DNA from: Arthrobacter sp. MYb214
GTDB lineage: Bacteria > Actinomycetota > Actinomycetes > Actinomycetales > Micrococcaceae
Length of the DNA: 64,000 nucleotides
Assembly: GCF_002979865.1 (NCBI RefSeq)
Contig: NZ_PCPZ01000005.1
Span: 62,001 to 126,000, forward strand
Direction: 5' to 3'
Position 1 is the first letter of the stretch; each line of letters begins with the position of its first letter. A program made the position numbers and the translations under genes. Below are positions 1 to 64,000 of this stretch, one piece after another. The notes beneath the pieces were generated by a model, which saw only the letters and a program-made list of their open reading frames with translations, was not told where the DNA came from and did not search any database.

Positions 1-92
1 CAAGAATGAGCTGGGAAGCAACGTGGAAACGTCCGATTCGTGATTGAGCGAGAATTTAGATATGCTGGATCCTGCTCCACGGAGCAAACTGA

Positions 93-177
93 GGAGGATT
101 CGCCTAGCGGCCTATGGCGCACGCCTGGAACGCGTGTTGGGTTAACGCCCTCAGGGGTTCAAATCCCCTATCCTCCG
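93..177 (+). tRNA. tRNA-Ser (anticodon GGA)
   Basis: An 85-nt class II tRNA. The acceptor arms GGAGGAT (93-99) and ATCCTCC (170-176) pair perfectly. The anticodon stem CACGC/GCGTG encloses the loop CTGGAAC, giving anticodon GGA, which reads UCC/UCU serine codons. A variable-arm hairpin and the T arm AGGGG-TTCAAAT-CCCCT follow. The bases after the discriminator G177 are CCG, so the 3' CCA is not encoded and must be added after transcription. A weak -10-like TATGCT lies at 61-66. Confidence 0.96.
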
Positions 178-185
178 CCGAATTT

Positions 186-233
186 AATGTCCCGGCTCAT
201 CGTGAAAACGCTGAGGCGGGACATTATTTTTTT
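186..233 (+). terminator. Rho-independent terminator after tRNA-Ser
   Basis: AATGTCCCG (186-194) pairs with CGGGACATT (217-225) and is followed by a run of seven T (227-233). It sits 8 bp past the tRNA and should end that transcript. Confidence 0.9.
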
Positions 234-310
234 GCGCTTACCGGCATTGCAAGAACCTGGCGGGTAGTATCCGTGGCAACTGTTCAGCAATCTTTCGGCA
301 AGGTAAGACT

Positions 311-676
311 ATGGCAAGTGTATTGAGCGAAATCGCCGTCGACTGCGCGAACCCGATGCTGGTGGCGAGGTTCTGGTGCGAAGCGCTGAATTATGACGTA
401 TTGGAAGAAGAAGCCGGCTTGGTCAGTATTGGGTCCAAATCCCAAGGCCCGGGCGGGCTGAAATTGACGTTCGCGCAAGTGCCCGAAACCAAGAGCATCA
501 AGAATCGCCTCCATCTGGACCTGCGTCCTCAAAACGCCCAGCAGCAAGAAGAAGCTGATCGCCTGATCTCTTTGGGGGCCAGCTACGCCGATGTGGGCCA
601 GCGGGAGGACGAGAGCTGGATCGTGATGGCTGATCCTGAAGGCAACGAATTCTGCGTGCTTTCCGGCGTCGAATAA
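311..676 (+). CDS. VOC-family (glyoxalase/bleomycin-resistance fold) protein
   Basis: A 121-residue cytosolic protein with one vicinal-oxygen-chelate module. The N-terminal half has IAVDCANPMLVARFWCEAL, and the C-terminal half has LHLDLRP followed by VMADPEGNEFCVL, the usual closing beta-strand of actinobacterial VOC proteins. Members bind a divalent metal and act as isomerases, dioxygenases or drug-binding proteins, so no specific substrate can be assigned. The start ATG follows AAGG (300-303). It stands alone between the tRNA terminator and the convergent oxygenase gene. A paralogous VOC gene lies at 17277-17633. Confidence 0.82.
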   Translation: MASVLSEIAVDCANPMLVARFWCEALNYDVLEEEAGLVSIGSKSQGPGGLKLTFAQVPETKSIKNRLHLDLRPQNAQQQEEADRLISLGASYADVGQREDESWIVMADPEGNEFCVLSGVE

Positions 677-782
677 GCGAGGCGCTTTAAATGCCTATTG
701 GCGCCGGGCCGGTAATCTCTCACCAGCTCGACGCCAACAGGTTTTGCGCGTGCAGCTCCTGATCCCTGCAGAAGCTCACGGC

Positions 783-1823
783 CTAGGCGCTTTTGCGCCC
801 CTTGGCCAGCTCTGGGTAGTGGATGGCCGCGGTCTGCGGGTGGGCTCGCAGCCATCCCTTGAGCACGTTGGCGCCGTAGGAAGCCAGCATTGGGTTTTCC
901 GGATCATCGGAGACGCCGCGAGCTTCGGCAGCCAGCTCGGCTGGCAGTTCGACCTTGTCGATCACTGCATCCAGTCGAGGGGAGTAGAAGAACGGCACCG
1001 AGTAGCGGTCAACGCCAGCTGGTGGCGCAATGACGCGGTGGATGGTGGCCATCAGGTAGCCGTTGGTCGCGACTTCGAGCATCTCCCCGAGGTTCACTAC
1101 CAATGCACCCGGGGTCGGCGGCACCTCGATCCACTCTTCCTGGCCGTAGGGTTGCACCTGCAGCCCTCCAACCTGGTCCTGCAGCAGCAGGGTGACGAAG
1201 CCGTAGTCGGCGTGCAGGCCAACGCCCTGGTTGCCCGACTCTGGTACGACGTCGCCCGAAACGTAGTGCACCAACTTGCCCATCCATGACGGGGTGTTGG
1301 CGAATGGCTCGTCGAAGTGGCCTTCGGGCAAGCCCAGCCCCACAGCGATGGCCGAAAGCAGCTCGTGGCCGGTTTTGTTCATCAGCTCGGCCCACGCCAT
1401 GGCGCGCTCTTCGAGCTGGGGGAAATCGGCAGGGAACTGGTTCGGGCCCTGCAGGTTCAAGTACGGCTTGTCCTCGGGAACGACCGCCAACGTCTCGCGT
1501 TCCGGTCCGTAGTCGATCTGTTCGCGGGCATCGGCGCGGCCGCGGGTGATTTCGGTGCCCATCCGGGTGTAGCCGCGGAACTGGGCGCTATTGCGGTTAT
1601 CGAGCTTGATTTTCTGCTCAACGGGCTTCTGGAAGAATTCTGCGATGGTGTCGAGCAGTTCCTGGTCCTGCCCGGCATATGCGCTGTATCCGACGATCTG
1701 GAAGAAGCCGACGCGGTGTGCGGCGTCGCGAATCGCGGCAACGAAATCCTTGTTGAAGGAGCCGTCAGCATTGCGTGCGGTAGAAATATCGAGCAGTGGG
1801 ATCTCGGTGACTACGTTGTTCAT
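783..1823 (-). CDS. 2-oxoglutarate/Fe(II)-dependent oxygenase, isopenicillin-N-synthase-like
   Basis: A 346-residue non-haem iron oxygenase of the DIOX_N plus 2OG-FeII_Oxy type. From the ATG used here, the iron ligands are His204-x-Asp206 (in GLHADYG) and His262 (in TIHRVI). The 2-oxoglutarate-binding Arg273-x-Ser275 is in DRYSVPFF. The N-terminal segment EIPLLDIS is typical of bacterial members annotated as isopenicillin N synthase family. The real substrate is unknown and the beta-lactam label should not be taken literally. An in-frame GTG five codons upstream (1838) is a possible alternative start. Neither has a well-placed Shine-Dalgarno sequence. The gene is monocistronic. Confidence 0.85.
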   Translation of the reverse strand: MNNVVTEIPLLDISTARNADGSFNKDFVAAIRDAAHRVGFFQIVGYSAYAGQDQELLDTIAEFFQKPVEQKIKLDNRNSAQFRGYTRMGTEITRGRADAREQIDYGPERETLAVVPEDKPYLNLQGPNQFPADFPQLEERAMAWAELMNKTGHELLSAIAVGLGLPEGHFDEPFANTPSWMGKLVHYVSGDVVPESGNQGVGLHADYGFVTLLLQDQVGGLQVQPYGQEEWIEVPPTPGALVVNLGEMLEVATNGYLMATIHRVIAPPAGVDRYSVPFFYSPRLDAVIDKVELPAELAAEARGVSDDPENPMLASYGANVLKGWLRAHPQTAAIHYPELAKGRKSA

Positions 1824-2096
1824 AAACCCAGAGTGCACCTTATGACGCGATTGTTACCAGCTAAAGTTACGCCCGGTTCCTCCAAGTTTCCCTTGGCGTA
1901 ACAATCCTTGCTTTTTCGCATTGCGTGTCTGATTATTCGCATTCGCGTGTAGCATTCGCCCGGCAACTGCGCGGCGAGTCCGGCTGCCACCCGGCTCAAT
2001 CGGCGCCGTCTCGGGAAGTGGCCTTCCTGCGGCCTGCCAACTAGCGCCTGATCTGCAGGTCTGTGGGTCTGGAGAGTTTGTCCGTATGCTTGAATA

Positions 2097-2399
2097 GTGA
2101 TTTTTCGAGCGGTAGGTGAAGGCCGTCCATACCCGGACCACGGCTATTCTTCGGCGCGTGATTGGAGCGGACTTCCCCCGCAGCAAGTGAAACTAGCTGA
2201 CTTGGTCACCACCAAAGCCACCTTGGATCTTGAAACATTGCTCTCTGAGGATTCCACCTTCTATGGCGACTTGTTCCCGCATGTAGTGCGCTATCGGGGC
2301 GTGTTGTATCTGGAGGATGGGATGCACCGCGCGCTGCGCTCGGCGCTTCATCATCGCTCGGTAATACACGCACGCATATTGGATCTGGACGCTAGTTAG
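2097..2399 (+). CDS. Small conserved protein with ParB/sulfiredoxin-like DGxHR motif
   Basis: A 100-residue protein found in actinobacteria and sometimes labelled antitoxin-like, which I do not trust. It holds VVRYRGVLYLEDGMHRALRS (residues about 65-84). The DG-x-HR motif resembles the nucleotide-binding turn of ParB/sulfiredoxin-fold domains, so a related fold is inferred. The GTG start is preceded by TATGCT (2085-2090) with six bases between, so the transcript is probably leaderless. The LytR_C gene follows after 78 bp on the same strand and may be co-expressed. Function unknown. Confidence 0.72.
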   Translation: MIFRAVGEGRPYPDHGYSSARDWSGLPPQQVKLADLVTTKATLDLETLLSEDSTFYGDLFPHVVRYRGVLYLEDGMHRALRSALHHRSVIHARILDLDAS

Positions 2400-2477
2400 A
2401 TAAGCTAGCGCCACGAGGATGACGATGACGTCGCCTTCAGGCCAGCAGCTGCCGAAGGCTGACCAGAGCAAGGTGGA

Positions 2478-3101
2478 ATGATGCGTGATCGCGATGACCC
2501 GGGGCAATGGCACGGTGCGCATATTGTCGACGAGCAAGAATTAAGTTTCAGCTCGGACGGCCAGGCTAAGCGGCGTGCCCGCAAACGCCAGAACATTGTT
2601 TTCTCCGTGATGGCCCTGCTGGTGATCGCGGTTTTGGCCGGCGCCGTACTCGTTTTCAATGGAACGCTGAAGTTGGGTGGCGAGCCTGCCGCCGTTGCGA
2701 GCCCGAAGCCAAGCGAGACGAAAATCGAAAACCCCAAGTGCCCGGCCATCGATTTCAAGTACCAAAAACCTTCAGATGTCGAAATACGCGTGCTGAACAC
2801 TACCGATATTTCGGGTCTTGCGGGTGACACTGCCGAGGCACTGGAAAAGCGTGGCTTCAAGATTTCGTCGCTGACTTCCGGGTGGAAGTCGCTCTCCGAA
2901 ACCACTGGCGCGGTCATTGCCGGGCCTGATGGCTATGCCCAGGCTTTCACCGTGCAGCGCCAGATCCCCGGCATCGTTTTCATCTACGACGAAAAGAAGT
3001 GGGGCAGCCGGGTGGACCTGGCGCTGGGGGAGAAGTTCGACGGCCTGGAAAAAGAACGCAAGCTCGATACTTCTGAAGGCAAGCTGGTCTGCAGCAAATA
3101 G
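2478..3101 (+). CDS. Membrane-anchored LytR_C domain protein
   Basis: A 207-residue protein. It has a basic cytosolic tail (about 1-40), one transmembrane helix (about 41-62, IVFSVMALLVIAVLAGAVLV) and an extracytoplasmic LytR C-terminal-type domain from about 100 (VEIRVLNTTDISGLAGDTAEAL). This domain occurs on LytR-CpsA-Psr cell-wall ligases and as a stand-alone anchored form in actinobacteria. There is no LCP catalytic domain here, so it is an accessory or binding protein rather than a ligase. AAGGTGG lies just before two tandem ATGs (2478 and 2481) and either could be used. The gene ends 4 bp before the convergent DsbA-like gene. Confidence 0.82.
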   Translation: MMRDRDDPGQWHGAHIVDEQELSFSSDGQAKRRARKRQNIVFSVMALLVIAVLAGAVLVFNGTLKLGGEPAAVASPKPSETKIENPKCPAIDFKYQKPSDVEIRVLNTTDISGLAGDTAEALEKRGFKISSLTSGWKSLSETTGAVIAGPDGYAQAFTVQRQIPGIVFIYDEKKWGSRVDLALGEKFDGLEKERKLDTSEGKLVCSK

Positions 3102-3105
3102 CTGG

Positions 3106-3795
3106 CTACGGGGCCTGCACATCTCCGGAATGCACTTGGGCCAGCGCATTTGCGAAGACCTCGGCTGGCTGGGCGCCGGAAATGCCGTACTTTCCATCAA
3201 TGATGAAGAAAGGAACACCGCTGATGCCCAGCTCGCGTGCCTGGACGATATCTGCGTTGACTTCCTCAACGTAGGATCCGGACGAGAGCTTCGCACGCAG
3301 TTCCCAGGTATCCAGCCCCAGCGTTCCGGCCAGTTCGAGCAGCGTTTCTAGGTCTCCGGTGTTCAGGCCCTTCTCGAAGTGGGCAGAAAGCAGCGCTTCC
3401 TTCATCTCGTTTCCGGCACCATGCTTCTTGGCGTATTCCAGTACGCGTAGTGCAGTGAAGGAATTAGCGACCTTCAAGTTGGCGAAGTCGTAGTTCAATC
3501 CTTCGGCAGCAGCCTGGGCGGTGACATGGTCAAGCATTTGGGCGACCTGTTCCTGGCCCAGTCCCTTCATCTTGGAGAGGTATTCGGCCTCGCTGCCGTC
3601 ATAGTTCTCAGGCAGGCTCGGGTCCAGCTGGTACGAGTGCCAGTAGACATCCACGTTCTGGGAGTATTCGAACGCCTCGACACCCCGCTCAAAGCGGCGC
3701 TTGCCGATGAAGCACCAAGGGCAGGCAATATCGGAGAAGATATCCACGCGGATGCGCTTGTCTTCCGGGGACTGGACAGCAGTATTTTCGCTCAT
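3106..3795 (-). CDS. DsbA-family oxidoreductase, FrnE-like
   Basis: A 229-residue cytosolic thioredoxin-fold protein with an inserted helical domain, as in the FrnE/2-hydroxychromene-2-carboxylate isomerase group. The redox motif is Cys25-Pro-Trp-Cys28 in DIACPWCF. The cis-proline segment is GVPFFIIDGKYGISGAQ near the C terminus. No signal peptide is present, so it acts on cytosolic thiols. Family members include the Deinococcus FrnE disulfide isomerase and polyketide-associated FrnE. The start ATG follows TTATCT by five bases, suggesting a very short or absent leader. Convergent with the LytR_C gene. Confidence 0.88.
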   Translation of the reverse strand: MSENTAVQSPEDKRIRVDIFSDIACPWCFIGKRRFERGVEAFEYSQNVDVYWHSYQLDPSLPENYDGSEAEYLSKMKGLGQEQVAQMLDHVTAQAAAEGLNYDFANLKVANSFTALRVLEYAKKHGAGNEMKEALLSAHFEKGLNTGDLETLLELAGTLGLDTWELRAKLSSGSYVEEVNADIVQARELGISGVPFFIIDGKYGISGAQPAEVFANALAQVHSGDVQAP

Positions 3796-3917
3796 GCTCG
3801 AGATAACAACTTTTGCTCACCGGGCATTCCTTATTCGCAGCTGCTGATTTCGGGGGAGATAATGGCAGGGCTCCTACGGAAACCGGATGGTGCTGATGGC
3901 GAGAGAAAGCAGGGCAA

Positions 3918-4640
3918 GTGGCAAAGAACCTTCGATGGCGCGGAATCCTCTTCGCCGGAACGATTACGGCGATGGCAGGCTTCGTCGATGGCGTCGGATT
4001 CGTGCACTTCGGCGGCTACTTCCTCTCCTTCATGTCGGGAAACTCCACGCGTTCCTCCGTGGCGCTGATGACAGGGGACCTTGCCGGATGGGCGATGGCG
4101 ATGTCCTTGGTGGGCTGCTTTGTCGCAGGTGTCATCCTCGCAACGCTGGTTACCTTCCGGCTCGATAGGCTGCGCCGGCCAGTGGCCATGTATTCCAGTG
4201 CGGCACTGCTGCTCGCTGCGGCCATCTCCGGGAATTTCTTGCCGCAGCTGACGGCTCTGCTGCTGGCCGCCGCGATGGGCGTGGTCAATGTTTCCTACAC
4301 TCGTTCGGGAGAGGTTTCCCTGGGCCTGACGTATATGACCGGCACGTTGGTCAAGCTCGGGCAGGCACTCGGTGGAGCAATCATCGGGTTGGCCACCGGG
4401 TCGGACCGCGGCGGCTACCGGATGCTATGGATGCGCTACGCAGTGCTTTGGCTCATGATCACCATGGGTTCCCTGGGTGGCGTCTTGGCCTACCTGCGGC
4501 TGGGGCTCGGCAGCTTGTGGATCGTCGCAGGCGGCATGCTCGCGTGGGCCAGCCTGGCGTTGTTCCAGGAACTGCGCACACCCCATGGCCTGGAGTCGCC
4601 CTCGGAGCCTCAGGCCGGAACCTCCACCGGGATCAAGTAG
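3918..4640 (+). CDS. YoaK/DUF1275 family membrane protein
   Basis: A 240-residue integral membrane protein with about six or seven hydrophobic helices. The N-terminal signature GFVDGVGFVHFGGYFLSFMSGN is characteristic of DUF1275 (B. subtilis YoaK). Transport is suspected for the family but no substrate is established. The GTG start at 3918 follows AGCAGGG. The C-terminal tail after about residue 215 is hydrophilic. A strong bidirectional terminator separates it from the convergent amino-acid permease. Confidence 0.85.
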   Translation: MAKNLRWRGILFAGTITAMAGFVDGVGFVHFGGYFLSFMSGNSTRSSVALMTGDLAGWAMAMSLVGCFVAGVILATLVTFRLDRLRRPVAMYSSAALLLAAAISGNFLPQLTALLLAAAMGVVNVSYTRSGEVSLGLTYMTGTLVKLGQALGGAIIGLATGSDRGGYRMLWMRYAVLWLMITMGSLGGVLAYLRLGLGSLWIVAGGMLAWASLALFQELRTPHGLESPSEPQAGTSTGIK

Positions 4641-4650
4641 AAAGACATAA

Positions 4651-4692
4651 AAATATGCCTGGCTTCGCTTTATGCGAAACCAGGCATATTTT
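4651..4692. terminator. Bidirectional terminator
   Basis: AAATATGCCTGG (4651-4662) and CCAGGCATATTT (4680-4691) form a perfect 12-bp stem. It has A-rich sequence on the 5' side and T-rich sequence on the 3' side, so it can act on both converging transcripts (YoaK-like and permease). Confidence 0.9.
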
Positions 4693-4704
4693 ATTGCGCG
4701 GTGG

Positions 4705-6111
4705 CTAACTCAGCAAGGAGTCGCTGTCCTGCTTGATTGGCGCCGCTGGGCGTACCAGCAGCTTGAAGAGCACGGCCAGAAGCACGAGCCATGCGATTCC
4801 GGTGTACAGGGCTACACGCGTCGTCGGGCTCAGGGCCAAGAGCACGACAACGAAGACCATGAAGGCCAAGGCGATCCATACGGCAACGGTGCCGCCGGGC
4901 ACAGCGTATTCGCGGGCAACGGCCGGTCCGCGGCCCGCCGCGGCTTCCTTGCGTCGCATGGCCAGGTACGAAGTCAGAATCATGATCCACACCCAGACGG
5001 TGGCGAAGGTAGCGATGGAAGCGATGATGGTGAACAGCGACTCCGGGAGCAGGGCGTTGAGCACCACGCCGACCAGCAGCACAATGGCCATGATGACCAC
5101 GGTCATCCACGGCACGCCGTTACGCGAGATGCGGCCAAAGGACTTCGGAGCATGGCCGATCTCGGACATGGCGTAGAGCATGCGGCCAGCCCCAAAAGTA
5201 TCGGCGTTGATCGCCGAAACGGCTGCGGTGATCACCACGGCGTTGAGCACGTGGGCGGCGGCCGGGATGCCCAGGCCGTCGAAAATCTGCACGAATGGCG
5301 AAGCTGAGCCGTCGATCTGGCGCCAGTCAAAGAGCATCATGACTACGGCCAGCGAAGCTACGTAGAAGAGCAGGATGCGCCATGGCACGGTATTGATGGC
5401 GGCTGGAACCGACTTGGCAGGATCAGCTGCTTCACCAGCGGTGATGCCGATGGTTTCGATGCCGCCGAAGGCGAACATCACGACGGAGAACGAGAGCAGC
5501 AGGCCCACGAAGCCGTTGGGGAACAGGGTGCCAGCGCTCATCAGGGTAGCGATGCCGGTTGCGGTTTCGGTCTCAGGGGCGTTGAAGCCGAAGATGATCA
5601 GGGCGGCGCCGCCAATGATCATGGCGATAATTGCGGTCACCTTGATGATAGCCAGCCAGAATTCGGTTTCACCGAAGACCTTGACCTTCATCAGGTTGAT
5701 CGAAGCGATCAGCAGGACGACCGCCAGCACCCAGATCCACTGCGCCACCTGCGGGAACCAGAAGCCCATGTAGATGCCGAACGCGGTCACATCGGCGATC
5801 GCGACAATGGCCATTTCAAAGGCAAAAGTCCAGCCGGTGACGAAGCCGGCGAAGCGGCCCAGGTAGCGCGAAGCGTAGTGAGCGAAGGATCCGGAAACCG
5901 GATGCTTGACAGCCATCTCGCCCATGGCACGCATGACGATGAAGACGGCAGCGCCGCCAATCATGTATGCGAAGAGGACGGCAGGGCCAGCAGCCTGGAT
6001 AGCAGAAGAGGAGCCGTAGAAAAGGCCCGTTCCGATAGCTGAGCCGAGGGCCATGAAGCGGATGTGGCGGGCAGTCAGCCCGCGGGCGAGAGACGCCTTT
6101 ATTTCGTTCAC
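4705..6111 (-). CDS. Amino acid permease, AAT family (APC superfamily)
   Basis: A 468-residue transporter with about 12 transmembrane helices. The N terminus [20 protein letters not shown], then [10 protein letters not shown], is the family signature. Conserved [13 protein letters not shown] in TM6 and a [12 protein letters not shown] segment place it with the proton-coupled AroP/ProY/GABA-type permeases. Substrate cannot be deduced, though aromatic amino acids, proline or histidine are typical. The GTG start at 6111 has only a weak ribosome-binding site. It is transcribed alone, divergent from the histidine phosphatase gene. Confidence 0.9.
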
Positions 6112-6297
6112 GATAGTAATGCTCGGATCCTATAAGGGGTGCGTTCGATGGGGACGGGCCCGCGCCAAAGGCAGGGCACAGCCGTGAAAATCCTATGCGC
6201 TCCAGGCAGCCATGACGCGCTTAAGTGTTGCAGATCCATCGTGAGCTTGGCCACCAGCGGTTGCTGTTGGCCACCTGCCGGGTGGGAGAATGGGCAT

Positions 6298-6864
6298 ATG
6301 AAACTAGGATTCGTCCGCCACGGACAGACGCAATGGAACCTCGAAGGCCGCTTGCAGGGTTCCAGCGACATCCCCCTGAACGACACCGGGCGAGCCCAAG
6401 CCCGCGAGGCTGTCTCGGTGCTGGACGGCGGCCAATGGGACGCTATCGTTTCCTCGCCGCTCTCTCGTGCACGCGAGACGGCACAGATCATCGCCGACGG
6501 TCTGGGACTGGAACTGGGTCCTAGCTACGACCTGCTGATCGAGCGCGACTACGCCCAGGGCGAGGGCATGGTTGAGGCCGAAGCGCTGGCGCTATGGCCG
6601 GACAAGAACGGTGGCGGAATTGAACCACTGGAATCTGTAGTTGACCGTGGCCTGCGCGCAATCAACCAGATTGCAGCAGACTACCCGGGCAAGAACGTCG
6701 CGGTAATCTGCCACGGCACCATTATCCGCTACACGCTCTCGCACTTCGCCGGCTACAAGCTGGACACCATCCGCAATGGCTCGGTTGCCATTATCGGCAA
6801 TGAGCCCGGCGATTGGCAGCTGGAACTGGTCAATGACCAGGTGCCCAGCAAGGTCGCGGGCTAA
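6298..6864 (+). CDS. Histidine phosphatase family protein (phosphoglycerate-mutase-like)
   Basis: A 188-residue cytosolic enzyme of the RHG superfamily. The phosphohistidine motif is Arg7-His8-Gly9 (FVRHGQTQWN). Other active-site residues are Arg57 (SSPLSRARETA), the acid Glu82 (LIERDYAQGEG) and His139 (ICHGT). It is shorter than dPGM and fits the broad-specificity phosphatase group (PhoE/GpmB-like). The ATG at 6298 is chosen because GGGAGAA (6283-6289) lies at a good distance. Upstream in-frame sequence lacks a ribosome-binding site. Convergent with the next hydrolase, with 6 bp between stops. Confidence 0.88.
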   Translation: MKLGFVRHGQTQWNLEGRLQGSSDIPLNDTGRAQAREAVSVLDGGQWDAIVSSPLSRARETAQIIADGLGLELGPSYDLLIERDYAQGEGMVEAEALALWPDKNGGGIEPLESVVDRGLRAINQIAADYPGKNVAVICHGTIIRYTLSHFAGYKLDTIRNGSVAIIGNEPGDWQLELVNDQVPSKVAG

Positions 6865-6870
6865 GCCGCA

Positions 6871-7935
6871 CTAGATGCCGGAAGGAACAATCCGGCGGAT
6901 GCTGGAGGCCACCAGCGAATCACGCTGCCGGTTCTTGACGACCGCAAGCCATGAGCCCAACGCCATGTAGGCCTTGGAGCGGATCTTTGGCGAGGAGAGG
7001 AACACGTCGTGCAGCGCGCCGGGCAGGCGCACCAAATGCAGTTCCCGGCCTAGGTCGATGCTGCGCTGGGCGACGACCTGCACGTTCAAGGCCACGTCGG
7101 CGCGGGTGGCGGTGTCGTGCCAGCGTGGCAGCAAATAGTCTTCCGCCGAAAGCATCACCAGGGTGGGCATCTGGAGATCCAGCCCCTTCTTCACCTTGGC
7201 TTGCGCATTGAAGACTGCAGAGATGAAACCCGCGGTGAGCTTGAAGCCGTTGACCGGGCGCCAACCCAGATCGTAATCCCATTCGCCGGAAAACTGGCTG
7301 GAGACCGTGCGGGTGTAGAACCCTGGATCCACCGTCGGCAAGAAGCGGTGGGGGTTGCGGCTGCTGGCCGCCTGGACGATCCTCGCCAAGGCGGTGCGCC
7401 CGATCTCGCTGGCCTGGAATTCCAGCCACGGGCTGTTCAGCGCCAGCGCATCAACTTTCTGCGGGTTGGCTGCCGCATACAGAGAAGCGCTGAGCCCGCC
7501 AGTGGAGTGGGCGAGCAGGACAAAGCGGGTGCCCGGATGCGCGCTGGAAATGATGCGGTGGGCCGCGTCGAATTCCTCGAAGTACTCCTCCAGATCGGTG
7601 GTGAAGCCCGGGCTTCTGTGCTCGGCGATTTCGGTGGCCTGGTCTACCGGCAAGTTCCGTCCATAATGGCGCAGGTCCAGTGCGTAGAAATCCGCTCCGG
7701 CATCGGACAGGAATCCAGCCAACTCGGCCTGGAAGAAGTAGTCCGACCAGCCATGCACATAAAGCACCGCGATCCCGCGCAATGGCGGCGGCAGGCGCAG
7801 CGATCTGCGCGGACGGTGCCTGATCAACGTCGCGGTGGAACCGTCCGACATCGGCAGCGGCCGTTGCGAGAAATCCTCGCCCAGCAGATCGGGCTGCCAC
7901 AGGTCCTCGGCCGGGTTCTTGAACTGGAAAGCCAT
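6871..7935 (-). CDS. Alpha/beta hydrolase (serine aminopeptidase S33 / lysophospholipase type)
   Basis: A 354-residue cytosolic alpha/beta hydrolase. The oxyanion segment is HGW (61-63), the nucleophile elbow AHSTGG has Ser144, the likely acid is Asp266 (SAEDYLLP), and the His is 309 (PGALHDVF). The layout matches the Hydrolase_4/monoglyceride-lipase-like family; substrate unknown. TAGGCT lies on the coding strand at 7947-7942, six bases before the ATG, so the mRNA is probably leaderless. It follows aceB on the same strand, but the 7957-8016 inverted repeat lies between them. Confidence 0.85.
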   Translation of the reverse strand: MAFQFKNPAEDLWQPDLLGEDFSQRPLPMSDGSTATLIRHRPRRSLRLPPPLRGIAVLYVHGWSDYFFQAELAGFLSDAGADFYALDLRHYGRNLPVDQATEIAEHRSPGFTTDLEEYFEEFDAAHRIISSAHPGTRFVLLAHSTGGLSASLYAAANPQKVDALALNSPWLEFQASEIGRTALARIVQAASSRNPHRFLPTVDPGFYTRTVSSQFSGEWDYDLGWRPVNGFKLTAGFISAVFNAQAKVKKGLDLQMPTLVMLSAEDYLLPRWHDTATRADVALNVQVVAQRSIDLGRELHLVRLPGALHDVFLSSPKIRSKAYMALGSWLAVVKNRQRDSLVASSIRRIVPSGI

Positions 7936-7956
7936 GGCTACAGCCTAGCCACCGCA

Positions 7957-8016
7957 CACGCAAAACGGCATCCACCCGCTGGACTGGTTACCAACGGATG
8001 AATGCCGCTTTGCGTG
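7957..8016. terminator. Long inverted repeat downstream of aceB
   Basis: CACGCAAAACGGCAT (7957-7971) and ATGCCGCTTTGCGTG (8002-8016) form a 15-bp stem with one mismatch and a 30-nt loop. It lies 50 bp after the aceB stop and just upstream of the hydrolase promoter. No clear T tract follows, so it may be a terminator or an mRNA 3'-end stabiliser. Confidence 0.5.
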
Positions 8017-8066
8017 GCCGACGTTCAGGGACGACTGTTTTCTATCGGCCGGGTCTCGGGTACTGC

Positions 8067-9704
8067 CTAACCTGCCATTTCCAGGGTGCGGGCTGGCGCA
8101 TCCAGGTAGCGCAGGTAGGCGTTCTTGGTCAGGAAGGTCGGGAAGTCATCGCGCAGGGCGCAAGCTTCGAAGATTTCCACGGCTTCCTCGAAGCGATCAC
8201 CCTCGAAGCGCTCCAACCCCTCCATGGTCTCCTCGGCCAGTTCCTGGACCCAGCGACGGGTGATGATCTCGCCCTCATCGGTGATCGCCGACTGGTGGAT
8301 CCACTGCCACAGCTGCGAACGGGAGATCTCGGCGGTAGCAGCATCTTCCATCAGGTTGCGCAGCGCCACAGCACCGTTGCCGCGCAGCCAGGACTCGATG
8401 TAGCGGATGCCGATCTCGATGTTGTCGCGGATGCCGCGTTCGGTGATCTTGCCGGTGACACTCTCGATGTTCAGCAGGGCCGGGCCGGAAACCTCGACAT
8501 CTTCGCGGGTGCGCTGCAACTGGTTGGGGTTCTCGCCGAGCACCTCGTCGTACACCTCCCGGGCAACCGAAACCAGGTCGGGATGGGCAACCCAGGAGCC
8601 GTCGAAGCCATCAGCTGCTTCGCGGGCCTTGTCCTCGCGGACCTTGCCGAACGCCAGCTCGTTGATCGAGGCGTCCTTGCGGTTGGGAACGAATGCGCTC
8701 ATCCCGCCGATGGCCGAAGCCCCGCGGCGGTGGCAGGCACGCACCAGCTGCTCGGTGTAGGCCCGCATGAACGGGGCGGTCATGGTCACGGTGTCGCGAT
8801 CCGGGAAGACGAAGCGCGGTCCGCGGGAACGGAAGTTCTTGATAATCGAGAAGATGTAATCCCAGCGGCCAGCATTGAGCCCCGAGGAATGCTCGCGCAG
8901 CTCGTAGAGGATCTCTTCCATCTCGAATGCGGCGGTGATGGTCTCGATCAGCACGGTGGCACGGATAGTGCCGCGCTCGATATCCATCAGATCCTGGGCC
9001 ATGTTGAACACGTCGTTCCACAACCGTGCTTCCAGATGGTTCTCCAGCTTCGGCAGGTAGTAGTACGGGCCGCGTCCGGCTGCCAGCAGGCGCTTGGCGT
9101 TGTGGAAGAAGTGCAGTCCGAAGTCCACCAGCGCACCGGACATCGGGGTGCCGGCAACCAGCAGGTGCTTCTCCGGCAGGTGCCAGCCGCGGGGACGAAC
9201 CACGATGGTTGGCAGCTGCTGCAGATCGTAGCTGTTCAGCTTGTACTCGCGGCCATCCGGCGCGGTGAAGTCCAGGTCCTGATCCAGCACCCGGATCAGG
9301 TTGACCTGGTTCTTGATGACGTTCTGCCAGGTTGGCGAGGAAGCATCCTCCATGTCGGCCAGCCAGACCTTGGCCCCGGAATTCAGCGCATTGATAGCCA
9401 TCTTGCGTTCGATCGGGCCAGTGATTTCCACCCGGCGATCTTCCAGCCCCGGAGCGATCGGGGCGACCTGCCATGAATCGTCTTCGCGAATAGCGCGGGT
9501 CTCGTCCAGGAACTTCGGATCGCGGCCATTGGCAATGCGCGCCCGGTTGACCTGGCGGCGCTGCATCAACTCGGCACGGCGCGGTTCGAATGCGGTGTGC
9601 AGGGCCGAAAGGAAGTCCAGGGCCTCGCTGGTCAGGATCTGCTCCTGGTAGCGAACGGGGGTAGCGGTAATGGTGATGTTGTTCAGGGTGATGGGGGAGT
9701 TCAT
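8067..9704 (-). CDS. aceB: Malate synthase A
   Basis: A 545-residue enzyme that condenses glyoxylate with acetyl-CoA to give malate, the second step of the glyoxylate shunt. The sequence matches the MS-A isoform throughout: PVRYQEQILTSEALDFLSAL near the N terminus, RPRGWHLPEKHLLV, MEEILYELREHSSGLNAGRW followed by DYIF in the barrel core, and QLWQWIHQSAI near the C-terminal acid region. The length is normal for MS-A (about 530-545, against about 720 for MS-G). The ATG at 9704 follows AAGGA at about 8 bases. It lies 81 bp downstream of aceA on the same strand, with a perfect hairpin between, so an aceA-aceB operon is likely. Confidence 0.96.
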   Translation of the reverse strand: MNSPITLNNITITATPVRYQEQILTSEALDFLSALHTAFEPRRAELMQRRQVNRARIANGRDPKFLDETRAIREDDSWQVAPIAPGLEDRRVEITGPIERKMAINALNSGAKVWLADMEDASSPTWQNVIKNQVNLIRVLDQDLDFTAPDGREYKLNSYDLQQLPTIVVRPRGWHLPEKHLLVAGTPMSGALVDFGLHFFHNAKRLLAAGRGPYYYLPKLENHLEARLWNDVFNMAQDLMDIERGTIRATVLIETITAAFEMEEILYELREHSSGLNAGRWDYIFSIIKNFRSRGPRFVFPDRDTVTMTAPFMRAYTEQLVRACHRRGASAIGGMSAFVPNRKDASINELAFGKVREDKAREAADGFDGSWVAHPDLVSVAREVYDEVLGENPNQLQRTREDVEVSGPALLNIESVTGKITERGIRDNIEIGIRYIESWLRGNGAVALRNLMEDAATAEISRSQLWQWIHQSAITDEGEIITRRWVQELAEETMEGLERFEGDRFEEAVEIFEACALRDDFPTFLTKNAYLRYLDAPARTLEMAG

Positions 9705-9736
9705 GGCAGCGTCCTTAAAAATCTTGGAAATGGTGC

Positions 9737-9770
9737 TGGTGCTAGCCGGCGCCTTTGCCGGCTAGCACCA
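9737..9770 (-). promoter_or_regulatory. Perfect intergenic hairpin between aceA and aceB
   Basis: TGGTGCTAGCCGGC (9737-9750) and GCCGGCTAGCACCA (9757-9770) form a 14-bp perfect stem closed by a 6-base loop. There is no T tract on the coding side, so it is better read as an RNA stability or partial attenuation element that sets the aceA:aceB ratio than as a full terminator. Confidence 0.7.
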
Positions 9771-9785
9771 TCGACCCATCAGGGT

Positions 9786-11099
9786 CTAATGGAATTGGCC
9801 TTCTTCGGTGGATCCCACCAAGGCCAGGGTTGAGGCGTTAGGGTTCAGCGCCGTGGAGATCGCATCGAAGTAGCCGGTGCCGACTTCGCGCTGGTGCCTG
9901 GTGGCGGTGTAGCCGGCGGCCTCGGAAGCGAATTCGCGTTCCTGCAATTCGACGTAGGCGCTCATGCCGTCCTTCGCGTAGCCGGAGGCCAGGTCGAACA
10001 TCGAGTGGTTCAATGCGTGGAATCCGGCCAGGGTGATGAACTGGAAGCTGAAGCCCATGGCGCCCAATTCGCGCTGGAACTTGGCGATGGTCGCATCGTC
10101 CAGGTGCTTCTTCCAGTTGAACGACGGCGAGCAGTTGTAGGAAAGCATCTGGTCCGGGAAGTCCTTTTTGACCGCTTCGGCGAACTTGCGGGCCAGCTCC
10201 AGGTCAGGGGTGCCGGTTTCCATCCAGATCAGGTCCGAGTACGGTGCGTAGGCCTTGGCCCGGGCGATGCATGGCTCGATGCCGTTGGTGACCTTGTAGA
10301 AGCCTTCCGGGGTGCGCTCGCCGGTGATGAACTGCTGATCGCGTTCATCGACATCCGAGGTGATCAGCGTTGCCGCTTCAGCGTCGGTGCGGGCGATAAC
10401 TACGGAAGGGGTGCCAGCCACGTCGGCGGCCAGGCGGGCCGCGTTCAGGGTGCGGATGTGCTGCTGGGTCGGGATCAGCACCTTGCCGCCGAGGTGGCCG
10501 CACTTCTTTTCGCTGGCCAGCTGGTCTTCCCAGTGGACGCCCGATGCGCCAGCGGTGATCATGGACTTCATCAGTTCGTAGGCGTTCAGCGGGCCGCCGA
10601 AGCCGGCTTCTGCATCAGCGACGATGGGGACCATCCAGTCTTCGACGGTCTGGATGCCTTCGGAGAACTCGATCTGGTCTGCACGCTGCAATGCGTTGTT
10701 GATGCGGCGCACGACCTGGGGAACCGAATTGGCCGGGTACAGCGACTGGTCCGGGTAGGTCTGGCCTGAAAGGTTGGCATCTGCTGCTACCTGCCAGCCC
10801 GAAAGATAGATGGCCCGAAGGCCGGCCTTGACTTGCTGCACTGCCTGGTTGCCGGTCAGTGCGCCCAACGCGTTGGTGTAGCCGCCGGTGGGGGTTTCCT
10901 CGGTGAGCTGCTTCCACAGCTTCTCGGATCCGCGTTTGGCCAGGGTGTGCTCTTCCTGGACCCGGCCCTGGAGCTTCACGACGTCGGCAGCGCTGTAGTC
11001 GCGGGTTACGCCGTTCCAGCGGGGGTTGTTTTCCCAGTCGCTCTCGATGGCTGCGATGCGGTTGTCGATCGAGGTTTCGTTGGTGTTTTCAGTAGTCAT
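9786..11099 (-). CDS. aceA: Isocitrate lyase
   Basis: A 437-residue enzyme that cleaves isocitrate to glyoxylate and succinate, the entry step of the glyoxylate shunt. The catalytic-loop signature KKCGH is at 198-202 (Cys200). The Mg/substrate segments [10 protein letters not shown] and [11 protein letters not shown] are present. Length is typical of the AceA subclass (about 430). The ATG at 11099 is chosen because GAAGGAG lies about 8 bases upstream. Earlier in-frame codons add only seven residues. First gene of the probable aceA-aceB unit. The divergent RamB-type regulator nearby is a plausible controller, as in Corynebacterium and Mycobacterium. Confidence 0.97.
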
Positions 11100-11626
11100 T
11101 GCCTTGGCTCCTTCGCACAAGCTGCGGGTTCATGTCGATCGGAAGGTGATCTTGTGAACTTCTTCGTGACAACTACTTTTCCGCAGGTGCGAGGGCTTCA
11201 ACAGAGGTTTTTTGAATTAAGATTTTCACTTCTTCACAAAAATGGAAATTTATCGCTTCTTGCGCTGAATGTGAGTCAAGGCATGGAAATTAGCTGATAT
11301 TGAATCAATCCCTAGCGAAGAAGAGTGAAATTTAACAGCAAGCCTGGATAAGGGCGAAGCCAAAGCAGACCGATTCCGGGGTCTGCGAGAATCGGCGGAT
11401 CACTGATGAGCTGGGAATTTATGGAAACCGCAGGTGTTGATTCGCCACGGCAGGCGTTGTGCAGCAGGCCAAAAAACGTGAAGTATCAGAGTCTGGACTG
11501 GTAGCTGGCTTTTGCCAGATGGGGGCCTGGACTTGTCGCTATGGCCGATATTCTTGGCCGGCAGTGCAGTTTCTGAGTGCGAAGATTTATGGATCTTGCG
11601 ATAATGGCTGATTGAGCCGGAACGGG
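11100..11626. other. Intergenic region with the aceA promoter
   Basis: No convincing gene in 527 bp. The half nearest aceA is A+T-rich and carries three spaced copies of CTTCTT (CTTCTTC at 11159-11165 and 11229-11235, CTTCTTG at 11256-11262). The part nearest the HutD-like gene contains the small hairpin CTGGC-TTTT-GCCAG at about 11502-11515. I could not find a good match to the published corynebacterial RamB motif. A 32-codon frame at 11406 lacks support. Confidence 0.5.
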
Positions 11627-12229
11627 CTAGGGCTGGTCGAAAGAAACCACAGCCATGAAACCGCGGCCGGAGATGCGTGGTTCACCGGCGTCAGAGCCAA
11701 CGACGGTGTCACGCAGGTTCAGCGACTGTTCGCTGTCGCCGAGCAAGAGCTTGGCGGAGCCCTGGACCAAAAGGCCCAGTTGCCCATCAAAGAGGTATTG
11801 CTCGCGCTTTTTGGACAGCTCGACAATGCGAACGGTGGGTCGTACCTGCTCTGGAATGGCGGCCACGTGCACGATGAGCAGTTCTTCGGCGGGCTGGCTC
11901 GCCTGGACAGAATTTCTCGTTTCGAATTTCAACGGGCGCAGCGGTTCCAATCCGTGCTCTTGCCCGTCTACATCCAGCTGCACGAAATCGCCGGCGATCA
12001 ACGTGAAGACTTGAGCCGAAGGCGACGGAGTGAAGGCTGCAGATTTCTCGATAGAGCGAATCGACAGTTGCCAGGTTGATTCCCGCAGTTCGCTGGACCA
12101 CAACGTTCCGTCCTGCGCCAGAATGCCGCTCGCAATGAGCCGGACCTGCCCTAGCTCCCATTGCTTCTTGGTGCTTTGCGCCAATTCGAGAATGGAACCC
12201 GGTGCAAAAGATGCTTGTGCTTCGCTCAT
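11627..12229 (-). CDS. HutD/Ves-like cupin-fold protein
   Basis: A 200-residue soluble protein, probably a double beta-barrel of the HutD family. Supporting features are the N-terminal basic/hydrophobic strands (WQLSIRSIEKSAAFTPSPSA), the turn AGDFVQLDVDGQEHGLEPLR, and a second half ending GRGFMAVVSFDQP. HutD members accompany histidine-utilisation genes and are proposed regulators or small-molecule sensors. There are no hut genes in this window. It follows the P-loop kinase by 9 bp on the same strand, so the two are probably co-transcribed. The assignment rests on pattern similarity only. Confidence 0.55.
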   Translation of the reverse strand: MSEAQASFAPGSILELAQSTKKQWELGQVRLIASGILAQDGTLWSSELRESTWQLSIRSIEKSAAFTPSPSAQVFTLIAGDFVQLDVDGQEHGLEPLRPLKFETRNSVQASQPAEELLIVHVAAIPEQVRPTVRIVELSKKREQYLFDGQLGLLVQGSAKLLLGDSEQSLNLRDTVVGSDAGEPRISGRGFMAVVSFDQP

Positions 12230-12238
12230 GGGACGAGT

Positions 12239-12859
12239 CTACTTGCCGATGACCAAGCGAAGTTGTTCAACTAGCTGGGATGTGGGCAGCGAGGCATCAA
12301 GAGTTATCCAACCGTGCACTTGCGCAAGACGCAGATACTCATTTCGACTGTCCCTGAGATACTCCATGCTTTCGTCGTCTTTGCCACGGGAATTGATCCG
12401 CTCAAAGGCAAGGATGGGGTCGATGTCGAGCAGGACAATTCTCGCGTGCTCGGTACTTTTCGCCGCAAGCCAGGGGAGAAGCAGTCCCGGAGGATGGCCA
12501 CGTAAGCGCCGCAGCACTAATTGGCAATACAGGTGCCGGTCCATCACGCTGAGTCCGGGAGAGCGGGCCGCGAAAAGCATATTGCGGGCAACATTGAAGC
12601 TGCGAATGGAAGTTTCGAAGAAATCCTGGGTGAAAGTCGGGAACGTCATTCCCAGGGCGCGAGAGAATTTGGTAAGCCAGCTCCGCGCGGCGACGTTTGC
12701 GAGCCTACGAGCCTGAATGCGATCGTTGCGCAGCTGCTGTACTAAAGCTTCAATAGTGGTGCTTTTGCCTGCGCCATCGGTGCCGACGATGACCAAAGTC
12801 CGGGGTGGATCGTGGGCATGGCGCGGGGCCGGTAGGGGGCGGGTGGAGACTGCGTGCAT
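12239..12859 (-). CDS. P-loop nucleoside/nucleotide kinase, thymidylate-kinase-like
   Basis: A 206-residue kinase. The Walker A motif GTDGAGKST is at 26-34, and the thymidylate-kinase-type DRH (107-109, VMDRHLY) replaces the usual DRY/DRF. A lid-like basic segment (RRLRGHPPG) and LLDIDP follow. Overall it resembles the dTMP-kinase-like or broad nucleoside kinase group rather than canonical Tmk, since the conserved TEPGG-type and YIDSS segments are absent. The ATG at 12859 is chosen because AAGGAG (12869-12864 on the plus strand) lies four bases upstream. First gene of a two-gene unit with the HutD-like protein. Confidence 0.75.
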   Translation of the reverse strand: MHAVSTRPLPAPRHAHDPPRTLVIVGTDGAGKSTTIEALVQQLRNDRIQARRLANVAARSWLTKFSRALGMTFPTFTQDFFETSIRSFNVARNMLFAARSPGLSVMDRHLYCQLVLRRLRGHPPGLLLPWLAAKSTEHARIVLLDIDPILAFERINSRGKDDESMEYLRDSRNEYLRLAQVHGWITLDASLPTSQLVEQLRLVIGK

Positions 12860-13069
12860 GGTGCTCCTTGCTGGATCTCTTTGTAGTTTCAACGTTTGCG
12901 CTTCGCTGAAGATTCCGCAGAAAGGCTGTGCATTTGTTGAGAGTAGCTCGCCGGGGAAGCAAGGAAAGAACCGTGAATATTTGCTTCCGCGTCACTGCTG
13001 GGCGATTGAATTACGGGTTGAATCCGGAAGATCTAGAAATTTTCACGATCCTTGGCATAACCTTGTCAT

Positions 13070-14560
13070 GTGACTGCAACCACATGGAATCGCTCAGTGA
13101 ACTCAGCCGGCAATGGCGCTGGCAGCGAAGATACAGAACTCGACGCCATTGCTCTCGGCCGCAGAATCCGCTTTCTGCGCAAGGGCAAGCAACTGACCTT
13201 GGATGATGTCTCGGCGCTCGTTGACACCGCGCCGAGCCAGTTGTCGCTGATTGAAAACGGCAAGCGCGAACCGAAGCTATCGCTGCTTAAGTCCCTGGCT
13301 GGAGCCATGGGGGTTGGCGTCGACGATCTGCTGGGCACCGAACCGCCATCGCGCCGTGCTGCTTTGGAGATCGAATTGGAACGTGCCCAACGCGGTCCAC
13401 TGTACGAGTCCTTGGGATTGCCTACCGTTCGTGTTGGCACGCGTCTGCCCATGGACGTCCTGGAATCCCTGGTGGGACTGCAGCATGAATTGGAACGCCG
13501 CCTGAACGAGCAGGCCGCGACCCCTGAAGAAGCCCGTCGGGCCAATACCGCGTTGCGCCATGAGATGCGCCAACGCAACAACTACTACAAGGATATCGAG
13601 CAGGAAGCCGCCAAAGTCCTCTCTGCAGTTGGCCACGATTCAGGGCCGCTCTCGCATCATCGTGCAGCAGATATCGCCGAGCATCTGGGATTCAGCCTGC
13701 GCTTTGTGGGCAATCTTCCGCATTCCACGCGTTCGGTGACTGACCAGAAGAACAAGCGTATCTATCTGACGCAGGCGAACCGCTCGGAACATGATCCTCG
13801 TTCGGTGTTGCTGCAGGCGCTAGGGCATCACGTATTGGGTCATAGGACTCCAACCGATTATTTCGATTTCCTCTCGCAGAGGGTCGCGACCAACTACTTT
13901 GCCGCGGCGTTGATGATGCCGGAAAAGTCCACGGTGGACTACTTGCGGCGAGCTAAGAACAACCGTGAGTTGGCCATCGAGGATCTGCGCGATGCTTTCG
14001 CCGTGTCCTATGAGTCCGCAGCCCACCGGTTCACCAACCTTGCCACCGAGCATCTGGGGATGACCTGCCACTTCCAGAAGGTCCACGAATCGGGCATCTT
14101 GCACAAGGCTTATGAGAATGACCGAGTGAACTTTCCAGCCGATCACACCGGTGCCATTGAAGGACAAACCATTTGCCGGTATTGGACAAGTCGCGTGGTC
14201 TTCGAGCAGATGGATAAGTTCCGTTCCTTCGAGCAGTACACCGATACCGTCAATGGGACCTTCTGGTGCACGGCGCGCACCGAGCGCCATTCCTCGGGAC
14301 TGTATTCCTTGTCCATTGGCGTGCCTTTTGAGCATGTGAAGTGGTTCCGCGGGCGGGATACCAAGGAGCGCTGCCAATCCACCTGCCCGGACGAGAACTG
14401 CTGCCGCCGTCCACCTGCTGACCTATCCAGCCAGTGGTTCGGCAATGCGTGGCCGGCTACGCGCGCCAATACCCACTTGCTGGCGGCCATGCCAACCGGA
14501 GCCTTTCCCGGAGTAGATGAAACCGAGGTCTACCGATTCCTGGAAAAGCAGGTGGACTAG
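13070..14560 (+). CDS. ramB: RamB-type transcriptional regulator (XRE HTH plus ImmA/IrrE-like and DUF2083 domains)
   Basis: A 496-residue cytosolic regulator. It has an XRE helix-turn-helix at about 27-80 (GRRIRFLRKGKQLTLDDVSA), a coiled segment, and an ImmA/IrrE-like domain (about 190-300, LLQALGHHVLGHRTPTDY). The HEXXH motif is not intact there (ALGHHVLGH), as usual in this group. The C-terminal DUF2083 region has the cysteine cluster Cys435, 439, 444 and 445. This is the architecture of RamB from Corynebacterium and Rv0465c, which control aceA/aceB and acetate genes, and the position beside aceA-aceB supports the assignment. The GTG start follows CATAAC (13056-13061), so the mRNA may be leaderless. 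Confidence 0.85.
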   Translation: MTATTWNRSVNSAGNGAGSEDTELDAIALGRRIRFLRKGKQLTLDDVSALVDTAPSQLSLIENGKREPKLSLLKSLAGAMGVGVDDLLGTEPPSRRAALEIELERAQRGPLYESLGLPTVRVGTRLPMDVLESLVGLQHELERRLNEQAATPEEARRANTALRHEMRQRNNYYKDIEQEAAKVLSAVGHDSGPLSHHRAADIAEHLGFSLRFVGNLPHSTRSVTDQKNKRIYLTQANRSEHDPRSVLLQALGHHVLGHRTPTDYFDFLSQRVATNYFAAALMMPEKSTVDYLRRAKNNRELAIEDLRDAFAVSYESAAHRFTNLATEHLGMTCHFQKVHESGILHKAYENDRVNFPADHTGAIEGQTICRYWTSRVVFEQMDKFRSFEQYTDTVNGTFWCTARTERHSSGLYSLSIGVPFEHVKWFRGRDTKERCQSTCPDENCCRRPPADLSSQWFGNAWPATRANTHLLAAMPTGAFPGVDETEVYRFLEKQVD

Positions 14561-14570
14561 GACCGTTGGA

Positions 14571-15233
14571 CTATGCGATGTGCTTGGAGATGAAGGCAAG
14601 AGCAGTTTCCGCCAGCCACGCGCCATCCTGGGCAACGGTGCGGCCGGAGCGGGCTACCTTGAAGGAATGGTTGCCACCTTCGAACCAGGAAAGTTCGCTG
14701 TGCTCGTTCAGCTTGCTGGCGACTTCTTCCATCTTTTCGGGGTTGGCAAAGGGATCTCGGGTGCCTTCGAGGAAAAGCATCGGCACCGCAATCGGGTAGA
14801 GATGCTCATCGCGTAGCTTCTCTTCCTTCTTAGGCGCGTGCAACGGGTACCCCAGGAAGATCAACCCTGCCGAGGGCATGCCCTCGGCAACTGACAGGGA
14901 AGCGATGCGCCCGCCAAAGGACTTTCCTGCCGTGAAGATTGGCAGGCCTTCAGCCAAGTGTTCTTCAACCCAACGGCGGACCTGGTGCCACACTGCGACC
15001 GCCGCTGGCGCTTTGTCGGGAAACTTCTTTCCAGCATCCATGTAGGGGAAATTAAAACGCAGGACGCTGGCACCCAGATTCGCAGCGGCTAGCGCAAAGC
15101 CGGCCATGAAGTCATGATCCTTTCCAGCACCTGAACCGTGTGCGAGCACGATGACGGCCTTCGCCGCCTTTGCTCGGTCCCAGAGCGCGCTGAGTTCCAG
15201 GTCTTCGTATGGAATGGAGAGTTCTTGGGTCAT
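14571..15233 (-). CDS. Alpha/beta hydrolase, KANL3/Tex30-like
   Basis: A 220-residue protein. It has LAHGSGAGKDH near residue 30, the nucleophile elbow AGKSFGGRIA with Ser105, the acid in LEGTRDPFANP and His in EGGNHSFKV. The dienelactone-hydrolase-like layout with HGxGxGxDH is typical of the bacterial KANL3/Tex30 family, whose substrate is not established. The ATG at 15233 is preceded by AGGGTGG. An upstream GTG adds only three codons. Convergent with ramB, 10 bp between stops. Confidence 0.82.
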   Translation of the reverse strand: MTQELSIPYEDLELSALWDRAKAAKAVIVLAHGSGAGKDHDFMAGFALAAANLGASVLRFNFPYMDAGKKFPDKAPAAVAVWHQVRRWVEEHLAEGLPIFTAGKSFGGRIASLSVAEGMPSAGLIFLGYPLHAPKKEEKLRDEHLYPIAVPMLFLEGTRDPFANPEKMEEVASKLNEHSELSWFEGGNHSFKVARSGRTVAQDGAWLAETALAFISKHIA

Positions 15234-15286
15234 AGGTACCACCCTAGGGGCTGAGGGCCCATCAACTGATCATGAAAGGAAATGAA

Positions 15287-16195
15287 CTACATTTCCCAGT
15301 CCTTGCGGAGTGCCGTATCGGTGTCATCGCCATTTCTGGCCAGTACCGTCAGCTTTTCAACTTTTTCGCCGGTTGCCGCACGCTCGTTGATCTTGAGCAT
15401 CATATTTCCCGAGACGAAGATCGATGCGGGCATGTCGTATTCGCCGTCGATCCATGGACCGTCTGCGAGGGTGACGACGAGTTCGCCAAGCGCAGGCGAC
15501 TCGACTTTCTCAACGTAGGCGTGGGGGTCAGCGGGCAGGCATGTGCGGTAGATTTCCAGCTCAGTGATTTCAGCGCCGCATAGGGATTTGTAGGTATCGT
15601 TCATGGCGGACAGCCACTGCGTGTACTTTTCCGAGGCCCAGGCTTTGCGGTCCTCGGGATCGGCACCAGTACGAGCCCGGGTGAAAGTTCCTGAGTTATT
15701 GCCGTCTTCAGTAGCGAAGGTGACAGATTCCAATTCCGGCGAGGCCTCGCCTACGCTTTCGAACATGATTCGGCCCATCATGCGCAGCTCATCCTCGTTG
15801 GTTTCGTAGCTTTCCCGCATCTGGGTTCCAAACTTCATGCTGTTATCCAAGAAGATATTGATGGCACCAGGTGCTGGAGATTCCCAAGAAGTCATTAGGT
15901 TGTAGGGATACAAGAAGCCTTTGGTGGACTTGATGCCAGAGTTTTCTTTCCACATCTCAATTTTGGAATCTGCCCAGGCCTGTCCCGAATTGGCGTTGGC
16001 GTCCAACTCCGCGGGTCCAGGCTCGGGGGCGGTTTCACCGGGTTCACCGGTTTCGGCCGCGGGCTGTGCCGCCGGAGTGGAGCCAGCGACGGAAGCCGCC
16101 GTCGAATCGGCTGGCGCTGCTTGTTCGGGAGCTGCATTGCACCCTGCTAGAAGCAAAGCCAACGATGACAGGGCAATGACCGAACGGGTGCGCAA
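15287..16195 (-). CDS. Lipoprotein of unknown function
   Basis: A 302-residue precursor with a signal sequence and lipobox LLAGCNA (Cys about 19), so it is lipid-anchored outside the membrane. A low-complexity Ala/Pro/Glu linker covers about 20-70. The folded part from about 75 to the C terminus contains two further cysteines (LCGAEI and IYRTCLP) that could pair. No family recognised. The start is TTG with GAGGAG seven bases upstream. It is the last gene of a minus-strand group after the GNAT protein, but the 63-bp gap leaves room for its own promoter. Confidence 0.8.
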   Translation of the reverse strand: MRTRSVIALSSLALLLAGCNAAPEQAAPADSTAASVAGSTPAAQPAAETGEPGETAPEPGPAELDANANSGQAWADSKIEMWKENSGIKSTKGFLYPYNLMTSWESPAPGAINIFLDNSMKFGTQMRESYETNEDELRMMGRIMFESVGEASPELESVTFATEDGNNSGTFTRARTGADPEDRKAWASEKYTQWLSAMNDTYKSLCGAEITELEIYRTCLPADPHAYVEKVESPALGELVVTLADGPWIDGEYDMPASIFVSGNMMLKINERAATGEKVEKLTVLARNGDDTDTALRKDWEM

Positions 16196-16258
16196 GAATA
16201 ACTCCTCATTATCGATGAATGGTCAGTCTATACAGGCCAGGCAGCGAAGGGAGAGCTG

Positions 16259-16675
16259 TTACGAGAATTTGGCAAAGGTCCGGATCGCACCGGGACGGAA
16301 ATCCGACGCTTCCGTGAGCCCCATGGATTCGTAGAAGGCACGTTGCCCGGGTTCATCATCGGTGATCAGGACCAGCTGACGCACATGCTCATATTTCACT
16401 AGTACGGCAGAGAACAAAGCACGGCCTACGCCGGTGCGATGCGTAGATGGACGCACCAGGATGTCCTGGACGTAGCAGATGGTGGCATTATCCGAGACCA
16501 CGCGCACAAGGCCGATTAACTGGTGGTCTACGTCGTAGGCGTAGATTACGCATGCTGAATTCTTCAGGCCTTCGAATAGTACGTCTGGGTTGTCTGTATA
16601 GGCGCTCCAGCCCACCGCGTTGTAGAGCGAGAGTATTTGTTCCTCGGAAGGCACCTTAGTGGTGGAGAGTTCCAT
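16259..16675 (-). CDS. GNAT-family N-acetyltransferase
   Basis: A 138-residue single-domain acetyltransferase. Motif A is visible as VQDILVRPSTHRTGVGRALF (the RxGVGRAL acetyl-CoA pyrophosphate loop). Motif B contains FYESMGLTEA. Substrate unknown. AAAGGACT precedes the ATG at good spacing. The gene follows the 195-residue unknown by 9 bp, so it belongs to a three-gene operon that begins with the VOC gene at 17633. Confidence 0.87.
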   Translation of the reverse strand: MELSTTKVPSEEQILSLYNAVGWSAYTDNPDVLFEGLKNSACVIYAYDVDHQLIGLVRVVSDNATICYVQDILVRPSTHRTGVGRALFSAVLVKYEHVRQLVLITDDEPGQRAFYESMGLTEASDFRPGAIRTFAKFS

Positions 16676-16684
16676 CGAGTCCTT

Positions 16685-17272
16685 TTACTGTTGCGGGGAA
16701 ACCGAAAGGATCTCTGCGTTGCCCAGCAACGGATGCTTCACCAGTTCTGTTTCCAATGTGTGGATGATGGCTTGGGCGGAGTCGCCGTTGTAAACGAACA
16801 CCGGGCCATCATGCCGGTAGTAGACATCCTCATGCCATCCGATTTCGCCGTCACCCAATGCATGCTGCAGGGCCCTGACTGTTGGCTCCAGATCCGATTC
16901 CGATTCGGCCCCAAGCCTGGTTCGAAGCAAAACGTACTCGCTGCCGCCTACTTCGGTGCGTTGTCCATCAATAATCAGCCAGGAACCATGCCCCAGTCCT
17001 CCATCGATGAGCGAAGAGAGCAATTCGGAAAACAGCTTCTTCGGTTCGGGGGTGGCCACTTCAAGGTTAATGTCGCTGGAGATCGGCTCCTCAGCCGCGT
17101 CCAATGTGGTCTTGGCGCTGATGATGATTCCGGAAGACTTGTATTTGGGCAACAATGTATCGAGCAGGCCCGCCTCATGATCTTTGCGCAGGCGTTCGGT
17201 CATCGGCTGGGCAAAATGGATCTGCACCCGGTGAGTCGAAGCCTCCGATGATTTCCTGGCGAACAGCGACAT
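16685..17272 (-). CDS. Conserved protein of unknown function
   Basis: A 195-residue soluble protein, no family recognised. It begins MSLFARKSSE, has alternating strands and helices, and shows two similar-looking stretches around IISAKTTLDA and ILSVSPQQ, with an internal HEDVYYRHDGPVFVYNG segment. The ATG at 17272 is chosen because GAGGACTGAGGAC lies immediately upstream and the VOC stop is only 4 bp before it. Earlier in-frame codons run antisense-like through the VOC gene. Translationally coupled between the VOC and GNAT genes. Confidence 0.7.
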   Translation of the reverse strand: MSLFARKSSEASTHRVQIHFAQPMTERLRKDHEAGLLDTLLPKYKSSGIIISAKTTLDAAEEPISSDINLEVATPEPKKLFSELLSSLIDGGLGHGSWLIIDGQRTEVGGSEYVLLRTRLGAESESDLEPTVRALQHALGDGEIGWHEDVYYRHDGPVFVYNGDSAQAIIHTLETELVKHPLLGNAEILSVSPQQ

Positions 17273-17276
17273 GTCC

Positions 17277-17633
17277 TCAGTCCTCGTGTGGGTCGGAAAT
17301 GCAAAAGACGATTCCGTAAGGATCGCGCATAATGGTCCAGCCAAAAGTGGGATCTTCGGTGTGGTCCTCAACGCGTGTTGCGCCAGCAGCCATGCAACGG
17401 GTGACTTCCTGCTCGCGGCTGGTGCTTGCTTCCAAGTCGAGATGAACCCGGTTCTTGCCGGCAGTGATCTCATCAACTTTTTGGAACCCCAACCGAGCGC
17501 TGAAGCCAGGGACGCTGATCATGGTGAACCCCGGGTACTGGCCCAGATATTTCCCGCCCAGAACAGCCCTCCACCAAGCCGAGGCAGCTTTCTCGTCAAG
17601 GGCATCAAGGGTGATCATTCCAATGTTCGCCAT
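17277..17633 (-). CDS. VOC-family protein
   Basis: A 118-residue glyoxalase-fold protein with LDEKAASAWWRAVLGG, RVHLDLEA (typical metal-ligand strand) and a closing MRDPYGIVFCI. It may be a resistance or lyase-type protein; substrate unknown. It is more like the Glyoxalase_6 group than a glyoxalase I. TACCTT lies 7 bases before the ATG on the coding strand (17646-17641 on the plus strand), suggesting a leaderless mRNA. First gene of the VOC-unknown-GNAT operon. Confidence 0.82.
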   Translation of the reverse strand: MANIGMITLDALDEKAASAWWRAVLGGKYLGQYPGFTMISVPGFSARLGFQKVDEITAGKNRVHLDLEASTSREQEVTRCMAAGATRVEDHTEDPTFGWTIMRDPYGIVFCISDPHED

Positions 17634-17721
17634 GCAGTCAAAGGTACCGGGAGTCTTCCTGCTTAGCTAGAGGTTGACTGCATTTCTGCCGCTGACTAGC
17701 GCACTTTCTAAGTGAAGAAAA

Positions 17722-17770
17722 GGGGCTTGCTTGGCCGGGACGGAAGTCCCGACCGAGCAAGCCCCTTTAT
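17722..17770. terminator. Strong terminator between clp-type gene and VOC operon
   Basis: GGGGCTTGCTTGG (17722-17734) pairs with the segment ending GAGCAAGCCCC (17755-17765), and an inner GGGAC/GTCCC stem extends it. Flanking AAAA on one side and TTTAT on the other make it functional for the Clp transcript arriving from 17784. Confidence 0.9.
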
Positions 17771-17783
17771 GGGCTATGCCGGC

Positions 17784-20342
17784 CTAGCTATCGAAGTAGT
17801 TTGGCGCGTGCTCGTTGTGAGCAGGTGGAGTCGGCATCTCGACTTTCTTCTGCACCTTCAGCATGCCAGCGGCGTAGTCCACCGAAACGGTGTCACCAGC
17901 GGCAAGCGAATCACTGATCAGCAGGTCGGCAATGGCATCCTGTACCTTCCGCTGTACCAGCCGGCGCAGCGGGCGAGCACCGAACTCGGGGTCGTAGCCT
18001 TCGTTTGCCAGCCACTGTACGGCAGCGTCGCTCACCTCCAGCTTCAGCTCCTGGTCCACCAAGCGAGCTTCGGTCTCGGCGATGACCAGCTTGACGATCT
18101 GGCCAATCTCGGACTGCGAGAGCTTGGAGAACAGCAGTACCTCGTCCAGCCGGTTCAGGAACTCTGGGCGCATGAACTCGCGTACCTTGCCCATGACCTT
18201 GGCCCGGATTTCTCCAGCCTCACTGGTGGCATTGGCGGAGGTGAAACCGAAGTTTCCGGCCTTGTTGGCCAAGTACTCGCCGCCGAGGTTGCTGGTCATC
18301 AGGATCAGCGTGTTGGAGAAATCGACAGTGCGCCCGGCTGAGTCGGTCAACCGGCCGTCATCGAGTACCTGCAGCAGCACGTTGAACACGTCCGGGTGAG
18401 CCTTCTCGATTTCATCGAGCAGCACGACCGAATACGGGTTGCGGCGGATCTTCTCGGTCAGCTGGCCGGGCTCGTCATGGCCGATGTACCCCGGAGGTGC
18501 TCCGATCAGGCGCGCCACGGTGTGCTTCTCACCGTATTCGCTCATATCGACTCGAACCAGCGATTCAGCCGAACCGAAGAGGTTTGCAGCCAGGGCCTTG
18601 GCCAGTTCGGTCTTTCCGACGCCGGTGGGACCCAGGAAAAGGAACGAGCCGATGGGGCGACCTGCTGGCGACATTCCGGTACGGTTGCGACGCACGGCGC
18701 GTGCCACAGCGGCAACGGCATCGTGCTGGCCGATGACCGAAGCATGCAGGGAATCTTCCAGCGAAGCCAAGCGTGCCTTGTCATCTCCCGAGATGCGCGA
18801 GGTGGGGATGCCGGTGGATCGGGAGATCACTTCCGAAATCTGCTTCTCATCCACTACCCGGGTGACCCCTGCATCGCCGGCCTCCTCAGCAGCCTTGATG
18901 CGCGCGGTCATCTCCACGATGTGGTCACGCCATGCGCCAGCTTCTTCGAATCGTTCCTCGCCGATAGCGCGTGACTTCTCACGCTCGGCGTCTACCAATT
19001 CGGCACGCAGGGACTGCACATCCTCGGCATCTCCGGCAGCGATGGACCGCCGGGCACCGGCGATATCGATCAAGTCGATGGCCTTGTCAGGAAGCTGGCG
19101 GTCGTTCAGGTAGCGGGCAGAGAGCGTCACCGCGGCCTTGAGCGCTTCGGGGGTGTACTGCACCTGGTGGTGATCCTCGTAGGATTCGCGCAGGCCGTCC
19201 AAAATGGCCAGTGCAGTTTTCTCCGACGGCTCGGCGACAGTAACCTTGCCGAAGCGCCGAGCCAGCGCGCTGTCCTTCTCCACCTTGCGGAACTCATCGA
19301 GCGTAGTGGCGCCGATCATGTGCAGCTCGCCACGCGCCAAACGCGGCTTGAGGATATTTGCGGCGTCCATATTGCCGGACTCGCCAGAGCCTGCACCGAC
19401 CAGCAGATGCATCTCATCGATGAATATCAGCACCTGCCCTTCGGCTGCGGCTACCTCGTCGAGCAGGCCGGTGAGCCGCTGCTCGAAATCTCCGCGGTAG
19501 CGGGTTCCGGCGAGCATGCCCGGAAGATCAATGGAGATCAAGGCCGCATTGCGCAGTTGGGCTGGTACCTGGTCATCGATGATGGCGCGGGCCAGGCCTT
19601 CGGCAATGGCGGTCTTGCCCACGCCGGCCTCGCCAATCAGCACAGGGTTGTTCTTGGTGCGACGGGCCAGGATTTCAATAACCTGATCCAGTTCCTCCTT
19701 GCGTCCGATCACCGGATCAATCTGGCCGTCGGAGGCCAGCAGGGTCAGATCGGTTCCGTAGCGTTCGAGCATGGACACGTCGGACTCGGAATCGGACTGG
19801 TTCTGGGTATCGTTTTGGCCACGCTGGGCCTGCTCCATGGCGGCTTGCTGCAAGGACTGGCTGGTGATGCCGTGCTGCGCCAGGAGCTGGCTGACCGGAG
19901 ATTCCGGGTTGAAAACGAAGGCCAGGAAAAGATGATCAGGATCGATGTAGGTCGAACCGTAGTTACGAGCAACCTGATAGGCGTCAAAGAGGCTGCGCTG
20001 AGCTGCCGACGATAGGTGGGATGGTTTCTCGCCCTTCTCCTGGGACTTGGGCATGCGCGCGATGGCATCTGCACTCAAAGCCTCGATGTCGATACCCATG
20101 GCGGTCAGGTGCTCGCCGACTGGTTCGGTGCGCAGCAGAGCCATCAGGAGGTGCAGGGAATCAATCTCGTCGTGGCCATGCTCCTGGGAAATCGCTGCCG
20201 CGGTGGCTACCGCTTCGTGGGTGCGGGCGGAAAGCAGGCGCGTGAGGTCGATGGGACGTGCTGCCTGGGCACGTGAAGACAGGAATCGAGAGAGGAATTC
20301 CTCAAACGAGCCATCTGACGGTGCGCCGAAAAATGCTGGCAA
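17784..20342 (-). CDS. Clp/Hsp100 AAA+ ATPase, ClpC-like
   Basis: An 852-residue unfoldase. It has two Clp_N repeats (about 35-170), AAA1 with Walker A GEAGVGKT (237-244) and Walker B FIDEMH, then a short linker with a UVR-like coiled segment (about 452-486) rather than the long ClpB middle domain. AAA2 has Walker A GPTGVGKT (571-578). An FGF tripeptide (698-700) sits where ClpC/ClpA carry the ClpP-docking loop, so protease partnership is possible. The N terminus has an extra 30-residue extension. The TTG start follows AGGAGG. The HAIR box upstream points to heat-shock control by HspR. Confidence 0.9.
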   Translation of the reverse strand: MPAFFGAPSDGSFEEFLSRFLSSRAQAARPIDLTRLLSARTHEAVATAAAISQEHGHDEIDSLHLLMALLRTEPVGEHLTAMGIDIEALSADAIARMPKSQEKGEKPSHLSSAAQRSLFDAYQVARNYGSTYIDPDHLFLAFVFNPESPVSQLLAQHGITSQSLQQAAMEQAQRGQNDTQNQSDSESDVSMLERYGTDLTLLASDGQIDPVIGRKEELDQVIEILARRTKNNPVLIGEAGVGKTAIAEGLARAIIDDQVPAQLRNAALISIDLPGMLAGTRYRGDFEQRLTGLLDEVAAAEGQVLIFIDEMHLLVGAGSGESGNMDAANILKPRLARGELHMIGATTLDEFRKVEKDSALARRFGKVTVAEPSEKTALAILDGLRESYEDHHQVQYTPEALKAAVTLSARYLNDRQLPDKAIDLIDIAGARRSIAAGDAEDVQSLRAELVDAEREKSRAIGEERFEEAGAWRDHIVEMTARIKAAEEAGDAGVTRVVDEKQISEVISRSTGIPTSRISGDDKARLASLEDSLHASVIGQHDAVAAVARAVRRNRTGMSPAGRPIGSFLFLGPTGVGKTELAKALAANLFGSAESLVRVDMSEYGEKHTVARLIGAPPGYIGHDEPGQLTEKIRRNPYSVVLLDEIEKAHPDVFNVLLQVLDDGRLTDSAGRTVDFSNTLILMTSNLGGEYLANKAGNFGFTSANATSEAGEIRAKVMGKVREFMRPEFLNRLDEVLLFSKLSQSEIGQIVKLVIAETEARLVDQELKLEVSDAAVQWLANEGYDPEFGARPLRRLVQRKVQDAIADLLISDSLAAGDTVSVDYAAGMLKVQKKVEMPTPPAHNEHAPNYFDS

Positions 20343-20361
20343 GTGAGCCTCCTAATAGAAA

Positions 20362-20382
20362 CTTGAGCGGTCTATGCTCATG
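20362..20382 (-). promoter_or_regulatory. HAIR-like operator (HspR binding site)
   Basis: CTTGAGC-N7-GCTCATG matches the HAIR consensus CTTGAGT-N7-ACTCAAG at 11 of 14 positions with exact spacing. It ends about 20 bases before the Clp start, over the predicted transcription start. Confidence 0.72.
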
Positions 20383-20385
20383 TTC

Positions 20386-20411
20386 AACGCATATGGCGCG
20401 CAGATATTCCC
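20386..20411 (-). promoter_or_regulatory. SigH/SigR-like promoter of the Clp gene
   Basis: On the minus strand GGGAAT (20411-20406) is followed after 17 bases by GTT (20388-20386). This fits the GGAAT-N17/18-GTT promoters of actinobacterial oxidative/heat-stress sigma factors. The start point would fall inside the HAIR box. Confidence 0.5.
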
Positions 20412-20471
20412 GAACCAGCCGGGCAAGGTGTCAAAGAGGTTGACTTCACACTAATAGCTGGAAAGCAGGCG

Positions 20472-21146
20472 CTAGTCTTTCGGGATTTCGATAAGGCCCA
20501 TACGCGCGGCCGCAACCAGGGCCTGGACCCGATCGCGAACATTCAGCTTAACGAAAATCTTCGCCATATGGGTTTTAACCGTGGTTTCGGAAATAGTCAG
20601 AGTTCTTGAAATCTCGGTATTGTTTAGCCCGCGTGCGAGCAGTTTTAGAATCTCGAATTCCCGATTGGTAATTCCCAAGTCATAGGCCAGTTCTTGAATG
20701 TCTTGGGAATTATCCCGGTAAGCTTCGCGAACCGCAGAAACTAGATCAGAAGAAACCGACGGGGAAATGGCTGCAGTTCCTTGGTGAACGGCATGGATCG
20801 CATGAATAATTTCATCTGGTTCAGAGTCTTTTACCAAGTATCCGCTGGCCCCAGCGGTCAGTACCGGAACCAGATAGTCGTCCGAAGAAAAGGCGGTAAT
20901 GGCAAGCACTGAGGGGCTGTCTTCGGCAGATTTGATTGCTTTAGTAGCGCTAACCCCGTCCATTATCGGCATCTGCAAATCCATGAGCACAACGTCCACT
21001 TGATTGCCGCTGCAATACTCGACGGCGGCCTGTCCATTTTCAACAGAATTAACCGTTACAATTCCGGGGTCTGTTGCTAGGATTGTGCCCAACGCATGCC
21101 GAATTAGAGGTTCATCATCGACAATAAGGACCTTTATTTGTTCCAT
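20472..21146 (-). CDS. NarL/FixJ-type response regulator
   Basis: A 224-residue regulator. The receiver domain (about 4-120) has the acidic pocket VDDE and phospho-acceptor Asp56 (LMDLQMP), with Lys in KDSEPD. A LuxR-type HTH follows at about 155-218 (LTISETTVKTHMAKIFVKL). The ATG at 21146 is preceded by AGAGGA; an upstream in-frame ATG lacks a ribosome-binding site. It is divergent from the peptide and histidine-kinase genes across an 84-bp promoter region, and is the natural partner of the HisKA_3 kinase at 21460. Confidence 0.92.
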   Translation of the reverse strand: MEQIKVLIVDDEPLIRHALGTILATDPGIVTVNSVENGQAAVEYCSGNQVDVVLMDLQMPIMDGVSATKAIKSAEDSPSVLAITAFSSDDYLVPVLTAGASGYLVKDSEPDEIIHAIHAVHQGTAAISPSVSSDLVSAVREAYRDNSQDIQELAYDLGITNREFEILKLLARGLNNTEISRTLTISETTVKTHMAKIFVKLNVRDRVQALVAAARMGLIEIPKD

Positions 21147-21180
21147 CTGATTCCTCTGATTCGATGCGGGTGGCCTCATG

Positions 21181-21208
21181 TTGGCCTGTTCACCTGAAAG
21201 TATATAAG
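21181..21208 (+). promoter_or_regulatory. Promoter of the small peptide gene
   Basis: TTGGCC (21181-21186) and TATAAG (21203-21208) are separated by 16 bp and lie 22 bp before the peptide ATG. On the opposite strand TATACT (21204-21199) could serve the response regulator, so the two promoters would overlap. Confidence 0.5.
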
Positions 21209-21230
21209 TTGATCTGATGTGGAGTTTGTT

Positions 21231-21413
21231 ATGAAGGGTTTGAAAATGCTGGCCGTAGCAGCATTAGTTCTGGCACCATTGACCGCCGTGGCAGCTCCTG
21301 CATCTGCCGCGAGCTCTCCAGCCTCCAGCAGTGGCAACGTTGCTACTCCTGCTGGCTTTGGCTCAGCCTTCTCGGAGTGGTTCTGCAAACGCTACGGCGT
21401 CGCCTGCCCATAA
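21231..21413 (+). CDS. Secreted small peptide precursor with Cys-x6-Cys C terminus
   Basis: A 60-residue precursor. Basic N terminus (MKGLK), hydrophobic core (about 6-22), and a signal-peptidase-like A-S-A site at 24-26. The predicted mature part is about 34 residues: Ser/Ala/Gly-rich, then WFCKRYGVACP at the C terminus with Cys52 and Cys59, which could form a disulfide ring. GTGGAG precedes the ATG at about 7 bases; a GTG four codons upstream is less likely. It lies between a divergent response regulator and a co-directional membrane kinase (46 bp downstream), so I infer a signalling peptide. No family recognised. Confidence 0.75.
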   Translation: MKGLKMLAVAALVLAPLTAVAAPASAASSPASSSGNVATPAGFGSAFSEWFCKRYGVACP

Positions 21414-21459
21414 CGCGGTTTATTTGACTTGATCATCTGAGCCGGGAATTATTCGGCAT

Positions 21460-22644
21460 ATGAATGGACGACTAAAGGACACCCTGACCAAGCTCTTCGC
21501 TGGTCGGGGTGTCATTGTTTGGACTGGTATTGCGGTTCTGATCGCGGTTTCCAGTAGCGAGTTCGTGACTCTGCTGGAAGACGGATTTAGTGGTTCGTCG
21601 GATATTTCGGTTCGAGGCGCGTTGCTCGGCGTTGGACTGTGCGCAATTCTTGCGCTTGGTCTTCGCTGGGTTGCCGTATCCGTCGGATTGTTTGTGGCAG
21701 TTGCCTATTTCTTCCTCACGGACGGCGCCTTGTTCTTCTGGACTGTCGTTTCATTCATGATTTTTTCGGCGCTGGCAGCTACGGCCAGTGCCATGAGTGT
21801 TAGGGCCTTATTCCTAACCTTGTCCGCAGCGTGGATGGTGCAGTTCGGCGTCCAGTCCGGGCAAGACGCGGTTCTGCTTGTCGGGATTGCCCCGTTGACG
21901 GCGATGGCGTTCTTCTTAACGAGGAATATTTACTTGCTGCGCGAGAAGAACGAGCTCGCTCTTCGGCAAATGCATACGGTCAAAGAGCAGACTCGTCTTG
22001 CTGTCGACCGGGAGCGAAAGAACATTGCCCGGGATCTGCACGATATTGTCGCGCATGACATCACGGTCGTGGCCATGCAGTCGAAGGCCGCGAAATTCGC
22101 AAACGATGGGCAGAAGGCCCTCGAAGCTCTGGATGTCATCGCCAAACTGAGTACTGAGACTTTGCACGATTTACGCCTGATGCTCAATGTCCTGAGGGCT
22201 GATGGGACCATGGCAGATCCCTCGTCCCAGGGCATTGATAAGCCGGCCGCTACTACTGTTTACGCGCTTCAGGGTGCAGAACTTTTCGTTCAGAGGCTAA
22301 AAGAGGCAAATTTCGAGGTGAGCTCCACCACTGACGAGAAAATTTCCGAATTGCCCCGTTCTGCACAGACTGCGATTTATCGGGTCATGCAAGAAGGTAC
22401 AACAAATGTGATAAAGCACGGTGCCTTGGGCGGGAAGTGCACCTTCGAACTCACGGTCCAAGGGGCAGAGGGTATCCTGGAAATTACTAATCAGATGGGG
22501 AATTTCGACAAGAAGGCGAGTGGGTTGCCCGAAGGCGGGACAGGCCTGATTGGCATGGGTGACAGGATGCGTGCATTTGGTGGAAAGTTTGCAACCAGTT
22601 CCGAAAACGGTGTTTGGGCACTGCGCGCAAGCATCCCGTTCTGA
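21460..22644 (+). CDS. Membrane sensor histidine kinase (HisKA_3/NarX-DesK type)
   Basis: A 394-residue kinase with about five or six transmembrane helices in residues 17-160 and almost no extracytoplasmic domain, an arrangement common for kinases that sense peptides or membrane state. A coiled linker (161-185) leads to the HisKA_3 dimerisation helix with phospho-acceptor His194 (IARDLHDIVAHD). The HATPase has N-box QEGTTNVIKHG and G-box GTGLIGMGDRMRAFGG. It probably phosphorylates the divergent response regulator at 20472. Co-directional with the peptide gene and likely co-transcribed. No terminator seen directly after it. Confidence 0.9.
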   Translation: MNGRLKDTLTKLFAGRGVIVWTGIAVLIAVSSSEFVTLLEDGFSGSSDISVRGALLGVGLCAILALGLRWVAVSVGLFVAVAYFFLTDGALFFWTVVSFMIFSALAATASAMSVRALFLTLSAAWMVQFGVQSGQDAVLLVGIAPLTAMAFFLTRNIYLLREKNELALRQMHTVKEQTRLAVDRERKNIARDLHDIVAHDITVVAMQSKAAKFANDGQKALEALDVIAKLSTETLHDLRLMLNVLRADGTMADPSSQGIDKPAATTVYALQGAELFVQRLKEANFEVSSTTDEKISELPRSAQTAIYRVMQEGTTNVIKHGALGGKCTFELTVQGAEGILEITNQMGNFDKKASGLPEGGTGLIGMGDRMRAFGGKFATSSENGVWALRASIPF

Positions 22645-23212
22645 CCCCTACCCTCCTACTAAAGTATGATTTCGGATTTTCGCAGGACGCGATAAGTTAG
22701 ACATGTATCGGTGAAGACCGATCACCGGGAAGGTACTTGGTGGTGTTTTGCGAGTGGCATCACTAAGGATCCGAGGGTGATTAAAAGGTACGTTGCATTG
22801 CGTAAACGGACTGATCTTTCATCGGCGCTGTGCCCCCATCGCACGCCGTTGTCTGTCAGTAATGCAACGTACCTTTTATAACTTAAACCCAGCCCGTGTT
22901 TCTGCGTTCTGCCTCACACCTCAGGTCGGAATGGGCCTGCGTGGCGGGGTGTTGCGCCTATGGAGAGCATTTCCTGTCTGGGAAGCGAGCGCGCATGAGT
23001 ACCCAGGCAGATACGGTTGTTTGGCAACAATAAGGCCTGGCCGTGGAGCCTAAGGGCGGCTTTGATAGCAAGACGGCAGATGCTGCGATCAACGCAGAAG
23101 CAACCGCAGATTCTTTGGCCGTGAAGGCCGGCGAACCAAGCGGGGCCCATGGTTCGATCGCCTGCCGTGGCACGACGCCGAGCTGGCCACGCGCATCGGC
23201 TAGTCGATGAAT
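22645..23212. other. Gene-poor region with degenerate coding traces
   Basis: No supported gene in about 570 bp. It includes the hairpin ATCGGT-GAAG-ACCGAT (22707-22722), the 97-bp inverted-repeat element (22782-22878), and a frame from about 23044 to 23203 (Ala-rich, starting EPKGGFDSKTADA) that looks like a remnant but has no start signal and no recognised relative. Short frames on the other strand are equally unsupported. Confidence 0.4.
22782..22878. repeat. 97-bp element with perfect 18-bp terminal inverted repeats
   Basis: TAAAAGGTACGTTGCATT (22782-22799) is repeated exactly in inverse at 22861-22878. The 61-base interior holds further nested pairs: ACTGA/TCAGT (22810-22814/22856-22860), CGGC/GCCG (22823-22826/22845-22848) and GTGC/GCAC (22830-22833/22841-22844). 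It could be a miniature transposable element or the gene of a long structured RNA. No flanking duplication beyond TA. Confidence 0.75.
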
Positions 23213-23264
23213 CAACGGCAAAGGGTGCGAGAACTCGAATTAGCTCTCGCACCCTTTGCCGTTG
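23213..23264 (-). terminator. Strong hairpin terminator after the 401-residue gene
   Basis: CAACGGCAAAGGGTGCGAGA (23213-23232) and its exact complement (23245-23264) form a 20-bp perfect stem with a 12-base loop, 9 bp past the stop at 23273. Confidence 0.88.
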
Positions 23265-23272
23265 CTGGTGGT

Positions 23273-24478
23273 CTAAACCTCGGAAGCCTCTGCCTCTTGG
23301 GTGTCTTTCAAAACATGATCAGAGACCTTGGCCAGCGCTCGTTCCAGTGAAGAGCGCAAGACCACAGGAATCGTGATCTCGTCATTAATCTCGACAAGGC
23401 CTTCGCGTTCAAAGACGCGCAGCAGGGACTCGACCTGGGGGACAACCTCCTCAAGGCTGGCAATCAGGTGATGCTGCTCGGCGGGAAGGTCATCTTCGGT
23501 CGGAACTTGCAACGCGAACTCGGCACGTGGCGGTGTCGATGATGCGGCATTGCTCAACACGCCGGCCACCATCTCGGCGATCTGCGCCTTGCCCGGCTGC
23601 TCCAAGGTGTTGATCAGGATGTGCGAGTAGAGAACCTCTGCAATCAGCTCCTTGACCAAGCGGGCGCCTTGTCCGCTGGATGCCAGCAGCGCATCGCTGA
23701 GCGACTCGGTTGGGGTTGCGTTCGGTTCCTGGTAGCGCAGCATGGCCGTGCCGATCAGGGCGTCCCAGTATGCCGATAGGCGTGGAATGTCGGCCAGCGA
23801 AGAAACGGCAGTGCCGTCTTCCGGCTCCCACTGGGCATCCTCTGGAACGCCGGCGGATTCATCGACCTTGACGAACAGGCCCAGCGCGCTGGCCGCATCC
23901 TGCAGCGTATCGCCGGTGAGTACGCCAGCTGGGGTGGTCGGCTTGCCTTCGCCAACCCAGCTGATCAACTCGCGAGCCGCAAAAACGAAGGGCATCGCTT
24001 CGAGGCTGCCGTTGGCCTCATCATCTTCGAGATAAGGTGCCACGATGGGTGAATCGCCAGCCATGCGGGAGAGGAATTCGAAAGTCTGCTTGAAGTCATC
24101 CACGCTTCCGCCGAAATTAGCGGTCGTGCCCAGGAAAGTCAGGTAATGCTTGAGGATCGCAGCGCTGGCTTCCGAAACTTCCTTGCCCAGCGACGTCAAG
24201 TGGCCCAGCTGTTCACCCAGAATCGTCGGATCCAGGGTTTTGACGTCAACGCTCTGGCGCAACTGGGCATGCACGGTCAGCAGGGTAGTGAGCCCTTCGA
24301 GCGCTGCGCGGGTCTCGCTGGCTGCCTGGCCCTCTTCGTGGAAGTGGCGGAAGAGCGAGGACTTGAATGGCTGAAGAGCTTGGCGCACTTCAGATTCAAA
24401 AGGCACGCTGCTGGCGCCGGAACGGCGGGCTGGATGACCCTGGGCAGGCTTCTTCTTGGCTGGTTTACGTGAGGCCAT
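23273..24478 (-). CDS. Conserved protein of unknown function, 401 residues
   Basis: The N terminus (1-25) is Lys/Arg/Pro-rich, and the rest is mostly acidic and helical. Long amphipathic stretches (about 45-125, 330-390) could form helical bundles. No transmembrane segment, signal peptide or recognised catalytic motif. The C terminus is acidic (TQEAEASEV). The ATG at 24478 has only a distant AAGGA. It is monocistronic with a strong terminator. Codon use looks native. I do not recognise the family. Confidence 0.75.
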   Translation of the reverse strand: MASRKPAKKKPAQGHPARRSGASSVPFESEVRQALQPFKSSLFRHFHEEGQAASETRAALEGLTTLLTVHAQLRQSVDVKTLDPTILGEQLGHLTSLGKEVSEASAAILKHYLTFLGTTANFGGSVDDFKQTFEFLSRMAGDSPIVAPYLEDDEANGSLEAMPFVFAARELISWVGEGKPTTPAGVLTGDTLQDAASALGLFVKVDESAGVPEDAQWEPEDGTAVSSLADIPRLSAYWDALIGTAMLRYQEPNATPTESLSDALLASSGQGARLVKELIAEVLYSHILINTLEQPGKAQIAEMVAGVLSNAASSTPPRAEFALQVPTEDDLPAEQHHLIASLEEVVPQVESLLRVFEREGLVEINDEITIPVVLRSSLERALAKVSDHVLKDTQEAEASEV

Positions 24479-24801
24479 GAGTGTGGTGCAGTTCCTTAGA
24501 AATGGCTGATCGGCGGGATTGGTAATTCGCTTCTCTCCAGTCTACGCAGGACGCGCTGGAGGCGAAGTTCCCGATGGGCGATAGTGATGCAGCCTCTGGG
24601 GAAAGTGCCCGTACGGGAGGAAGTACTTGTTGAAAGTTCGGAATAGGCAATCATTTACCGCAAGAAACACGAACCTCCTGCCGGTGTGGTGGCGCTCACC
24701 GTCGAATCGTCAGGACGCGTTGATTTTCCCTGGGGATCGCGCGACAGTGAAGACATGCGGGCTCGTGTGGAGAGGCCGTCGAAATGCTAGGAGAGTGGAT
24801 C
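24479..24801. other. Intergenic region upstream of the DadA-like gene
   Basis: 323 bp between two divergent genes; no gene seen. TTGAAA at 24630-24635 is a possible -35 element, but no convincing -10 follows at the right distance. The final 20 bp contain the AGGAGAG ribosome-binding site of the next gene. Confidence 0.45.
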
Positions 24802-26079
24802 ATGGCTGGAGTAGGCGTGCCAGATCATGTCGTTGTTGTAGGCGCTGGCTTTGTTGGCCTGTCGACCGCTTGGTACCTGCAGGAAGCGGGCATTAAGGTC
24901 ACCGTCGTGGATCGCGGCGGCGTCGCGTCCGGTTCCTCTTGGGGTAACGCCGGCTGGTTGACCCCAGCGCTGACCCTGCCCATCGCAGAGCCTGCAATTT
25001 TCAAGAACGGCCTGAAGATGATGCTCGACCCGGCATCCCCGCTGTACATTCCGCTGAAGGCCGATGCCAAGTTGCTCCGCTTCCTGATCGGTTTTGCCTG
25101 GCACTCGACCCCGAAGAAGTGGGAAGAAGCCATGCGGGTCTACTCGGAAATCGGCGCGACCGGTTTGGATGCCTTCGACGAAATCGCGCAGGCGACTTCG
25201 GCAGGGCCGGGAGTGCAGGAGCCGACCAAGCCGGCAAATCCATTCTTGACCGGTTTCACCTCGCTCAGCGACCGCGATGCGCTGCTGCATGAATTCGAGA
25301 TGATCGAGAAGACCGGCGGCGAAGTTGATTACGAATTGCTCACCGGCGACGAGTTGCGCGGCATCGAGCCGACCCTGTCCAATAAGGTCGCTGCGGGCGT
25401 AGCCATCAAGAACCAGCGCTACATCAACCCGCCGAAGTTCATGGATTCACTGGCCGAATCCGTCATCGCCCGCGGCGGCGACATCATCGGAGCCTTCAAC
25501 GTCACCGATGTGCGCGACAACGGCGGCTCGGTCACCGTCATCGGTTCCGAAGGCCGTTCAATCACCGCGGATCACGTGGTGCTGGCTACCGGTGCTTGGA
25601 TGACCGACATGGCCAGCAAGTTCGGTGTGAACGTTGTGGTTCAGGCAGGCCGCGGCTACTCGTTCACCGTGGAGCCGGAACACATGCCAACGCACCCGAT
25701 CTACTTCCCGACCCAGCGCGTTGCCTGCACCCCGCTGGGCGATCGCTTCCGCATCGCCGGCACCATGGAATTCCGCGACGCCAACCACAAGCTGGAGCCG
25801 AAGCGCATTGAGGCCATCGTTGCCGCTGCGACCCCGGTCTACCAGGGGATTAACTGGGAGAACCGCAAAGAAGAATGGGTGGGTGGACGCCCATGCACCG
25901 CGGACGGCATGCCACTCATTGGCCAGACCGGATCCTCGCGCGTGTCGGTTGGCGGTGGCCACGGCATGTGGGGCGTTGCGCTGGGACCGCTGACTGGCAA
26001 GATCCTGGCTGCCCAGATTGCTGGCCAGCAGGTTCCAGGCATCGCCCGGCACTTCAACCCCTTGCGCAAGGGGTTCTAG
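24802..26079 (+). CDS. FAD-dependent D-amino-acid dehydrogenase-like oxidoreductase
   Basis: A 425-residue flavoprotein of the DAO superfamily, DadA type. The FAD-binding Rossmann motif VVVVGAGFVGLSTAWYL is at the N terminus. SSWGNAGWLTPALTLPIAEP is the DadA-like substrate-side segment, and the C-terminal FAD site reads GGGHGMWGVALGPLTGK. Members deaminate D-amino acids to 2-oxo acids and pass electrons to quinone. The exact substrate is not deducible. The ATG at 24802 follows AGGAGAG at about 7 bases. Monocistronic, closed by a strong terminator. Confidence 0.85.
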   Translation: MAGVGVPDHVVVVGAGFVGLSTAWYLQEAGIKVTVVDRGGVASGSSWGNAGWLTPALTLPIAEPAIFKNGLKMMLDPASPLYIPLKADAKLLRFLIGFAWHSTPKKWEEAMRVYSEIGATGLDAFDEIAQATSAGPGVQEPTKPANPFLTGFTSLSDRDALLHEFEMIEKTGGEVDYELLTGDELRGIEPTLSNKVAAGVAIKNQRYINPPKFMDSLAESVIARGGDIIGAFNVTDVRDNGGSVTVIGSEGRSITADHVVLATGAWMTDMASKFGVNVVVQAGRGYSFTVEPEHMPTHPIYFPTQRVACTPLGDRFRIAGTMEFRDANHKLEPKRIEAIVAAATPVYQGINWENRKEEWVGGRPCTADGMPLIGQTGSSRVSVGGGHGMWGVALGPLTGKILAAQIAGQQVPGIARHFNPLRKGF

Positions 26080-26112
26080 GCGTTTCGGTCCACACCCGGA
26101 ACGAAATAAAAC

Positions 26113-26160
26113 AACCGGCTTGCGGTGCATCATGGCGATGCGCTGCAAGCCGGTTTTCCT
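26113..26160. terminator. Terminator between DadA-like and YeeZ-like genes
   Basis: AACCGGCTTGC (26113-26123) pairs with GCAAGCCGGTT (26145-26155), followed by TTCCTTT. It also works for the convergent gene because of the upstream A tract. Confidence 0.88.
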
Positions 26161-26182
26161 TTAAGGCTGTCTTTTACGCGCT

Positions 26183-27037
26183 TTAGGCGTGGCGGGTTGA
26201 TGTCCCGGCAAGGATCGCGCGGTAGCCTTCGGCAAATCCCGGATACTGCAGTTCAAGCCCGCTGGCTAGCAGCTTGGAATTATCGAGCCGGCGGTCGGCA
26301 GCACGTCGAGCCGGGGCTTGTCCTGCCTCTTCCGGCGCAGGCAAATCAAGTTCCTTGGCCAAAAACTGGTAGACCTCGCCTAGCTGGGCTGGGGTGCTGT
26401 CACTGGCCAGGTAGAGGCCAGCGGCTTGCTCTCCCAGCGCCGCAACGTGAACGATGGCCGCGGCCAGATCATCGCGGTGGATGCGGTTGGTCCAATGCGA
26501 GCCCGCGGGAATCTGTGCGGCTCCGGCAGTGACATGATCGATGAGCCGGGTGCGGCCCGGGCCGTAGATTCCCGACGCCCGCAGGATTGTTACCGGCAGG
26601 CCGCTGCCGGCGAGCGCTGCCTCGGTGTGCGCAAGGACCTGCGCGGTGGGGCTACCTGGGGCAAGCGGTGCCGATTCGTCGACGAGTTCTCCGTTGGCGC
26701 CGCCCATCACTGCGGTGGAGGAAATGTAGATAAGCCGGCGAAGATTGGGGCATTGGGTTGCCAGCCGGGAAGCCAGTTCTTTGGCGACCTGCAGATAGCC
26801 GCGCGTGTAGCCATCGGCATCGCGGGTGGCCGGTACGGGAGTGAGCACGACGATTTCGGTCTGCGGATCGATGCTTGGCCACTGGGCGGCATCGAGCAGG
26901 TCTACGCTGTGGCCGTTAAATCCTGCGGGCAGCTTCTGGCTGTTGCGCCGCCAGCCGGTGATGTGATGGCCCTCCTGCTGGAGCCGCAGTCCTGCCTCGG
27001 TGGCGACATCTCCGCAGCTGACCAGTAATACTTTCAC
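26183..27037 (-). CDS. NAD(P)-dependent epimerase/dehydratase-like protein, YeeZ type
   Basis: A 284-residue atypical extended SDR. The N-terminal dinucleotide-binding region VLLVSCGDVATEAGLRL is a modified GxxGxxG. Other family blocks are YISSTAVMGG and ILRASGIYGPGR (YGP motif). The SDR tyrosine-lysine pair is not conserved in the usual form, as in other YeeZ-like proteins, whose reaction is unknown. The GTG at 27037 is chosen because AAAGGAG lies four bases upstream. Divergent from the MFS gene with about 100 bp between. Confidence 0.82.
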   Translation of the reverse strand: MKVLLVSCGDVATEAGLRLQQEGHHITGWRRNSQKLPAGFNGHSVDLLDAAQWPSIDPQTEIVVLTPVPATRDADGYTRGYLQVAKELASRLATQCPNLRRLIYISSTAVMGGANGELVDESAPLAPGSPTAQVLAHTEAALAGSGLPVTILRASGIYGPGRTRLIDHVTAGAAQIPAGSHWTNRIHRDDLAAAIVHVAALGEQAAGLYLASDSTPAQLGEVYQFLAKELDLPAPEEAGQAPARRAADRRLDNSKLLASGLELQYPGFAEGYRAILAGTSTRHA

Positions 27038-27137
27038 GAGACTCCTTTGGCGCGATATGTCCTCGGAGGCGAATCCCCCTACCCATAGACTAGAACCTTT
27101 AGGCCAGCGTGGCATGCGCGCGGAGGAAGGGGGCCAG

Positions 27138-28358
27138 GTGCAGTCTTCGGTGCGTTGCGTCCTGTTCTGCGTGGTTGCATTGCTCTCCATGCTCGGCGAG
27201 GGCATGGCGGTCTTTGCCTTGACCCTGGAATCCGCTGATCAGTTGGGGTCCTGGGGCGTAACCGCGTTGTTCCTCGCCGGCCTAGTTCCGCCGATCCTTG
27301 CCGCTCCGGCTATAGGGCGTTGGGTGGATGGGTCAGCCCTTTTCCGGGTGGGGATCCTGAACCTGTGCGTGCATGTGGCGATTTTCGCGGTGATGGCCAT
27401 TGCCTCCAATATCTTCGCGAGCCTCGCCTTGATGCCTGTGGCCAGTATTTGCGCGGTGGTAAACGGAGCGGTTATTTTCAAGATCATTCCGCGCATCCGC
27501 GGAGGCTTCAGCATTGCTCGTGCCAGCAGCTTCCTTGTCGTAGCGACGTCCCTGGCGGGAATCATCGCGCCGGCGATAGCTTCACTCGTCTTCGCGAAAT
27601 CGGGGATCGGCGCGGTGCTTTGGTACGCGGCGGCAGGATTCCTGGCACTGGCCCTGGCAGCCATCTTCCTGTCCCGCTCGCAAGCCGCCAACGGGACAGG
27701 AACAGACGCAGCGAACGAGCCGGATCAGGGTGGACCGGTATCGCCCGGTGGAGCTGCACTGACGCGCAATCCACAATTGCCGATCTTGCTGCTCCCGGTG
27801 GCGGCGATCGTGCTGTTTACCGCAGCAGAAGGCGTTTCGGGGGTGTTCTACCTGCGAGAGATCACCGAAAACGACACTGGATATGCGGTATTGCTCGGTG
27901 CCTGGTCCGTAGGTGCAGTGTTCGGTTCCCTGCTGGGAGGCAATCGCCGCTTCGGTACCCGAAGCGCCTTGCCGATTCTGCTCGGCGGAGGGCTGGTGGG
28001 CGCCGCGATCCTCACGGAAGGGCTCTGGGCCAACGCGGCTGGCCTGGCCTTGGTGTTCCTTGCCGGCGGGTTGGGCAATGGACTGCACAATACTGGAGTG
28101 CGAACAGCCATTTACGAATACGTGCCGGAAGCCCGCCATGGCGCTGCTTGGGCGCAGCTGCGGATGCTCATCAACATCATGGTCGCATTGGGCTATCTCA
28201 TCGGCACCCCGGGATTGCTGATTGGCCCGGCCAGGGCAATTATCGTGATCTCCGGTGCCGCGACGCTGCTGGTTATCGTTTTATCCGCCGCGCTGTACAG
28301 CTGGAAAGCGCAGGCCAGGGTCCATGGGAGGACCTCCGCCACGGAGCCCCGGGACTAG
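27138..28358 (+). CDS. MFS transporter
   Basis: A 406-residue membrane protein with about 12 transmembrane helices split by a hydrophilic central loop (about residues 190-215, NGTGTDAANEPDQ). The cytosolic turn GRWVDGSALFRVG between TM2 and TM3 fits the MFS A-motif. Probably a drug or metabolite exporter; substrate unknown. The GTG at 27138 is used because GGAGGAAGG lies just upstream and residues after it enter TM1 directly. An in-frame ATG at 27114 is possible but lacks such a site. Confidence 0.83.
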   Translation: MQSSVRCVLFCVVALLSMLGEGMAVFALTLESADQLGSWGVTALFLAGLVPPILAAPAIGRWVDGSALFRVGILNLCVHVAIFAVMAIASNIFASLALMPVASICAVVNGAVIFKIIPRIRGGFSIARASSFLVVATSLAGIIAPAIASLVFAKSGIGAVLWYAAAGFLALALAAIFLSRSQAANGTGTDAANEPDQGGPVSPGGAALTRNPQLPILLLPVAAIVLFTAAEGVSGVFYLREITENDTGYAVLLGAWSVGAVFGSLLGGNRRFGTRSALPILLGGGLVGAAILTEGLWANAAGLALVFLAGGLGNGLHNTGVRTAIYEYVPEARHGAAWAQLRMLINIMVALGYLIGTPGLLIGPARAIIVISGAATLLVIVLSAALYSWKAQARVHGRTSATEPRD

Positions 28359-28411
28359 CGCGCTCGCCGGAAACATGAAGGTTGCTGGATAACGCGCTAC
28401 AATTCAAGTAT

Positions 28412-28427
28412 TCGAATATTTGTACTA
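28412..28427 (+). promoter_or_regulatory. SOS-box-like LexA site upstream of umuDC
   Basis: TCGAATATTTGTACTA matches the actinobacterial LexA consensus TCGAAC-N4-GTTCGA at 9 of 12 defined positions. It is centred about 22 bp before the umuD GTG. Such a site is expected for a polV operon. Confidence 0.5.
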
Positions 28428-28441
28428 GAAAGTGGTGGGGT

Positions 28442-28858
28442 GTGGCTGAAGAACAGGAGCTGATGCCTCCGGGAGCAACCCAAGGGCCGGTCCAAGCGGT
28501 ATCCGCGATGGGTTTCCCCTCGCCAGCACGCGATTATTTTGACGGCGGACTGGACCTGAACCGGTTGCTGGTCCGTGATCGTGTCTCCACCTTCATCATG
28601 CGCGTCTCGGGCCACGCCATGCGGTCAGCTGGTATCTTCGACGGCGATGAAGTGATCGTGGACCGATCGCTGGCAGTGCGCCACGGCTCTGTGGTCATCG
28701 TCAACCTCAACGGGCAGATGCTGGTGCGCCGCTGGCAGATTGACGGCCACGAGGTTGGGCTGCTCAGCGATGAATCGCCCCTGCCCGTGGTACTGGCCGA
28801 AGGCGATGAGGTCAGCGTCTTCGGCGTCATTACCAGGTGCCTGCATCATGTCCGCTGA
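28442..28858 (+). CDS. umuD: UmuD-like S24 protein lacking both catalytic residues
   Basis: A 138-residue homologue of the polV accessory subunit. Alignment to E. coli UmuD is nearly gap-free: [10 protein letters not shown] (24-33) and LDLNRLL (37-43) match the cleavage region, and GDEVIV and VFGVI match the core. In E. coli, Ser60 and Lys97 form the self-cleavage dyad. Here the equivalent positions are Ala59 (SGHAM for SGDSM) and Arg96 (LVRRW for TVKKL). The scissile pair Cys-Gly is Met23-Gly24. Self-cleavage therefore looks impossible by the normal mechanism. The GTG at 28442 is preceded by GTGGTGGGG; a longer in-frame start (28382) is unlikely. Overlaps umuC by 11 bp. Confidence 0.88.
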
Positions 28859-30140
28859 CCACGTATCCCTGGTGGACGTCAACAATTTCTACGTCTCCTG
28901 CGAGCGGGCCTTCGACTATTCGCTGCGCAATCGTCCCGTGGTGGTGCTGTCGAACAATGACGGCTGCGTGGTGGCCCGTTCCCAGGAAGCCAAGGATCTG
29001 GGCATTCCTACTGGAGAACCCTTCTTCAAGGTCCAACGCTATATGGACTCCCACAACCTTGCGGTGCGGTCCAGCAACTATGAACTGTACGGGGACATTT
29101 CTGCCCGGGTCATGGAATTGCTCGGGCGCTTCGGGACCTGGCACGAGGTGTATTCCATCGATGAATCTTTCGTCGGCCTGGAAGGCAACCTGGAGCAGGT
29201 GCGCAGCACCGCGGCCCAGATCCGTGCAGCCATTGACAAGACTATTGGGGTGCCAGTCTGCGTGGGTGTCTCATCCACCAAGACCCTGGCGAAGCTGTCC
29301 AACCATATTGCCAAGCACAATCCGGGACTGGGCGGAGTCTGCGTCCAGCAGCTCATGGATCCCGAGGTCCTGGGCAGTATCCTGAACCGGGTTCCAGTCA
29401 CCGATGTCTGGGGTGTGGGCCGCAAAACCGGTGCCAAGCTGGCAGCCATGGGCATTGAATCCATCGCGGACCTGCAAGCAGCGGACCCATTGGCGATCCG
29501 CAAGAAGTTTTCTGTCGTCTTACAGCGCACGGTCTTCGAACTCAACGGGCAACGTTGCATCGGTCCGGTGGAGGAACGCGCGGATCGCGGCCAGGTCATG
29601 TTCACCCGTTCCTTCTCCACGCCGGTGCGCACCTATGAAGCGATGGAAGAAGTCATGTCCATCTATGCGCAGAAGGCTGCCGGCCGCTTGGCGCGCGAAG
29701 GCCTGTACGCTTCATTGCTTACCGTCACCGCGGGCACCAGCCGCTTCGCCCGGGGAGAAGCCTCATTCCCCAGTGCCCAGGTGCGCCTGCCGCGTCCGAC
29801 GCGGGATCCCATCGTGCTCAGCAAGCTGGCAATTGCCGCGATGCGGGATCTGATGAAACCGGGAATGGACTATGTTCGCGGGGGAGTGATCCTCTCCGGC
29901 CTCAGCGATTCTCCGGGTGAGCAACAGCTGGATCTCTTTGGCCAGAGTCCCGATCCGGCTGCCGAGGAACAAGAGAACGTCTCGTCGGTAGTCCAGGATA
30001 TCTCCCTTCGATTCGGTGCTAAATCCATTGGCCTGGGGCATGCCGGGATGGCCAAAATCCCTGAATGGTCGATGAAACGAGAGCATATTTCGCAGCGCTA
30101 CACCACCGACTGGGATGAACTGCTGGTGGTGCGTGCCTAG
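28848..30140 (+). CDS. umuC: Y-family DNA polymerase, UmuC subunit of polV
   Basis: A 430-residue translesion polymerase. Catalytic carboxylates are Asp10 ([14 protein letters not shown]) and Asp105-Glu106 (YSIDESF). The helix-hairpin-helix region [15 protein letters not shown] and the C-terminal DUF4113 region ([14 protein letters not shown]) are present. The beta-clamp motif QLDLF is at 360-364. It normally inserts bases opposite damaged templates and is activated by cleaved UmuD dimers. The ATG overlaps the end of umuD by 11 bp, implying translational coupling. All polymerase residues are intact, in contrast to the partner UmuD. Confidence 0.95.
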
Positions 30141-30209
30141 CGTTCTGCCCATGGCAAAAGGTTCTCGGCTCTTCGGCAACTTCGCAGTTTACGGTGGGAG
30201 GATGATCTC

Positions 30210-31475
30210 ATGACTACCCGTGCCAAGCAGCTCATGTCAGTCGGAATCCTGATGACGGTGATGCTCGCTAGCTGCAGTGCGCCGAATACCCAAGAACCAG
30301 CTTCGAGCACGTCCGCGGGCAGTTCCAGCAGCCCGAGCAGTACGGGGACTCCTGCGCAGCAGGCAACTCCCAGCCCGTCCGGCAACTCCAGGGCTGAAGA
30401 AAGGCCATCGCCTAGCCGCAGCCAGGAACCCTCGCTGCGCCAGCAAGCAGAAGCGCTGGCCGACGAGCTGAGCGCCAGCGAACAGGCAGCGAGCCTCGTG
30501 ATGGCCGGTGTCCCGGCAACAGGAGCAACCGCTGCGGAAATTTCTGCGATGAAGAAGCAGGGAATTTCCAATGTCTTCCTGCGCGGCCGTTCGCAACTGC
30601 CGGTGAAGCAGACCGCCGCCCAGGTCCAGGAAATTACCCAGGGCTTGGAGTCCGGCATTCCCGGGCAATTGCCGGTCTGGGTGGCCACCGATCAGGAAGG
30701 GGGTTTTGTCCGGGTGCTCCAGGGCCCCGGTTTCACCGAACTGCCGACTGCGTTGACGCAGGGAGGGTGGCCTGTATCGAAGCTGGAGCGTGAAGTGGGC
30801 GCCGCCGGGAAAGAACTGGCTGAAGCCGGCATCAACGTGAATTTGGCTCCGGTGGCTGACGTTGTTCCTGCCAGTATCGGCACCGGCAACGCACCCATCG
30901 GCTACTTTGGCCGCGAATACGCGCATGACGCCTCGGGGGTCTCCAAGGCCATTTCGACGGTGAACGAAGCGCTGCGCTCCGAAGGCGTGCAACCGGTAGT
31001 CAAGCACTTCCCCGGATTGGGCCGGGTCGCTGGGAACACCGATACCAGTACCCAGGTGACCGATACGAAGATCGCTGCGGCCTCCAGCGATCTGCAGCCA
31101 TTCGAGCAGGCTATCGAGCAGGGCAAGTCCTGGGTCATGGTCTCCAACGCCCGCTACTCCCGGCTCGATGGAAAGAATGATGCACCGTTCTCTTCGAAGA
31201 TCATCACCGGATTGCTGCGTGAGCAAATGGGGTATGGGGGAATCGTGATTTCCGATGACTTGTGCGAAGCCAAGCAGGTCGGCTACCTGCCGGTGGGCGA
31301 GCGCGCAGTGAAGTTCGTGGCCGCCGGCGGAACTGTTCCGCTATGCGTTAAATCGGCTCCGGCCATCACCATGGCGAAGGCCCTGGCCGCCGAGGCCAAG
31401 GCCGATGGGAAATTCGCGGCCCAGGTCAGAGAAGCCGCAGTACTGGTTCTCGAAGAGAAGCTGCGCATGCAATAA
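30210..31475 (+). CDS. Lipoprotein glycoside hydrolase family 3, beta-N-acetylglucosaminidase-like (LpqI type)
   Basis: A 421-residue precursor with signal peptide and lipobox LASCSA (Cys22), then a Ser/Pro-rich linker (about 25-75) and a GH3 N-terminal barrel. The motif KHFPGLGRVAGNTDT replaces the KHFPGHG of NagZ, as in mycobacterial LpqI. The likely nucleophile Asp is in GGIVISDDLCEA. WVATDQEGGFVRVL is the substrate-side block. It probably trims N-acetylglucosamine from cell-wall fragments outside the membrane. Monocistronic, with a strong terminator after it. Confidence 0.87.
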   Translation: MTTRAKQLMSVGILMTVMLASCSAPNTQEPASSTSAGSSSSPSSTGTPAQQATPSPSGNSRAEERPSPSRSQEPSLRQQAEALADELSASEQAASLVMAGVPATGATAAEISAMKKQGISNVFLRGRSQLPVKQTAAQVQEITQGLESGIPGQLPVWVATDQEGGFVRVLQGPGFTELPTALTQGGWPVSKLEREVGAAGKELAEAGINVNLAPVADVVPASIGTGNAPIGYFGREYAHDASGVSKAISTVNEALRSEGVQPVVKHFPGLGRVAGNTDTSTQVTDTKIAAASSDLQPFEQAIEQGKSWVMVSNARYSRLDGKNDAPFSSKIITGLLREQMGYGGIVISDDLCEAKQVGYLPVGERAVKFVAAGGTVPLCVKSAPAITMAKALAAEAKADGKFAAQVREAAVLVLEEKLRMQ

Positions 31476-31502
31476 GCTGCACGGCTGGATCTTAAAGGTG
31501 TA

Positions 31503-31544
31503 GGCCCGGGGCTCTTCCTTACTCGCTAGGAAGTGCCCCGGGCC
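31503..31544. terminator. Bidirectional terminator between GH3 and subtilase genes
   Basis: GGCCCGGGGC (31503-31512) pairs with GCCCCGGGCC (31535-31544), and an inner CTTCC/GGAAG stem lies near the apex. It lies between convergent genes. Confidence 0.85.
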
Positions 31545-31565
31545 TGCTCTTGGGAGGTGGAAGGC

Positions 31566-34500
31566 CTACTTCTTGCCCTTCTTCTTTCCGTCAGTTACTT
31601 CCAGAACCTGTGCACGGTCATCATTGCCGTTGTGCAGGTGAAGCAACAGTGCCTTCGATGCCTTGGTGCTGTCGGCAACGGTCACCGGGATCTGGGTACC
31701 GGACAGATCGGTGAACAAGGTGCCTTCTGCACCGAAATCAACCTGTGGCGCTGCCACGTTGAAGTCGATCCAGTCGGTCTGGTCAACCGGGATCATCGAG
31801 CCGTTCTCATCGGTGTTGTACCAGGAGTAGCCCAGCACACGGTAGGAGATCTCCGCCGAATCCTCATCGAGCCCCAGGGCTGACAGGGAGATCGGGAAGA
31901 CCGCTGCATTGGTGTCGAAGGTGTTGGTATCGACATCGCCGAGCATGCCGTTCACTGGCTGCAGATCAACTTGCTCGCCGGTGGCGAGGTTGAAGGTTGC
32001 TGCCAGGTCAAGGTCAACTTCGTCGAATGCGGCGTTGAAGGTAACGAAGTCGGCTTCGCCGTCGCCATTGGTATCGATCTCGACATCCAGCTCGGTGCCG
32101 CCAGCCAGGTGGGCCCAGTTGGCCCAGGTGGAGATGCCGACGTTCAGCAGGCCGTCAGCCACACCGGTGCGGGCAGCGGTGCTCGATGCGCCCACGTGCT
32201 GCAGGTCCACGGAACGGGCCGCCGGGATGCTGTCCAGCGAATCGTCGCCGCGTTCACTCGAAGCACCCAGTTCGAAGGCGCCGAGCAGGGAGGTGACCGA
32301 AGTAGCGCCCTCGCCAGCAGTGATGTCCTTGCCCTTCAGGCTCAGGGTGGTGGTATCCGCGCCCTTCTTCATCTTCTTGAGCTTGCCCTCCATGTCAGCA
32401 GCCAGCTTGGGTGCTGCCTGGACTGGAATGCGCAGGGTCGGAGCATTGCTGGCAGTCAGCTCGACGCGACCGCTGGCATCGGCAACCCAGGCACGAGCCA
32501 GACCGGACTGGCTGGTAGCCATGGTTGGATCGATGGTCTTGGCCCACTGCTGCGGGTCAACGCTCAGGGTGACGTTCAGCTTGGCGCTGCCGCCGGCCGG
32601 CACGGTGACACTGCTGCGATCCAAGGTGAAGCTTGCGCCTGGGATCTCGGTAGCGGCCACGTAGTTGGCGTCGTAGCTCTGCGCCTTGCCGCTGGTGTTC
32701 TCAATGGTGATTTCGCGCTGCGCGCTGAACGGCTTCTTGCCTCCCAGCTCGATAACGCCGAAGACCACGCTGGTCAGATCCGCTGCCTCGGAATCGTAGG
32801 CGAAAGCAGGGCTCTGGAGTGCTGCATCGGCCATCACGCGACCGGAACCAACACGGTTCGGACCGTAGGCTTCGCCATTGGCAGCCTTGATGTCGGTGGC
32901 CGCGGTGTTCATGATGATGCTCTTGGCTTCATATGGGGTGTAGTCGCTGTCTTCCAGAACCAGCGCGGCGATACCAGCAACCAATGGAGTGGCCATCGAG
33001 GTACCGGTCATCACGGCGGTGCCAGTACCGGTGCCCACGCCAACCGAGCCGATCTGCGTACCTGGGGCAGCCACATCCGGCTTGACCACGCCGTTGGAAC
33101 CGTGGACGCCACGCGATGAAGAGGAATTCAGCGTGTCTGCAACGCCGGACTCGCTGGAGGAACCGCCAACGAATTCGGGGGACAGGGTAACCTGCAGCCT
33201 GCCAGCTTCAGCTGCTGGGCGCAGCTTGTTCGACTCGTCCAAGGTGAACTGCGCACCCGGGATGGTCGCGTTGCCGGCGATGCCTGCATCGAACAGGTTG
33301 CTTTCTGCATCCAAGAGGACACCGGTGGCACCGGCGGCTTCAGCGTTGTTGAAGCGGGCGCCGGAACCGCAAGGGAACTCGCCGTTCTCGCTCCACTGCA
33401 GCCAAACCCACTTGCCTTCCAGTGAACCTTCTTCGAATGCGTCGCAACCGAATGCGTTATCGGCCGGAGCCATCACTGCTTCTCCGGACAAGGCGGCCGG
33501 ATCAGCATTGGTGTAGTTGAAGTTCGCCGAGTACTGGCCCGAGGCCGAACCGGCGACATTGTCGGGACCATCGACCTGGATCTTGTCCAGGGTGACGTGC
33601 GAGCCAACGGAGTTGGCTACGGTCAGCGAGGAACGCGAGTTGCCCGGCGAACCGCCCACGTCGGTGACATCGCCGGCATTGCCGGAAGCGACAACCGAGA
33701 GGATGCCGGCTGCGCTCAGGGCGTCGACAATGTCATTTTCAGGGTCGTTGGCCGGGGAATGATCCGAACCAAGGGACATGTTGACCACGTCGGCGCGGTC
33801 CGAGAAGTCGCCGTCGCCGTTCGGATCAAGTACGTAGTCCAGTGCTTGGCCAACCACGGAGGAGGAGCCGCCGCAACCGAAGACGCGGATGCCGATGAGC
33901 TGTGCGTCAGGGGCCGAGCCCGGGCCGACCTTCATCTGCGCCAGCGCGTCGGCGTCCAGCGAGGAATAGTCCCCGGTGAAGGTCGAGCCATCGGCGTTGA
34001 CGCCATAGCCTGCGGTGGTTCCGGCAACGTGGGAGCCGTGTCCGGCAGCTTGGCAGTCAAGCGGGTTAGGGTCCGGATGCGGAATTGGCTGGTAGGTGGG
34101 ATCGTCGGAGTCGGCGTTGTAGTCATCGCCAACCAAGTCCCAACCGCCAATGAACTTGTTGGTGTCGATCAGGCCCGAATCTGCACCGGGCAGCTCATCG
34201 GAAGACTGGGCTTCCTTGTAGCCTTCCAAGGTGCCCGGGCCGCCGAAGCTGGCATGGGTGTAATCCACACCGGTATCCAGTACAGCCACCTTGACGCCGT
34301 CGCCGGTCTTGTCCAGGGACTTCCATGATTCCAGGGCGCCGGTGTCAACTACCGAGCTGCGGTTGGAGGGCTTCTTGGGAACGATGGAGCTGATCTTGGC
34401 AACGTCGCTACGCTGTGCAAGCTTGCGCAGATCAGCGGCATCACCGGTTAGTGCGACACCCTGCAGTGCGTTGTGCGTGGTGTAGATGACCTTCGAGTTG

Positions 34501-34847
34501 GCCTCGGCTGCCAGCTGCTTGCCCTTGGCCTTGACCTCCTTGCCGATCTTCCTGACCTTGGCAGTGTCCTTCTTCTTGCCGGACTTCTTCACCGTCTCGA
34601 AGGCGCCATCACCCTGGAACTGAACGAAAACAGAGACTTCACCAGTTGATTTGGCAAGAGGTCCGGAGACTTTCAGGTTGGACAGCGCTGATGAACTGGT
34701 GATTGGCAGGGACGCGGCATTTTCGCCGTCGCCTGGTTGGGGGATTCCTGCTGCGCTTGCCGGTCCTGACAAGGTAACAGCCAGTGCAAGCGCAGTGGCT
34801 GATCCCAAAATCAGGCGCGGCACTCTCTGCGTGCGGCGAGTGACCAT
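31566..34847 (-). CDS. Secreted subtilisin-family serine protease (S8) with PA domain
   Basis: A 1093-residue precursor. Signal peptide (about 1-33, ending ASA-AG), inhibitor-I9-like propeptide (about 65-155), catalytic domain with Asp191 (VAVLDTGVDYTHASF), His270 (GHGSHVAGT), oxyanion Asn390 (ASGNAG) and Ser617 (GTSMATPLVAG). A PA domain is inserted between His and Ser (about 450-555). A Fn3-like region follows the catalytic domain, then a long C-terminal beta-rich part and a Lys-rich tail (KKKGKK). No LPXTG or S-layer motif seen. Extracellular protein degradation is likely. The ATG at 34847 follows AGGAG by five bases; the upstream in-frame extension has no signal. Confidence 0.93.
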   Translation of the reverse strand: MVTRRTQRVPRLILGSATALALAVTLSGPASAAGIPQPGDGENAASLPITSSSALSNLKVSGPLAKSTGEVSVFVQFQGDGAFETVKKSGKKKDTAKVRKIGKEVKAKGKQLAAEANSKVIYTTHNALQGVALTGDAADLRKLAQRSDVAKISSIVPKKPSNRSSVVDTGALESWKSLDKTGDGVKVAVLDTGVDYTHASFGGPGTLEGYKEAQSSDELPGADSGLIDTNKFIGGWDLVGDDYNADSDDPTYQPIPHPDPNPLDCQAAGHGSHVAGTTAGYGVNADGSTFTGDYSSLDADALAQMKVGPGSAPDAQLIGIRVFGCGGSSSVVGQALDYVLDPNGDGDFSDRADVVNMSLGSDHSPANDPENDIVDALSAAGILSVVASGNAGDVTDVGGSPGNSRSSLTVANSVGSHVTLDKIQVDGPDNVAGSASGQYSANFNYTNADPAALSGEAVMAPADNAFGCDAFEEGSLEGKWVWLQWSENGEFPCGSGARFNNAEAAGATGVLLDAESNLFDAGIAGNATIPGAQFTLDESNKLRPAAEAGRLQVTLSPEFVGGSSSESGVADTLNSSSSRGVHGSNGVVKPDVAAPGTQIGSVGVGTGTGTAVMTGTSMATPLVAGIAALVLEDSDYTPYEAKSIIMNTAATDIKAANGEAYGPNRVGSGRVMADAALQSPAFAYDSEAADLTSVVFGVIELGGKKPFSAQREITIENTSGKAQSYDANYVAATEIPGASFTLDRSSVTVPAGGSAKLNVTLSVDPQQWAKTIDPTMATSQSGLARAWVADASGRVELTASNAPTLRIPVQAAPKLAADMEGKLKKMKKGADTTTLSLKGKDITAGEGATSVTSLLGAFELGASSERGDDSLDSIPAARSVDLQHVGASSTAARTGVADGLLNVGISTWANWAHLAGGTELDVEIDTNGDGEADFVTFNAAFDEVDLDLAATFNLATGEQVDLQPVNGMLGDVDTNTFDTNAAVFPISLSALGLDEDSAEISYRVLGYSWYNTDENGSMIPVDQTDWIDFNVAAPQVDFGAEGTLFTDLSGTQIPVTVADSTKASKALLLHLHNGNDDRAQVLEVTDGKKKGKK

Positions 34848-35080
34848 GATTCTCCTAGCTGGGCTGGATAGCGGTGCTGCTCCCGTCATGGGCGGGCGAC
34901 ATAAAAGCGGTGCGAGCCTTGATGATCGTCCGGGGTAAACGTCCGCTAGTGCGAATACCCATAGCTGGAATCTTAGGTGACGTAGCTCATATATCAAGGG
35001 GTTATTGAATAGTAACCTTTGGCTGGATATTGTGCTGGCTTGGGAATTTCACAATAAAATCCGCGAACCACTGCGACAAA

Positions 35081-35167
35081 CCCGCCCAGCAAGGCCTGAT
35101 GAGCCCGTCCATTTTTGAGAAAATTTGGACGCTTTGTTACTCATCAGTTCACTACTTGCTGGGCGGG
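35081..35167. repeat. 87-bp imperfect inverted repeat / long hairpin
   Basis: Nested arms: CCCGCCCAGCAAG (35081-35093) with CTTGCTGGGCGGG (35155-35167), CTGATGAG (35096-35103) with CTCATCAG (35140-35147), and GTCC (35107-35110) with GGAC (35127-35130) around an A/T-rich tip. The outer arm is near the end of the FBP gene on the minus strand, so it may serve as its terminator, but the size and internal loops exceed a normal one. Confidence 0.7.
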
Positions 35168-35200
35168 CGGCGCCGGAATCGGCTTGAAGGCTGCGGTTGC

Positions 35201-35689
35201 CTAGAGGCGGTTCAGGAAGCTATGCACGCGCTCGTCGAGCAGCTGGATGCGCTCCGCAACGACAACCATTGGGTCCGGGTAGATCGGATTCTTCGGAGGC
35301 GGGATCCGCACATTGCGGGAGCACTCGAAGTTCAGGCAGATCAATGTCCCCAAGGTATTGCCGTCACGTCCAGCCTGGCCAGCGCGCTTGGTCGTCCACA
35401 TGCCTACCGCGCAGGGGATGTTCACATCGCGGCACATCTCGCACATCGTGGCGTTGGTCGGCTTGCGGCCACCGTCGGTGGGGCGCAAGAGGATGCCGCG
35501 GGTCTGCCCCGCTTCGTCGGTGTGGAGCAGGTAGCCGCGCTGCATCATTTTCGGGTCGCGCCAACCCAGGTACTCCAGCGAATCCCACTCGAGGGAGGCG
35601 AAGTTTTCGGGCAGGGTCAATTTCTTCGCTTCTTGGCGGCTGGCGTTGATGAAGGAAGAGCGGATGGTTTTTTCGGTCAATGGCTGCAT
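35201..35689 (-). CDS. FBP-domain (treble-clef zinc finger) protein
   Basis: A 162-residue cytosolic protein of the FBP family, which resembles the C-terminal treble-clef domain of elongation-factor-G-binding proteins. The zinc ligands are CEMC (82-85 region) and the later pair around ICLNFEC. ILLRPTDGGRKPTNATMCEM is the family core, and TTKRAGQAGRDGNTLGT follows. Members of this group contact the ribosome/EF-G, but no role is established for this one. GAGGA precedes the ATG at six bases. Monocistronic. Confidence 0.85.
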   Translation of the reverse strand: MQPLTEKTIRSSFINASRQEAKKLTLPENFASLEWDSLEYLGWRDPKMMQRGYLLHTDEAGQTRGILLRPTDGGRKPTNATMCEMCRDVNIPCAVGMWTTKRAGQAGRDGNTLGTLICLNFECSRNVRIPPPKNPIYPDPMVVVAERIQLLDERVHSFLNRL

Positions 35690-35994
35690 GAGAAATCCTC
35701 AAATAGTCCGCACGCGCTTCATGGGCGCACGGAATCACGAATCGTCAAGGTGTTGAGGTCTGCAAGGGAACGAAAAATTGGGGGCACTGGAACATTGCCT
35801 AAGGCAGAAGCCCTAAGCGGAAAATGTGTTGCCAACCCCGTTCGATACGCAGACGAACGGGCAGAGCGTCAAAGTGGCTTGCATAGCCGACCGCTCCCTC
35901 CTGTGGTTCTCCACGCATTGATTCTGAGCACTTCCGGAATAACCATAACAAGTGCGGTTGGCTTAGGCCAATGACTGGGATCACGGTTAAAGCA
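35690..35994. other. Intergenic region with a perfect 8-bp hairpin
   Basis: No supported gene in about 305 bp. CCCGTTCG (35837-35844) and CGAACGGG (35854-35861) form an 8-bp stem with a 9-base loop. Its meaning is unknown. The part next to the FBP gene carries that gene's promoter. Confidence 0.4.
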
Positions 35995-36034
35995 GTTTGC
36001 TGGCCACCGCCGTGAACGGCAGTGGCCAGCAAAC
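35995..36034 (-). terminator. Hairpin after the pdxK-type gene
   Basis: GTTTGCTGGCCAC (35995-36007) and GTGGCCAGCAAAC (36022-36034) form a 13-bp perfect stem, 18 bp past the stop, with a weak T-rich tail on the minus strand. Confidence 0.8.
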
Positions 36035-36051
36035 ACTCCAGCAGCCAGGGC

Positions 36052-36873
36052 CTAGCGGCGGCCGCCCTGCCAGAGCGCGTCAAACGGGGTGTTGCCAGAA
36101 ACGCGGTTGCGGATGCCTTCGGTGACAAACGCCTTGGCTGTGCGGGCTGCCTCCAGCGGGGTAGCGCCCTTGGCCAGCTCTGCAGTTACGGCTGCGGCCA
36201 GCGAGCAGCCCGCGCCGGAGACCGCAACTTCGCCGATCTTCTTCTCGCGCAAGACCTCGAGGGTCGTGCCATCGTAGAAAACGTCCACGGCGTCTTCGCC
36301 AGCGATGCGGACTCCACCCTTGGCCAGGACCGCCGCGCCGGAGACCTCGTGGATCTTCTTGGCAGCTTCGATCAGATCATCTTCAGTGGTGATCTTGATT
36401 CCCGAGAGCTGTTCAGCCTCGAAGTGGTTCGGGGTGACGAACGTAGCCAAGGGCAGCAAGGCAGCCTTGAGGGCTTCGTCGGTGTCCAGTGCGTGGCCTG
36501 GTTCCTGGCCCTTGCAAATCAGCACCGGGTCGAGCAGTACGTTGTCCCACTGCTGGGACTTCAACGCGGTGGCAACGGTGTTGATCGTTGCTGGCGAGCC
36601 CATCATGCCCAGCTTGACCGTGCTGAGCTTGTCCTCGTAGCAGGCCTGGATGGCTTCGAGCTGATCGGCAATTACCTGCTGGTCAACGGGAACGAAGCGG
36701 TGGTTCCAGGAGTCCTTGGGATCGAAGGAGACGATGCAGGTCAAAGCCACGATGCCGAAGGTTCCCAGTTCCTGGAAGGTCTTTAGATCGGCCTGGGCGC
36801 CTGCGCCGCCAGTGGCTTCGGAACCAGCGATGGTCAGGGTCATGGCTGGAGAGGCAGTGTTTGTATTAGTCAT
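36052..36873 (-). CDS. pdxK: Pyridoxine/pyridoxal kinase of the ThiD/PdxK family
   Basis: A 273-residue ribokinase-fold enzyme. The N-terminal block TIAGSEATGGAGAQADLKTF is shared with ThiD. The following IVSFDPKDSWNHRFVPVD segment is closer to the B. subtilis/S. aureus PdxK (vitamin B6 kinase) branch than to HMP(-P) kinase. The C-terminal anion-hole motif is VSGAGCSLAAAV, where the Cys is the PdxK-type catalytic residue. It phosphorylates pyridoxal, with HMP as a possible alternative. No thi genes nearby support a thiamine role. No TPP riboswitch seen upstream. It is the second gene after the unknown at 37524. Confidence 0.78.
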   Translation of the reverse strand: MTNTNTASPAMTLTIAGSEATGGAGAQADLKTFQELGTFGIVALTCIVSFDPKDSWNHRFVPVDQQVIADQLEAIQACYEDKLSTVKLGMMGSPATINTVATALKSQQWDNVLLDPVLICKGQEPGHALDTDEALKAALLPLATFVTPNHFEAEQLSGIKITTEDDLIEAAKKIHEVSGAAVLAKGGVRIAGEDAVDVFYDGTTLEVLREKKIGEVAVSGAGCSLAAAVTAELAKGATPLEAARTAKAFVTEGIRNRVSGNTPFDALWQGGRR

Positions 36874-36909
36874 AGTCTCAATTGCGGGTAGTGCGGGTAG
36901 GGAATGGGA

Positions 36910-37524
36910 TTAGCCGTGCTGCCAGAAGCTGAGCGTGGTCGCTTTGGACCAGCCTTCGGGAAGCTGCTGGGCGTGTTCTGCGGTGGCTACCAGCAGCAGC
37001 CAGGGCAGCCCGTGGCCGAAGGCTGCGCCTGCAAAGTTAGCCAGTACCGCGCGGCGAGCCGCATCGGGATCAGTGGGGGAGAAAAGGTCCGGGTCGGTAA
37101 GCAGGCCGTAGTTTTCGCCGTAGCGCATGCGTCCTCGGGCGACCGGACGGTCGAAGTCGGTCACCTCAACGACGTCATAGTTCTCCATTGGAGCCTCGAA
37201 AAGCCCGGACGTATCGGCGAGCTTGACTACCTGCTCGACGTCGTCGGGCTTGCCGGCCAGCAGATGCATGGTCGTGCTTGGCTGCCAACCCGAAGTGGCG
37301 AGTTCTGCAGCGGTGCTGTCGTTGGGAGTGCCCAAGAGGATCAAGCGCTGCGCGTCCTTTGGCGCGGACCAGGAAGCATCAGGCCAGTAGCGGAGGATTT
37401 CCACGTCTTCACCGTCTTGATTCACCGAACGAATCTCGTGCTGGTTCGGGAAGGAAGCAATGCGATCACGCAGCGTGGCGTAGTCGTGGGTCCAGCTTGG
37501 CAGTGCTCGTGCCATTGCGCTCAT
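36910..37524 (-). CDS. Unknown protein, possible GNAT-like fold
   Basis: A 204-residue soluble protein with no certain family. The region after about residue 115 (ENYDVVEVTDFDRPVARGRM, then FAGAAFGHGLPWLLLVATAE) has the strand order and length of a half-degenerate acetyltransferase, but no clear acetyl-CoA loop (Q/RxxGxG/A). The N-terminal half has SWTHDYATLRDRIASFPNQH. AAAGGAG lies 11 bases before the ATG. The next gene, a PdxK-type kinase, starts 36 bp downstream, so they may form an operon. Confidence 0.65.
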   Translation of the reverse strand: MSAMARALPSWTHDYATLRDRIASFPNQHEIRSVNQDGEDVEILRYWPDASWSAPKDAQRLILLGTPNDSTAAELATSGWQPSTTMHLLAGKPDDVEQVVKLADTSGLFEAPMENYDVVEVTDFDRPVARGRMRYGENYGLLTDPDLFSPTDPDAARRAVLANFAGAAFGHGLPWLLLVATAEHAQQLPEGWSKATTLSFWQHG

Positions 37525-37648
37525 AGTGCTGCATTCTCCTTTGGTTCGCTAGGGATCACCTATCGGCATGTTTGACTTTACGCCTTAAGGCGCGGTGATA
37601 CGGAACTCTGTGTCAGGGTGTTTGCCGGCTCGCGCAATCCGCAGCTTT

Positions 37649-38356
37649 TCAGGAGGCTTTCGGCCGTCTCAGCGGTGAAGGATCTGCCATGGCCACTTCA
37701 TCAATCCCTGCTGGCCCTGGATCCATCAGTGCCAGCACATCTTCAAAGAGCGAGCGCACCACAGGCAAGCGGCAGAGCACCGCGAACTTGGCGGCAACCG
37801 GTGCCATGTTCTTCATCAGAAGTCTGGATCGGCGCTGCTGCGGCGACTGGTCGAAAGCCCACGCCGAGAAGATCTGGCGGGAAACCAGCAGTAAGAACTT
37901 CGGCAGATCGCGTCGTATGCCCAATGGGGGCAACGGGCGGGATCCGGAAACGACCTTCTCCCATATCTCCAATTCAATGCTGGAAATCTCGTCGTTGCCC
38001 ATATCGCGCGCGAGCATCAGACGCAGGAACGCAGGCCCGAAATCGTGATAGGGAGCCAACGCTTCGACGCCCGTGTCGAGTACTGCGCGGATGTTGGCTT
38101 CGAGGGTATTTCCCTCTGCGAGCATCCCCGCGCAAAAATCATATTGCTCCCTGCGCAGGTTCAGCAGGAGCTGGGCAACGATCTCCTCTTTGGACTTGAA
38201 GTAGTAGTACGCATGCGACAGGGAAACCCCTGCGTTCGAAGCAATGGCACGCATGCTCGAGGCTTTATATCCGTCCGTGGCAAAGCACTCCAAGGCAGTT
38301 GCCAAGAGCTTGGCTTGGGTCTGCTGGCCTTTTTCGGTGCGTGGTTGCGTTGTCAT
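37649..38356 (-). CDS. TetR-family transcriptional regulator
   Basis: A 235-residue repressor. The N-terminal HTH (about 12-60) reads ALECFATDGYKASSMRAIAS then AGVSLSHAYYYFKSKEEI, a standard TetR signature. The ligand-binding part (about 70-215) is helical and not family-specific. The ATG follows AAAGG. A perfect 16-bp palindrome 44 bp upstream is a probable self-operator. No divergent target gene is immediately adjacent: the YhhQ gene starts about 355 bp away and may or may not be controlled. Confidence 0.9.
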   Translation of the reverse strand: MTTQPRTEKGQQTQAKLLATALECFATDGYKASSMRAIASNAGVSLSHAYYYFKSKEEIVAQLLLNLRREQYDFCAGMLAEGNTLEANIRAVLDTGVEALAPYHDFGPAFLRLMLARDMGNDEISSIELEIWEKVVSGSRPLPPLGIRRDLPKFLLLVSRQIFSAWAFDQSPQQRRSRLLMKNMAPVAAKFAVLCRLPVVRSLFEDVLALMDPGPAGIDEVAMADPSPLRRPKAS

Positions 38357-38399
38357 GGAGCCTTTGGATGGAAGTGGGTGGATCCGATTCTACCAATTA

Positions 38400-38415
38400 T
38401 TTGAACGCGTTCAAA
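38400..38415. promoter_or_regulatory. Perfect 16-bp palindrome, probable TetR operator
   Basis: TTTGAACGCGTTCAAA, placed 44 bp upstream of the TetR start. This is the size and symmetry expected of a TetR dimer site. Confidence 0.65.
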
Positions 38416-38711
38416 AAAGGAAAATTTTCATGCTGATGTACGGGAGGACGGTCACTGCACTATTTGTTTCCTCGAATTTATAGTTCGAAGACATTCAAGT
38501 GAGATATGAATTTTGAAATTCTTTGATTTCTGAAACATGGTTGGTCTTCAACAGGTGAGAACGTGGCCGCAGTTATGCATGGGATACTTGTTGCGTAAGT
38601 GCTAATACAGCGGGACAGCGCGCAGGCATGGAACCTTCACCCTTTTGATTCGTGGGCAGGGCCGTGCCTTTTAGCGATGTTCTGGCGAACCACTTTGACA
38701 AGGAAAATTTC
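38416..38711. other. A+T-rich leader upstream of yhhQ
   Basis: About 296 bp with no gene. The sequence is A+T-rich near 38460-38540. TAATAC (38602-38607) is a possible -10. I looked for preQ1-I (including an AAAAAACT-like 3' tail), preQ1-II and preQ1-III features and could not identify any. Confidence 0.4.
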
Positions 38712-39422
38712 ATGGGCGATTCCAACGCCAGCAACAATCTGATTCGAACCAAGAACGCGGTTTTCGCTTCTTCGGGTTCTCCCTACTTCTCCACGGTGCT
38801 CACCTTGATGGGCGCGGTCGTGATTCTTTCGAATATCGGCGCCTCCAAAGGTGTCAGCTTCGGTCCGCTGGTCACCGATGGCGGTTTCTTCCTCTTCCCG
38901 CTGGCCTACATTCTGGGCGATGTCATTGCGGAAGTCTACGGATTGAAGGCGGCTCGCCGTTCAATCCTGGTGACTTTCGCCTTGGCCTTCTTCGCAGTGT
39001 TCTGCTTCTGGGTCATGATCCAATTGCCATCAGCCGAGTTCTACGACGGGCAAGACGCATTTGAGCGCACCCTTGGCCCGATCTGGCAGATCGTCGTTGC
39101 CTCCGCCTGCGGCTTCCTGGTGGGGCAGCTGGCCAACTCATGGGTGCTGGTCAAGCTCAAGGAACGCACCGGCGAGCGTGGGCTGATTCTCCGCTTGATC
39201 GGCTCCAGCGGTGTTGGGGAGTTCCTGGATACCCTGATCTTCTGTGCCATTGCAGCGCCAGTTATCGGCATCGCCGATGCGCCGACATTCATCAACTACG
39301 TGGTGGTGGGCTTCATCTACAAGACTGCCGTGGAGGTCCTGTTTGTTCCGGTGACCTCGATGGTCATCAAATGGTTCAAGAAGCGCGAACCTGGCTACAG
39401 CCAAGCGGCCGTCGCAAGCTAG
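38712..39422 (+). CDS. yhhQ: Queuosine precursor transporter, YhhQ/VUT family
   Basis: A 236-residue membrane protein with about six helices. Family motifs are PLAYILGDVIAEVYG (the VUT_1 signature), VASACGFLVGQLANSW and EFLDTLIFCAIAAP. The E. coli member imports preQ0/preQ1. Gram-positive relatives are assigned to queuine or precursor uptake. The tgt gene at 43618, which uses such bases to modify tRNA, supports the role. The ATG at 38712 follows AAGGAAAA. An upstream in-frame ATG at 38652 lacks a ribosome-binding site. Confidence 0.88.
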   Translation: MGDSNASNNLIRTKNAVFASSGSPYFSTVLTLMGAVVILSNIGASKGVSFGPLVTDGGFFLFPLAYILGDVIAEVYGLKAARRSILVTFALAFFAVFCFWVMIQLPSAEFYDGQDAFERTLGPIWQIVVASACGFLVGQLANSWVLVKLKERTGERGLILRLIGSSGVGEFLDTLIFCAIAAPVIGIADAPTFINYVVVGFIYKTAVEVLFVPVTSMVIKWFKKREPGYSQAAVAS

Positions 39423-39488
39423 TGATCCTGTGGGCATCATCCGTGAGGGCGATGCCCACAGCTGTATCCGGACACTAGAATCGATGGC

Positions 39489-40184
39489 ATGCAGACAGGT
39501 CAAAGCGCTGAAGTTCAGCTAGAAGCACGCGACTTGACCATTGGCTATCCCAATCGCGTGATCTGCGGGCCGATCAACCTGCAGCTGGCTCCCGGTGCTG
39601 GCTTAGGAATTATCGGTGCCAATGGCAGCGGAAAATCAACACTGATCCGCACCATCCTGGGACATCTCATTCCGGTGGAAGGCACCGTCGAGTTCCAAAG
39701 CCTTCCCGTGAATGAAAGCTCGGAGCATTTTCGCCGTACCGTCGCAGTACAGGTCACCGATGGCGCCTTCTTCGAAGAACTCACCGTGCGCGAACATCTG
39801 GAAATGGTCGCTCGTGGACACGGACTGGATGATTGGGTCCAGTTAGTCCAAGCAGAACTCGACTTCTTCGAAATCACTGCTGCTGACGATCACCTTCCCG
39901 GCGAGCTGTCTTCTGGCCAACGCCGTAAGCTGCTGCTCGCCGCGGCCTTGATCCGTCCGGCAGAACTGCTGATTCTTGACGAACCGGAACAACGCCTGGA
40001 CCTTCGTATCAGGCAGAAGCTGTACCAGCGGCTTGCCGGGGTACGCGCCAAGGGAACAACTTTGCTAGCGGTGACCCATGATCCGCTGATGCTGCGAAGC
40101 TGCGTGGACCAAGTGCTGCTTCTGGATGAAGACGAGGGCGAACTGCTTGATCCGCAGGCAGGGGCGCAGTGGCTTGAGCGCTAG
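39489..40184 (+). CDS. ABC transporter ATP-binding protein
   Basis: A 231-residue single ABC domain. Walker A GANGSGKST is at 43-51, the Q-loop region is AVQVTDG, the signature LSSGQ is near 145, Walker B is LLILDEPE, and the H-loop is AVTHD. The length and Walker B context match exporter-type ABC proteins of actinobacteria. TAGAAT (39476-39481) lies seven bases before the ATG, so the mRNA is leaderless. The next gene overlaps and encodes the likely permease. Confidence 0.9.
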   Translation: MQTGQSAEVQLEARDLTIGYPNRVICGPINLQLAPGAGLGIIGANGSGKSTLIRTILGHLIPVEGTVEFQSLPVNESSEHFRRTVAVQVTDGAFFEELTVREHLEMVARGHGLDDWVQLVQAELDFFEITAADDHLPGELSSGQRRKLLLAAALIRPAELLILDEPEQRLDLRIRQKLYQRLAGVRAKGTTLLAVTHDPLMLRSCVDQVLLLDEDEGELLDPQAGAQWLER

Positions 40185-41772
40185 CCGGGTTGCAAGCCAT
40201 GCCGTTGATTTCAATCCTCGAGAAGTGGTCAATCGAGCGAAGAAGCGGCGGAATTTCTCCGAGAAATTCGACAGCTTTTCCGATGCCTATGTCTGGGTGC
40301 TGGCCGCGCTGGTGGCGTTGGCCTACCTCTTCAGCGCACTCTTTGGCATGCTGTTTGTGCTCTTGGGCGAGGGCGTAGCGCACCAAGTGCTGCCTAGCGC
40401 CGTCTGGCGCTTGCAGGACCTCTCTTTCGTGCTATTGGCCCTGGCCGGCTTGGCAACCTTTCGGCTCATGCTCTATCTGGGGCCTTGCGGGCTCAGTGCG
40501 GCCAAGGCCGACTGGTGGCTGCCGCTGCCGGTCAAGCTCCGGGCTATCCGCCAGCCGACGTGGCGAAATGCGCTGCTCATCGGTCTTTTCGCGAGCAGCT
40601 TTGCCGGTGCGCTGTGGCTGATCGTGATGCTGGGGCTGGCCGGATCGCTCCCGGTACCCGTTGCAGTCCATGGGCTCGCCTGCTTCGCAGTGGCCGGTGT
40701 CGGGCTTGCCAACGCGGCCACGGCGATCCAGGGGAAGAACCAGCAAATAGCTGCGCGAGGGATCTGCGGCTGGGTGGGCCTCGGGCTGCTCATCGCCTTG
40801 GCCGTGTTGTGGATGCTCTTGATGTTCCAGATTCCTTGGGCCCAAAGCCTGGTTGGCGCTATGGCTGCGGCCACCTTGGATCCGGCTGCCTGGATGCTCG
40901 CCTTGCTCGTTGTCCTGGTACTTAGCGGCGCGAGTACGTACGGTGCGTTTCGCCATTTTGACCAGATTCCGGGCCAGGCATTGCGTTTTGCCGGAGAGCA
41001 CCAGCAATTCGCCGTGGGGACTTTGATGCAGGGCGACTCGCGTGGCCTCTCGGCTCCGGCGACATCCGCTATTAGCCGCAGGCGCGCACGCGGTGGCAAG
41101 CTCACTGCCAAGTTGCCGGTGGCGTGGCGCATTCTCTGCCTCCGTTTGCTGAGGGGAGGCCGTTGGCATTCGGTGGCCGGGTTCCTGCTCCTGGCTTTCG
41201 CGTTGGCCGCCACGGTTCAGCGAATTGCCAACCCGCTGAGCGCAGCGGCCTTTTACCTGGTGCTCTGCCTTGTTCTCACCTTGAGCATTTCCGCGACCAT
41301 TGCACCGCTCGTTTCCGAACGGCAGCTCACCCAGCTTCTAGGGATTTCGGAACAGCGCCTGATGCGGGCAGCAACGCTGTATGCAATGCTCTTTTCAGCC
41401 ACCGCCTTGCTGTTCTTGACCGGCGGGCTGGGAATGCTGGGCATGATCCAGCTGGATCGCATTTGGCTTTGGATCGCCGCAGGCCTGGTCGCCGCGTTGG
41501 GATGTGCTGCGGCAAGCAGTGCCCACGCCAGCAGGGAAGAACGGGACTGGGATGCATTACTCGGGGGAGCCACCAGCGAGTCGGCCGTGGCCACGTATCT
41601 TTTCCTGGAAACAGCGACTTTCCTTCGGGCAGCTGCCACGTTCTCGCCAATTTTCTTCTTGGTGCTCAGCCCCGGTACTCCCATTCCCTTGTTGCTGTGG
41701 ATCGCGGCAATGCTCTTTGGTGCAAGTGCACTGGTTCAAGTTTCCGGCAGGAAGCTGGGCGCGGGGGCGTAG
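40174..41772 (+). CDS. ABC-type permease-like membrane protein (DUF6297-like)
   Basis: A 532-residue membrane protein with about 11-12 hydrophobic helices in two halves and a hydrophilic loop (about 290-325, SRGLSAPATSAISRRRARGG). Sequence such as RNFSEKFDSFSDAYVWVLA at the N terminus matches actinobacterial DUF6297 proteins, which partner stand-alone ABC ATPases. TTG at 40174 is chosen, overlapping the ATPase stop by 11 bp. ATG at 40126 is the alternative (59-bp overlap). Neither has a strong ribosome-binding site. Substrate unknown. Confidence 0.72.
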   Translation: MSASRVASHAVDFNPREVVNRAKKRRNFSEKFDSFSDAYVWVLAALVALAYLFSALFGMLFVLLGEGVAHQVLPSAVWRLQDLSFVLLALAGLATFRLMLYLGPCGLSAAKADWWLPLPVKLRAIRQPTWRNALLIGLFASSFAGALWLIVMLGLAGSLPVPVAVHGLACFAVAGVGLANAATAIQGKNQQIAARGICGWVGLGLLIALAVLWMLLMFQIPWAQSLVGAMAAATLDPAAWMLALLVVLVLSGASTYGAFRHFDQIPGQALRFAGEHQQFAVGTLMQGDSRGLSAPATSAISRRRARGGKLTAKLPVAWRILCLRLLRGGRWHSVAGFLLLAFALAATVQRIANPLSAAAFYLVLCLVLTLSISATIAPLVSERQLTQLLGISEQRLMRAATLYAMLFSATALLFLTGGLGMLGMIQLDRIWLWIAAGLVAALGCAAASSAHASREERDWDALLGGATSESAVATYLFLETATFLRAAATFSPIFFLVLSPGTPIPLLLWIAAMLFGASALVQVSGRKLGAGA

Positions 41773-41785
41773 GTAGTCTTGGAGG

Positions 41786-42241
41786 ATGAACGATTTGATT
41801 TCCATCCACGAGCCCGATGGGCTTTCCGCAGAATTGCTCTACTCAATACTGAAACTGCGTGCCGAGGTATTCATCGTCGAGCAGCGATCGTGCTACCCGG
41901 ACATCGATGGCCGCGATCTGGATGCCGGCACTGTGCATCTGGTGGCCACCGAGAACGGGAAAGTGCTGTGTACTGTGCGAATCATGGACAGCGCAAGCGG
42001 CACTCCGCGCATTGGGCGGGTTGCAACGGCCGCAGAAGCCCGAGGCCGGGGCCTGGCCGGGGAACTCATGCAGCGTGCCGTGGCGCTTTGCGCTCCGGAG
42101 GCGGAGATCCAGCTCAGCGCCCAGACCCAGCTGGAGGGCTGGTACGGAAAGTTCGGTTTCCTCCGCTCCGGAGAAGACTATGACGACGACGGGATCATGC
42201 ATTTGCCGATGACCCGCGCAGGGCAGAGGGCTTCGGCTTAG
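41786..42241 (+). CDS. GNAT acetyltransferase, ElaA family
   Basis: A 151-residue protein. The ElaA features are LKLRAEVFIVEQRSCYPDID near the N terminus, GRVATAAEARGRGLAGELM (acetyl-CoA loop RGRGLA), and YGKFGFLRSGEDYDDDGIMH near the C terminus. Substrate unknown. GGAGG touches the ATG, too close for normal use. TAGTCT (41774-41779) stands six bases before the ATG, so a leaderless start is likely. The gene follows the ABC permease by 13 bp but may use this internal promoter. Confidence 0.88.
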   Translation: MNDLISIHEPDGLSAELLYSILKLRAEVFIVEQRSCYPDIDGRDLDAGTVHLVATENGKVLCTVRIMDSASGTPRIGRVATAAEARGRGLAGELMQRAVALCAPEAEIQLSAQTQLEGWYGKFGFLRSGEDYDDDGIMHLPMTRAGQRASA

Positions 42242-42249
42242 AAAAGCCA

Positions 42250-42299
42250 GAGGCATCGATTCTCCTTGCACTGCCCAGTGCGTGGAGAATCGATGCCTC
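42250..42299. terminator. Bidirectional terminator between elaA-like gene and tgt
   Basis: GAGGCATCGATTCTCC (42250-42265) and its exact complement (42284-42299) form a 16-bp stem, with an inner GCACTG/CAGTGC stem. Located between two convergent genes. Confidence 0.88.
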
Positions 42300-42319
42300 G
42301 ACTGCTTTGCGGCCCTTGG

Positions 42320-43681
<1,362 letters not shown>

Positions 43682-43751
43682 CTAACGCTTCACAAGGCAA
43701 AGCGCGAATAATGGAGCGTACGTGTTGTGTCCAACGCGACGGAAGGAAGAT

Positions 43752-44849
43752 GTGGGTCTGGAGAATCTGAAGGAATCCGCCAAGGCGCTCATTACGCTGG
43801 GGCCTGCCCGCAAGGACCATTGGATCGGCCTGCGCACCGGCATCGGTGTTTTTGCGCCTCTGATCACGCTCTTCGCGATTGACCGGCTGGACCTTGTGGT
43901 CTTTGCCGTGTTCGGCGCCTTTACCGGCGTGTATGGGCGCGTGGACGGCTACTGGAACCGGTTGCGGATGCAGGTGCGTTCCGGGGCCTTGTTCTTCGCG
44001 GTAATCGCCCTGGCGCTGGCCGCTTCGCACTGGTGGATCGACCATTCGGACCCTGGAATCAAGCAGTGGCAAGTAGTTGGCGCGACGACTCTCGTGGCCG
44101 GTGCCTGCTCGGTGCTGGTGGGTTTCATGCGGCTGCGGCCCGGCGGTTCGCTGTTCCACATCTTCGCATTCGCGGCAATTGCCTCGATCCCCGTCCCCGC
44201 GCCAATCGGCGAAGCCCTGCTCGTGTCGGCCCTGACGATCTTGTTGTCGGTAGCCATCGGTGCGGCCGGTGCACTCGGGCAGTGGACCAGCTTGTGGAAG
44301 CGCACCCCGCTGCCGCCACTATCGGATAACGTCCGCAAGGCCATCTGGTGGGAAGGGCTGTTCTACATCCTGACAGCCGGCGTGGCCGGCGCCTTGGCCA
44401 ATACCGTGGGCAGCAGCCTGGAAGCCGGGCACAACTACTGGGCGATGGTGGCCGCGGTGGTTCCCCTGGTCGGGCACACCACGACCTTGCGCATCCGGCG
44501 CGGCGTGCACCGAATGCTTGGCACCCTGGCAGGCATGGTCCTGATGGCGATCTTGATCTTCCTGAACCCGCAGGTCTGGATCCTGCTCGCCTTCATCGCC
44601 ATATGCCAATTCATGGCCGAGCTGCTGGTCATGCGCAACTATTTCCTGGCGCAGGTCTTCATTACCCCGATGGCGCTCGTGGGCGTCTCGCTGGTGACGG
44701 GCCTGAGCGGCTCGGTGATGTACGACCGCGTGGTCGAGACCCTGATCGGCTGCACCGTGGGCATGCTCGGGGTGCTCTTGGGAAGCTGGGTTGGATCGAT
44801 CATCAAGCGCCGGCAGGGAATCATTCCAAATAGCGGGCAGCAGGGCTAG
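43752..44849 (+). CDS. FUSC-like membrane protein
   Basis: A 365-residue membrane protein with about 8-10 helices in two halves. The region LDLVVFAVFGAFTGVYGRVD plus MVAAVVPLVGHTTTLRI, HRMLGTLAGMVLMA resembles the fusaric-acid-resistance/aromatic-acid-exporter (FUSC) family. Substrate unknown. The GTG at 43752 is preceded by GGAAGGAA and is preferred over the upstream in-frame GTG at 43722. It ends in a CTAG shared with the convergent DUF4916 gene. Confidence 0.82.
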   Translation: MGLENLKESAKALITLGPARKDHWIGLRTGIGVFAPLITLFAIDRLDLVVFAVFGAFTGVYGRVDGYWNRLRMQVRSGALFFAVIALALAASHWWIDHSDPGIKQWQVVGATTLVAGACSVLVGFMRLRPGGSLFHIFAFAAIASIPVPAPIGEALLVSALTILLSVAIGAAGALGQWTSLWKRTPLPPLSDNVRKAIWWEGLFYILTAGVAGALANTVGSSLEAGHNYWAMVAAVVPLVGHTTTLRIRRGVHRMLGTLAGMVLMAILIFLNPQVWILLAFIAICQFMAELLVMRNYFLAQVFITPMALVGVSLVTGLSGSVMYDRVVETLIGCTVGMLGVLLGSWVGSIIKRRQGIIPNSGQQG

Positions 44850-45385
44850 ATATTCACTCCGACATGGGCTAATGCCTGACGGAGAATATTTTCTCGACCG
44901 CCAGCGAACTCGCCCTGGATGTCCGAGCTGAGCGCTTCGCTGGGCGAAAGCCAGGTCAGCTCCAACGCATCGGAGCGAGGGCTGGTCTCGCCGCGAACCG
45001 GCACGATGTAGCACATGGATACGGCATGCTGCCGATCATCGGTCAGACCGGTTTCGCTCGGCGCCGGGAAGTATTCTGCAACGGTGAAGGGCACCGGTGA
45101 AGCAGGAAGCTGCGGAAGCACCATGGTGCCCAGGTCCTTTTCGATGTGGCGGATCAACGCGGCGCGTATGGTCTCGCGGTACATCACTCGCCCCGAAACG
45201 AAGGTGCGCAGCATGCGCCCGTCATCATCGCCGGTGAGCAGCAGGCCCACCTCGTTGACGTAGCCCAGCGGGTCCAGGCGCACGGGAATGGCCTCGACGT
45301 AGAGCATGGGCAGGCGCTGCCGTGCCTCGTAGAGGTCTTCTTCGGAGAGCCATCCAGGGTATGGGTCAGGAGTGCGCACGTTCAT
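44846..45385 (-). CDS. DUF4916/Nudix-like protein with degenerate Nudix box
   Basis: A 179-residue protein. WLSEEDLYEARQRLPMLYVEAIPV and a later ALELTWLSPSEA fit the DUF4916 family, which has a Nudix fold. The Nudix-box region reads GRVMYRETIRAALIRHIEKD. The conserved REXXEE core is absent (RHIEKD), so hydrolysis is doubtful. The ATG at 45385 is used, six codons inside a longer frame that lacks a ribosome-binding site. Stops of this gene and the FUSC gene share CTAG (44846-44849). Confidence 0.78.
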   Translation of the reverse strand: MNVRTPDPYPGWLSEEDLYEARQRLPMLYVEAIPVRLDPLGYVNEVGLLLTGDDDGRMLRTFVSGRVMYRETIRAALIRHIEKDLGTMVLPQLPASPVPFTVAEYFPAPSETGLTDDRQHAVSMCYIVPVRGETSPRSDALELTWLSPSEALSSDIQGEFAGGRENILRQALAHVGVNI

Positions 45386-45595
45386 GGTTCTATCTTCGTA
45401 CACAAACCCTCGACATTCCGTGAAGCTGGATCTGTGTTGCCGAACTCACCTATAAGGTTTCCTGCACCCCTAGTGCACCGCAATCCCAAGCGATAAAATC
45501 GATAGAGCTATTTGAACTTCCTTGCCCGGCGAAGCAGCCGCAAGCGTCAGATAGCGTTTCCTTTTTCCGAATCCTCGTGGAAGCAGATTCCTGCC

Positions 45596-47044
45596 GTGAC
45601 GAACGCTCCAGAACGACTGAGCAAACAGAACTTCACCACGATTGCGGTGCTGATTGTTTCCAGCTTCGTGGTCATCCTGAACGAGACCATCATGAACGTG
45701 GCCCTGCCTGTTCTGATGGATGAATTCAATGTCACCGCTGACGCGATTCAGTGGCTGTCAACCATCTTCATGCTGACTATGGCCGTGGTCATTCCAATGA
45801 CCGGCTTCCTGCTTCAGCGGATGAGCATCCGCAATGTCTTCGTCTTGGCCATGGGCCTGTTCACTCTGGGCACCCTGCTGGCTGCCCTCGCGCCGGGCCT
45901 GAGCGTCCTGCTGGTGGCCCGCGTGATCCAGGCCAGCGGCACCGCCATCATGATGCCGCTGCTGATGACCACCATCTTGCATCTGGTCCCGGCTGAGCGC
46001 CGCGGCGTGCTGATGGGCAATGTCTCCATCGTGATCTCCGTAGCCCCGGCCATCGGCCCGACGGTATCCGGACTGATCTTGCAGTACCTGTCGTGGCGAT
46101 TCATGTTCATCGTGATCATCCCGATCGCGGTAGCGGCTCTGCTGATCGGCACCCCTCGACTGTCCAAGGACGTTGACGGCGCCTCGACGCCGCTGTCCAT
46201 TCCTTCGCTGATTCTGGCCATCCCGGGTTTCGGCGGCCTGGTCTACGGCCTCAGCGGCTTGTCGGTTGGCGTCACCCCGCTGAACCTGGGCATCCTTGTT
46301 GGCGCGATTCTGTGCCTGCTCGCTTTCGTTTTCCTGCAGCTGAACCTGCAGAAGGAAGACAAGGCGCTGCTGGATCTGCGTCCGCTGAACTACAGGGCTT
46401 TCACCCTTTCGCTGGTGCTGATGATGTTCTCGATGATTTCGCTGTTCGGCGTGATCATCCTGCTGCCGATGTTCTTCACCAACGTGTTGGGCATTGAAAC
46501 CCTGACCACCGGTTTGATCATGCTCCCGGGCGGTCTGCTGATGGGTGTCCTGGCGCCATTGGTCGGAAAGCTCTACGACAAGGTCGGCGCCCGTCCGCTG
46601 ATCGTTCCCGGCGCCCTGGTGCTGCTGGTTTCGCTGCTGGGCTACGCGGTGGTCCTGGATGTGGACACTCCGATCTGGCTGCTGGTGGTCATGCACCTGG
46701 TGATGAGCTTGGGCCTGGCCTTCATCTTCACCCCGGCCTTCACCACTGCGCTGAACCCGCTGCCGCACAGCCTGCACTCGCACGGTTCGGCCCTGCTCTC
46801 GACCTTGCAGCAGTTGGCGGGCGCCATGGGCACCGCCCTGCTGGTTGGCGTTGTCGCCTCATCCACCGCCGCGAAGATCGCAGCTGGCGGCGATCCGCTG
46901 ACCGCTTCGGTCGAAGGCTTCCAACCTGGCTTCCTGATCGGTGCCGGCTGCAGCATCGGCATCGTGGTGATCGGCTTCCTGCTTGGCGGCAAGAAGAAAT
47001 CGGCTGGAGTCGAAGCCGAGCCTGCGACGGTTCCGAGCCACTAG
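45596..47044 (+). CDS. MFS efflux pump, DHA2 (14-TMS) family
   Basis: A 482-residue drug:H+ antiporter type membrane protein with about 14 helices. Motifs: NETIMNVALPVLMDEF (motif D1), QASGTAIMMPLL, SIVISVAPAIGPTVSG (motif C) and YDKVGARPLIVPG. It resembles LmrB/EmrB-type exporters, but the drug is not deducible. The GTG at 45596 is the likely start as it leads straight into the family N terminus (TNAPERLSKQNF). A TTG at 45512 is the alternative. Ribosome-binding sites are weak in both cases. A strong terminator follows. Confidence 0.87.
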   Translation: MTNAPERLSKQNFTTIAVLIVSSFVVILNETIMNVALPVLMDEFNVTADAIQWLSTIFMLTMAVVIPMTGFLLQRMSIRNVFVLAMGLFTLGTLLAALAPGLSVLLVARVIQASGTAIMMPLLMTTILHLVPAERRGVLMGNVSIVISVAPAIGPTVSGLILQYLSWRFMFIVIIPIAVAALLIGTPRLSKDVDGASTPLSIPSLILAIPGFGGLVYGLSGLSVGVTPLNLGILVGAILCLLAFVFLQLNLQKEDKALLDLRPLNYRAFTLSLVLMMFSMISLFGVIILLPMFFTNVLGIETLTTGLIMLPGGLLMGVLAPLVGKLYDKVGARPLIVPGALVLLVSLLGYAVVLDVDTPIWLLVVMHLVMSLGLAFIFTPAFTTALNPLPHSLHSHGSALLSTLQQLAGAMGTALLVGVVASSTAAKIAAGGDPLTASVEGFQPGFLIGAGCSIGIVVIGFLLGGKKKSAGVEAEPATVPSH

Positions 47045-47064
47045 GCTGCAGGACAGTGCAAGAG

Positions 47065-47098
47065 CCGCTGGATCCCATCGCGGGGTCCAGCGGTTTTT
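47065..47098 (+). terminator. Rho-independent terminator after DHA2 pump
   Basis: CCGCTGGATCCC and GGGGTCCAGCGG pair around ATCGC, followed by TTTTT (47094-47098). Confidence 0.9.
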
Positions 47099-47182
47099 CC
47101 ATGCCCGCGGGCAAGATTCTTCGCCTCCACGCAACTGGCCAGTAATGTAGATCACAAGACCACTGTCTACAAAGGGGTAAAT

Positions 47183-47959
47183 ATGCAGTTGCAGGATTCA
47201 GTCGCTCTGGTCACCGGCGGCCTATCGGGATTGGGACGCGCCACGGCGCAGAAGCTGGCCACCGCCGCCAGGCATGTGGTGGTACTCGACCTGCCGCGTG
47301 AGGATGGCGATGAAATCGCCGCCGAGATCGGCGCGAATGTCCGCTTCGTGCCAGCTGATGTCACTGACGCGCAGCAGGTGGCTGCCGGCATCGAACGTGC
47401 CAAGGAACTTGGCACCCTGCGGGTGCTGGTCAATTGCGCCGGTGTGGCAACACCAGGCAAGGTGCTGGGCCGCGACGGAGTGCTGCCGCTGGAGCGCTTC
47501 GCCAAGGTGCTGGACATCAATGTCAACGGCACCTTCAACGTGATCCGCCTGGCCGCAGAAGCCATGGCGCATAGCGAAGCGCTGAGCGATGAGCAGGGAA
47601 CCACCGAACGCGGGGTCATCATCAACACCGCGTCGGTGGCGGCCTTTGACGGCCAGATCGGGCAGCCGGCCTATGCGGCCTCCAAGGGAGCAGTAGCGGC
47701 CATGACCCTGCCGCTGGCTCGCGAGCTGGCGAACCACCAGATCCGCGTCATGACCATCGCACCGGGCATTTTCCACACGCCGATGATGGCCGGCCTGCCG
47801 CAGGCTGCCCAGGACTCGCTCGGAGCCCAGGTGCCGCATCCTTCGCGTCTTGGACGTCCGGAAGAATACGCGGCATTGGTGGAGCACATCGTGGCCAACC
47901 CGATGCTCAACGGCGAAACCATTCGCCTTGATGGAGCCATCCGCATGGCGCCACGCTAG
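47183..47959 (+). CDS. Short-chain dehydrogenase, 3-hydroxyacyl-CoA dehydrogenase type-2-like
   Basis: A 258-residue SDR. NAD(P) site TGGLSGLG (11-18), NCAGVA, catalytic Ser151, Tyr164 and Lys168 (YAASK). The blocks [18 protein letters not shown] and [15 protein letters not shown] and the C terminus [12 protein letters not shown] match the HSD17B10-like group, which acts on 3-hydroxyacyl-CoA or related short-chain substrates in fatty acid or branched-chain degradation. AAAGGGG precedes the ATG. Monocistronic, convergent with a membrane-protein gene. Confidence 0.88.
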
Positions 47960-47984
47960 GCACCCGTGGCGGGCGCGGCCAGTC

Positions 47985-48884
47985 CTAGAACTCTATGGGC
48001 TTGCCGCGCTGCGCACGGTGCTCGGCATGGCTGATCTGGAACCGGCGGTTCTCGGCCATCAGGAAGACCAGCAAGGCCATGAAGATCCAGACCGCGCAGA
48101 CCCACAGCGGTGCGGACTCATTGAGCCAGCCCTGGATGGCAGCGGCGATCATGCAGATTCCGAAGCCGCTGGCAAAGGCGTGGCGGCCGCGCTCCGAGTG
48201 GGCGAAGGCGGCGGCAACCACTGAAATTCCGGCCGCCACCACCACAGCAGGAAGTCCCTGCCCGCCGTCATTCCATCCGGCGGCGGCAAACCAGAGTTGC
48301 AGGGCATAGACCAGGCTGGAACCGGCAAAGAAGCTTACCGGGGCATCCGTTGCCCAGCGCTCCAAGCGGTTTCGCGCAGTATTCCTGTTCAGCTGGAGCA
48401 CGCCGTACAGGGACAGCAGCGAAGCGATGGTTGCCAGGATGGCAGCGCTGATGGCCAAGAACCCGGAGGCCAGGGTGATGGCGCAGGCCATCATCGCTGT
48501 GGCCGGGATCGAATAAACGGAAATGATTCGTTGGCGTCGCGCCGAAAGCTGATCGCGGCGCAGCGAAAACGCGGCGCTCAGGACCAGCGCGATGGCAGTT
48601 GCCGGCCACAACACCGAATGCACCAGGCTGGTATCCAGCAGGCTGGACGGCGCGCGTCCATGCAAGCCGGAAGGCAACGCCAACGAGGTCAGCAGCAGCA
48701 ATAAGCCCGACGCGCCCAAGAGGTATCCGCGGACCGTGTCGAAAGGTTCCACTGCAGGGTTGGGGCGATGATCTGGCGCCGAGTAGGGCAACACGAAGGA
48801 GGACCGTTCTGCCGCCGAAGCAATGGCAGACTGGGCCGACTCCACCAGGGAATCGAGTTGCGGGGTCCGCTGGTGTTCGGCCAT
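47985..48884 (-). CDS. Membrane protein of unknown function
   Basis: A 299-residue protein. The cytosolic N-terminal part (1-50) has no recognised motif. About seven or eight hydrophobic helices follow from residue 55 (YLLGASGLLLLLTSLALPSG) to about 280, ending with a short charged tail. No family recognised. GAAGG lies just before the ATG at 48884. The previous in-frame codon (48908) is less likely. The gene overlaps nothing and faces the SDR gene tail to tail. Confidence 0.75.
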   Translation of the reverse strand: MAEHQRTPQLDSLVESAQSAIASAAERSSFVLPYSAPDHRPNPAVEPFDTVRGYLLGASGLLLLLTSLALPSGLHGRAPSSLLDTSLVHSVLWPATAIALVLSAAFSLRRDQLSARRQRIISVYSIPATAMMACAITLASGFLAISAAILATIASLLSLYGVLQLNRNTARNRLERWATDAPVSFFAGSSLVYALQLWFAAAGWNDGGQGLPAVVVAAGISVVAAAFAHSERGRHAFASGFGICMIAAAIQGWLNESAPLWVCAVWIFMALLVFLMAENRRFQISHAEHRAQRGKPIEF

Positions 48885-48956
48885 CTTGCCTTCATCCTTA
48901 CGGGGCACGGGATAATAGGCACCAGCCTAGGGCAATTCTTCCCCCGTGAGAAGAGG

Positions 48957-49979
48957 TTATGGGACCGACGGCGCTTCCAGTAGCCGCTGTTGCGAGCTGA
49001 AGCTGCGCGCGTGGCCGGTCAGCGGATCGGTGAAGGAAATGGTGTGCGCCAGCAATTGCAGCGGGCGCCGGTAGTCATCCGGGGCCAGATCCCACAGCCG
49101 CGGATAGAACGCGTCATTGATGATGCCCAGGCCCAAGGAAGCCAGGTGCACTCGCAGCTGATGGGTCTTGCCCGATCGCGGTTCCAGATCCATCAAGGCG
49201 ACCTCCAGCCCGGCATGGAAACCGGTGCTCGTTCCGATCGCCTCGAGCTTGACCAGGGTCTGGGCGTTCGGCTCGCCTTCTTCCACAATGGAACGCAGCT
49301 GGCCCTTGACCTTGGCCATCCGGTTCTCGAAGAGCAGCGGCATCCGCTGCAGCAGGCCACGCAGCTCGGATTCCGGTTTGACCTGCGAATGCTCCCCATT
49401 TGGATGCAGCACCCGTCCAGTTTCCAGGCCTTCGCCCGGCTGCAGGGCGACCACCGCCTTGTAGCGCTTGGCGATCTCGCGGCGTTCGAAGAGCATCTGG
49501 TAATCGCCGCGGGTCGCCGGATTCACCGCGAAAAGAATGACCCCGGCGGTGGCCCGGTCCAGCCGGTGCATCGGCACCAAATCATCGATGCCGGTCTGGT
49601 TGCGCAGGCGCACCAGCGCGGATTCCTGGATGAAGCGTCCGCCGGGTGTGGTGGGGAGGAAATGCGGCTTGTCCACGACCAGCAGATGCTCGTCTTGGTG
49701 CAGGATCCTGGCTTCAAAGGGAATGGGAGTTTCTACCGGCAGGGAACGGTAGTACCAAATGAATTCGTGCTCGCCCAGGGGCGTCTGGCGAGTGAGCGGA
49801 GTGCCGCCCAAGCCAACGATCTGCTGATCATCGAAGCGGCGCAGGATGCCCTCTGGATCCACATGGCCGAAGCGCTCAAGCAAATAATCTGCGACAGTTG
49901 CCCACGAACCGGTCCGCGGGAGGCGAAGACGAGTTGCATTGACGCCGTTGCGCACGGGAAGCGGGGATTCCATAGCCAT
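48957..49979 (-). CDS. RluA-family pseudouridine synthase
   Basis: A 340-residue enzyme. The catalytic motif HRLDR (138-142, Asp141) is followed by ATAGVILFA. HQLRVHLASLGLGIINDAFY near residue 290 closes the active site. The N-terminal part (20-90) is not a recognised S4 domain. RNA target unknown; rRNA or tRNA are possible. The ATG at 49979 is chosen, with GGGAG 10 bases upstream. The divergent PhzF gene begins at 50040, and the 60-bp gap must hold both promoters. Confidence 0.87.
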   Translation of the reverse strand: MAMESPLPVRNGVNATRLRLPRTGSWATVADYLLERFGHVDPEGILRRFDDQQIVGLGGTPLTRQTPLGEHEFIWYYRSLPVETPIPFEARILHQDEHLLVVDKPHFLPTTPGGRFIQESALVRLRNQTGIDDLVPMHRLDRATAGVILFAVNPATRGDYQMLFERREIAKRYKAVVALQPGEGLETGRVLHPNGEHSQVKPESELRGLLQRMPLLFENRMAKVKGQLRSIVEEGEPNAQTLVKLEAIGTSTGFHAGLEVALMDLEPRSGKTHQLRVHLASLGLGIINDAFYPRLWDLAPDDYRRPLQLLAHTISFTDPLTGHARSFSSQQRLLEAPSVP

Positions 49980-50039
49980 AGGGGCTATTCTCCCATCTTT
50001 GCCAGGACCGCGCAGGCCGCGGTCTGCTAGGTTGGTTCG

Positions 50040-50876
50040 ATGGCCATGCGTAAATACAGCGAAGTCGACGTCTTTTCTCCCACTGCATATCTGGGCAACC
50101 CCTTGGCTGTGGTCCACGATGCAGAAGGCCTGGCCAGCGGGCAGATGCAAGGATTTGCCAAGTGGACCAATCTGGCCGAGACCACGTTCCTGATGCAACC
50201 GGAGGATCCGGCCGCCGACTACCGGGTGCGGATCTTCTCTGCCACCCAGGAATTCCCCTTCGCCGGCCACCCGACGCTGGGCTCGGCCTTTGCCTGGCTG
50301 AAGGCCGGCGGGGTTCCCAAGAAGAAGGGACGGGTCATCCAGGAATGCGCCGCCGGGCTGGTGGAGGTGCGCGTTGAGCCGCAACGGCTATGGTTCGCTG
50401 CACCGCCGCTGACCCGCTACGAACCGGTTGCCGAATTGCTGGTGCAGCGCATCGCCGAGGTACTGGCGATTCCCCGGGAGCAGATCCAGGATGCCTCATG
50501 GCTGGTCAACGGCCCGGAATGGATCGGGGTGAGGCTCTCCAGTGCGCAGCAGGTACTGGCCTTGGACCCGGATCCCAACGCCCTGGGGACGCTGGCCATC
50601 GGGGTTGCAGGTCCGCAGGAGCCAGAGGCCGGCACGCAGTTCGAAGTGCGTGCTTTCGTCGGCGGGGACCCAGTTTGGGAAGACCCGGCTACCGGCAGCC
50701 TCAATGCGGGCCTGGCCCGGTGGCTGGCCGATTCCGGGTTGGCTCCCGAACGCTACATCGCCGCCCAAGGCACCGCGATCGGGTACCAGGGCCGGGTGCA
50801 TCTGCGCGTGGAGGACGGCGTGGTCTGGGTGGGAGGCGACGTGAACAGCTGCGTGCAGGGCGAAGTCGACCTCTAG
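50040..50876 (+). CDS. PhzF-family isomerase-like protein
   Basis: A 278-residue protein of the diaminopimelate-epimerase fold. Conserved Glu47 (LAETTF), FPFAGHPTLGSAF (74-79 core) and EDPATGSLNAGLARWL near the C terminus match PhzF. Family members isomerise an amino-hydroxy-cyclohexadiene acid or act as related isomerases, but most have no known reaction. TAGGTT (50028-50033) lies six bases before the ATG, so the mRNA is probably leaderless. Confidence 0.9.
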   Translation: MAMRKYSEVDVFSPTAYLGNPLAVVHDAEGLASGQMQGFAKWTNLAETTFLMQPEDPAADYRVRIFSATQEFPFAGHPTLGSAFAWLKAGGVPKKKGRVIQECAAGLVEVRVEPQRLWFAAPPLTRYEPVAELLVQRIAEVLAIPREQIQDASWLVNGPEWIGVRLSSAQQVLALDPDPNALGTLAIGVAGPQEPEAGTQFEVRAFVGGDPVWEDPATGSLNAGLARWLADSGLAPERYIAAQGTAIGYQGRVHLRVEDGVVWVGGDVNSCVQGEVDL

Positions 50877-50898
50877 GCTTGCAGCCGCGCCCCGCCGC

Positions 50899-51723
50899 CT
50901 AGGCCGCTGGCTGGCAGGAAGGGCACAGGTAGCAGTCCCGCTCGGCACCGGTGGAAGCCGAGGGAATGCGCAGCAGCCCGATGCGGGTTCCGCAGCGCAG
51001 GCAGGGCTTCGACGCCCGGCCGTAGACCCACAGCGGGTCGCGGGTGCGCGGCTGCCCGGTAGTCACCCGCCGCGACCGGTCCTTGTTCACCACCAGCAAG
51101 CGGTGGGCCAGTTCGATTAATGCCGGCAGGCCGGCCACCTCGCCCACCGCGGTGAGCGGATGCACGCGCCGCAGGAACAGGATCTCGCTGCGGTAGACAT
51201 TTCCCACCCCGGCCATGATCCGCTGGTCCAGCAGCGCTTGGCCGATGCCCAGCTGCGGATCGGCGCGCAGGTTGTCCAGCGCCCGTTGCGCATCCCAGTC
51301 CGGCCCGAGCAGGTCGGGTCCCAGATGGCCGACCACCTCGGATTCCTGTTCGGTTGGCAGCAGTTTCACCTGGGCGATCTCGAAGCCCACGGCCTTGGCG
51401 TTTGCTGTTTCCAGCACCACCCGGGCGGTATGCGCCGGGCGCTTCCAGCGTTCGCCTGGCGCATAGAGATCCCAGCGCCCGTCCATGAGCAGATGCGAAT
51501 GCAAGGTCAGCGCAGGCTGGGCGAAGGCCGGGTTGGCAGTAGCCGGCGGCTGCAGGCGCATCAGCAGGTGCTTGCCCCGGGGGATGACCTCGCGCACCGT
51601 GTACCCGGCGACGTCCACGGTGGCCAGGGCCGGGACGCGGAAATCGGAGGCCAGCAGGATTTCGCCGGCCAGCGCCTGGTGCAGGCGGGCGGTGGCGCGG
51701 TAGACGGTATCGCCTTCGGGCAT
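50899..51723 (-). CDS. nei: Nei-family DNA glycosylase/AP lyase (endonuclease VIII)
   Basis: A 274-residue base-excision repair enzyme. It starts MPEGDTVYR, with Pro2 the Schiff-base nucleophile and Glu3 the catalytic acid. PRGKHLLMRL carries the conserved Lys. The H2TH region contains MAGVGNVYRSEILF. The zinc finger has CLRC and CYLCPSC. It removes oxidised pyrimidines and cuts at abasic sites. It follows lhr on the same strand by 24 bp, an arrangement also seen in mycobacteria. Confidence 0.93.
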   Translation of the reverse strand: MPEGDTVYRATARLHQALAGEILLASDFRVPALATVDVAGYTVREVIPRGKHLLMRLQPPATANPAFAQPALTLHSHLLMDGRWDLYAPGERWKRPAHTARVVLETANAKAVGFEIAQVKLLPTEQESEVVGHLGPDLLGPDWDAQRALDNLRADPQLGIGQALLDQRIMAGVGNVYRSEILFLRRVHPLTAVGEVAGLPALIELAHRLLVVNKDRSRRVTTGQPRTRDPLWVYGRASKPCLRCGTRIGLLRIPSASTGAERDCYLCPSCQPAA

Positions 51724-51747
51724 GGGCAGCGCTCCTTCGATAGCGGG

Positions 51748-54700
51748 TCAGCGGCGGAAGCGGATGCCTTGGGGCGTCGCATAGAAACCGGCGCCCAGCA
51801 GGGCGGCGCCGACCGGATGGTCCTGCACCGGCTGCCCGTCGACCGTGGCGATGGCGATCTTGTCGACCTGGGCGGTGCGCAGCGCGGCGACCATCGCCGT
51901 GGCGAGGATGCGCCAGGACGGCTCGGGCAGCTGCCCGAAGGTCAGCACCGTGCGCCCGCCGCGCTCCAGATAGAGGCTCAGGGCCCCGTTGAGCAGCCCG
52001 ACGATTGCGCCGGCCTTGCGCCCGGGGCGGTGCCCGGTTTCGGTCGCAGGCCAAGCCAGCGCCGCGCCATAGGGGTTCGCCGGATCGGTGGAAGCCAGCA
52101 CCGTGGCCACCGGCTGGCGGCGCGGGTCATCGGCCAGCTGGAATCCGCGCAACCGGTCAATGGTGGTGGAGGTGGAGAACTGGGCGGCGCCGAGCTTCTC
52201 GACGAAGTAGCCGCGCCGGGCATGGCCAGCTTCTTCCAGCTTCGAGAGCACCCGGTAGAGCTGGCCGAAGCCGCCGGGCACCGACTCGGCGGCCACCGAG
52301 CCGCGGGTGAGCACCCCGTAGCGTTCCAGCATGATTTCCGCGGTGGCGTGGGCGCTGATCGTGGGGTCCGCTACCGGTGCGGGCAGCAGCGACCAGCGGG
52401 CCGCGCCGCGCGAGCCGCGCGCCGGCCCGCCGGCTTGTTCCCGGGCCAGCCGGTTCAGCCCGGAGAGCCGGTTCAATCGTGCGGCGCGGGCCCGCGGGGC
52501 GGGCTTGGCGATTTTGTGCGCGGTGCTTCCGCCGGCCAGGTAGCCGCGGATCGGCGCCATGGTATCCGGTGAAATGTACCCGGCCCAGAACAGCCTCCAG
52601 CAGGATTCGGCGACCTCGTGGCTGCTGGCCGCCGGGTCATCGCTGCGGTGGATGCGCCCGGCCAGCTCCTCGGCGAAGTAGGCGCCGGTGGACTCGAAAG
52701 CCTGGAGCACGCGCAGGTCCAGGGCTTGCAGCGCGCTGGCATCGGGCTGGGGAAGGCTCAGCGCTGCATGCTCGGCGGTGTGCAGCGACAGCCAGCCGTC
52801 CTTGCCCCCGGCGGCTCCGGCGCCGCAGATCAGGATATCCCCGGAGCTGCACAGCTCATCCAGCCAGGAATTCTGGTAGCCCCTCAGCCGGGCCGGGAGC
52901 ACGAAGGATTCCAGGGCGGAGGCGGGGACCTCGGCGCCGGCGAGCTGGGCAACGATTTCATAGGCGCCGTCGGCTCCCTGCAGCGAAGAACCGATCTGCT
53001 GCCAGGCCGGCAGGAAGCGCCCGTATGTGTGCTGGTCCACCGGCTCCACCTCGGCGCGCAGCGCCGCCAGGGATCGGGTGCGGATGGTGCGCAGCACCGC
53101 CACGTCGCAGTATTCGTCGCCGGCCACGCCTTCGGGGACGAGCTCCAGCGGGCGGAAGGCCCCCAGCGACAAGCGGCCGGCGGCCACCAGCTGGTCGAGA
53201 ACGGGGCGCAGCACCGCGACGCCCAGTCCCAGCTGCGCGGCCAGCTCCCCGAGGGTGAACGGGGCGTGGGTGCGGGCGAAGCGCGAGACCAGGTCCTGGA
53301 TCGGAGCGGTGGCAGGCTCCAGGAAGGCCGCCGGGATGCCGGTGGGCAGCGGGGTGCCCAGCGCATCGCGCAGCTTGCCGGCATCCTCGATGGCCGCGTA
53401 CACCAGCTGGCCGGAGCGGCGCAAGGTGAAAGCCCGGCGCGTGGAAACCAGGGCCTCGGCGTGGGCCCGGGCGCTGGCAGGATCCAGCGCCGCCTCGTCA
53501 TCGGCCGGATCGCGCAGCCGGGCTGCCAGCTGCACGGCATCCAGCGGACCCAGCAGCCGCAGCAGGTCCGCGGCGCCTTCCATGCCCGCCAACCGGCGGT
53601 TGGTTGCCAGATGCTGCAGCTGCTCCTGCAAGGCCGAGATGACCTGCGGGTCCAGCACCTCGCGCACGTCGTTGCGCCCGAGCAATTCGCCCAGCAGCAC
53701 CGGATCCAGGCTCAGGGCGGCGGCGCGGCGTTCGGCCAGCGGCGCGTCGGATTCGTAGAGGAACTGCGCCACGTAGCCGAAAAGCAGGGATTGGGCGAAG
53801 GGCGAAGGCAGCTCGGTGGTCACTTCCACCAGGCGGATGGCCCGCGAGGAGATGCTGGAGAGGATCCTGGACAGCGCCGGCAGATCGTAGACATCATTCA
53901 GGCATTCGCGCACGGTTTCCAGGATGATCGGGAAGTCCGGGTAGTTGCGGGCCACATCCAGCAGCTGGCTGGCACGCTGGCGCTGCTGCCACAGCGGGGT
54001 GCGCTTGGTCGGGTTGATCCGCGGCAGCAGCAGCGCGCGGGCGGCGCATTCGCGGAAGCGGGAGGCAAACAACGCGGAATTGGCCACCTGCGAGGTGACC
54101 ACCTCGATGATCTCGTCGGCTTCGAAGGCGAAGAGGTCCGCCCCGGGCGGCTCATCGTCCATGGCGGGGATGCGCAGCACGATCCCGTCGTCGGCGGCCA
54201 TCGCCGAGGCGTCCAACCCCCAGCGTTCGCGGACCCGCGCGCCGACGGCCAGCGCCCACGGGGCGTGCACGGCCAAGCCGAACGGGGAGTGCAGGATGAC
54301 CCGCCAGTCGCCCAGTTCATCGTGGAAGCGCTCGACCACGAAATTCTGGTGGTTGGGCACCTGGCCGGTGGCCCGGCGCTGCTCGTCCAGGTAGTTGAGC
54401 AGATTGTTCGCGGCGAACGGATCCAGCCCGCTGCCGTGCAGCACTTCGGCCGCTTCGATGCGTTCGCTGGCCAGCAGCTTCGTGGTGAATTCGCCCAGCG
54501 CCGCCCCGAGTTCCACCGGGCGTCCCAGCCCGTCGCCGTGCCAGAAGGGCAGCTTTCCGGGCTGGCCGAAGGCCGGGGTGACCAGCACCCGGTCGTGGGT
54601 GATGTCCTCGATGCGCCAGCTGGTCGCCCCGAGGGCGAAAATGTCTCCGACGCGCGATTCGTAGACCATTTCCTCGTCCAGCTCGCCCACGCGCTTGGGC

Positions 54701-56412
54701 GCCTTGTCATCCTCGGATCCGGCCAGGAAAACCCCGAACAGCCCGCGGTCCGGGATGGTGCCGCCGGAAATCACGGCCAGGCGCTGCGCCCCGGGCCGGG
54801 CGGTGAGGGTGCCGGCATCCCGGTCCCAGATCAGCCGCGGCTTGAGCGTGGCGAATTCATCCGAAGGGTACTTGCCCGAGAGCATGTCCAAGGTGGCCAG
54901 ATAGGCGCTGCGCGGCAGCTGCTGGTAGGGGGCGGCGCGGCGCACGGTGTCGAACCATTGCTCTACGTCCAAGTCGTCCATGGCCACCGCGGCCAGGGTC
55001 TGCTGCGCCAGCACATCCAGCGGGTTGGCGGGGATCACCATCTTCTCGATGGCTCCTTGGCGCATGCGGGTGACCACCAGGGCGGTGGAGAGCAGGTCCG
55101 CCCGGTGCTTGGGGAAGAAAGCGCCCCGGGAGACCGAGCCGACCTGGTGCCCGGCACGGCCCACGCGCTGCAGCCCCGAGGAGACCGAGTTCGGGGATTC
55201 GACCTGGATCACCAGATCCACCAGCCCCATGTCGATGCCGAGTTCCAGGGAGCTGGTGGCCACCACGGCGCGCAGCTTGCCCAGCTTCAGGTCTTCCTCG
55301 ATCTGGGCGCGCGAATCCTTGGACACCGAGCCGTGGTGGGCACGGGCCAATAACGGAGCTTCCGGGTGCGCGGCAGCGGTGGAGCCGGCCTGGGCCATCA
55401 GCGCTGCAGGGGTGGAGGTGGAAGCATCCTCGGCGCTGAATCCCTCGCGTTCGGCGTAGATTTCGTTCAGCCGTCCGGTCAGCCGCTCGGCCAGCCGGCG
55501 GGAGTTGGCGAAGATGATGGTCGAATGGTTGTCCAGCACCAGATCCACCAGCTGGTTCTCCACATGCGGCCAGATGCTCGCCGACGCCGCGGGGGAGGAA
55601 CCCGGACCCAGATCATGCGCTCCGGCCGCGGAAGGCAGGTCGGTCATGTCTTCCACCGGGACGCGCACCGCCAACTCCCATTTCTTGGTGGACGGCGGGC
55701 GCACGATGTTCACCGGGGCGGAGCCGGCCAGGAAGCGGGCCACTTCTTCGGGCGGCTCGACGGTGGCAGAGAGCCCGATGCGCTGGGCCGGGGCGGGCAG
55801 CAGCGCGTCGAGCCGTTCCAGTGACAGGGCCAAATGGGTTCCGCGCTTGGTATTGGCAATCGCGTGGACCTCATCGATGATGACGGTGTGCACCTCGGCA
55901 AGGGACTTGCGTGCTTGGCTGGTGAGCATCAGGTACAGCGACTCGGGCGTGGTGATCAGGATTTCGGGCGGGTCCTTGAGCAGCTTGCGCCGGTCGTTGG
56001 CCGGGGTGTCTCCCGAGCGCACTCCCACCGACACCGACGGCTGGGACAAGCCCATTTCGTGCGCGGTGGCGCGGATGCCAGCGAGCGGAGAACGCAGGTT
56101 GCGCTCCACGTCGACCCCGAGGGCCTTCAGCGGAGAAATGTAGAGCACCTTGGTGCCATTGCCCGTTGGATGATCGGCATCGGAGTCCATCCCCGGCAAT
56201 GCTGGAGCGTCAAGTTCCGCGTGGTGCAGCCGGTCCAGTGCCCAGAGGAACGCGGCCAGGGTCTTGCCCGAGCCGGTAGGCGCGATGACCAGGGTGTGCT
56301 TCCCGTCCGAGATGGATTCCCAGGCGCCACTCTGGGCAACCGTGGGCGCGGAGAAGACGTCGGTGAACCACTTGCGGGTGGCTGCGCCGAACCGGGACAG
56401 GACATCGCTCAT
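51748..56412 (-). CDS. lhr: Lhr-type ATP-dependent DNA helicase
   Basis: A 1554-residue SF2 helicase, the long form typical of actinobacterial Lhr. Walker A APTGSGKT is at 44-51, motif II is VIIDEVHAI, motif III is GLSATVEPP, motif IV-VI region is LQRVGRAGHQVGS. After the two RecA domains come the winged helix and the Lhr core beta barrel (to about 860), then a long C-terminal region homologous to Lhr-CTD. It unwinds DNA:RNA and DNA duplexes with ssDNA-dependent ATPase and aids genome repair. The ATG at 56412 is chosen; TAGTAT lies 7 bases upstream, suggesting leaderless translation. Operon with nei. Confidence 0.95.
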   Translation of the reverse strand: MSDVLSRFGAATRKWFTDVFSAPTVAQSGAWESISDGKHTLVIAPTGSGKTLAAFLWALDRLHHAELDAPALPGMDSDADHPTGNGTKVLYISPLKALGVDVERNLRSPLAGIRATAHEMGLSQPSVSVGVRSGDTPANDRRKLLKDPPEILITTPESLYLMLTSQARKSLAEVHTVIIDEVHAIANTKRGTHLALSLERLDALLPAPAQRIGLSATVEPPEEVARFLAGSAPVNIVRPPSTKKWELAVRVPVEDMTDLPSAAGAHDLGPGSSPAASASIWPHVENQLVDLVLDNHSTIIFANSRRLAERLTGRLNEIYAEREGFSAEDASTSTPAALMAQAGSTAAAHPEAPLLARAHHGSVSKDSRAQIEEDLKLGKLRAVVATSSLELGIDMGLVDLVIQVESPNSVSSGLQRVGRAGHQVGSVSRGAFFPKHRADLLSTALVVTRMRQGAIEKMVIPANPLDVLAQQTLAAVAMDDLDVEQWFDTVRRAAPYQQLPRSAYLATLDMLSGKYPSDEFATLKPRLIWDRDAGTLTARPGAQRLAVISGGTIPDRGLFGVFLAGSEDDKAPKRVGELDEEMVYESRVGDIFALGATSWRIEDITHDRVLVTPAFGQPGKLPFWHGDGLGRPVELGAALGEFTTKLLASERIEAAEVLHGSGLDPFAANNLLNYLDEQRRATGQVPNHQNFVVERFHDELGDWRVILHSPFGLAVHAPWALAVGARVRERWGLDASAMAADDGIVLRIPAMDDEPPGADLFAFEADEIIEVVTSQVANSALFASRFRECAARALLLPRINPTKRTPLWQQRQRASQLLDVARNYPDFPIILETVRECLNDVYDLPALSRILSSISSRAIRLVEVTTELPSPFAQSLLFGYVAQFLYESDAPLAERRAAALSLDPVLLGELLGRNDVREVLDPQVISALQEQLQHLATNRRLAGMEGAADLLRLLGPLDAVQLAARLRDPADDEAALDPASARAHAEALVSTRRAFTLRRSGQLVYAAIEDAGKLRDALGTPLPTGIPAAFLEPATAPIQDLVSRFARTHAPFTLGELAAQLGLGVAVLRPVLDQLVAAGRLSLGAFRPLELVPEGVAGDEYCDVAVLRTIRTRSLAALRAEVEPVDQHTYGRFLPAWQQIGSSLQGADGAYEIVAQLAGAEVPASALESFVLPARLRGYQNSWLDELCSSGDILICGAGAAGGKDGWLSLHTAEHAALSLPQPDASALQALDLRVLQAFESTGAYFAEELAGRIHRSDDPAASSHEVAESCWRLFWAGYISPDTMAPIRGYLAGGSTAHKIAKPAPRARAARLNRLSGLNRLAREQAGGPARGSRGAARWSLLPAPVADPTISAHATAEIMLERYGVLTRGSVAAESVPGGFGQLYRVLSKLEEAGHARRGYFVEKLGAAQFSTSTTIDRLRGFQLADDPRRQPVATVLASTDPANPYGAALAWPATETGHRPGRKAGAIVGLLNGALSLYLERGGRTVLTFGQLPEPSWRILATAMVAALRTAQVDKIAIATVDGQPVQDHPVGAALLGAGFYATPQGIRFRR

Positions 56413-56451
56413 GGAATCGATACTACGGTCTGCGAACGACAAGATCGGCCA

Positions 56452-56754
56452 TTATCCGCCCGCCGTGATCTCCCGCAGGGCCGCCACATGGCTGACATAG
56501 GCCCGGCGTCCGGATTTGGTCAGCGAAACGCGCATATGGCTGCGCCCCAGCTTGGTGAACCGCTCGATGCCGATATACCCGGCATCGGCGAGCTGCTTGA
56601 GGTGCTTGCTCAAGACGGAGTCGGCGACATCGAGGATGCCGCGAAGGTGCGCGAATTCTGCCCACTGCACCGGGGCGAGGCTGGCGCAAATGCGCAGGCG
56701 GATGGGTGCATGGATCAGCTCGTCGAATTGCGCATTGCTAGATGGCTTGTTCAT
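56452..56754 (-). CDS. Winged-helix transcriptional regulator (HTH_34/MarR-like)
   Basis: A 100-residue DNA-binding protein. The winged helix runs ICASLAPVQWAEFAHLRGIL, then VADSVLSKHLKQLADAGYI and a wing IERFTKLGRSHMRVSLT. The small size is typical of the PF13601 group (winged helix, dimeric). The ATG at 56754 lies inside the end of the preceding membrane-protein gene (17-bp overlap), with AAGGATGGAA serving as ribosome-binding site. It is last in a three-gene operon, and the duplicated palindromes upstream are the obvious operator. Confidence 0.83.
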   Translation of the reverse strand: MNKPSSNAQFDELIHAPIRLRICASLAPVQWAEFAHLRGILDVADSVLSKHLKQLADAGYIGIERFTKLGRSHMRVSLTKSGRRAYVSHVAALREITAGG

Positions 56755-57199
56755 TTCCATCCTTGATGCGGGATTTGATGGTTTCGCGGCGCATGATCCA
56801 CAGGGAACCGGTGAAGACAGCGGCCAATGCGAGGAATTTGGGTATCGCGAACAGCCAAGTCTGGGGAATCCAGAAGGTGCACAATTGCAGGGCGAGCATC
56901 ATGAACAGCATGACAGCGATGTATTTGCCCGAGTGCCGCAATGCAGGACGGGACTTGGGCCGCTGGCGCGACCAGTAGGCGTACCAGGCGATCAATGGCA
57001 CAAAGAGCACCGGCGACCAGTACCAAAGGGCGATGTCGATGACTCCGTAGAGCGAAAAGATTGCCGACGTGGCGAGGCCCAGGACAATCATGAATGCCCC
57101 GGGGGCTTCGGTGGCGCTGACGGTGCCGCTCGCAGCTTCTTCGGCCGCGGCGAGTTGGGAAGCGGCTTCGCGCTCCGAGGGAATCTGCGAATTGTTCAC
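56738..57199 (-). CDS. Membrane protein of unknown function (second gene of HTH operon)
   Basis: A 153-residue protein with a hydrophilic N terminus (1-35) and four hydrophobic helices (about 36-57, 58-75, 95-113 and 118-135). No family recognised. The GTG at 57199 lies four bases after the previous stop, giving close translational coupling. The paralogous-looking neighbour has the same layout (N-terminal cytosolic tail and four helices), so the two may form a heteromer. The C-terminal end overlaps the regulator start. Confidence 0.72.
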   Translation of the reverse strand: MNNSQIPSEREAASQLAAAEEAASGTVSATEAPGAFMIVLGLATSAIFSLYGVIDIALWYWSPVLFVPLIAWYAYWSRQRPKSRPALRHSGKYIAVMLFMMLALQLCTFWIPQTWLFAIPKFLALAAVFTGSLWIMRRETIKSRIKDGNEQAI

Positions 57200-57203
57200 C
57201 TGG

Positions 57204-57668
57204 CTAGACCGCCATTTCCTGGGCATCTTGCACACGGTCCTTGTCCCATGCCGTTTGCGCGGCGGAAAGCAAATGCGATAAGGCGGTGCAGGAGACGACT
57301 AATTTCGCACCGATGCTCCAAGGGTCCTCGGCGACCCAAAAGCGCAGGCACATCACGATCATTGAAGCCAGGAACGCGTACCAGCCGTAGGTTGCCGAGC
57401 TGCTGAGCAAAGGGCGCATCTTGGCGCGGCTGCGCATAATCACGTAGTGCACGAGGGCTGCAACGACAGCCACCGCGAATAACGCCAGAGCCATCTTTGG
57501 CGAAAGGACATGTTCAAGACTCATCGCGGTGCTCCCGAGCACCACGTACACGAAGAGGGTGGCCCGGGAAGAAGTGCCGGCAGCGACCATCTTGTTCGAG
57601 GCCTGGTCCGCGGAGGCCAGGCGCTCCGCGGCGGTCAGCTTGTCGATTCGTTCTTGCCCCTCAGCCAT
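57204..57668 (-). CDS. Membrane protein of unknown function (first gene of HTH operon)
   Basis: A 154-residue protein. A cytosolic tail of about 35 residues (MAEGQERIDKLTAAERLASA) is followed by four hydrophobic helices (about 35-55, 62-80, 94-110 and 120-140). No family recognised. The ATG at 57668 is chosen with GGGGAAATC before it. The longer in-frame start would begin inside the operator region and is unlikely. It is transcribed toward the second membrane protein and the regulator. Confidence 0.74.
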   Translation of the reverse strand: MAEGQERIDKLTAAERLASADQASNKMVAAGTSSRATLFVYVVLGSTAMSLEHVLSPKMALALFAVAVVAALVHYVIMRSRAKMRPLLSSSATYGWYAFLASMIVMCLRFWVAEDPWSIGAKLVVSCTALSHLLSAAQTAWDKDRVQDAQEMAV

Positions 57669-57678
57669 GATTTCCCCA

Positions 57679-57718
57679 CTTTCCGTTATGGAAAGTCTTG
57701 TCTTTCCAAGTTGGAAAG
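57679..57718 (-). promoter_or_regulatory. Two identical-arm palindromes, operator pair
   Basis: CTTTCC-N5-GGAAAG occurs at 57679-57695 and again at 57702-57718, with centres 23 bp apart. The first lies 10 bp before the membrane-protein ATG. The -35-like TTGACT (57722-57717) abuts the second. This is the likely operator for the winged-helix regulator of the operon. Confidence 0.75.
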
Positions 57719-57731
57719 TCAAGGGAATGGC

Positions 57732-58190
57732 TTAAACGTGATGGTACTTCCCGCCTGCCAGGATGTCCTGCGCGCGGTACAGCTGCTCGGTGAGGATCAA
57801 GCGCACCAGCTGGTGCGGGAAGACCAGCTTCGAAAGCGACCAGGTGAAATTGGCCCGCGCATGCACGGATGCGTCCACGCCGTACGCGCCGCCGATGATG
57901 ATCACGACATTGCGCGAGGAATCGATCGGCGTGCGCAGGGTGTTGGCCAGCGCAGGGGAGTCCACGTTCTTGCCGCGTTCATCGAGCAGCACCACGAAAT
58001 CCCGGTCATCGATCTTGGCCAGGATGCGCGCGGATTCCTCGGTGCGGGCCGCGTCGTTCTCGCGCGAGGAATGGTTCAGCAGCTGCCAGGTGAGATTGAA
58101 GGGCTTCTTCAGCCGCTTCTCGTAGCGGGAAATTCCCTCGTCCACCCAGGATTCGTGTTTCTTGCCAACTGCCAGCACCTTGATCGTCAT
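57732..58190 (-). CDS. rlmH: 23S rRNA (pseudouridine1915-N3)-methyltransferase
   Basis: A 152-residue SPOUT-fold methyltransferase that modifies 23S rRNA helix 69. The S-adenosylmethionine knot has IIIGGAYGVD. The C-terminal blocks LSKLVFPHQLVRLILTEQLY and the terminal YHHV are the RlmH signature. The length equals that of E. coli RlmH (155). The ATG at 58190 is used. The GGAAG just before it is tight, so 58208 (six codons earlier) is also possible. Divergent from the PAP2 gene. Confidence 0.95.
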   Translation of the reverse strand: MTIKVLAVGKKHESWVDEGISRYEKRLKKPFNLTWQLLNHSSRENDAARTEESARILAKIDDRDFVVLLDERGKNVDSPALANTLRTPIDSSRNVVIIIGGAYGVDASVHARANFTWSLSKLVFPHQLVRLILTEQLYRAQDILAGGKYHHV

Positions 58191-58253
58191 GCTTCCATTG
58201 TTCCGCATCGATCGAGTTCAGCGCTTCGCGCCCGCCCCGATACGATGGAAGCC

Positions 58254-58967
58254 ATGCGATCCTCATGGTATTTCCGGCAAGGCCAACGTTCCCGCGGCGC
58301 ACAGGTGCTGTGGATCATTTTCGGGCTGGTTGTCGCCATGTTCTACTTCACCCGCAGGGTGCTGGTCTCCCTGCACGCGGGCGGCTGGGCCAGGGATCTG
58401 GATGCCCCTGCCTACCAATGGGCACTGGAGCACCAGTCGCCGTTCCTGTTTGCGGTCTCCGACTTCTTGTACTTCTGGGGATCCACACCGGGAATGACCA
58501 TGATCATGCTGGTGATCACCTCATTGCTGTGCTGGAAAACCCGCAGCGCGTGGCCGTTGGCGGCCATCGCGTTCACTGCACTGGTCTCGGTCCTGCTGAC
58601 CGTTATTCTCAAGACGAGCCTCCAGGTGCCGCGTCCCCAAGGCGTTCCCGGAGGCCCGGCGCCGCCGCAGACCTTTTCGTTCCCCAGCGGGCACACGCTG
58701 AACTCGGCCGCGCTGATCGGCATCGCCAGCTACCTGGCGATCATCTACGGGCTGCGCCGCTACGCGTACCTGATCTCCATCGTCGCGGCGCTATTCGTCC
58801 TGGCGATGGGAGCTTCGCGAATCTACATCGGGCACCACTGGGTCTCTGACGTGCTGGTGGGGTTGCTGATCGGGGCCGCATGGGCCGCCGTCGTGGCGAT
58901 CCTGCACTACTACTTCGTGCCGCGGCCGCAGGTCCCTAGGCCAGCACCCGGATCGGTGCGCCGCTAG
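58254..58967 (+). CDS. PAP2-family membrane phosphatase
   Basis: A 237-residue membrane phosphatase. The motifs are KTSLQVPRP (first), PSGHT (second) and SRIYIGHHWVSDV (third), which contain all catalytic residues of the lipid-phosphate phosphatase/undecaprenyl pyrophosphatase type. About six transmembrane helices. It probably dephosphorylates a lipid pyrophosphate such as undecaprenyl-PP or phosphatidate on the outer face. TACGAT lies 7 bases before the ATG at 58254 (leaderless). ATG at 58245 is the alternative. The last 32 bp overlap the convergent dehydrogenase gene. Confidence 0.88.
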   Translation: MRSSWYFRQGQRSRGAQVLWIIFGLVVAMFYFTRRVLVSLHAGGWARDLDAPAYQWALEHQSPFLFAVSDFLYFWGSTPGMTMIMLVITSLLCWKTRSAWPLAAIAFTALVSVLLTVILKTSLQVPRPQGVPGGPAPPQTFSFPSGHTLNSAALIGIASYLAIIYGLRRYAYLISIVAALFVLAMGASRIYIGHHWVSDVLVGLLIGAAWAAVVAILHYYFVPRPQVPRPAPGSVRR

Positions 58968-59907
58968 CCCACGCGCGGATGTCTTCCACCGCGTCGCGGT
59001 AGAACATCTCGAACTGCTCGATGGTTACATAGCCGATATGCGGGGTGGCAATCACGCCCCGGGTAGCGGCCAGCCGGTCCTTGGCCGGCAGCGGTTCCAC
59101 GTCGAAAACATCCACCGCGGCCAGGTGCAGCTGCCGGCTGTCCAGCGCGTCGATGAGCGCGTCGGTCTGCACGATCCTGCTGCGCGAGGTGTTGACCAGG
59201 ATGGAATCGGGACGCATCCACGCCAGCTGTTTGGGTCCGATGACCCCGGTGCTGCGCTCCGAGAGCTTCAGATGCACGGTGACGATGTCGCTGGTGGAGA
59301 ACAGCTCGGCTTCGGAGACCAGTTCCACGCCCACTTCGGTGGCGCGGGCCTTGGTGAGATTCTGGCTGTAGGCGATGACCCGCATGCCGAAGGCCAAGCC
59401 GACCTTCGCAACCTTCGCTCCCAGATTTCCCAGGCCGTAGACGCCCAGGGTCTTGCCGGACAGGCCCAGTCCGAAAGTGGTCTGCCAGCCCGAGCCAGCC
59501 GCCAGCGGGCGGTCCGCGGAAAACAGCTCCACGTCCAGTCGGCGTGCGGCGCTGAGGATCAGCGCCCAGGTGTGCTCGGCGGCATCGGTAGCCACGTAGC
59601 CGGTGTGGCTGACCACGATGCCCTGGTTCTTGGCAGCCTGCAGGTCGATGGATCCGTTGCGGCGGCCGGTGGTGACCAGCAGCTTCAGGTTGGGCAGCGC
59701 AGCCAGCCGGGCGGCCGGGAAAGGCGTGCGTTCGCGCATGGCGACGATGGCGTCGAAGGGCTGCAGCGCCTGGACGACGGTACTGTCCTCGTGGCCCAGG
59801 TGCTCGGTGAAGACCGTGACTTCGGCGTCCAGGGCGACGGCGAGGCCGTCGAAATCGGCCAGCGAGCGGGCCACGTTGTGGTAATCATCCAGGATTGCAA
59901 TGCGCAT
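58936..59907 (-). CDS. D-2-hydroxyacid dehydrogenase (NAD-dependent)
   Basis: A 323-residue enzyme. The NAD site is GVYGLGNLGAKVA (about 155-167). The catalytic set is Arg242 (NTSRSRIV), Glu271 (DVFDVEPLP) and His290 (TPHIGY). In place of the standard NxARG the sequence is NTSRSR, a mild variant. Substrate unknown; phosphoglycerate, glyoxylate or other 2-oxo acids are possible. TAGGAT lies six bases before the ATG on the coding strand (59919-59914), so the mRNA is leaderless. The 3' end overlaps the PAP2 gene by 32 bp on the other strand. Confidence 0.88.
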   Translation of the reverse strand: MRIAILDDYHNVARSLADFDGLAVALDAEVTVFTEHLGHEDSTVVQALQPFDAIVAMRERTPFPAARLAALPNLKLLVTTGRRNGSIDLQAAKNQGIVVSHTGYVATDAAEHTWALILSAARRLDVELFSADRPLAAGSGWQTTFGLGLSGKTLGVYGLGNLGAKVAKVGLAFGMRVIAYSQNLTKARATEVGVELVSEAELFSTSDIVTVHLKLSERSTGVIGPKQLAWMRPDSILVNTSRSRIVQTDALIDALDSRQLHLAAVDVFDVEPLPAKDRLAATRGVIATPHIGYVTIEQFEMFYRDAVEDIRAWASGAPIRVLA

Positions 59908-59961
59908 GGATTCATCCTAGGCACCTGCAGCCGATGCTGTCCCACTGCGGGCGTAACAAAA

Positions 59962-59991
59962 AGCTGGTGCCTGCTCATGCAGGCACCAGCT
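59962..59991 (-). terminator. Terminator after the phosphoesterase gene
   Basis: AGCTGGTGCCTGC and GCAGGCACCAGCT form a perfect 13-bp stem with a 4-base loop. On the minus strand TTTTTG follows. Confidence 0.92.
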
Positions 59992-60003
59992 CGAAGGATG
60001 GCG

Positions 60004-61851
60004 CTACCCGATGACCGTGAAATCCAATTCCTCGGTGAAAGAACGCCCATGCACGTCGGTGGCAGTCACCGTGGCCGTGTGCGCCCCGACGGAGAGATCA
60101 TCTGGCAGTTCTAAGCGCCACAAGTGGCTGGTCTTCTCGGCGAAGCCGCCGCCATGGACGAATTGCTCGGCGATGGCCGCCGGATCCGAGTACTCGGCGC
60201 CTGACAGCGGGCGTTCGCCGGCCATTTTCTGCGTCCGCTCGGCCGCAACCGGGTCCTGGCCGTCGATGGAGACCTCGACAGCGGAGCCGGTGCTGCCCAT
60301 CCAGAAGTTCGTGGTCAGCCAGGTGTCCTCGGCCAGTCCCTGCCGGCTCACCGCCAACGGGTCATCCAGGGCCGGAACCGTGCCGCGCTCCTTTTCCAGA
60401 TTCTCCTCGTACCACTGCCGGTACGCCGGGGTGTTCAAGCCCAGGGACATCTGCTTGCTGGCATCCCCGCCGGTCACGGTGAAGCGCTCGGTGATCTTGG
60501 TGTTCTTGATGTCCAAGGTGAGCACTCCCGGAGGGGTCCCGTCGCGCTGGATGGAAGTCGGGTAGCCGTTCTCGATAACCCGTCCGTCATACCACTGCCC
60601 GGAAATGGCCGGGACAGTCAAGTGCGTGAACGGCAGGCCTGCCTCGCCGACCTCGTCGCGCCAGCCATCCATCAGGTCCCCGGCGCGCAGGTTCTCTGAC
60701 ATGTGGGTGTGCCCGCCCAGGGAAACGACCTCGCGTCCTTCCAGCAATTCGTAGATCTCCCGGACCAGCTTGGTGGAATGCTCGTCGCTGTAGAAGAACT
60801 CCAGCAGGGGGCTGTGCCCGGCCAGGACGATGGCCTTGTTCTCGGGTACCTCGGCCAGGTCCGCGCGCAGCCACTGCAGCTGGCGCTTGCCCAGATCGTA
60901 GGTGTAGTCGCTCTTCTTGGCCGGAACCGCAGTCGGGTAATCGATGGTGCTCAGGGCGATGACGTGAGTCTTGCCCGTGTCGTAGGAGTAGTACTCCGGA
61001 CCGAACTGGGCGCGGAAGGAATCGTACTCGTGCTGCCCGTCCAGCGAGTCGTAGTCGATGTCGTGGTTGCCCGGCAGGAACCGGGCCGGACCGTTGAGCA
61101 TGGAGGACAGTTCTCGGGTCTGGTGGAAGAAGGTCAGGTCATCGCCCACGAGGTCGCCGATGAACAAGGCGCCGCAGCCGGTGTAGTCGGTGCGGGCCGC
61201 CAGATCGGCGAAAGCGCCTTCCCTGGCGTACTCGACTTCCTGCTGGGTATAGGTCTGCACATCCGCACCGATGACGCAGCTCTGCTCGGGCGATTGCGTG
61301 GCGCTGCTGGCCACCAGCGGGAAGTTGACTGCCTCGGGCAGCGGCCCGGTCGGGGCGATGCCGTCGTACTTCAGGTCCGGGGAGCCTTCAGGCAGGTGGG
61401 TGTAGAAGAATTGGGCGACGTTGTCGTCGTCGACCGGAACCTGGAAGCCCCGGGGCTGGGTGACGAACGCGGTCATGTTGTTGTAGGCCGGAAGTTCGTA
61501 GCGTCCCTGCCCATCGGTGGCCACGACGTCGCGGCCGTTGGAAACCGTGACGTTCGGTAGGCCAGGCTCGTTGGCATCCTGCGTGGAGTTCTTGTTGCGA
61601 TCCTCGAAGACCACTCCGTCGAGCGTCTCTTGCGCGGTGCCGCTGCGGCCAGTTCCTGCCGGGATCACCTCGACTGACCCGCGGTAGGCCGAGGAGCTCC
61701 AGTCCGCGGCGGACTTGGCGGCAGGCACTGCCTCGAGTTCCGGGGTGGCGCCGATGAATGCGGTGGAAGCTGCAATGGCAACTAGGCTTCCGGCGGTGAG
61801 ATGCAGTGGGGTGAGATGATTGGTTTTGCCGGGTCGAGCGAAGATTTTCAC
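60004..61851 (-). CDS. Secreted calcineurin-like metallophosphoesterase
   Basis: A 615-residue exported protein. A signal peptide or anchor covers about 1-40 (the first part is basic and Gly/Ser-rich, then SLVAIAASTAFIGATPELEA). A Cna/SdrD-like beta domain at about 75-150 has DGVVFEDRNKNSTQDANEPG. The phosphoesterase core has GDLVGDD, FLPGNHD, LAGHSP and SLGGHTH, so all metal-ligand blocks are present. A C-terminal beta domain follows from about 450 to the end. Substrate unknown. GGAGGAA precedes the GTG at 61851 by six bases. Monocistronic. Confidence 0.9.
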   Translation of the reverse strand: MKIFARPGKTNHLTPLHLTAGSLVAIAASTAFIGATPELEAVPAAKSAADWSSSAYRGSVEVIPAGTGRSGTAQETLDGVVFEDRNKNSTQDANEPGLPNVTVSNGRDVVATDGQGRYELPAYNNMTAFVTQPRGFQVPVDDDNVAQFFYTHLPEGSPDLKYDGIAPTGPLPEAVNFPLVASSATQSPEQSCVIGADVQTYTQQEVEYAREGAFADLAARTDYTGCGALFIGDLVGDDLTFFHQTRELSSMLNGPARFLPGNHDIDYDSLDGQHEYDSFRAQFGPEYYSYDTGKTHVIALSTIDYPTAVPAKKSDYTYDLGKRQLQWLRADLAEVPENKAIVLAGHSPLLEFFYSDEHSTKLVREIYELLEGREVVSLGGHTHMSENLRAGDLMDGWRDEVGEAGLPFTHLTVPAISGQWYDGRVIENGYPTSIQRDGTPPGVLTLDIKNTKITERFTVTGGDASKQMSLGLNTPAYRQWYEENLEKERGTVPALDDPLAVSRQGLAEDTWLTTNFWMGSTGSAVEVSIDGQDPVAAERTQKMAGERPLSGAEYSDPAAIAEQFVHGGGFAEKTSHLWRLELPDDLSVGAHTATVTATDVHGRSFTEELDFTVIG

Positions 61852-62030
61852 GAACGTTCCTCCGGGTGGGGACAATCTGCCGGCCCCTTGGCCGGCCGTC
61901 TTCCACGGTGCCAATGGCAGGTGAATTGCAACCCCTGCTCAGGTAATGTCTAATAATCGATCCCGTAAATAGTTATCGACTGTCTTGGCGGGATTTACTG
62001 TTTTCGAACCAGTGAAATGAAGTGGCGCAG

Positions 62031-63158
62031 ATGGAACTAGTGCAGGCGCTCATGGCAGGCGCGCGCGGGCGCAGGATGCTGTGGGAGTTCGCCACTGCCA
62101 GCGAAGAGGAGCTGCTACCGGCGTTCGGGGAGCATCCGCTGCATGCGGCGATGTTCTACGCCGCGTATCACGTAGCGGTAGAACGCGGCGAAAGCGTTGG
62201 CCTGTTTGGCGCGGATGAATCCAGCATGCCCGAAACCAGTGTCCAGCAGATCGCCCGGCGCCTGGACGGCACCACTTTGGTTCCGGCCACCGCAGCGCTG
62301 CTGCAGCAAGCGCTGGTCCGCTCGGTCGACAGTGCCCGCTATTGGCAGGAACCGGATGGGGAAGACACCCTGCTGGCGTTGCCGGAACTGGCCGCGCCGC
62401 TTGAGCGCGTGGCCCGGCACCTGGCGGACAGCGGGCTCGCGGCCTGGTGGCTGGATACCGTGGATCTGCGCAACCAATTCCAGGTCGAATTCGACCAGCA
62501 TGACCCGCAGGGCAGGACGCAGGCTCCCGGCAGCAATGCCCCGGGCATACTGCAGGAGTGGAGGGCTGGCATCCTGGCGACCGAAGCCCGCGATGCCGCC
62601 GAAATGAGCAGCACCCCGCTGGGCAGCTTCGGCGGGGAATGGTGGTCCAAGCCCAGCAGCCGCCTGCCCTCCACTACCGGTGTGTTCCCAGACCGGGAGC
62701 CAGTGGGCCTGAGTTGCGTGGAAGACGGTTTCGGATGGGAGCAAGCCAGCGTCAGGTTCACGAGCGTGCCTCCCGCAGCCAAGGTGCTGGAGATCGCCAC
62801 GGCCGAGGACTGGATCCGGCTCTGCCGCGAGCACGGCATCGAGGTCACCGCGCACAAGCGCCACGACTGGTACCTGGCCACCGGGCGCGACGGCGCATGG
62901 AAGACCCCCGACTGGCTGGCCGTGGCGCGCGATTACGACGGGGTGCATCTGGGCATCGGCGCCTATCTGGCGCTCGCCGGGCAATGCCTCGACATCGATG
63001 ATAAATACGCCAGCGTGATCGCCGGGTGGGACCCGGACCAGACGTTCTGGTTCACCGATGAGCTGCGGTGCTACGGGCCTGCACAGGAATGGATCTGCCT
63101 GGACGCCAACAACGAGGATGCACGCTGGGTGCCTTCCGGCGATGGCCCAAGTTCATGA
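62031..63158 (+). CDS. Conserved protein of unknown function, 375 residues
   Basis: A soluble protein, no family recognised. It starts ELVQALMAGARGRRMLWEF. The N-terminal half (1-130) is helical, the C-terminal half (about 150-365) is richer in Trp and Gly and includes AAKVLEIATAEDWIRLCREH and GAYLALAGQCLDID. No signal peptide or membrane helix. The ATG at 62031 is chosen; GTG at 62022 is in frame nine bases upstream. Neither has a clear ribosome-binding site. It ends 49 bp before the thioesterase gene. Confidence 0.72.
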   Translation: MELVQALMAGARGRRMLWEFATASEEELLPAFGEHPLHAAMFYAAYHVAVERGESVGLFGADESSMPETSVQQIARRLDGTTLVPATAALLQQALVRSVDSARYWQEPDGEDTLLALPELAAPLERVARHLADSGLAAWWLDTVDLRNQFQVEFDQHDPQGRTQAPGSNAPGILQEWRAGILATEARDAAEMSSTPLGSFGGEWWSKPSSRLPSTTGVFPDREPVGLSCVEDGFGWEQASVRFTSVPPAAKVLEIATAEDWIRLCREHGIEVTAHKRHDWYLATGRDGAWKTPDWLAVARDYDGVHLGIGAYLALAGQCLDIDDKYASVIAGWDPDQTFWFTDELRCYGPAQEWICLDANNEDARWVPSGDGPSS

Positions 63159-63207
63159 GCCGTCACGGGCGCAGTAGCCAGCCCGGGTTTCTGGTGCAAT
63201 GGGTTCC

Positions 63208-63639
63208 ATGAGCGAAACGACAAACGATGAACTGGCCGCGGCTACCGAAGTCATCTTGCAGCTGCGCTGGTCGGACCAGGACGCCCTGGGCCATGTGAAC
63301 AATGCGCGCATCGTGACCCTGATGGAAGAAGCCCGCATCCGCTGGACGCGCGAGGCCGGGACAACAGGCCGTTTCGAATTCGGCACCGTGGTGGCATCCA
63401 TCCAGATCGACTACCTGCGCCCGCTGTACTACCAGCCCGAGATGCTCATCCGCATGGGCATCAGCCGGCTGGGCAACAAGTCCTTCACCGTGCGGGGCAT
63501 CGGCTACCAGGACGGGCAGCCGGTATTCGACTCGACCACGGTCATGGTGCCGCTGGCAACCGATGGCGTCTCGTCACGCCCGCTCAACGAGCTGGAGCGC
63601 AGCTGGCTCGGCAAATCGCTGATCCCAGCACGCAGCTAG
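63208..63639 (+). CDS. Acyl-CoA thioesterase (hotdog fold, 4HBT)
   Basis: A 143-residue hotdog-fold protein. The active-site helix region is LRWSDQDALGHVNNARIVTLM, with the Asp/Asn/His residues of the 4HBT (YbgC-like) group. IQIDYLRPLYYQPEMLI follows. It probably hydrolyses an acyl-CoA; chain length unknown. The ATG at 63208 is chosen, but 63199 is also in frame. Its stop shares a CTAG with the convergent regulator gene at 63636. Confidence 0.86.
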   Translation: MSETTNDELAAATEVILQLRWSDQDALGHVNNARIVTLMEEARIRWTREAGTTGRFEFGTVVASIQIDYLRPLYYQPEMLIRMGISRLGNKSFTVRGIGYQDGQPVFDSTTVMVPLATDGVSSRPLNELERSWLGKSLIPARS

Positions 63640-64000
63640 GCTTCGGGTGCCGGTCCCTGGCCGTTGAGCAGCGCGGCCAGATCGCGCAGCTTCGCTTCGG
63701 AGTCCGAGCCCGGGTCGGTGGTGTAGATGAACAGGGTCTGGTCTGGTGCCCCGGTCACGTCCAAGGCCTCGTAGTTGACCTCCAGATAGCCCACCTGGGG
63801 ATGGTTGAACCGCTTGATCCCGTCCCGCCGCTCGACCACCCGGTGATCGGCCCACCAGGTGCGGAATTCTTCGCTGTTCATGGACAGCTCTCCGACCAGC
63901 TGCGCGAGCAGCGGATCATGCGGATGGCGCCCGGCATCCAGGCGCAAGGTGCCGACCATCGAGGCGGCGATCTGCTCCCAGTCGGCGTAGCGCTGCCTGG
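63636..64000 (-). CDS. XRE-type regulator with MmyB-like ligand-binding domain (5' end outside window)
   Basis: Partial gene: its start lies beyond 64000. The C-terminal 120 residues are visible. YADWEQIAASMVGTLRLDA, then EEFRTWWADHRVVERRDGIK and YEALDVTG form the MmyB-like LBD (PF17765), which is normally joined to an N-terminal XRE helix-turn-helix in actinobacteria. Ligands are thought to be fatty acids or similar small molecules. The stop shares CTAG with the thioesterase stop (63636-63639). Confidence 0.85.
   Translation of the reverse strand, partial: RQRYADWEQIAASMVGTLRLDAGRHPHDPLLAQLVGELSMNSEEFRTWWADHRVVERRDGIKRFNHPQVGYLEVNYEALDVTGAPDQTLFIYTTDPGSDSEAKLRDLAALLNGQGPAPEA

Follow-up and report, generated by a model that had tools for sequence, protein, structure and literature searches.

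Three adjoining genes at positions 20,472 to 22,644 of the window (the whole 64,000-nucleotide stretch of Arthrobacter sp. MYb214 DNA analysed here) quite probably form a minimal, self-contained peptide-pheromone system, made up of a short precursor peptide, a histidine kinase (HK) and a divergently transcribed response regulator (RR). A hypervariable block between sister genomes and an association of the peptide with the kinase sensor point to a ligand-receptor pair and support the original prediction of peptide signalling, of which secretion, a disulfide, receptor binding and a density-dependent role are presumed parts. The sequence evidence extends past gene order to a footprint of signal specificity, in two genera.

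Gene organization of the locus

The features of the locus are listed in Table 1. Their coordinates and Pfam matches confirm the predicted arrangement, in which a 60-residue precursor with a signal-like start and the C-terminus WFCKRYGVACP lies between a divergent NarL-type RR gene and a HisKA_3 kinase gene. The C-terminus contains W50, C52, Y55 and C59, and the six residues separating the two cysteines would probably form a loop closed by a C52-C59 disulfide. The precursor start resembles a signal sequence, with the cleavage site judged by eye, and the peptide is predicted to be secreted. It had been described as resembling no familiar family; in Pfam it matches only GlgS, below threshold, and its NCBIfam match to lactococcin 972 is weak and sub-threshold. 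A PDB sequence search with the peptide gave no match (best E 0.14).

Table 1. Coordinates of the features of the proposed pheromone locus in the window
Feature	Position	Strand	Description
NarL/LuxR-type response regulator (RR)	20472-21146	-	224 aa; Pfam Response_reg and GerE
Conserved putative promoter element AAGTATATAAGTT	21198-21210	+	21-33 bases 5′ of the peptide ATG
Peptide pheromone precursor (proposed)	21231-21413	+	60 codons and stop; 60 aa
Export signal (putative)	21231-21308	+	residues 1-26; ends AxA-like (APASA); hydropathy rule passed
C-terminal core	21348-21410	+	residues 40-60, PAGFGSAFSEWFCKRYGVACP; proposed signal with C52-C59 disulfide loop
Stretch matching the hypervariable block	21348-21969	+	peptide core through sensor; positions transferred by homology, borders approximate
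Possible separate kinase promoter	21424-21452	+	TTGACT, 17, AATTAT
Receptor histidine kinase (HK; receptor role proposed)	21460-22644	+	394 aa; HisKA_3
Hydrophobic sensor half	21460-21954	+	HK residues 1-165; about six membrane helices (by eye) joined by short loops; hypervariable in sister-genome comparisons

The RR matches Pfam Response_reg (E 2.6e-29) and GerE (E 1.5e-18). Its predicted NarL type and divergent orientation stand, but its start is more likely the ATG at 21146 than that of the longer frame from 21179, because the start codon (GTG in G015) and the preceding AGGA are invariant or nearly so in alignment A7. The ATATAAG within the AAGTATATAAGTT element is invariant in 18/18 genomes, the element occurs nowhere else in the genome when up to one mismatch is allowed, and an imperfect palindrome (21190-21217, 71% complementary) contains it; it may serve as a -10-like sequence, an operator or both. 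TTGACTT stands between the peptide and kinase genes in 16 of 18 genomes; promoter and terminator scans gave numbers close to chance, the kinase-promoter pattern being found twice against 1.6 expected.

The HK matches Pfam HisKA_3 at residues 185-248 (E 2.1e-15) and, weakly, HATPase_c (E 0.011; 16.6 bits, the cut-off being 26.4). The compact multi-helix sensor of the original prediction agrees with the hydropathy profile, from which its multi-helix character was read and the helices were counted by eye.

Conservation of the precursor and distribution of the gene set

The precursor gene is real and conserved. It was found in all 18 genomes of the same genus (g1) examined (E 2e-33 to 1.1e-10), with identical gene order and orientation in each. 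Third codon positions differ in 0.598 of comparisons, versus 0.284 and 0.218 at the other positions, and whole-gene pN/pS is 0.357 (leader 0.207, linker 0.708, core 0.337); with pS at 0.70, synonymous sites approach saturation, which makes corrected ratios (dN/dS 0.149, for example) rough values. When RR-HK gaps were dinucleotide-shuffled, a comparable ORF arose in 0.64%. Genus-wide presence, the codon-position pattern, pN/pS and the rarity of such an ORF in shuffled gaps together place the precursor beyond chance.

PAG, W, C, Y and C are invariant across peptide alignment A1. Conserved cysteines with a variable loop had been named as support for the original prediction, and both cysteines are invariant in alignments A1 and A3 (of 35 sequences, A3 holds 31 and A4 24; in A2 and A4 the G007 kinase is missing its first residues). 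A loop length of six is kept in 57/63 peptides, its letters vary, and a Trp stands two residues before the first cysteine in 39/63, being replaced in 24/63.

Homologues beside the same kinase in other genomes, to which the original prediction had looked, were found in the 18 genus members and in other genera. All 51 kinases nearest in sequence (E <= 6.3e-99), from five genera, adjoin the same architecture with a peptide, and other families hold scattered examples. By one strict rule, in which hydropathy decides on the export signal, an ORF with a signal peptide and a Cys-x(3-7)-Cys end is present in 62/81 divergent loci versus 0/39 loci in other arrangements; 35 of the 81 were recruited via the peptide, and with these excluded the counts are 27/46 versus 0/39. 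Eleven divergent loci of genus g13 are without such a peptide. Peptide, kinase and regulator genes co-occur in many genera. The neighbourhoods of 75 of 92 matches were read in the kinase search, leaving 17, and of 24 of 29 in a further search, leaving 5. The matches listed in a phylum-wide kinase search (396 genomes) were mostly generic HisKA_3 kinases; among 20 stretches picked from it, those other than G359 carry the regulator downstream and were used as controls. In an order-level peptide search with A3 (297 genomes), the matches listed outside the family were rejected as signal-sequence look-alikes, because none listed passes model position 52 of 62. The kinase is the better bait for finding loci. 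Searches of viral contigs, plasmids and phages gave no match.

The set is flanked in the window by a Clp ATPase gene and a gene for a protein without a Pfam match. Among eight loci from four genera, the genes recurring near the set are RR and HK, plus a 401-aa neighbour shared between g1 and g44; no exporter, cyclase or peptidase gene recurs. This lack, in contrast to agr and comQXP, which have such a gene, counts against a pheromone system. The leader is also better conserved than the rest, which would be unexpected if it were simply a signal to be cut off and lost, and this too counts against it.

Small secreted Cys peptides are often bacteriocins, and an antagonistic peptide under two-component control, with the kinase sensor as part of immunity, would agree with the NCBIfam lactococcin 972 match (E 0.028). 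This reading is very improbable given that the eight compared loci have no recurrent immunity or transport gene next to the set, that the peptide is present in all 18 genus members, and that the partner that diversified is the kinase sensor. A plain bacteriocin was rejected; the profile match lies below its curated cut-off (14.7 versus 32.1 bits). Some bacteriocin inducers are pheromones themselves.

Hypervariable block between sister genomes

Between genomes G010 and G001 the DNA differs by 26-48% within a block and by 0-13% outside it; amino-acid difference is 0.9% in Clp, 1.8% in RR and 6.2% in the kinase domain, versus 42.8% in the sensor and 38.1% in the peptide core (RR values with G016, whose RR was truncated to 8 residues by the start chosen for it, and RR correlations were excluded from this divergence set). 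A similar block is found in a second genus, g44, where it is clear in 4/6 pairs among four genomes and weak in G088/G146 and G088/G188. The kinase part is raised too (14-26%) in G002/G014 and G017/G003, and the pair G004/G012 has no hypervariable block. pS between G010 and G001 is 0.73 in the sensor versus 0.22 in the kinase domain; synonymous changes are raised in the block, and therefore whole segments have been replaced.

Such raised synonymous change, together with block borders that are blurred in some pairs, could also come from an incidental recombination hotspot, uninformative on binding. We give this reading practically no weight, since in clean pairs of two genera the block starts inside the peptide gene and ends near the sensor/kinase-domain border, and since, in the same two genome pairs, seven other HisKA_3 orthologues have no block, differing by 1.6-15.8% in their N-terminal half versus 39.7% and 25.9% for the peptide-adjacent HK (pairing failed for six of the 13 other kinases).

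Co-variation of peptide and sensor

Peptide type tracks sensor type, not the kinase domain. In g44 the peptide core follows the sensor given the kinase domain and RR (r 0.49, p 0.003), and p is 0.72 for core against kinase given the sensor; in g1, with kinase and Clp controlled for, core against sensor has r 0.22 (p 0.0175), and core against kinase given the sensor has p 0.41. The partial Mantel correlations of g1 are of modest size (0.19-0.39); when Clp is the sole control, a weak correlation also links the kinase domain to the peptide (p 0.053 for the core, 0.046 for the mature part). In AU tests (p < 1e-4) the sensor data reject both the g1 Clp tree and, in g44, the tree from kinase+RR (14 of 15 genomes). 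Kinase-domain data marginally conflict with the Clp tree (AU p 0.0485), and the block is therefore not the sole part with its own history. The C-terminal part of the peptide and the sensor are replaced together as allelic types, and the kinase domain and regulator follow the species more closely. The hypervariable block is the strongest evidence for the system, and we read the block and the co-variation as the mark left by specificity groups of pheromone and receptor, of the kind known from agr and comQXP. Weak or absent blocks in some pairs, raised kinase parts in others, the modest g1 correlations, the weak kinase-domain correlation and tree conflict, and the 11 peptide-less g13 loci count against a pheromone system.

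The two invariant cysteines and their nearly fixed spacing might suggest that the kinase reads them as a redox or metal switch in the envelope, but a redox switch requires no species-specific sensor pairing, whereas peptide core and sensor co-vary, which leaves this reading with only a slight chance, below that of a bacteriocin.

Another alternative is an unreleased small protein, anchored by an uncleaved N-terminal helix, that acts as an accessory subunit and modulates the kinase of the cell producing it, the co-variation arising from membrane contact. The strong conservation of the N-terminal region (pN/pS 0.207) and the absence of a recurring processing gene beside the set in the eight loci agree with it, as does the likeness of the HK catalytic part to DesK: DesK chains were the best PDB sequence matches of the HK profile, in a DesK-like HisKA_3 catalytic core (best E 1e-17), and the sensor half gave no match in that search. 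DesK senses the state of the membrane without a peptide, and to our knowledge DesK/DesR has no peptide partner. We nevertheless consider an accessory subunit unlikely, as the N-terminus, judged by eye, has the features of a cleavable signal sequence (APASA-A), loop length is kept while loop letters vary, and the C-terminal part and sensor vary and are replaced together, which is expected of specificity groups and has no obvious reason in a private subunit.

Proposed mode of action

In the pheromone system that we favour, the precursor would pass through the general Sec pathway and be cleaved behind its signal sequence, and its C-terminal part, probably closed by the C52-C59 disulfide, would be the signal. 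Judging from the co-variation, which supports binding indirectly, the released peptide may dock on the small multi-helix membrane sensor of the neighbouring kinase and switch it. The protein families and gene pairing suggest that the kinase would hand phosphate to the NarL-type regulator, which may act on the divergent promoter region that the genes share and on perhaps few sites besides. The gene set thereby suggests cell-to-cell signalling in soil bacteria, with peptide and receptor differing between species as a private language would.

Among low-GC Gram-positives, quorum sensing by peptides is textbook knowledge. The layout had been called little described in actinobacteria, and in a search of limited depth we likewise found no counterpart or description in high-GC Actinobacteria in the open literature. 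We lean, with less assurance than for the system itself, towards an unrecognised actinobacterial pheromone class: three genes with neither an exporter nor a cyclase of their own, a signal formed by a six-residue C-terminal loop that a disulfide closes, pherotype cassettes (peptide end and receptor sensor) recombining between species, and possibly leaderless versions in other families of the order. If true, this would provide these soil bacteria with private channels selective for kin, comparable to those that Bacillus and staphylococci use. The kinase-regulator pair reported for Micrococcus luteus competence (PMC8467076) was rejected as a counterpart: it is an operon, likened in that paper to sivS/R, and its arrangement is not the present one.

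Comparison with known systems

Peptide-pheromone two-component systems in general share with the present locus an export-signal peptide gene beside kinase and regulator genes. ComQXPA of Bacillus subtilis comprises the pheromone ComX, the kinase ComP (Pfam PF07730) and the regulator ComA, which is of the NarL type. As outlined in portions of PMC4008528 and PMC4408185, it has a HisKA_3 kinase with a variable multi-helix N-terminus and a conserved cytoplasmic part, an adjoining peptide gene, pherotypes and a Trp near the peptide C terminus; a HisKA_3 (PF07730) kinase with a multi-helix N-terminal sensor is common to both (PMC4008528). The com genes all lie on one strand, whereas the regulator gene here is divergent; ComP has 8-10 helices against about six by eye; and the present peptide, unlike ComX, has paired cysteines, its near-C-terminal Trp not being universal. 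ComX membership was rejected because no ComQ isoprenyl transferase gene lies beside the locus (window flanks and eight loci of four genera) and the peptide has no ComX profile match, with only sub-threshold GlgS in Pfam.

Staphylococcal agr (AgrB, AgrD, AgrC, AgrA) shares with the present locus a hypervariable region across peptide gene and receptor sensor, running, according to part of PMC3673130, from the peptide gene into the receptor gene. Both have a short C-terminal signal with a ring, which in the present peptide is a proposed Cys-Cys disulfide as opposed to a thiolactone. Agr pairs an AgrC-type kinase with a LytTR-type regulator encoded in one operon; the present locus has HisKA_3 and GerE, with the regulator gene divergent. 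Membership of agr was rejected, as no AgrB membrane peptidase gene is among the neighbours of the locus in the window or turns up repeatedly across the eight loci.

The CS peptide of CS-CbnK-CbnR, from Carnobacterium maltaromaticum, has a C-terminal cysteine pair; this system differs from the present locus in its leader type, with a dedicated exporter, and in its kinase family. The terms disulfide and cysteine are absent from PMC1634752, which presents CS-CbnK-CbnR as a three-component system of peptide, kinase and regulator, and the present locus has the same three components.

Organization of the locus

The original prediction placed a peptide with W50, C52 and C59, and six residues between the cysteines, next to a divergent two-component system; reading of the 60-codon ORF bore this out. 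The precursor consists of MKGLKMLAVAALVLAPLTAVAAPASA followed, after the putative signal cut, by ASSPASSSGNVATPAGFGSAFSEWFCKRYGVACP.

Features of the locus in their left-to-right order in the window
Feature	Position	Strand	Remark
Clp-type AAA ATPase (Clp)	17784-20342	-	
NarL-type response regulator (RR)	start most likely ATG 21146	-	
Peptide precursor ORF, 60 codons	21231-21413	+	
HisKA_3 kinase (HK)	21460-22644	+	
401-aa protein	23273-24478	-	no Pfam or NCBIfam match

The 401-aa gene is kept next to the signalling set in the window's genus (g1) and in most of the stretches read from genus g44. By count from the gap sequences, TTGACTT occurs in the short gap between peptide and HK (21424-21452) in 16 of 18 genus members, and is possibly a separate kinase promoter. 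A perfect 18-nt inverted repeat flanking an additional stem lies at 22782-22878 (RNA fold z-score -6.2; one copy in the genome) and matched no Rfam family at the gathering threshold. Between the HK side and the convergent 401-aa gene is a terminator-like 23-nt inverted repeat, 96% complementary (23213-23264). The G + C content is 68-72% at 50001-56000 and 53% at 20-22 kb of the window.

Conservation and selection of the peptide gene

A peptide-only search of 58 genomes matched all 18 same-genus genomes (E 2e-33 to 1.1e-10), and none of the remaining genomes better than E 0.00116. The order and orientation of Clp, RR, peptide and HK are identical in all 18; the 401-aa neighbour was also matched in 18 of 18, but in G014 it is more distant and truncated where the stretch ends. 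All 18 aligned peptides share PAG, W, C, Y and C without exception. The fraction of comparisons that differ is 0.284 at codon position 1, 0.218 at position 2 and 0.598 at position 3 of the 18 genes, and pN/pS is 0.708 in the linker, 0.337 in the core (residues 40-60) and 0.357 overall. With synonymous sites close to saturated (pS 0.68-0.73), the corrected dN/dS values (signal region 0.087, linker 0.373, core 0.116, whole 0.149) are rough. Purifying selection is stronger on the signal-sequence region (21231-21308; pN/pS 0.207) than on the rest of the peptide. Such strong conservation is unusual for a discarded leader, and it is the best argument for the alternative of a peptide retained in the membrane.

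Occurrence of the peptide at kinase loci

All 121 loci read were screened with one strict rule, which asked for an ORF with a start codon, a length of 40-110 aa, a hydrophobic N-terminal stretch containing K/R, and Cys-x(3-7)-Cys no more than 6 residues from the end. A strict-rule peptide was found at 62 of 81 loci with divergent RR, in 0 of 36 with RR downstream of HK (six of them kinase paralogues of the window's genome), in 0 of 3 with RR upstream on the same strand, and at the single locus with no RR found in the stretch (G147). Shuffled divergent gaps (100 shuffles per locus) satisfied the rule in 0.64% per locus. Without the 35 divergent loci recruited via the peptide, the counts are 27/46 versus 0/39; since the loci are related, locus counts are not independent trials. 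The 19 divergent misses comprise 11 loci of genus g13, G236 and G217 (looser peptide), G511 (exceeding the rule length), G531, G450 and G359 (no leader), and G561 and G463 (no cysteine). Of the 63 peptides, 57 have a Cys-Cys loop of six residues, 4 one of five and 2 one of seven; 60 have 0-2 residues beyond the last Cys, and the set includes 57 different C-termini.

Searching with a profile of the 18 peptides brought up relatives in other genera of the family; 17 stretches were read, with the peptide again between divergent RR and HK. A kinase profile gave 92 matches in 87 of 295 family genomes (E <= 1e-60), and neighbourhoods were read for 75 of the 92. A strict-rule peptide stands beside all 51 matches with E <= 6.3e-99 (g1 18, g44 15, g15 9, g4 7, g48 2). 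Among the 24 weaker matches read, it was present in seven of g6, in G177 (g52) and in G147 (g45); G094 and G189 (g52), with a different RR arrangement, were without one. At 11 of the 13 g13 loci the peptide is absent (gaps 27-197 bases), and the remaining two, with gaps near 390 bases, hold a looser version.

An order-level kinase search (297 genomes) added 20 stretches, 18 from other families: G357, G551 and G352 have a strict-rule peptide adjoining the divergent pair, and G511 a longer one. At L222, L229 and L232 (G531, G450 and G359, the last among the matches listed in a phylum-level kinase search), apparently leaderless short ORFs with Trp shortly before a Cys...Cys end take the same position, and may serve as leads. 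Another lead is a cysteine-free candidate, MGIFY[VI]FGKMIGIFR, between divergent regulator and kinase at L219 and L220 (G561, G463), possibly a leaderless peptide.

Hypervariable block between sister genomes

Sampling was one genome per species. G010 and G001 differ in amino acids by 0.9% in Clp, 1.8% in RR and 6.2% in the kinase domain, against 42.8% in the sensor (the hydrophobic N-terminal half of HK) and 38.1% in the peptide core. In 100-base steps their DNA differs by 26-48% over a block that begins near the peptide gene's end and reaches roughly HK residue 170, and by 0-13% outside. Four of five g1 pairs examined have a raised block, cleanest in G010/G001: in G000/G015 it ends sharply at the kinase domain, in G002/G014 and G017/G003 the kinase part is also elevated (14-26%), and G004/G012 has no raised block. 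The block is clear in 4 of six pairs among four close g44 genomes (G146/G188 DNA: RR 2.4%, kinase 3.0%, sensor 26.7%) and weak in two pairs with G088 (G088/G146, 11-32% in the block versus 1-21% outside); an additional close pair, G111/G160, differs by 9.7% in the sensor versus 2.8% in the kinase. Synonymous change is also raised in the block (G010/G001 pS 0.73 in the sensor, 0.22 in the kinase domain), therefore segments were replaced and not merely tuned by point changes. As a control, seven of 13 other HisKA_3 kinases in G010/G001 and G146/G188 could be paired as orthologues, and their N-terminal halves differ by 1.6-15.8%; that of the peptide-linked HK differs by 39.7% and 25.9%.

Peptide type follows sensor type

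G174 differs from G146, G188 and G088 by only 0.9-1.9% in kinase domain and RR, and by 36.0-41.5% in sensor and 18.2-22.7% in core. Its sensor and core are nearer those of G228 (27.9% and 4.3%), despite greater distance in kinase (7.4%) and RR (10.3%). A less tidy case is G199, whose sensor groups with G228 and G174, yet whose core is 30.4% different from that of G174. In the window genome, Clp is nearest G015 (4.9%) and the kinase domain is nearer G015 (10.0%) than G013 (16.1%), while sensor and peptide are nearer G013 (13.4%, 11.7%) than G015 (29.9%, 33.3%).

In partial Mantel tests, core and sensor were associated in g44 when kinase and RR were controlled for (r 0.49, p 0.003), and in g1 when kinase and Clp were (r 0.22, p 0.0175). 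No association between core and kinase given sensor was seen in g44 (r -0.14, p 0.72) or g1 (r 0.02, p 0.41). Given Clp alone, the g1 kinase domain correlates weakly with the core (r 0.19, p 0.053) and the mature part (r 0.21, p 0.046). The Clp tree is rejected by the sensor data (delta lnL 90.5), as is the kinase+RR tree in g44 (delta lnL 82.8, AU p 4e-5). Support is only 64-77 for several sensor groupings, and kinase-domain data also fit the Clp tree poorly (AU p 0.0485).

Relation to known systems and proposed mechanism

The system is of a kind already known, a peptide-pheromone two-component system. By kinase family and pherotypes its closest counterpart is ComQXPA (PMC4008528, PMC4408185), and by the hypervariable region it is agr (PMC3673130). 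Their defining neighbours, ComQ and AgrB, are absent from the locus, and it is therefore filed under neither. Among the matches listed in open-access full text, a coverage outside which subscription papers and preprints fall, no description of this system was found.

From the protein families or by inference, the precursor would be exported by Sec and its signal cleaved (judged by hydropathy and eye), and the cysteines of the mature peptide would be oxidised, closing a loop of six residues. No gene for export or maturation recurs near the set at eight loci of four genera. Because of the hypervariable block and the peptide-sensor association, we propose that the peptide docks on the small membrane sensor of HK, which would pass phosphate to the NarL-type regulator, acting in turn at the shared divergent promoter region. 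There lies the promoter element AAGTATATAAGTT, the only such site in the genome when one mismatch is allowed. Were the regulator to act at this element, the circuit would therefore be mainly self-directed; a plain -10 element is an equally possible reading.
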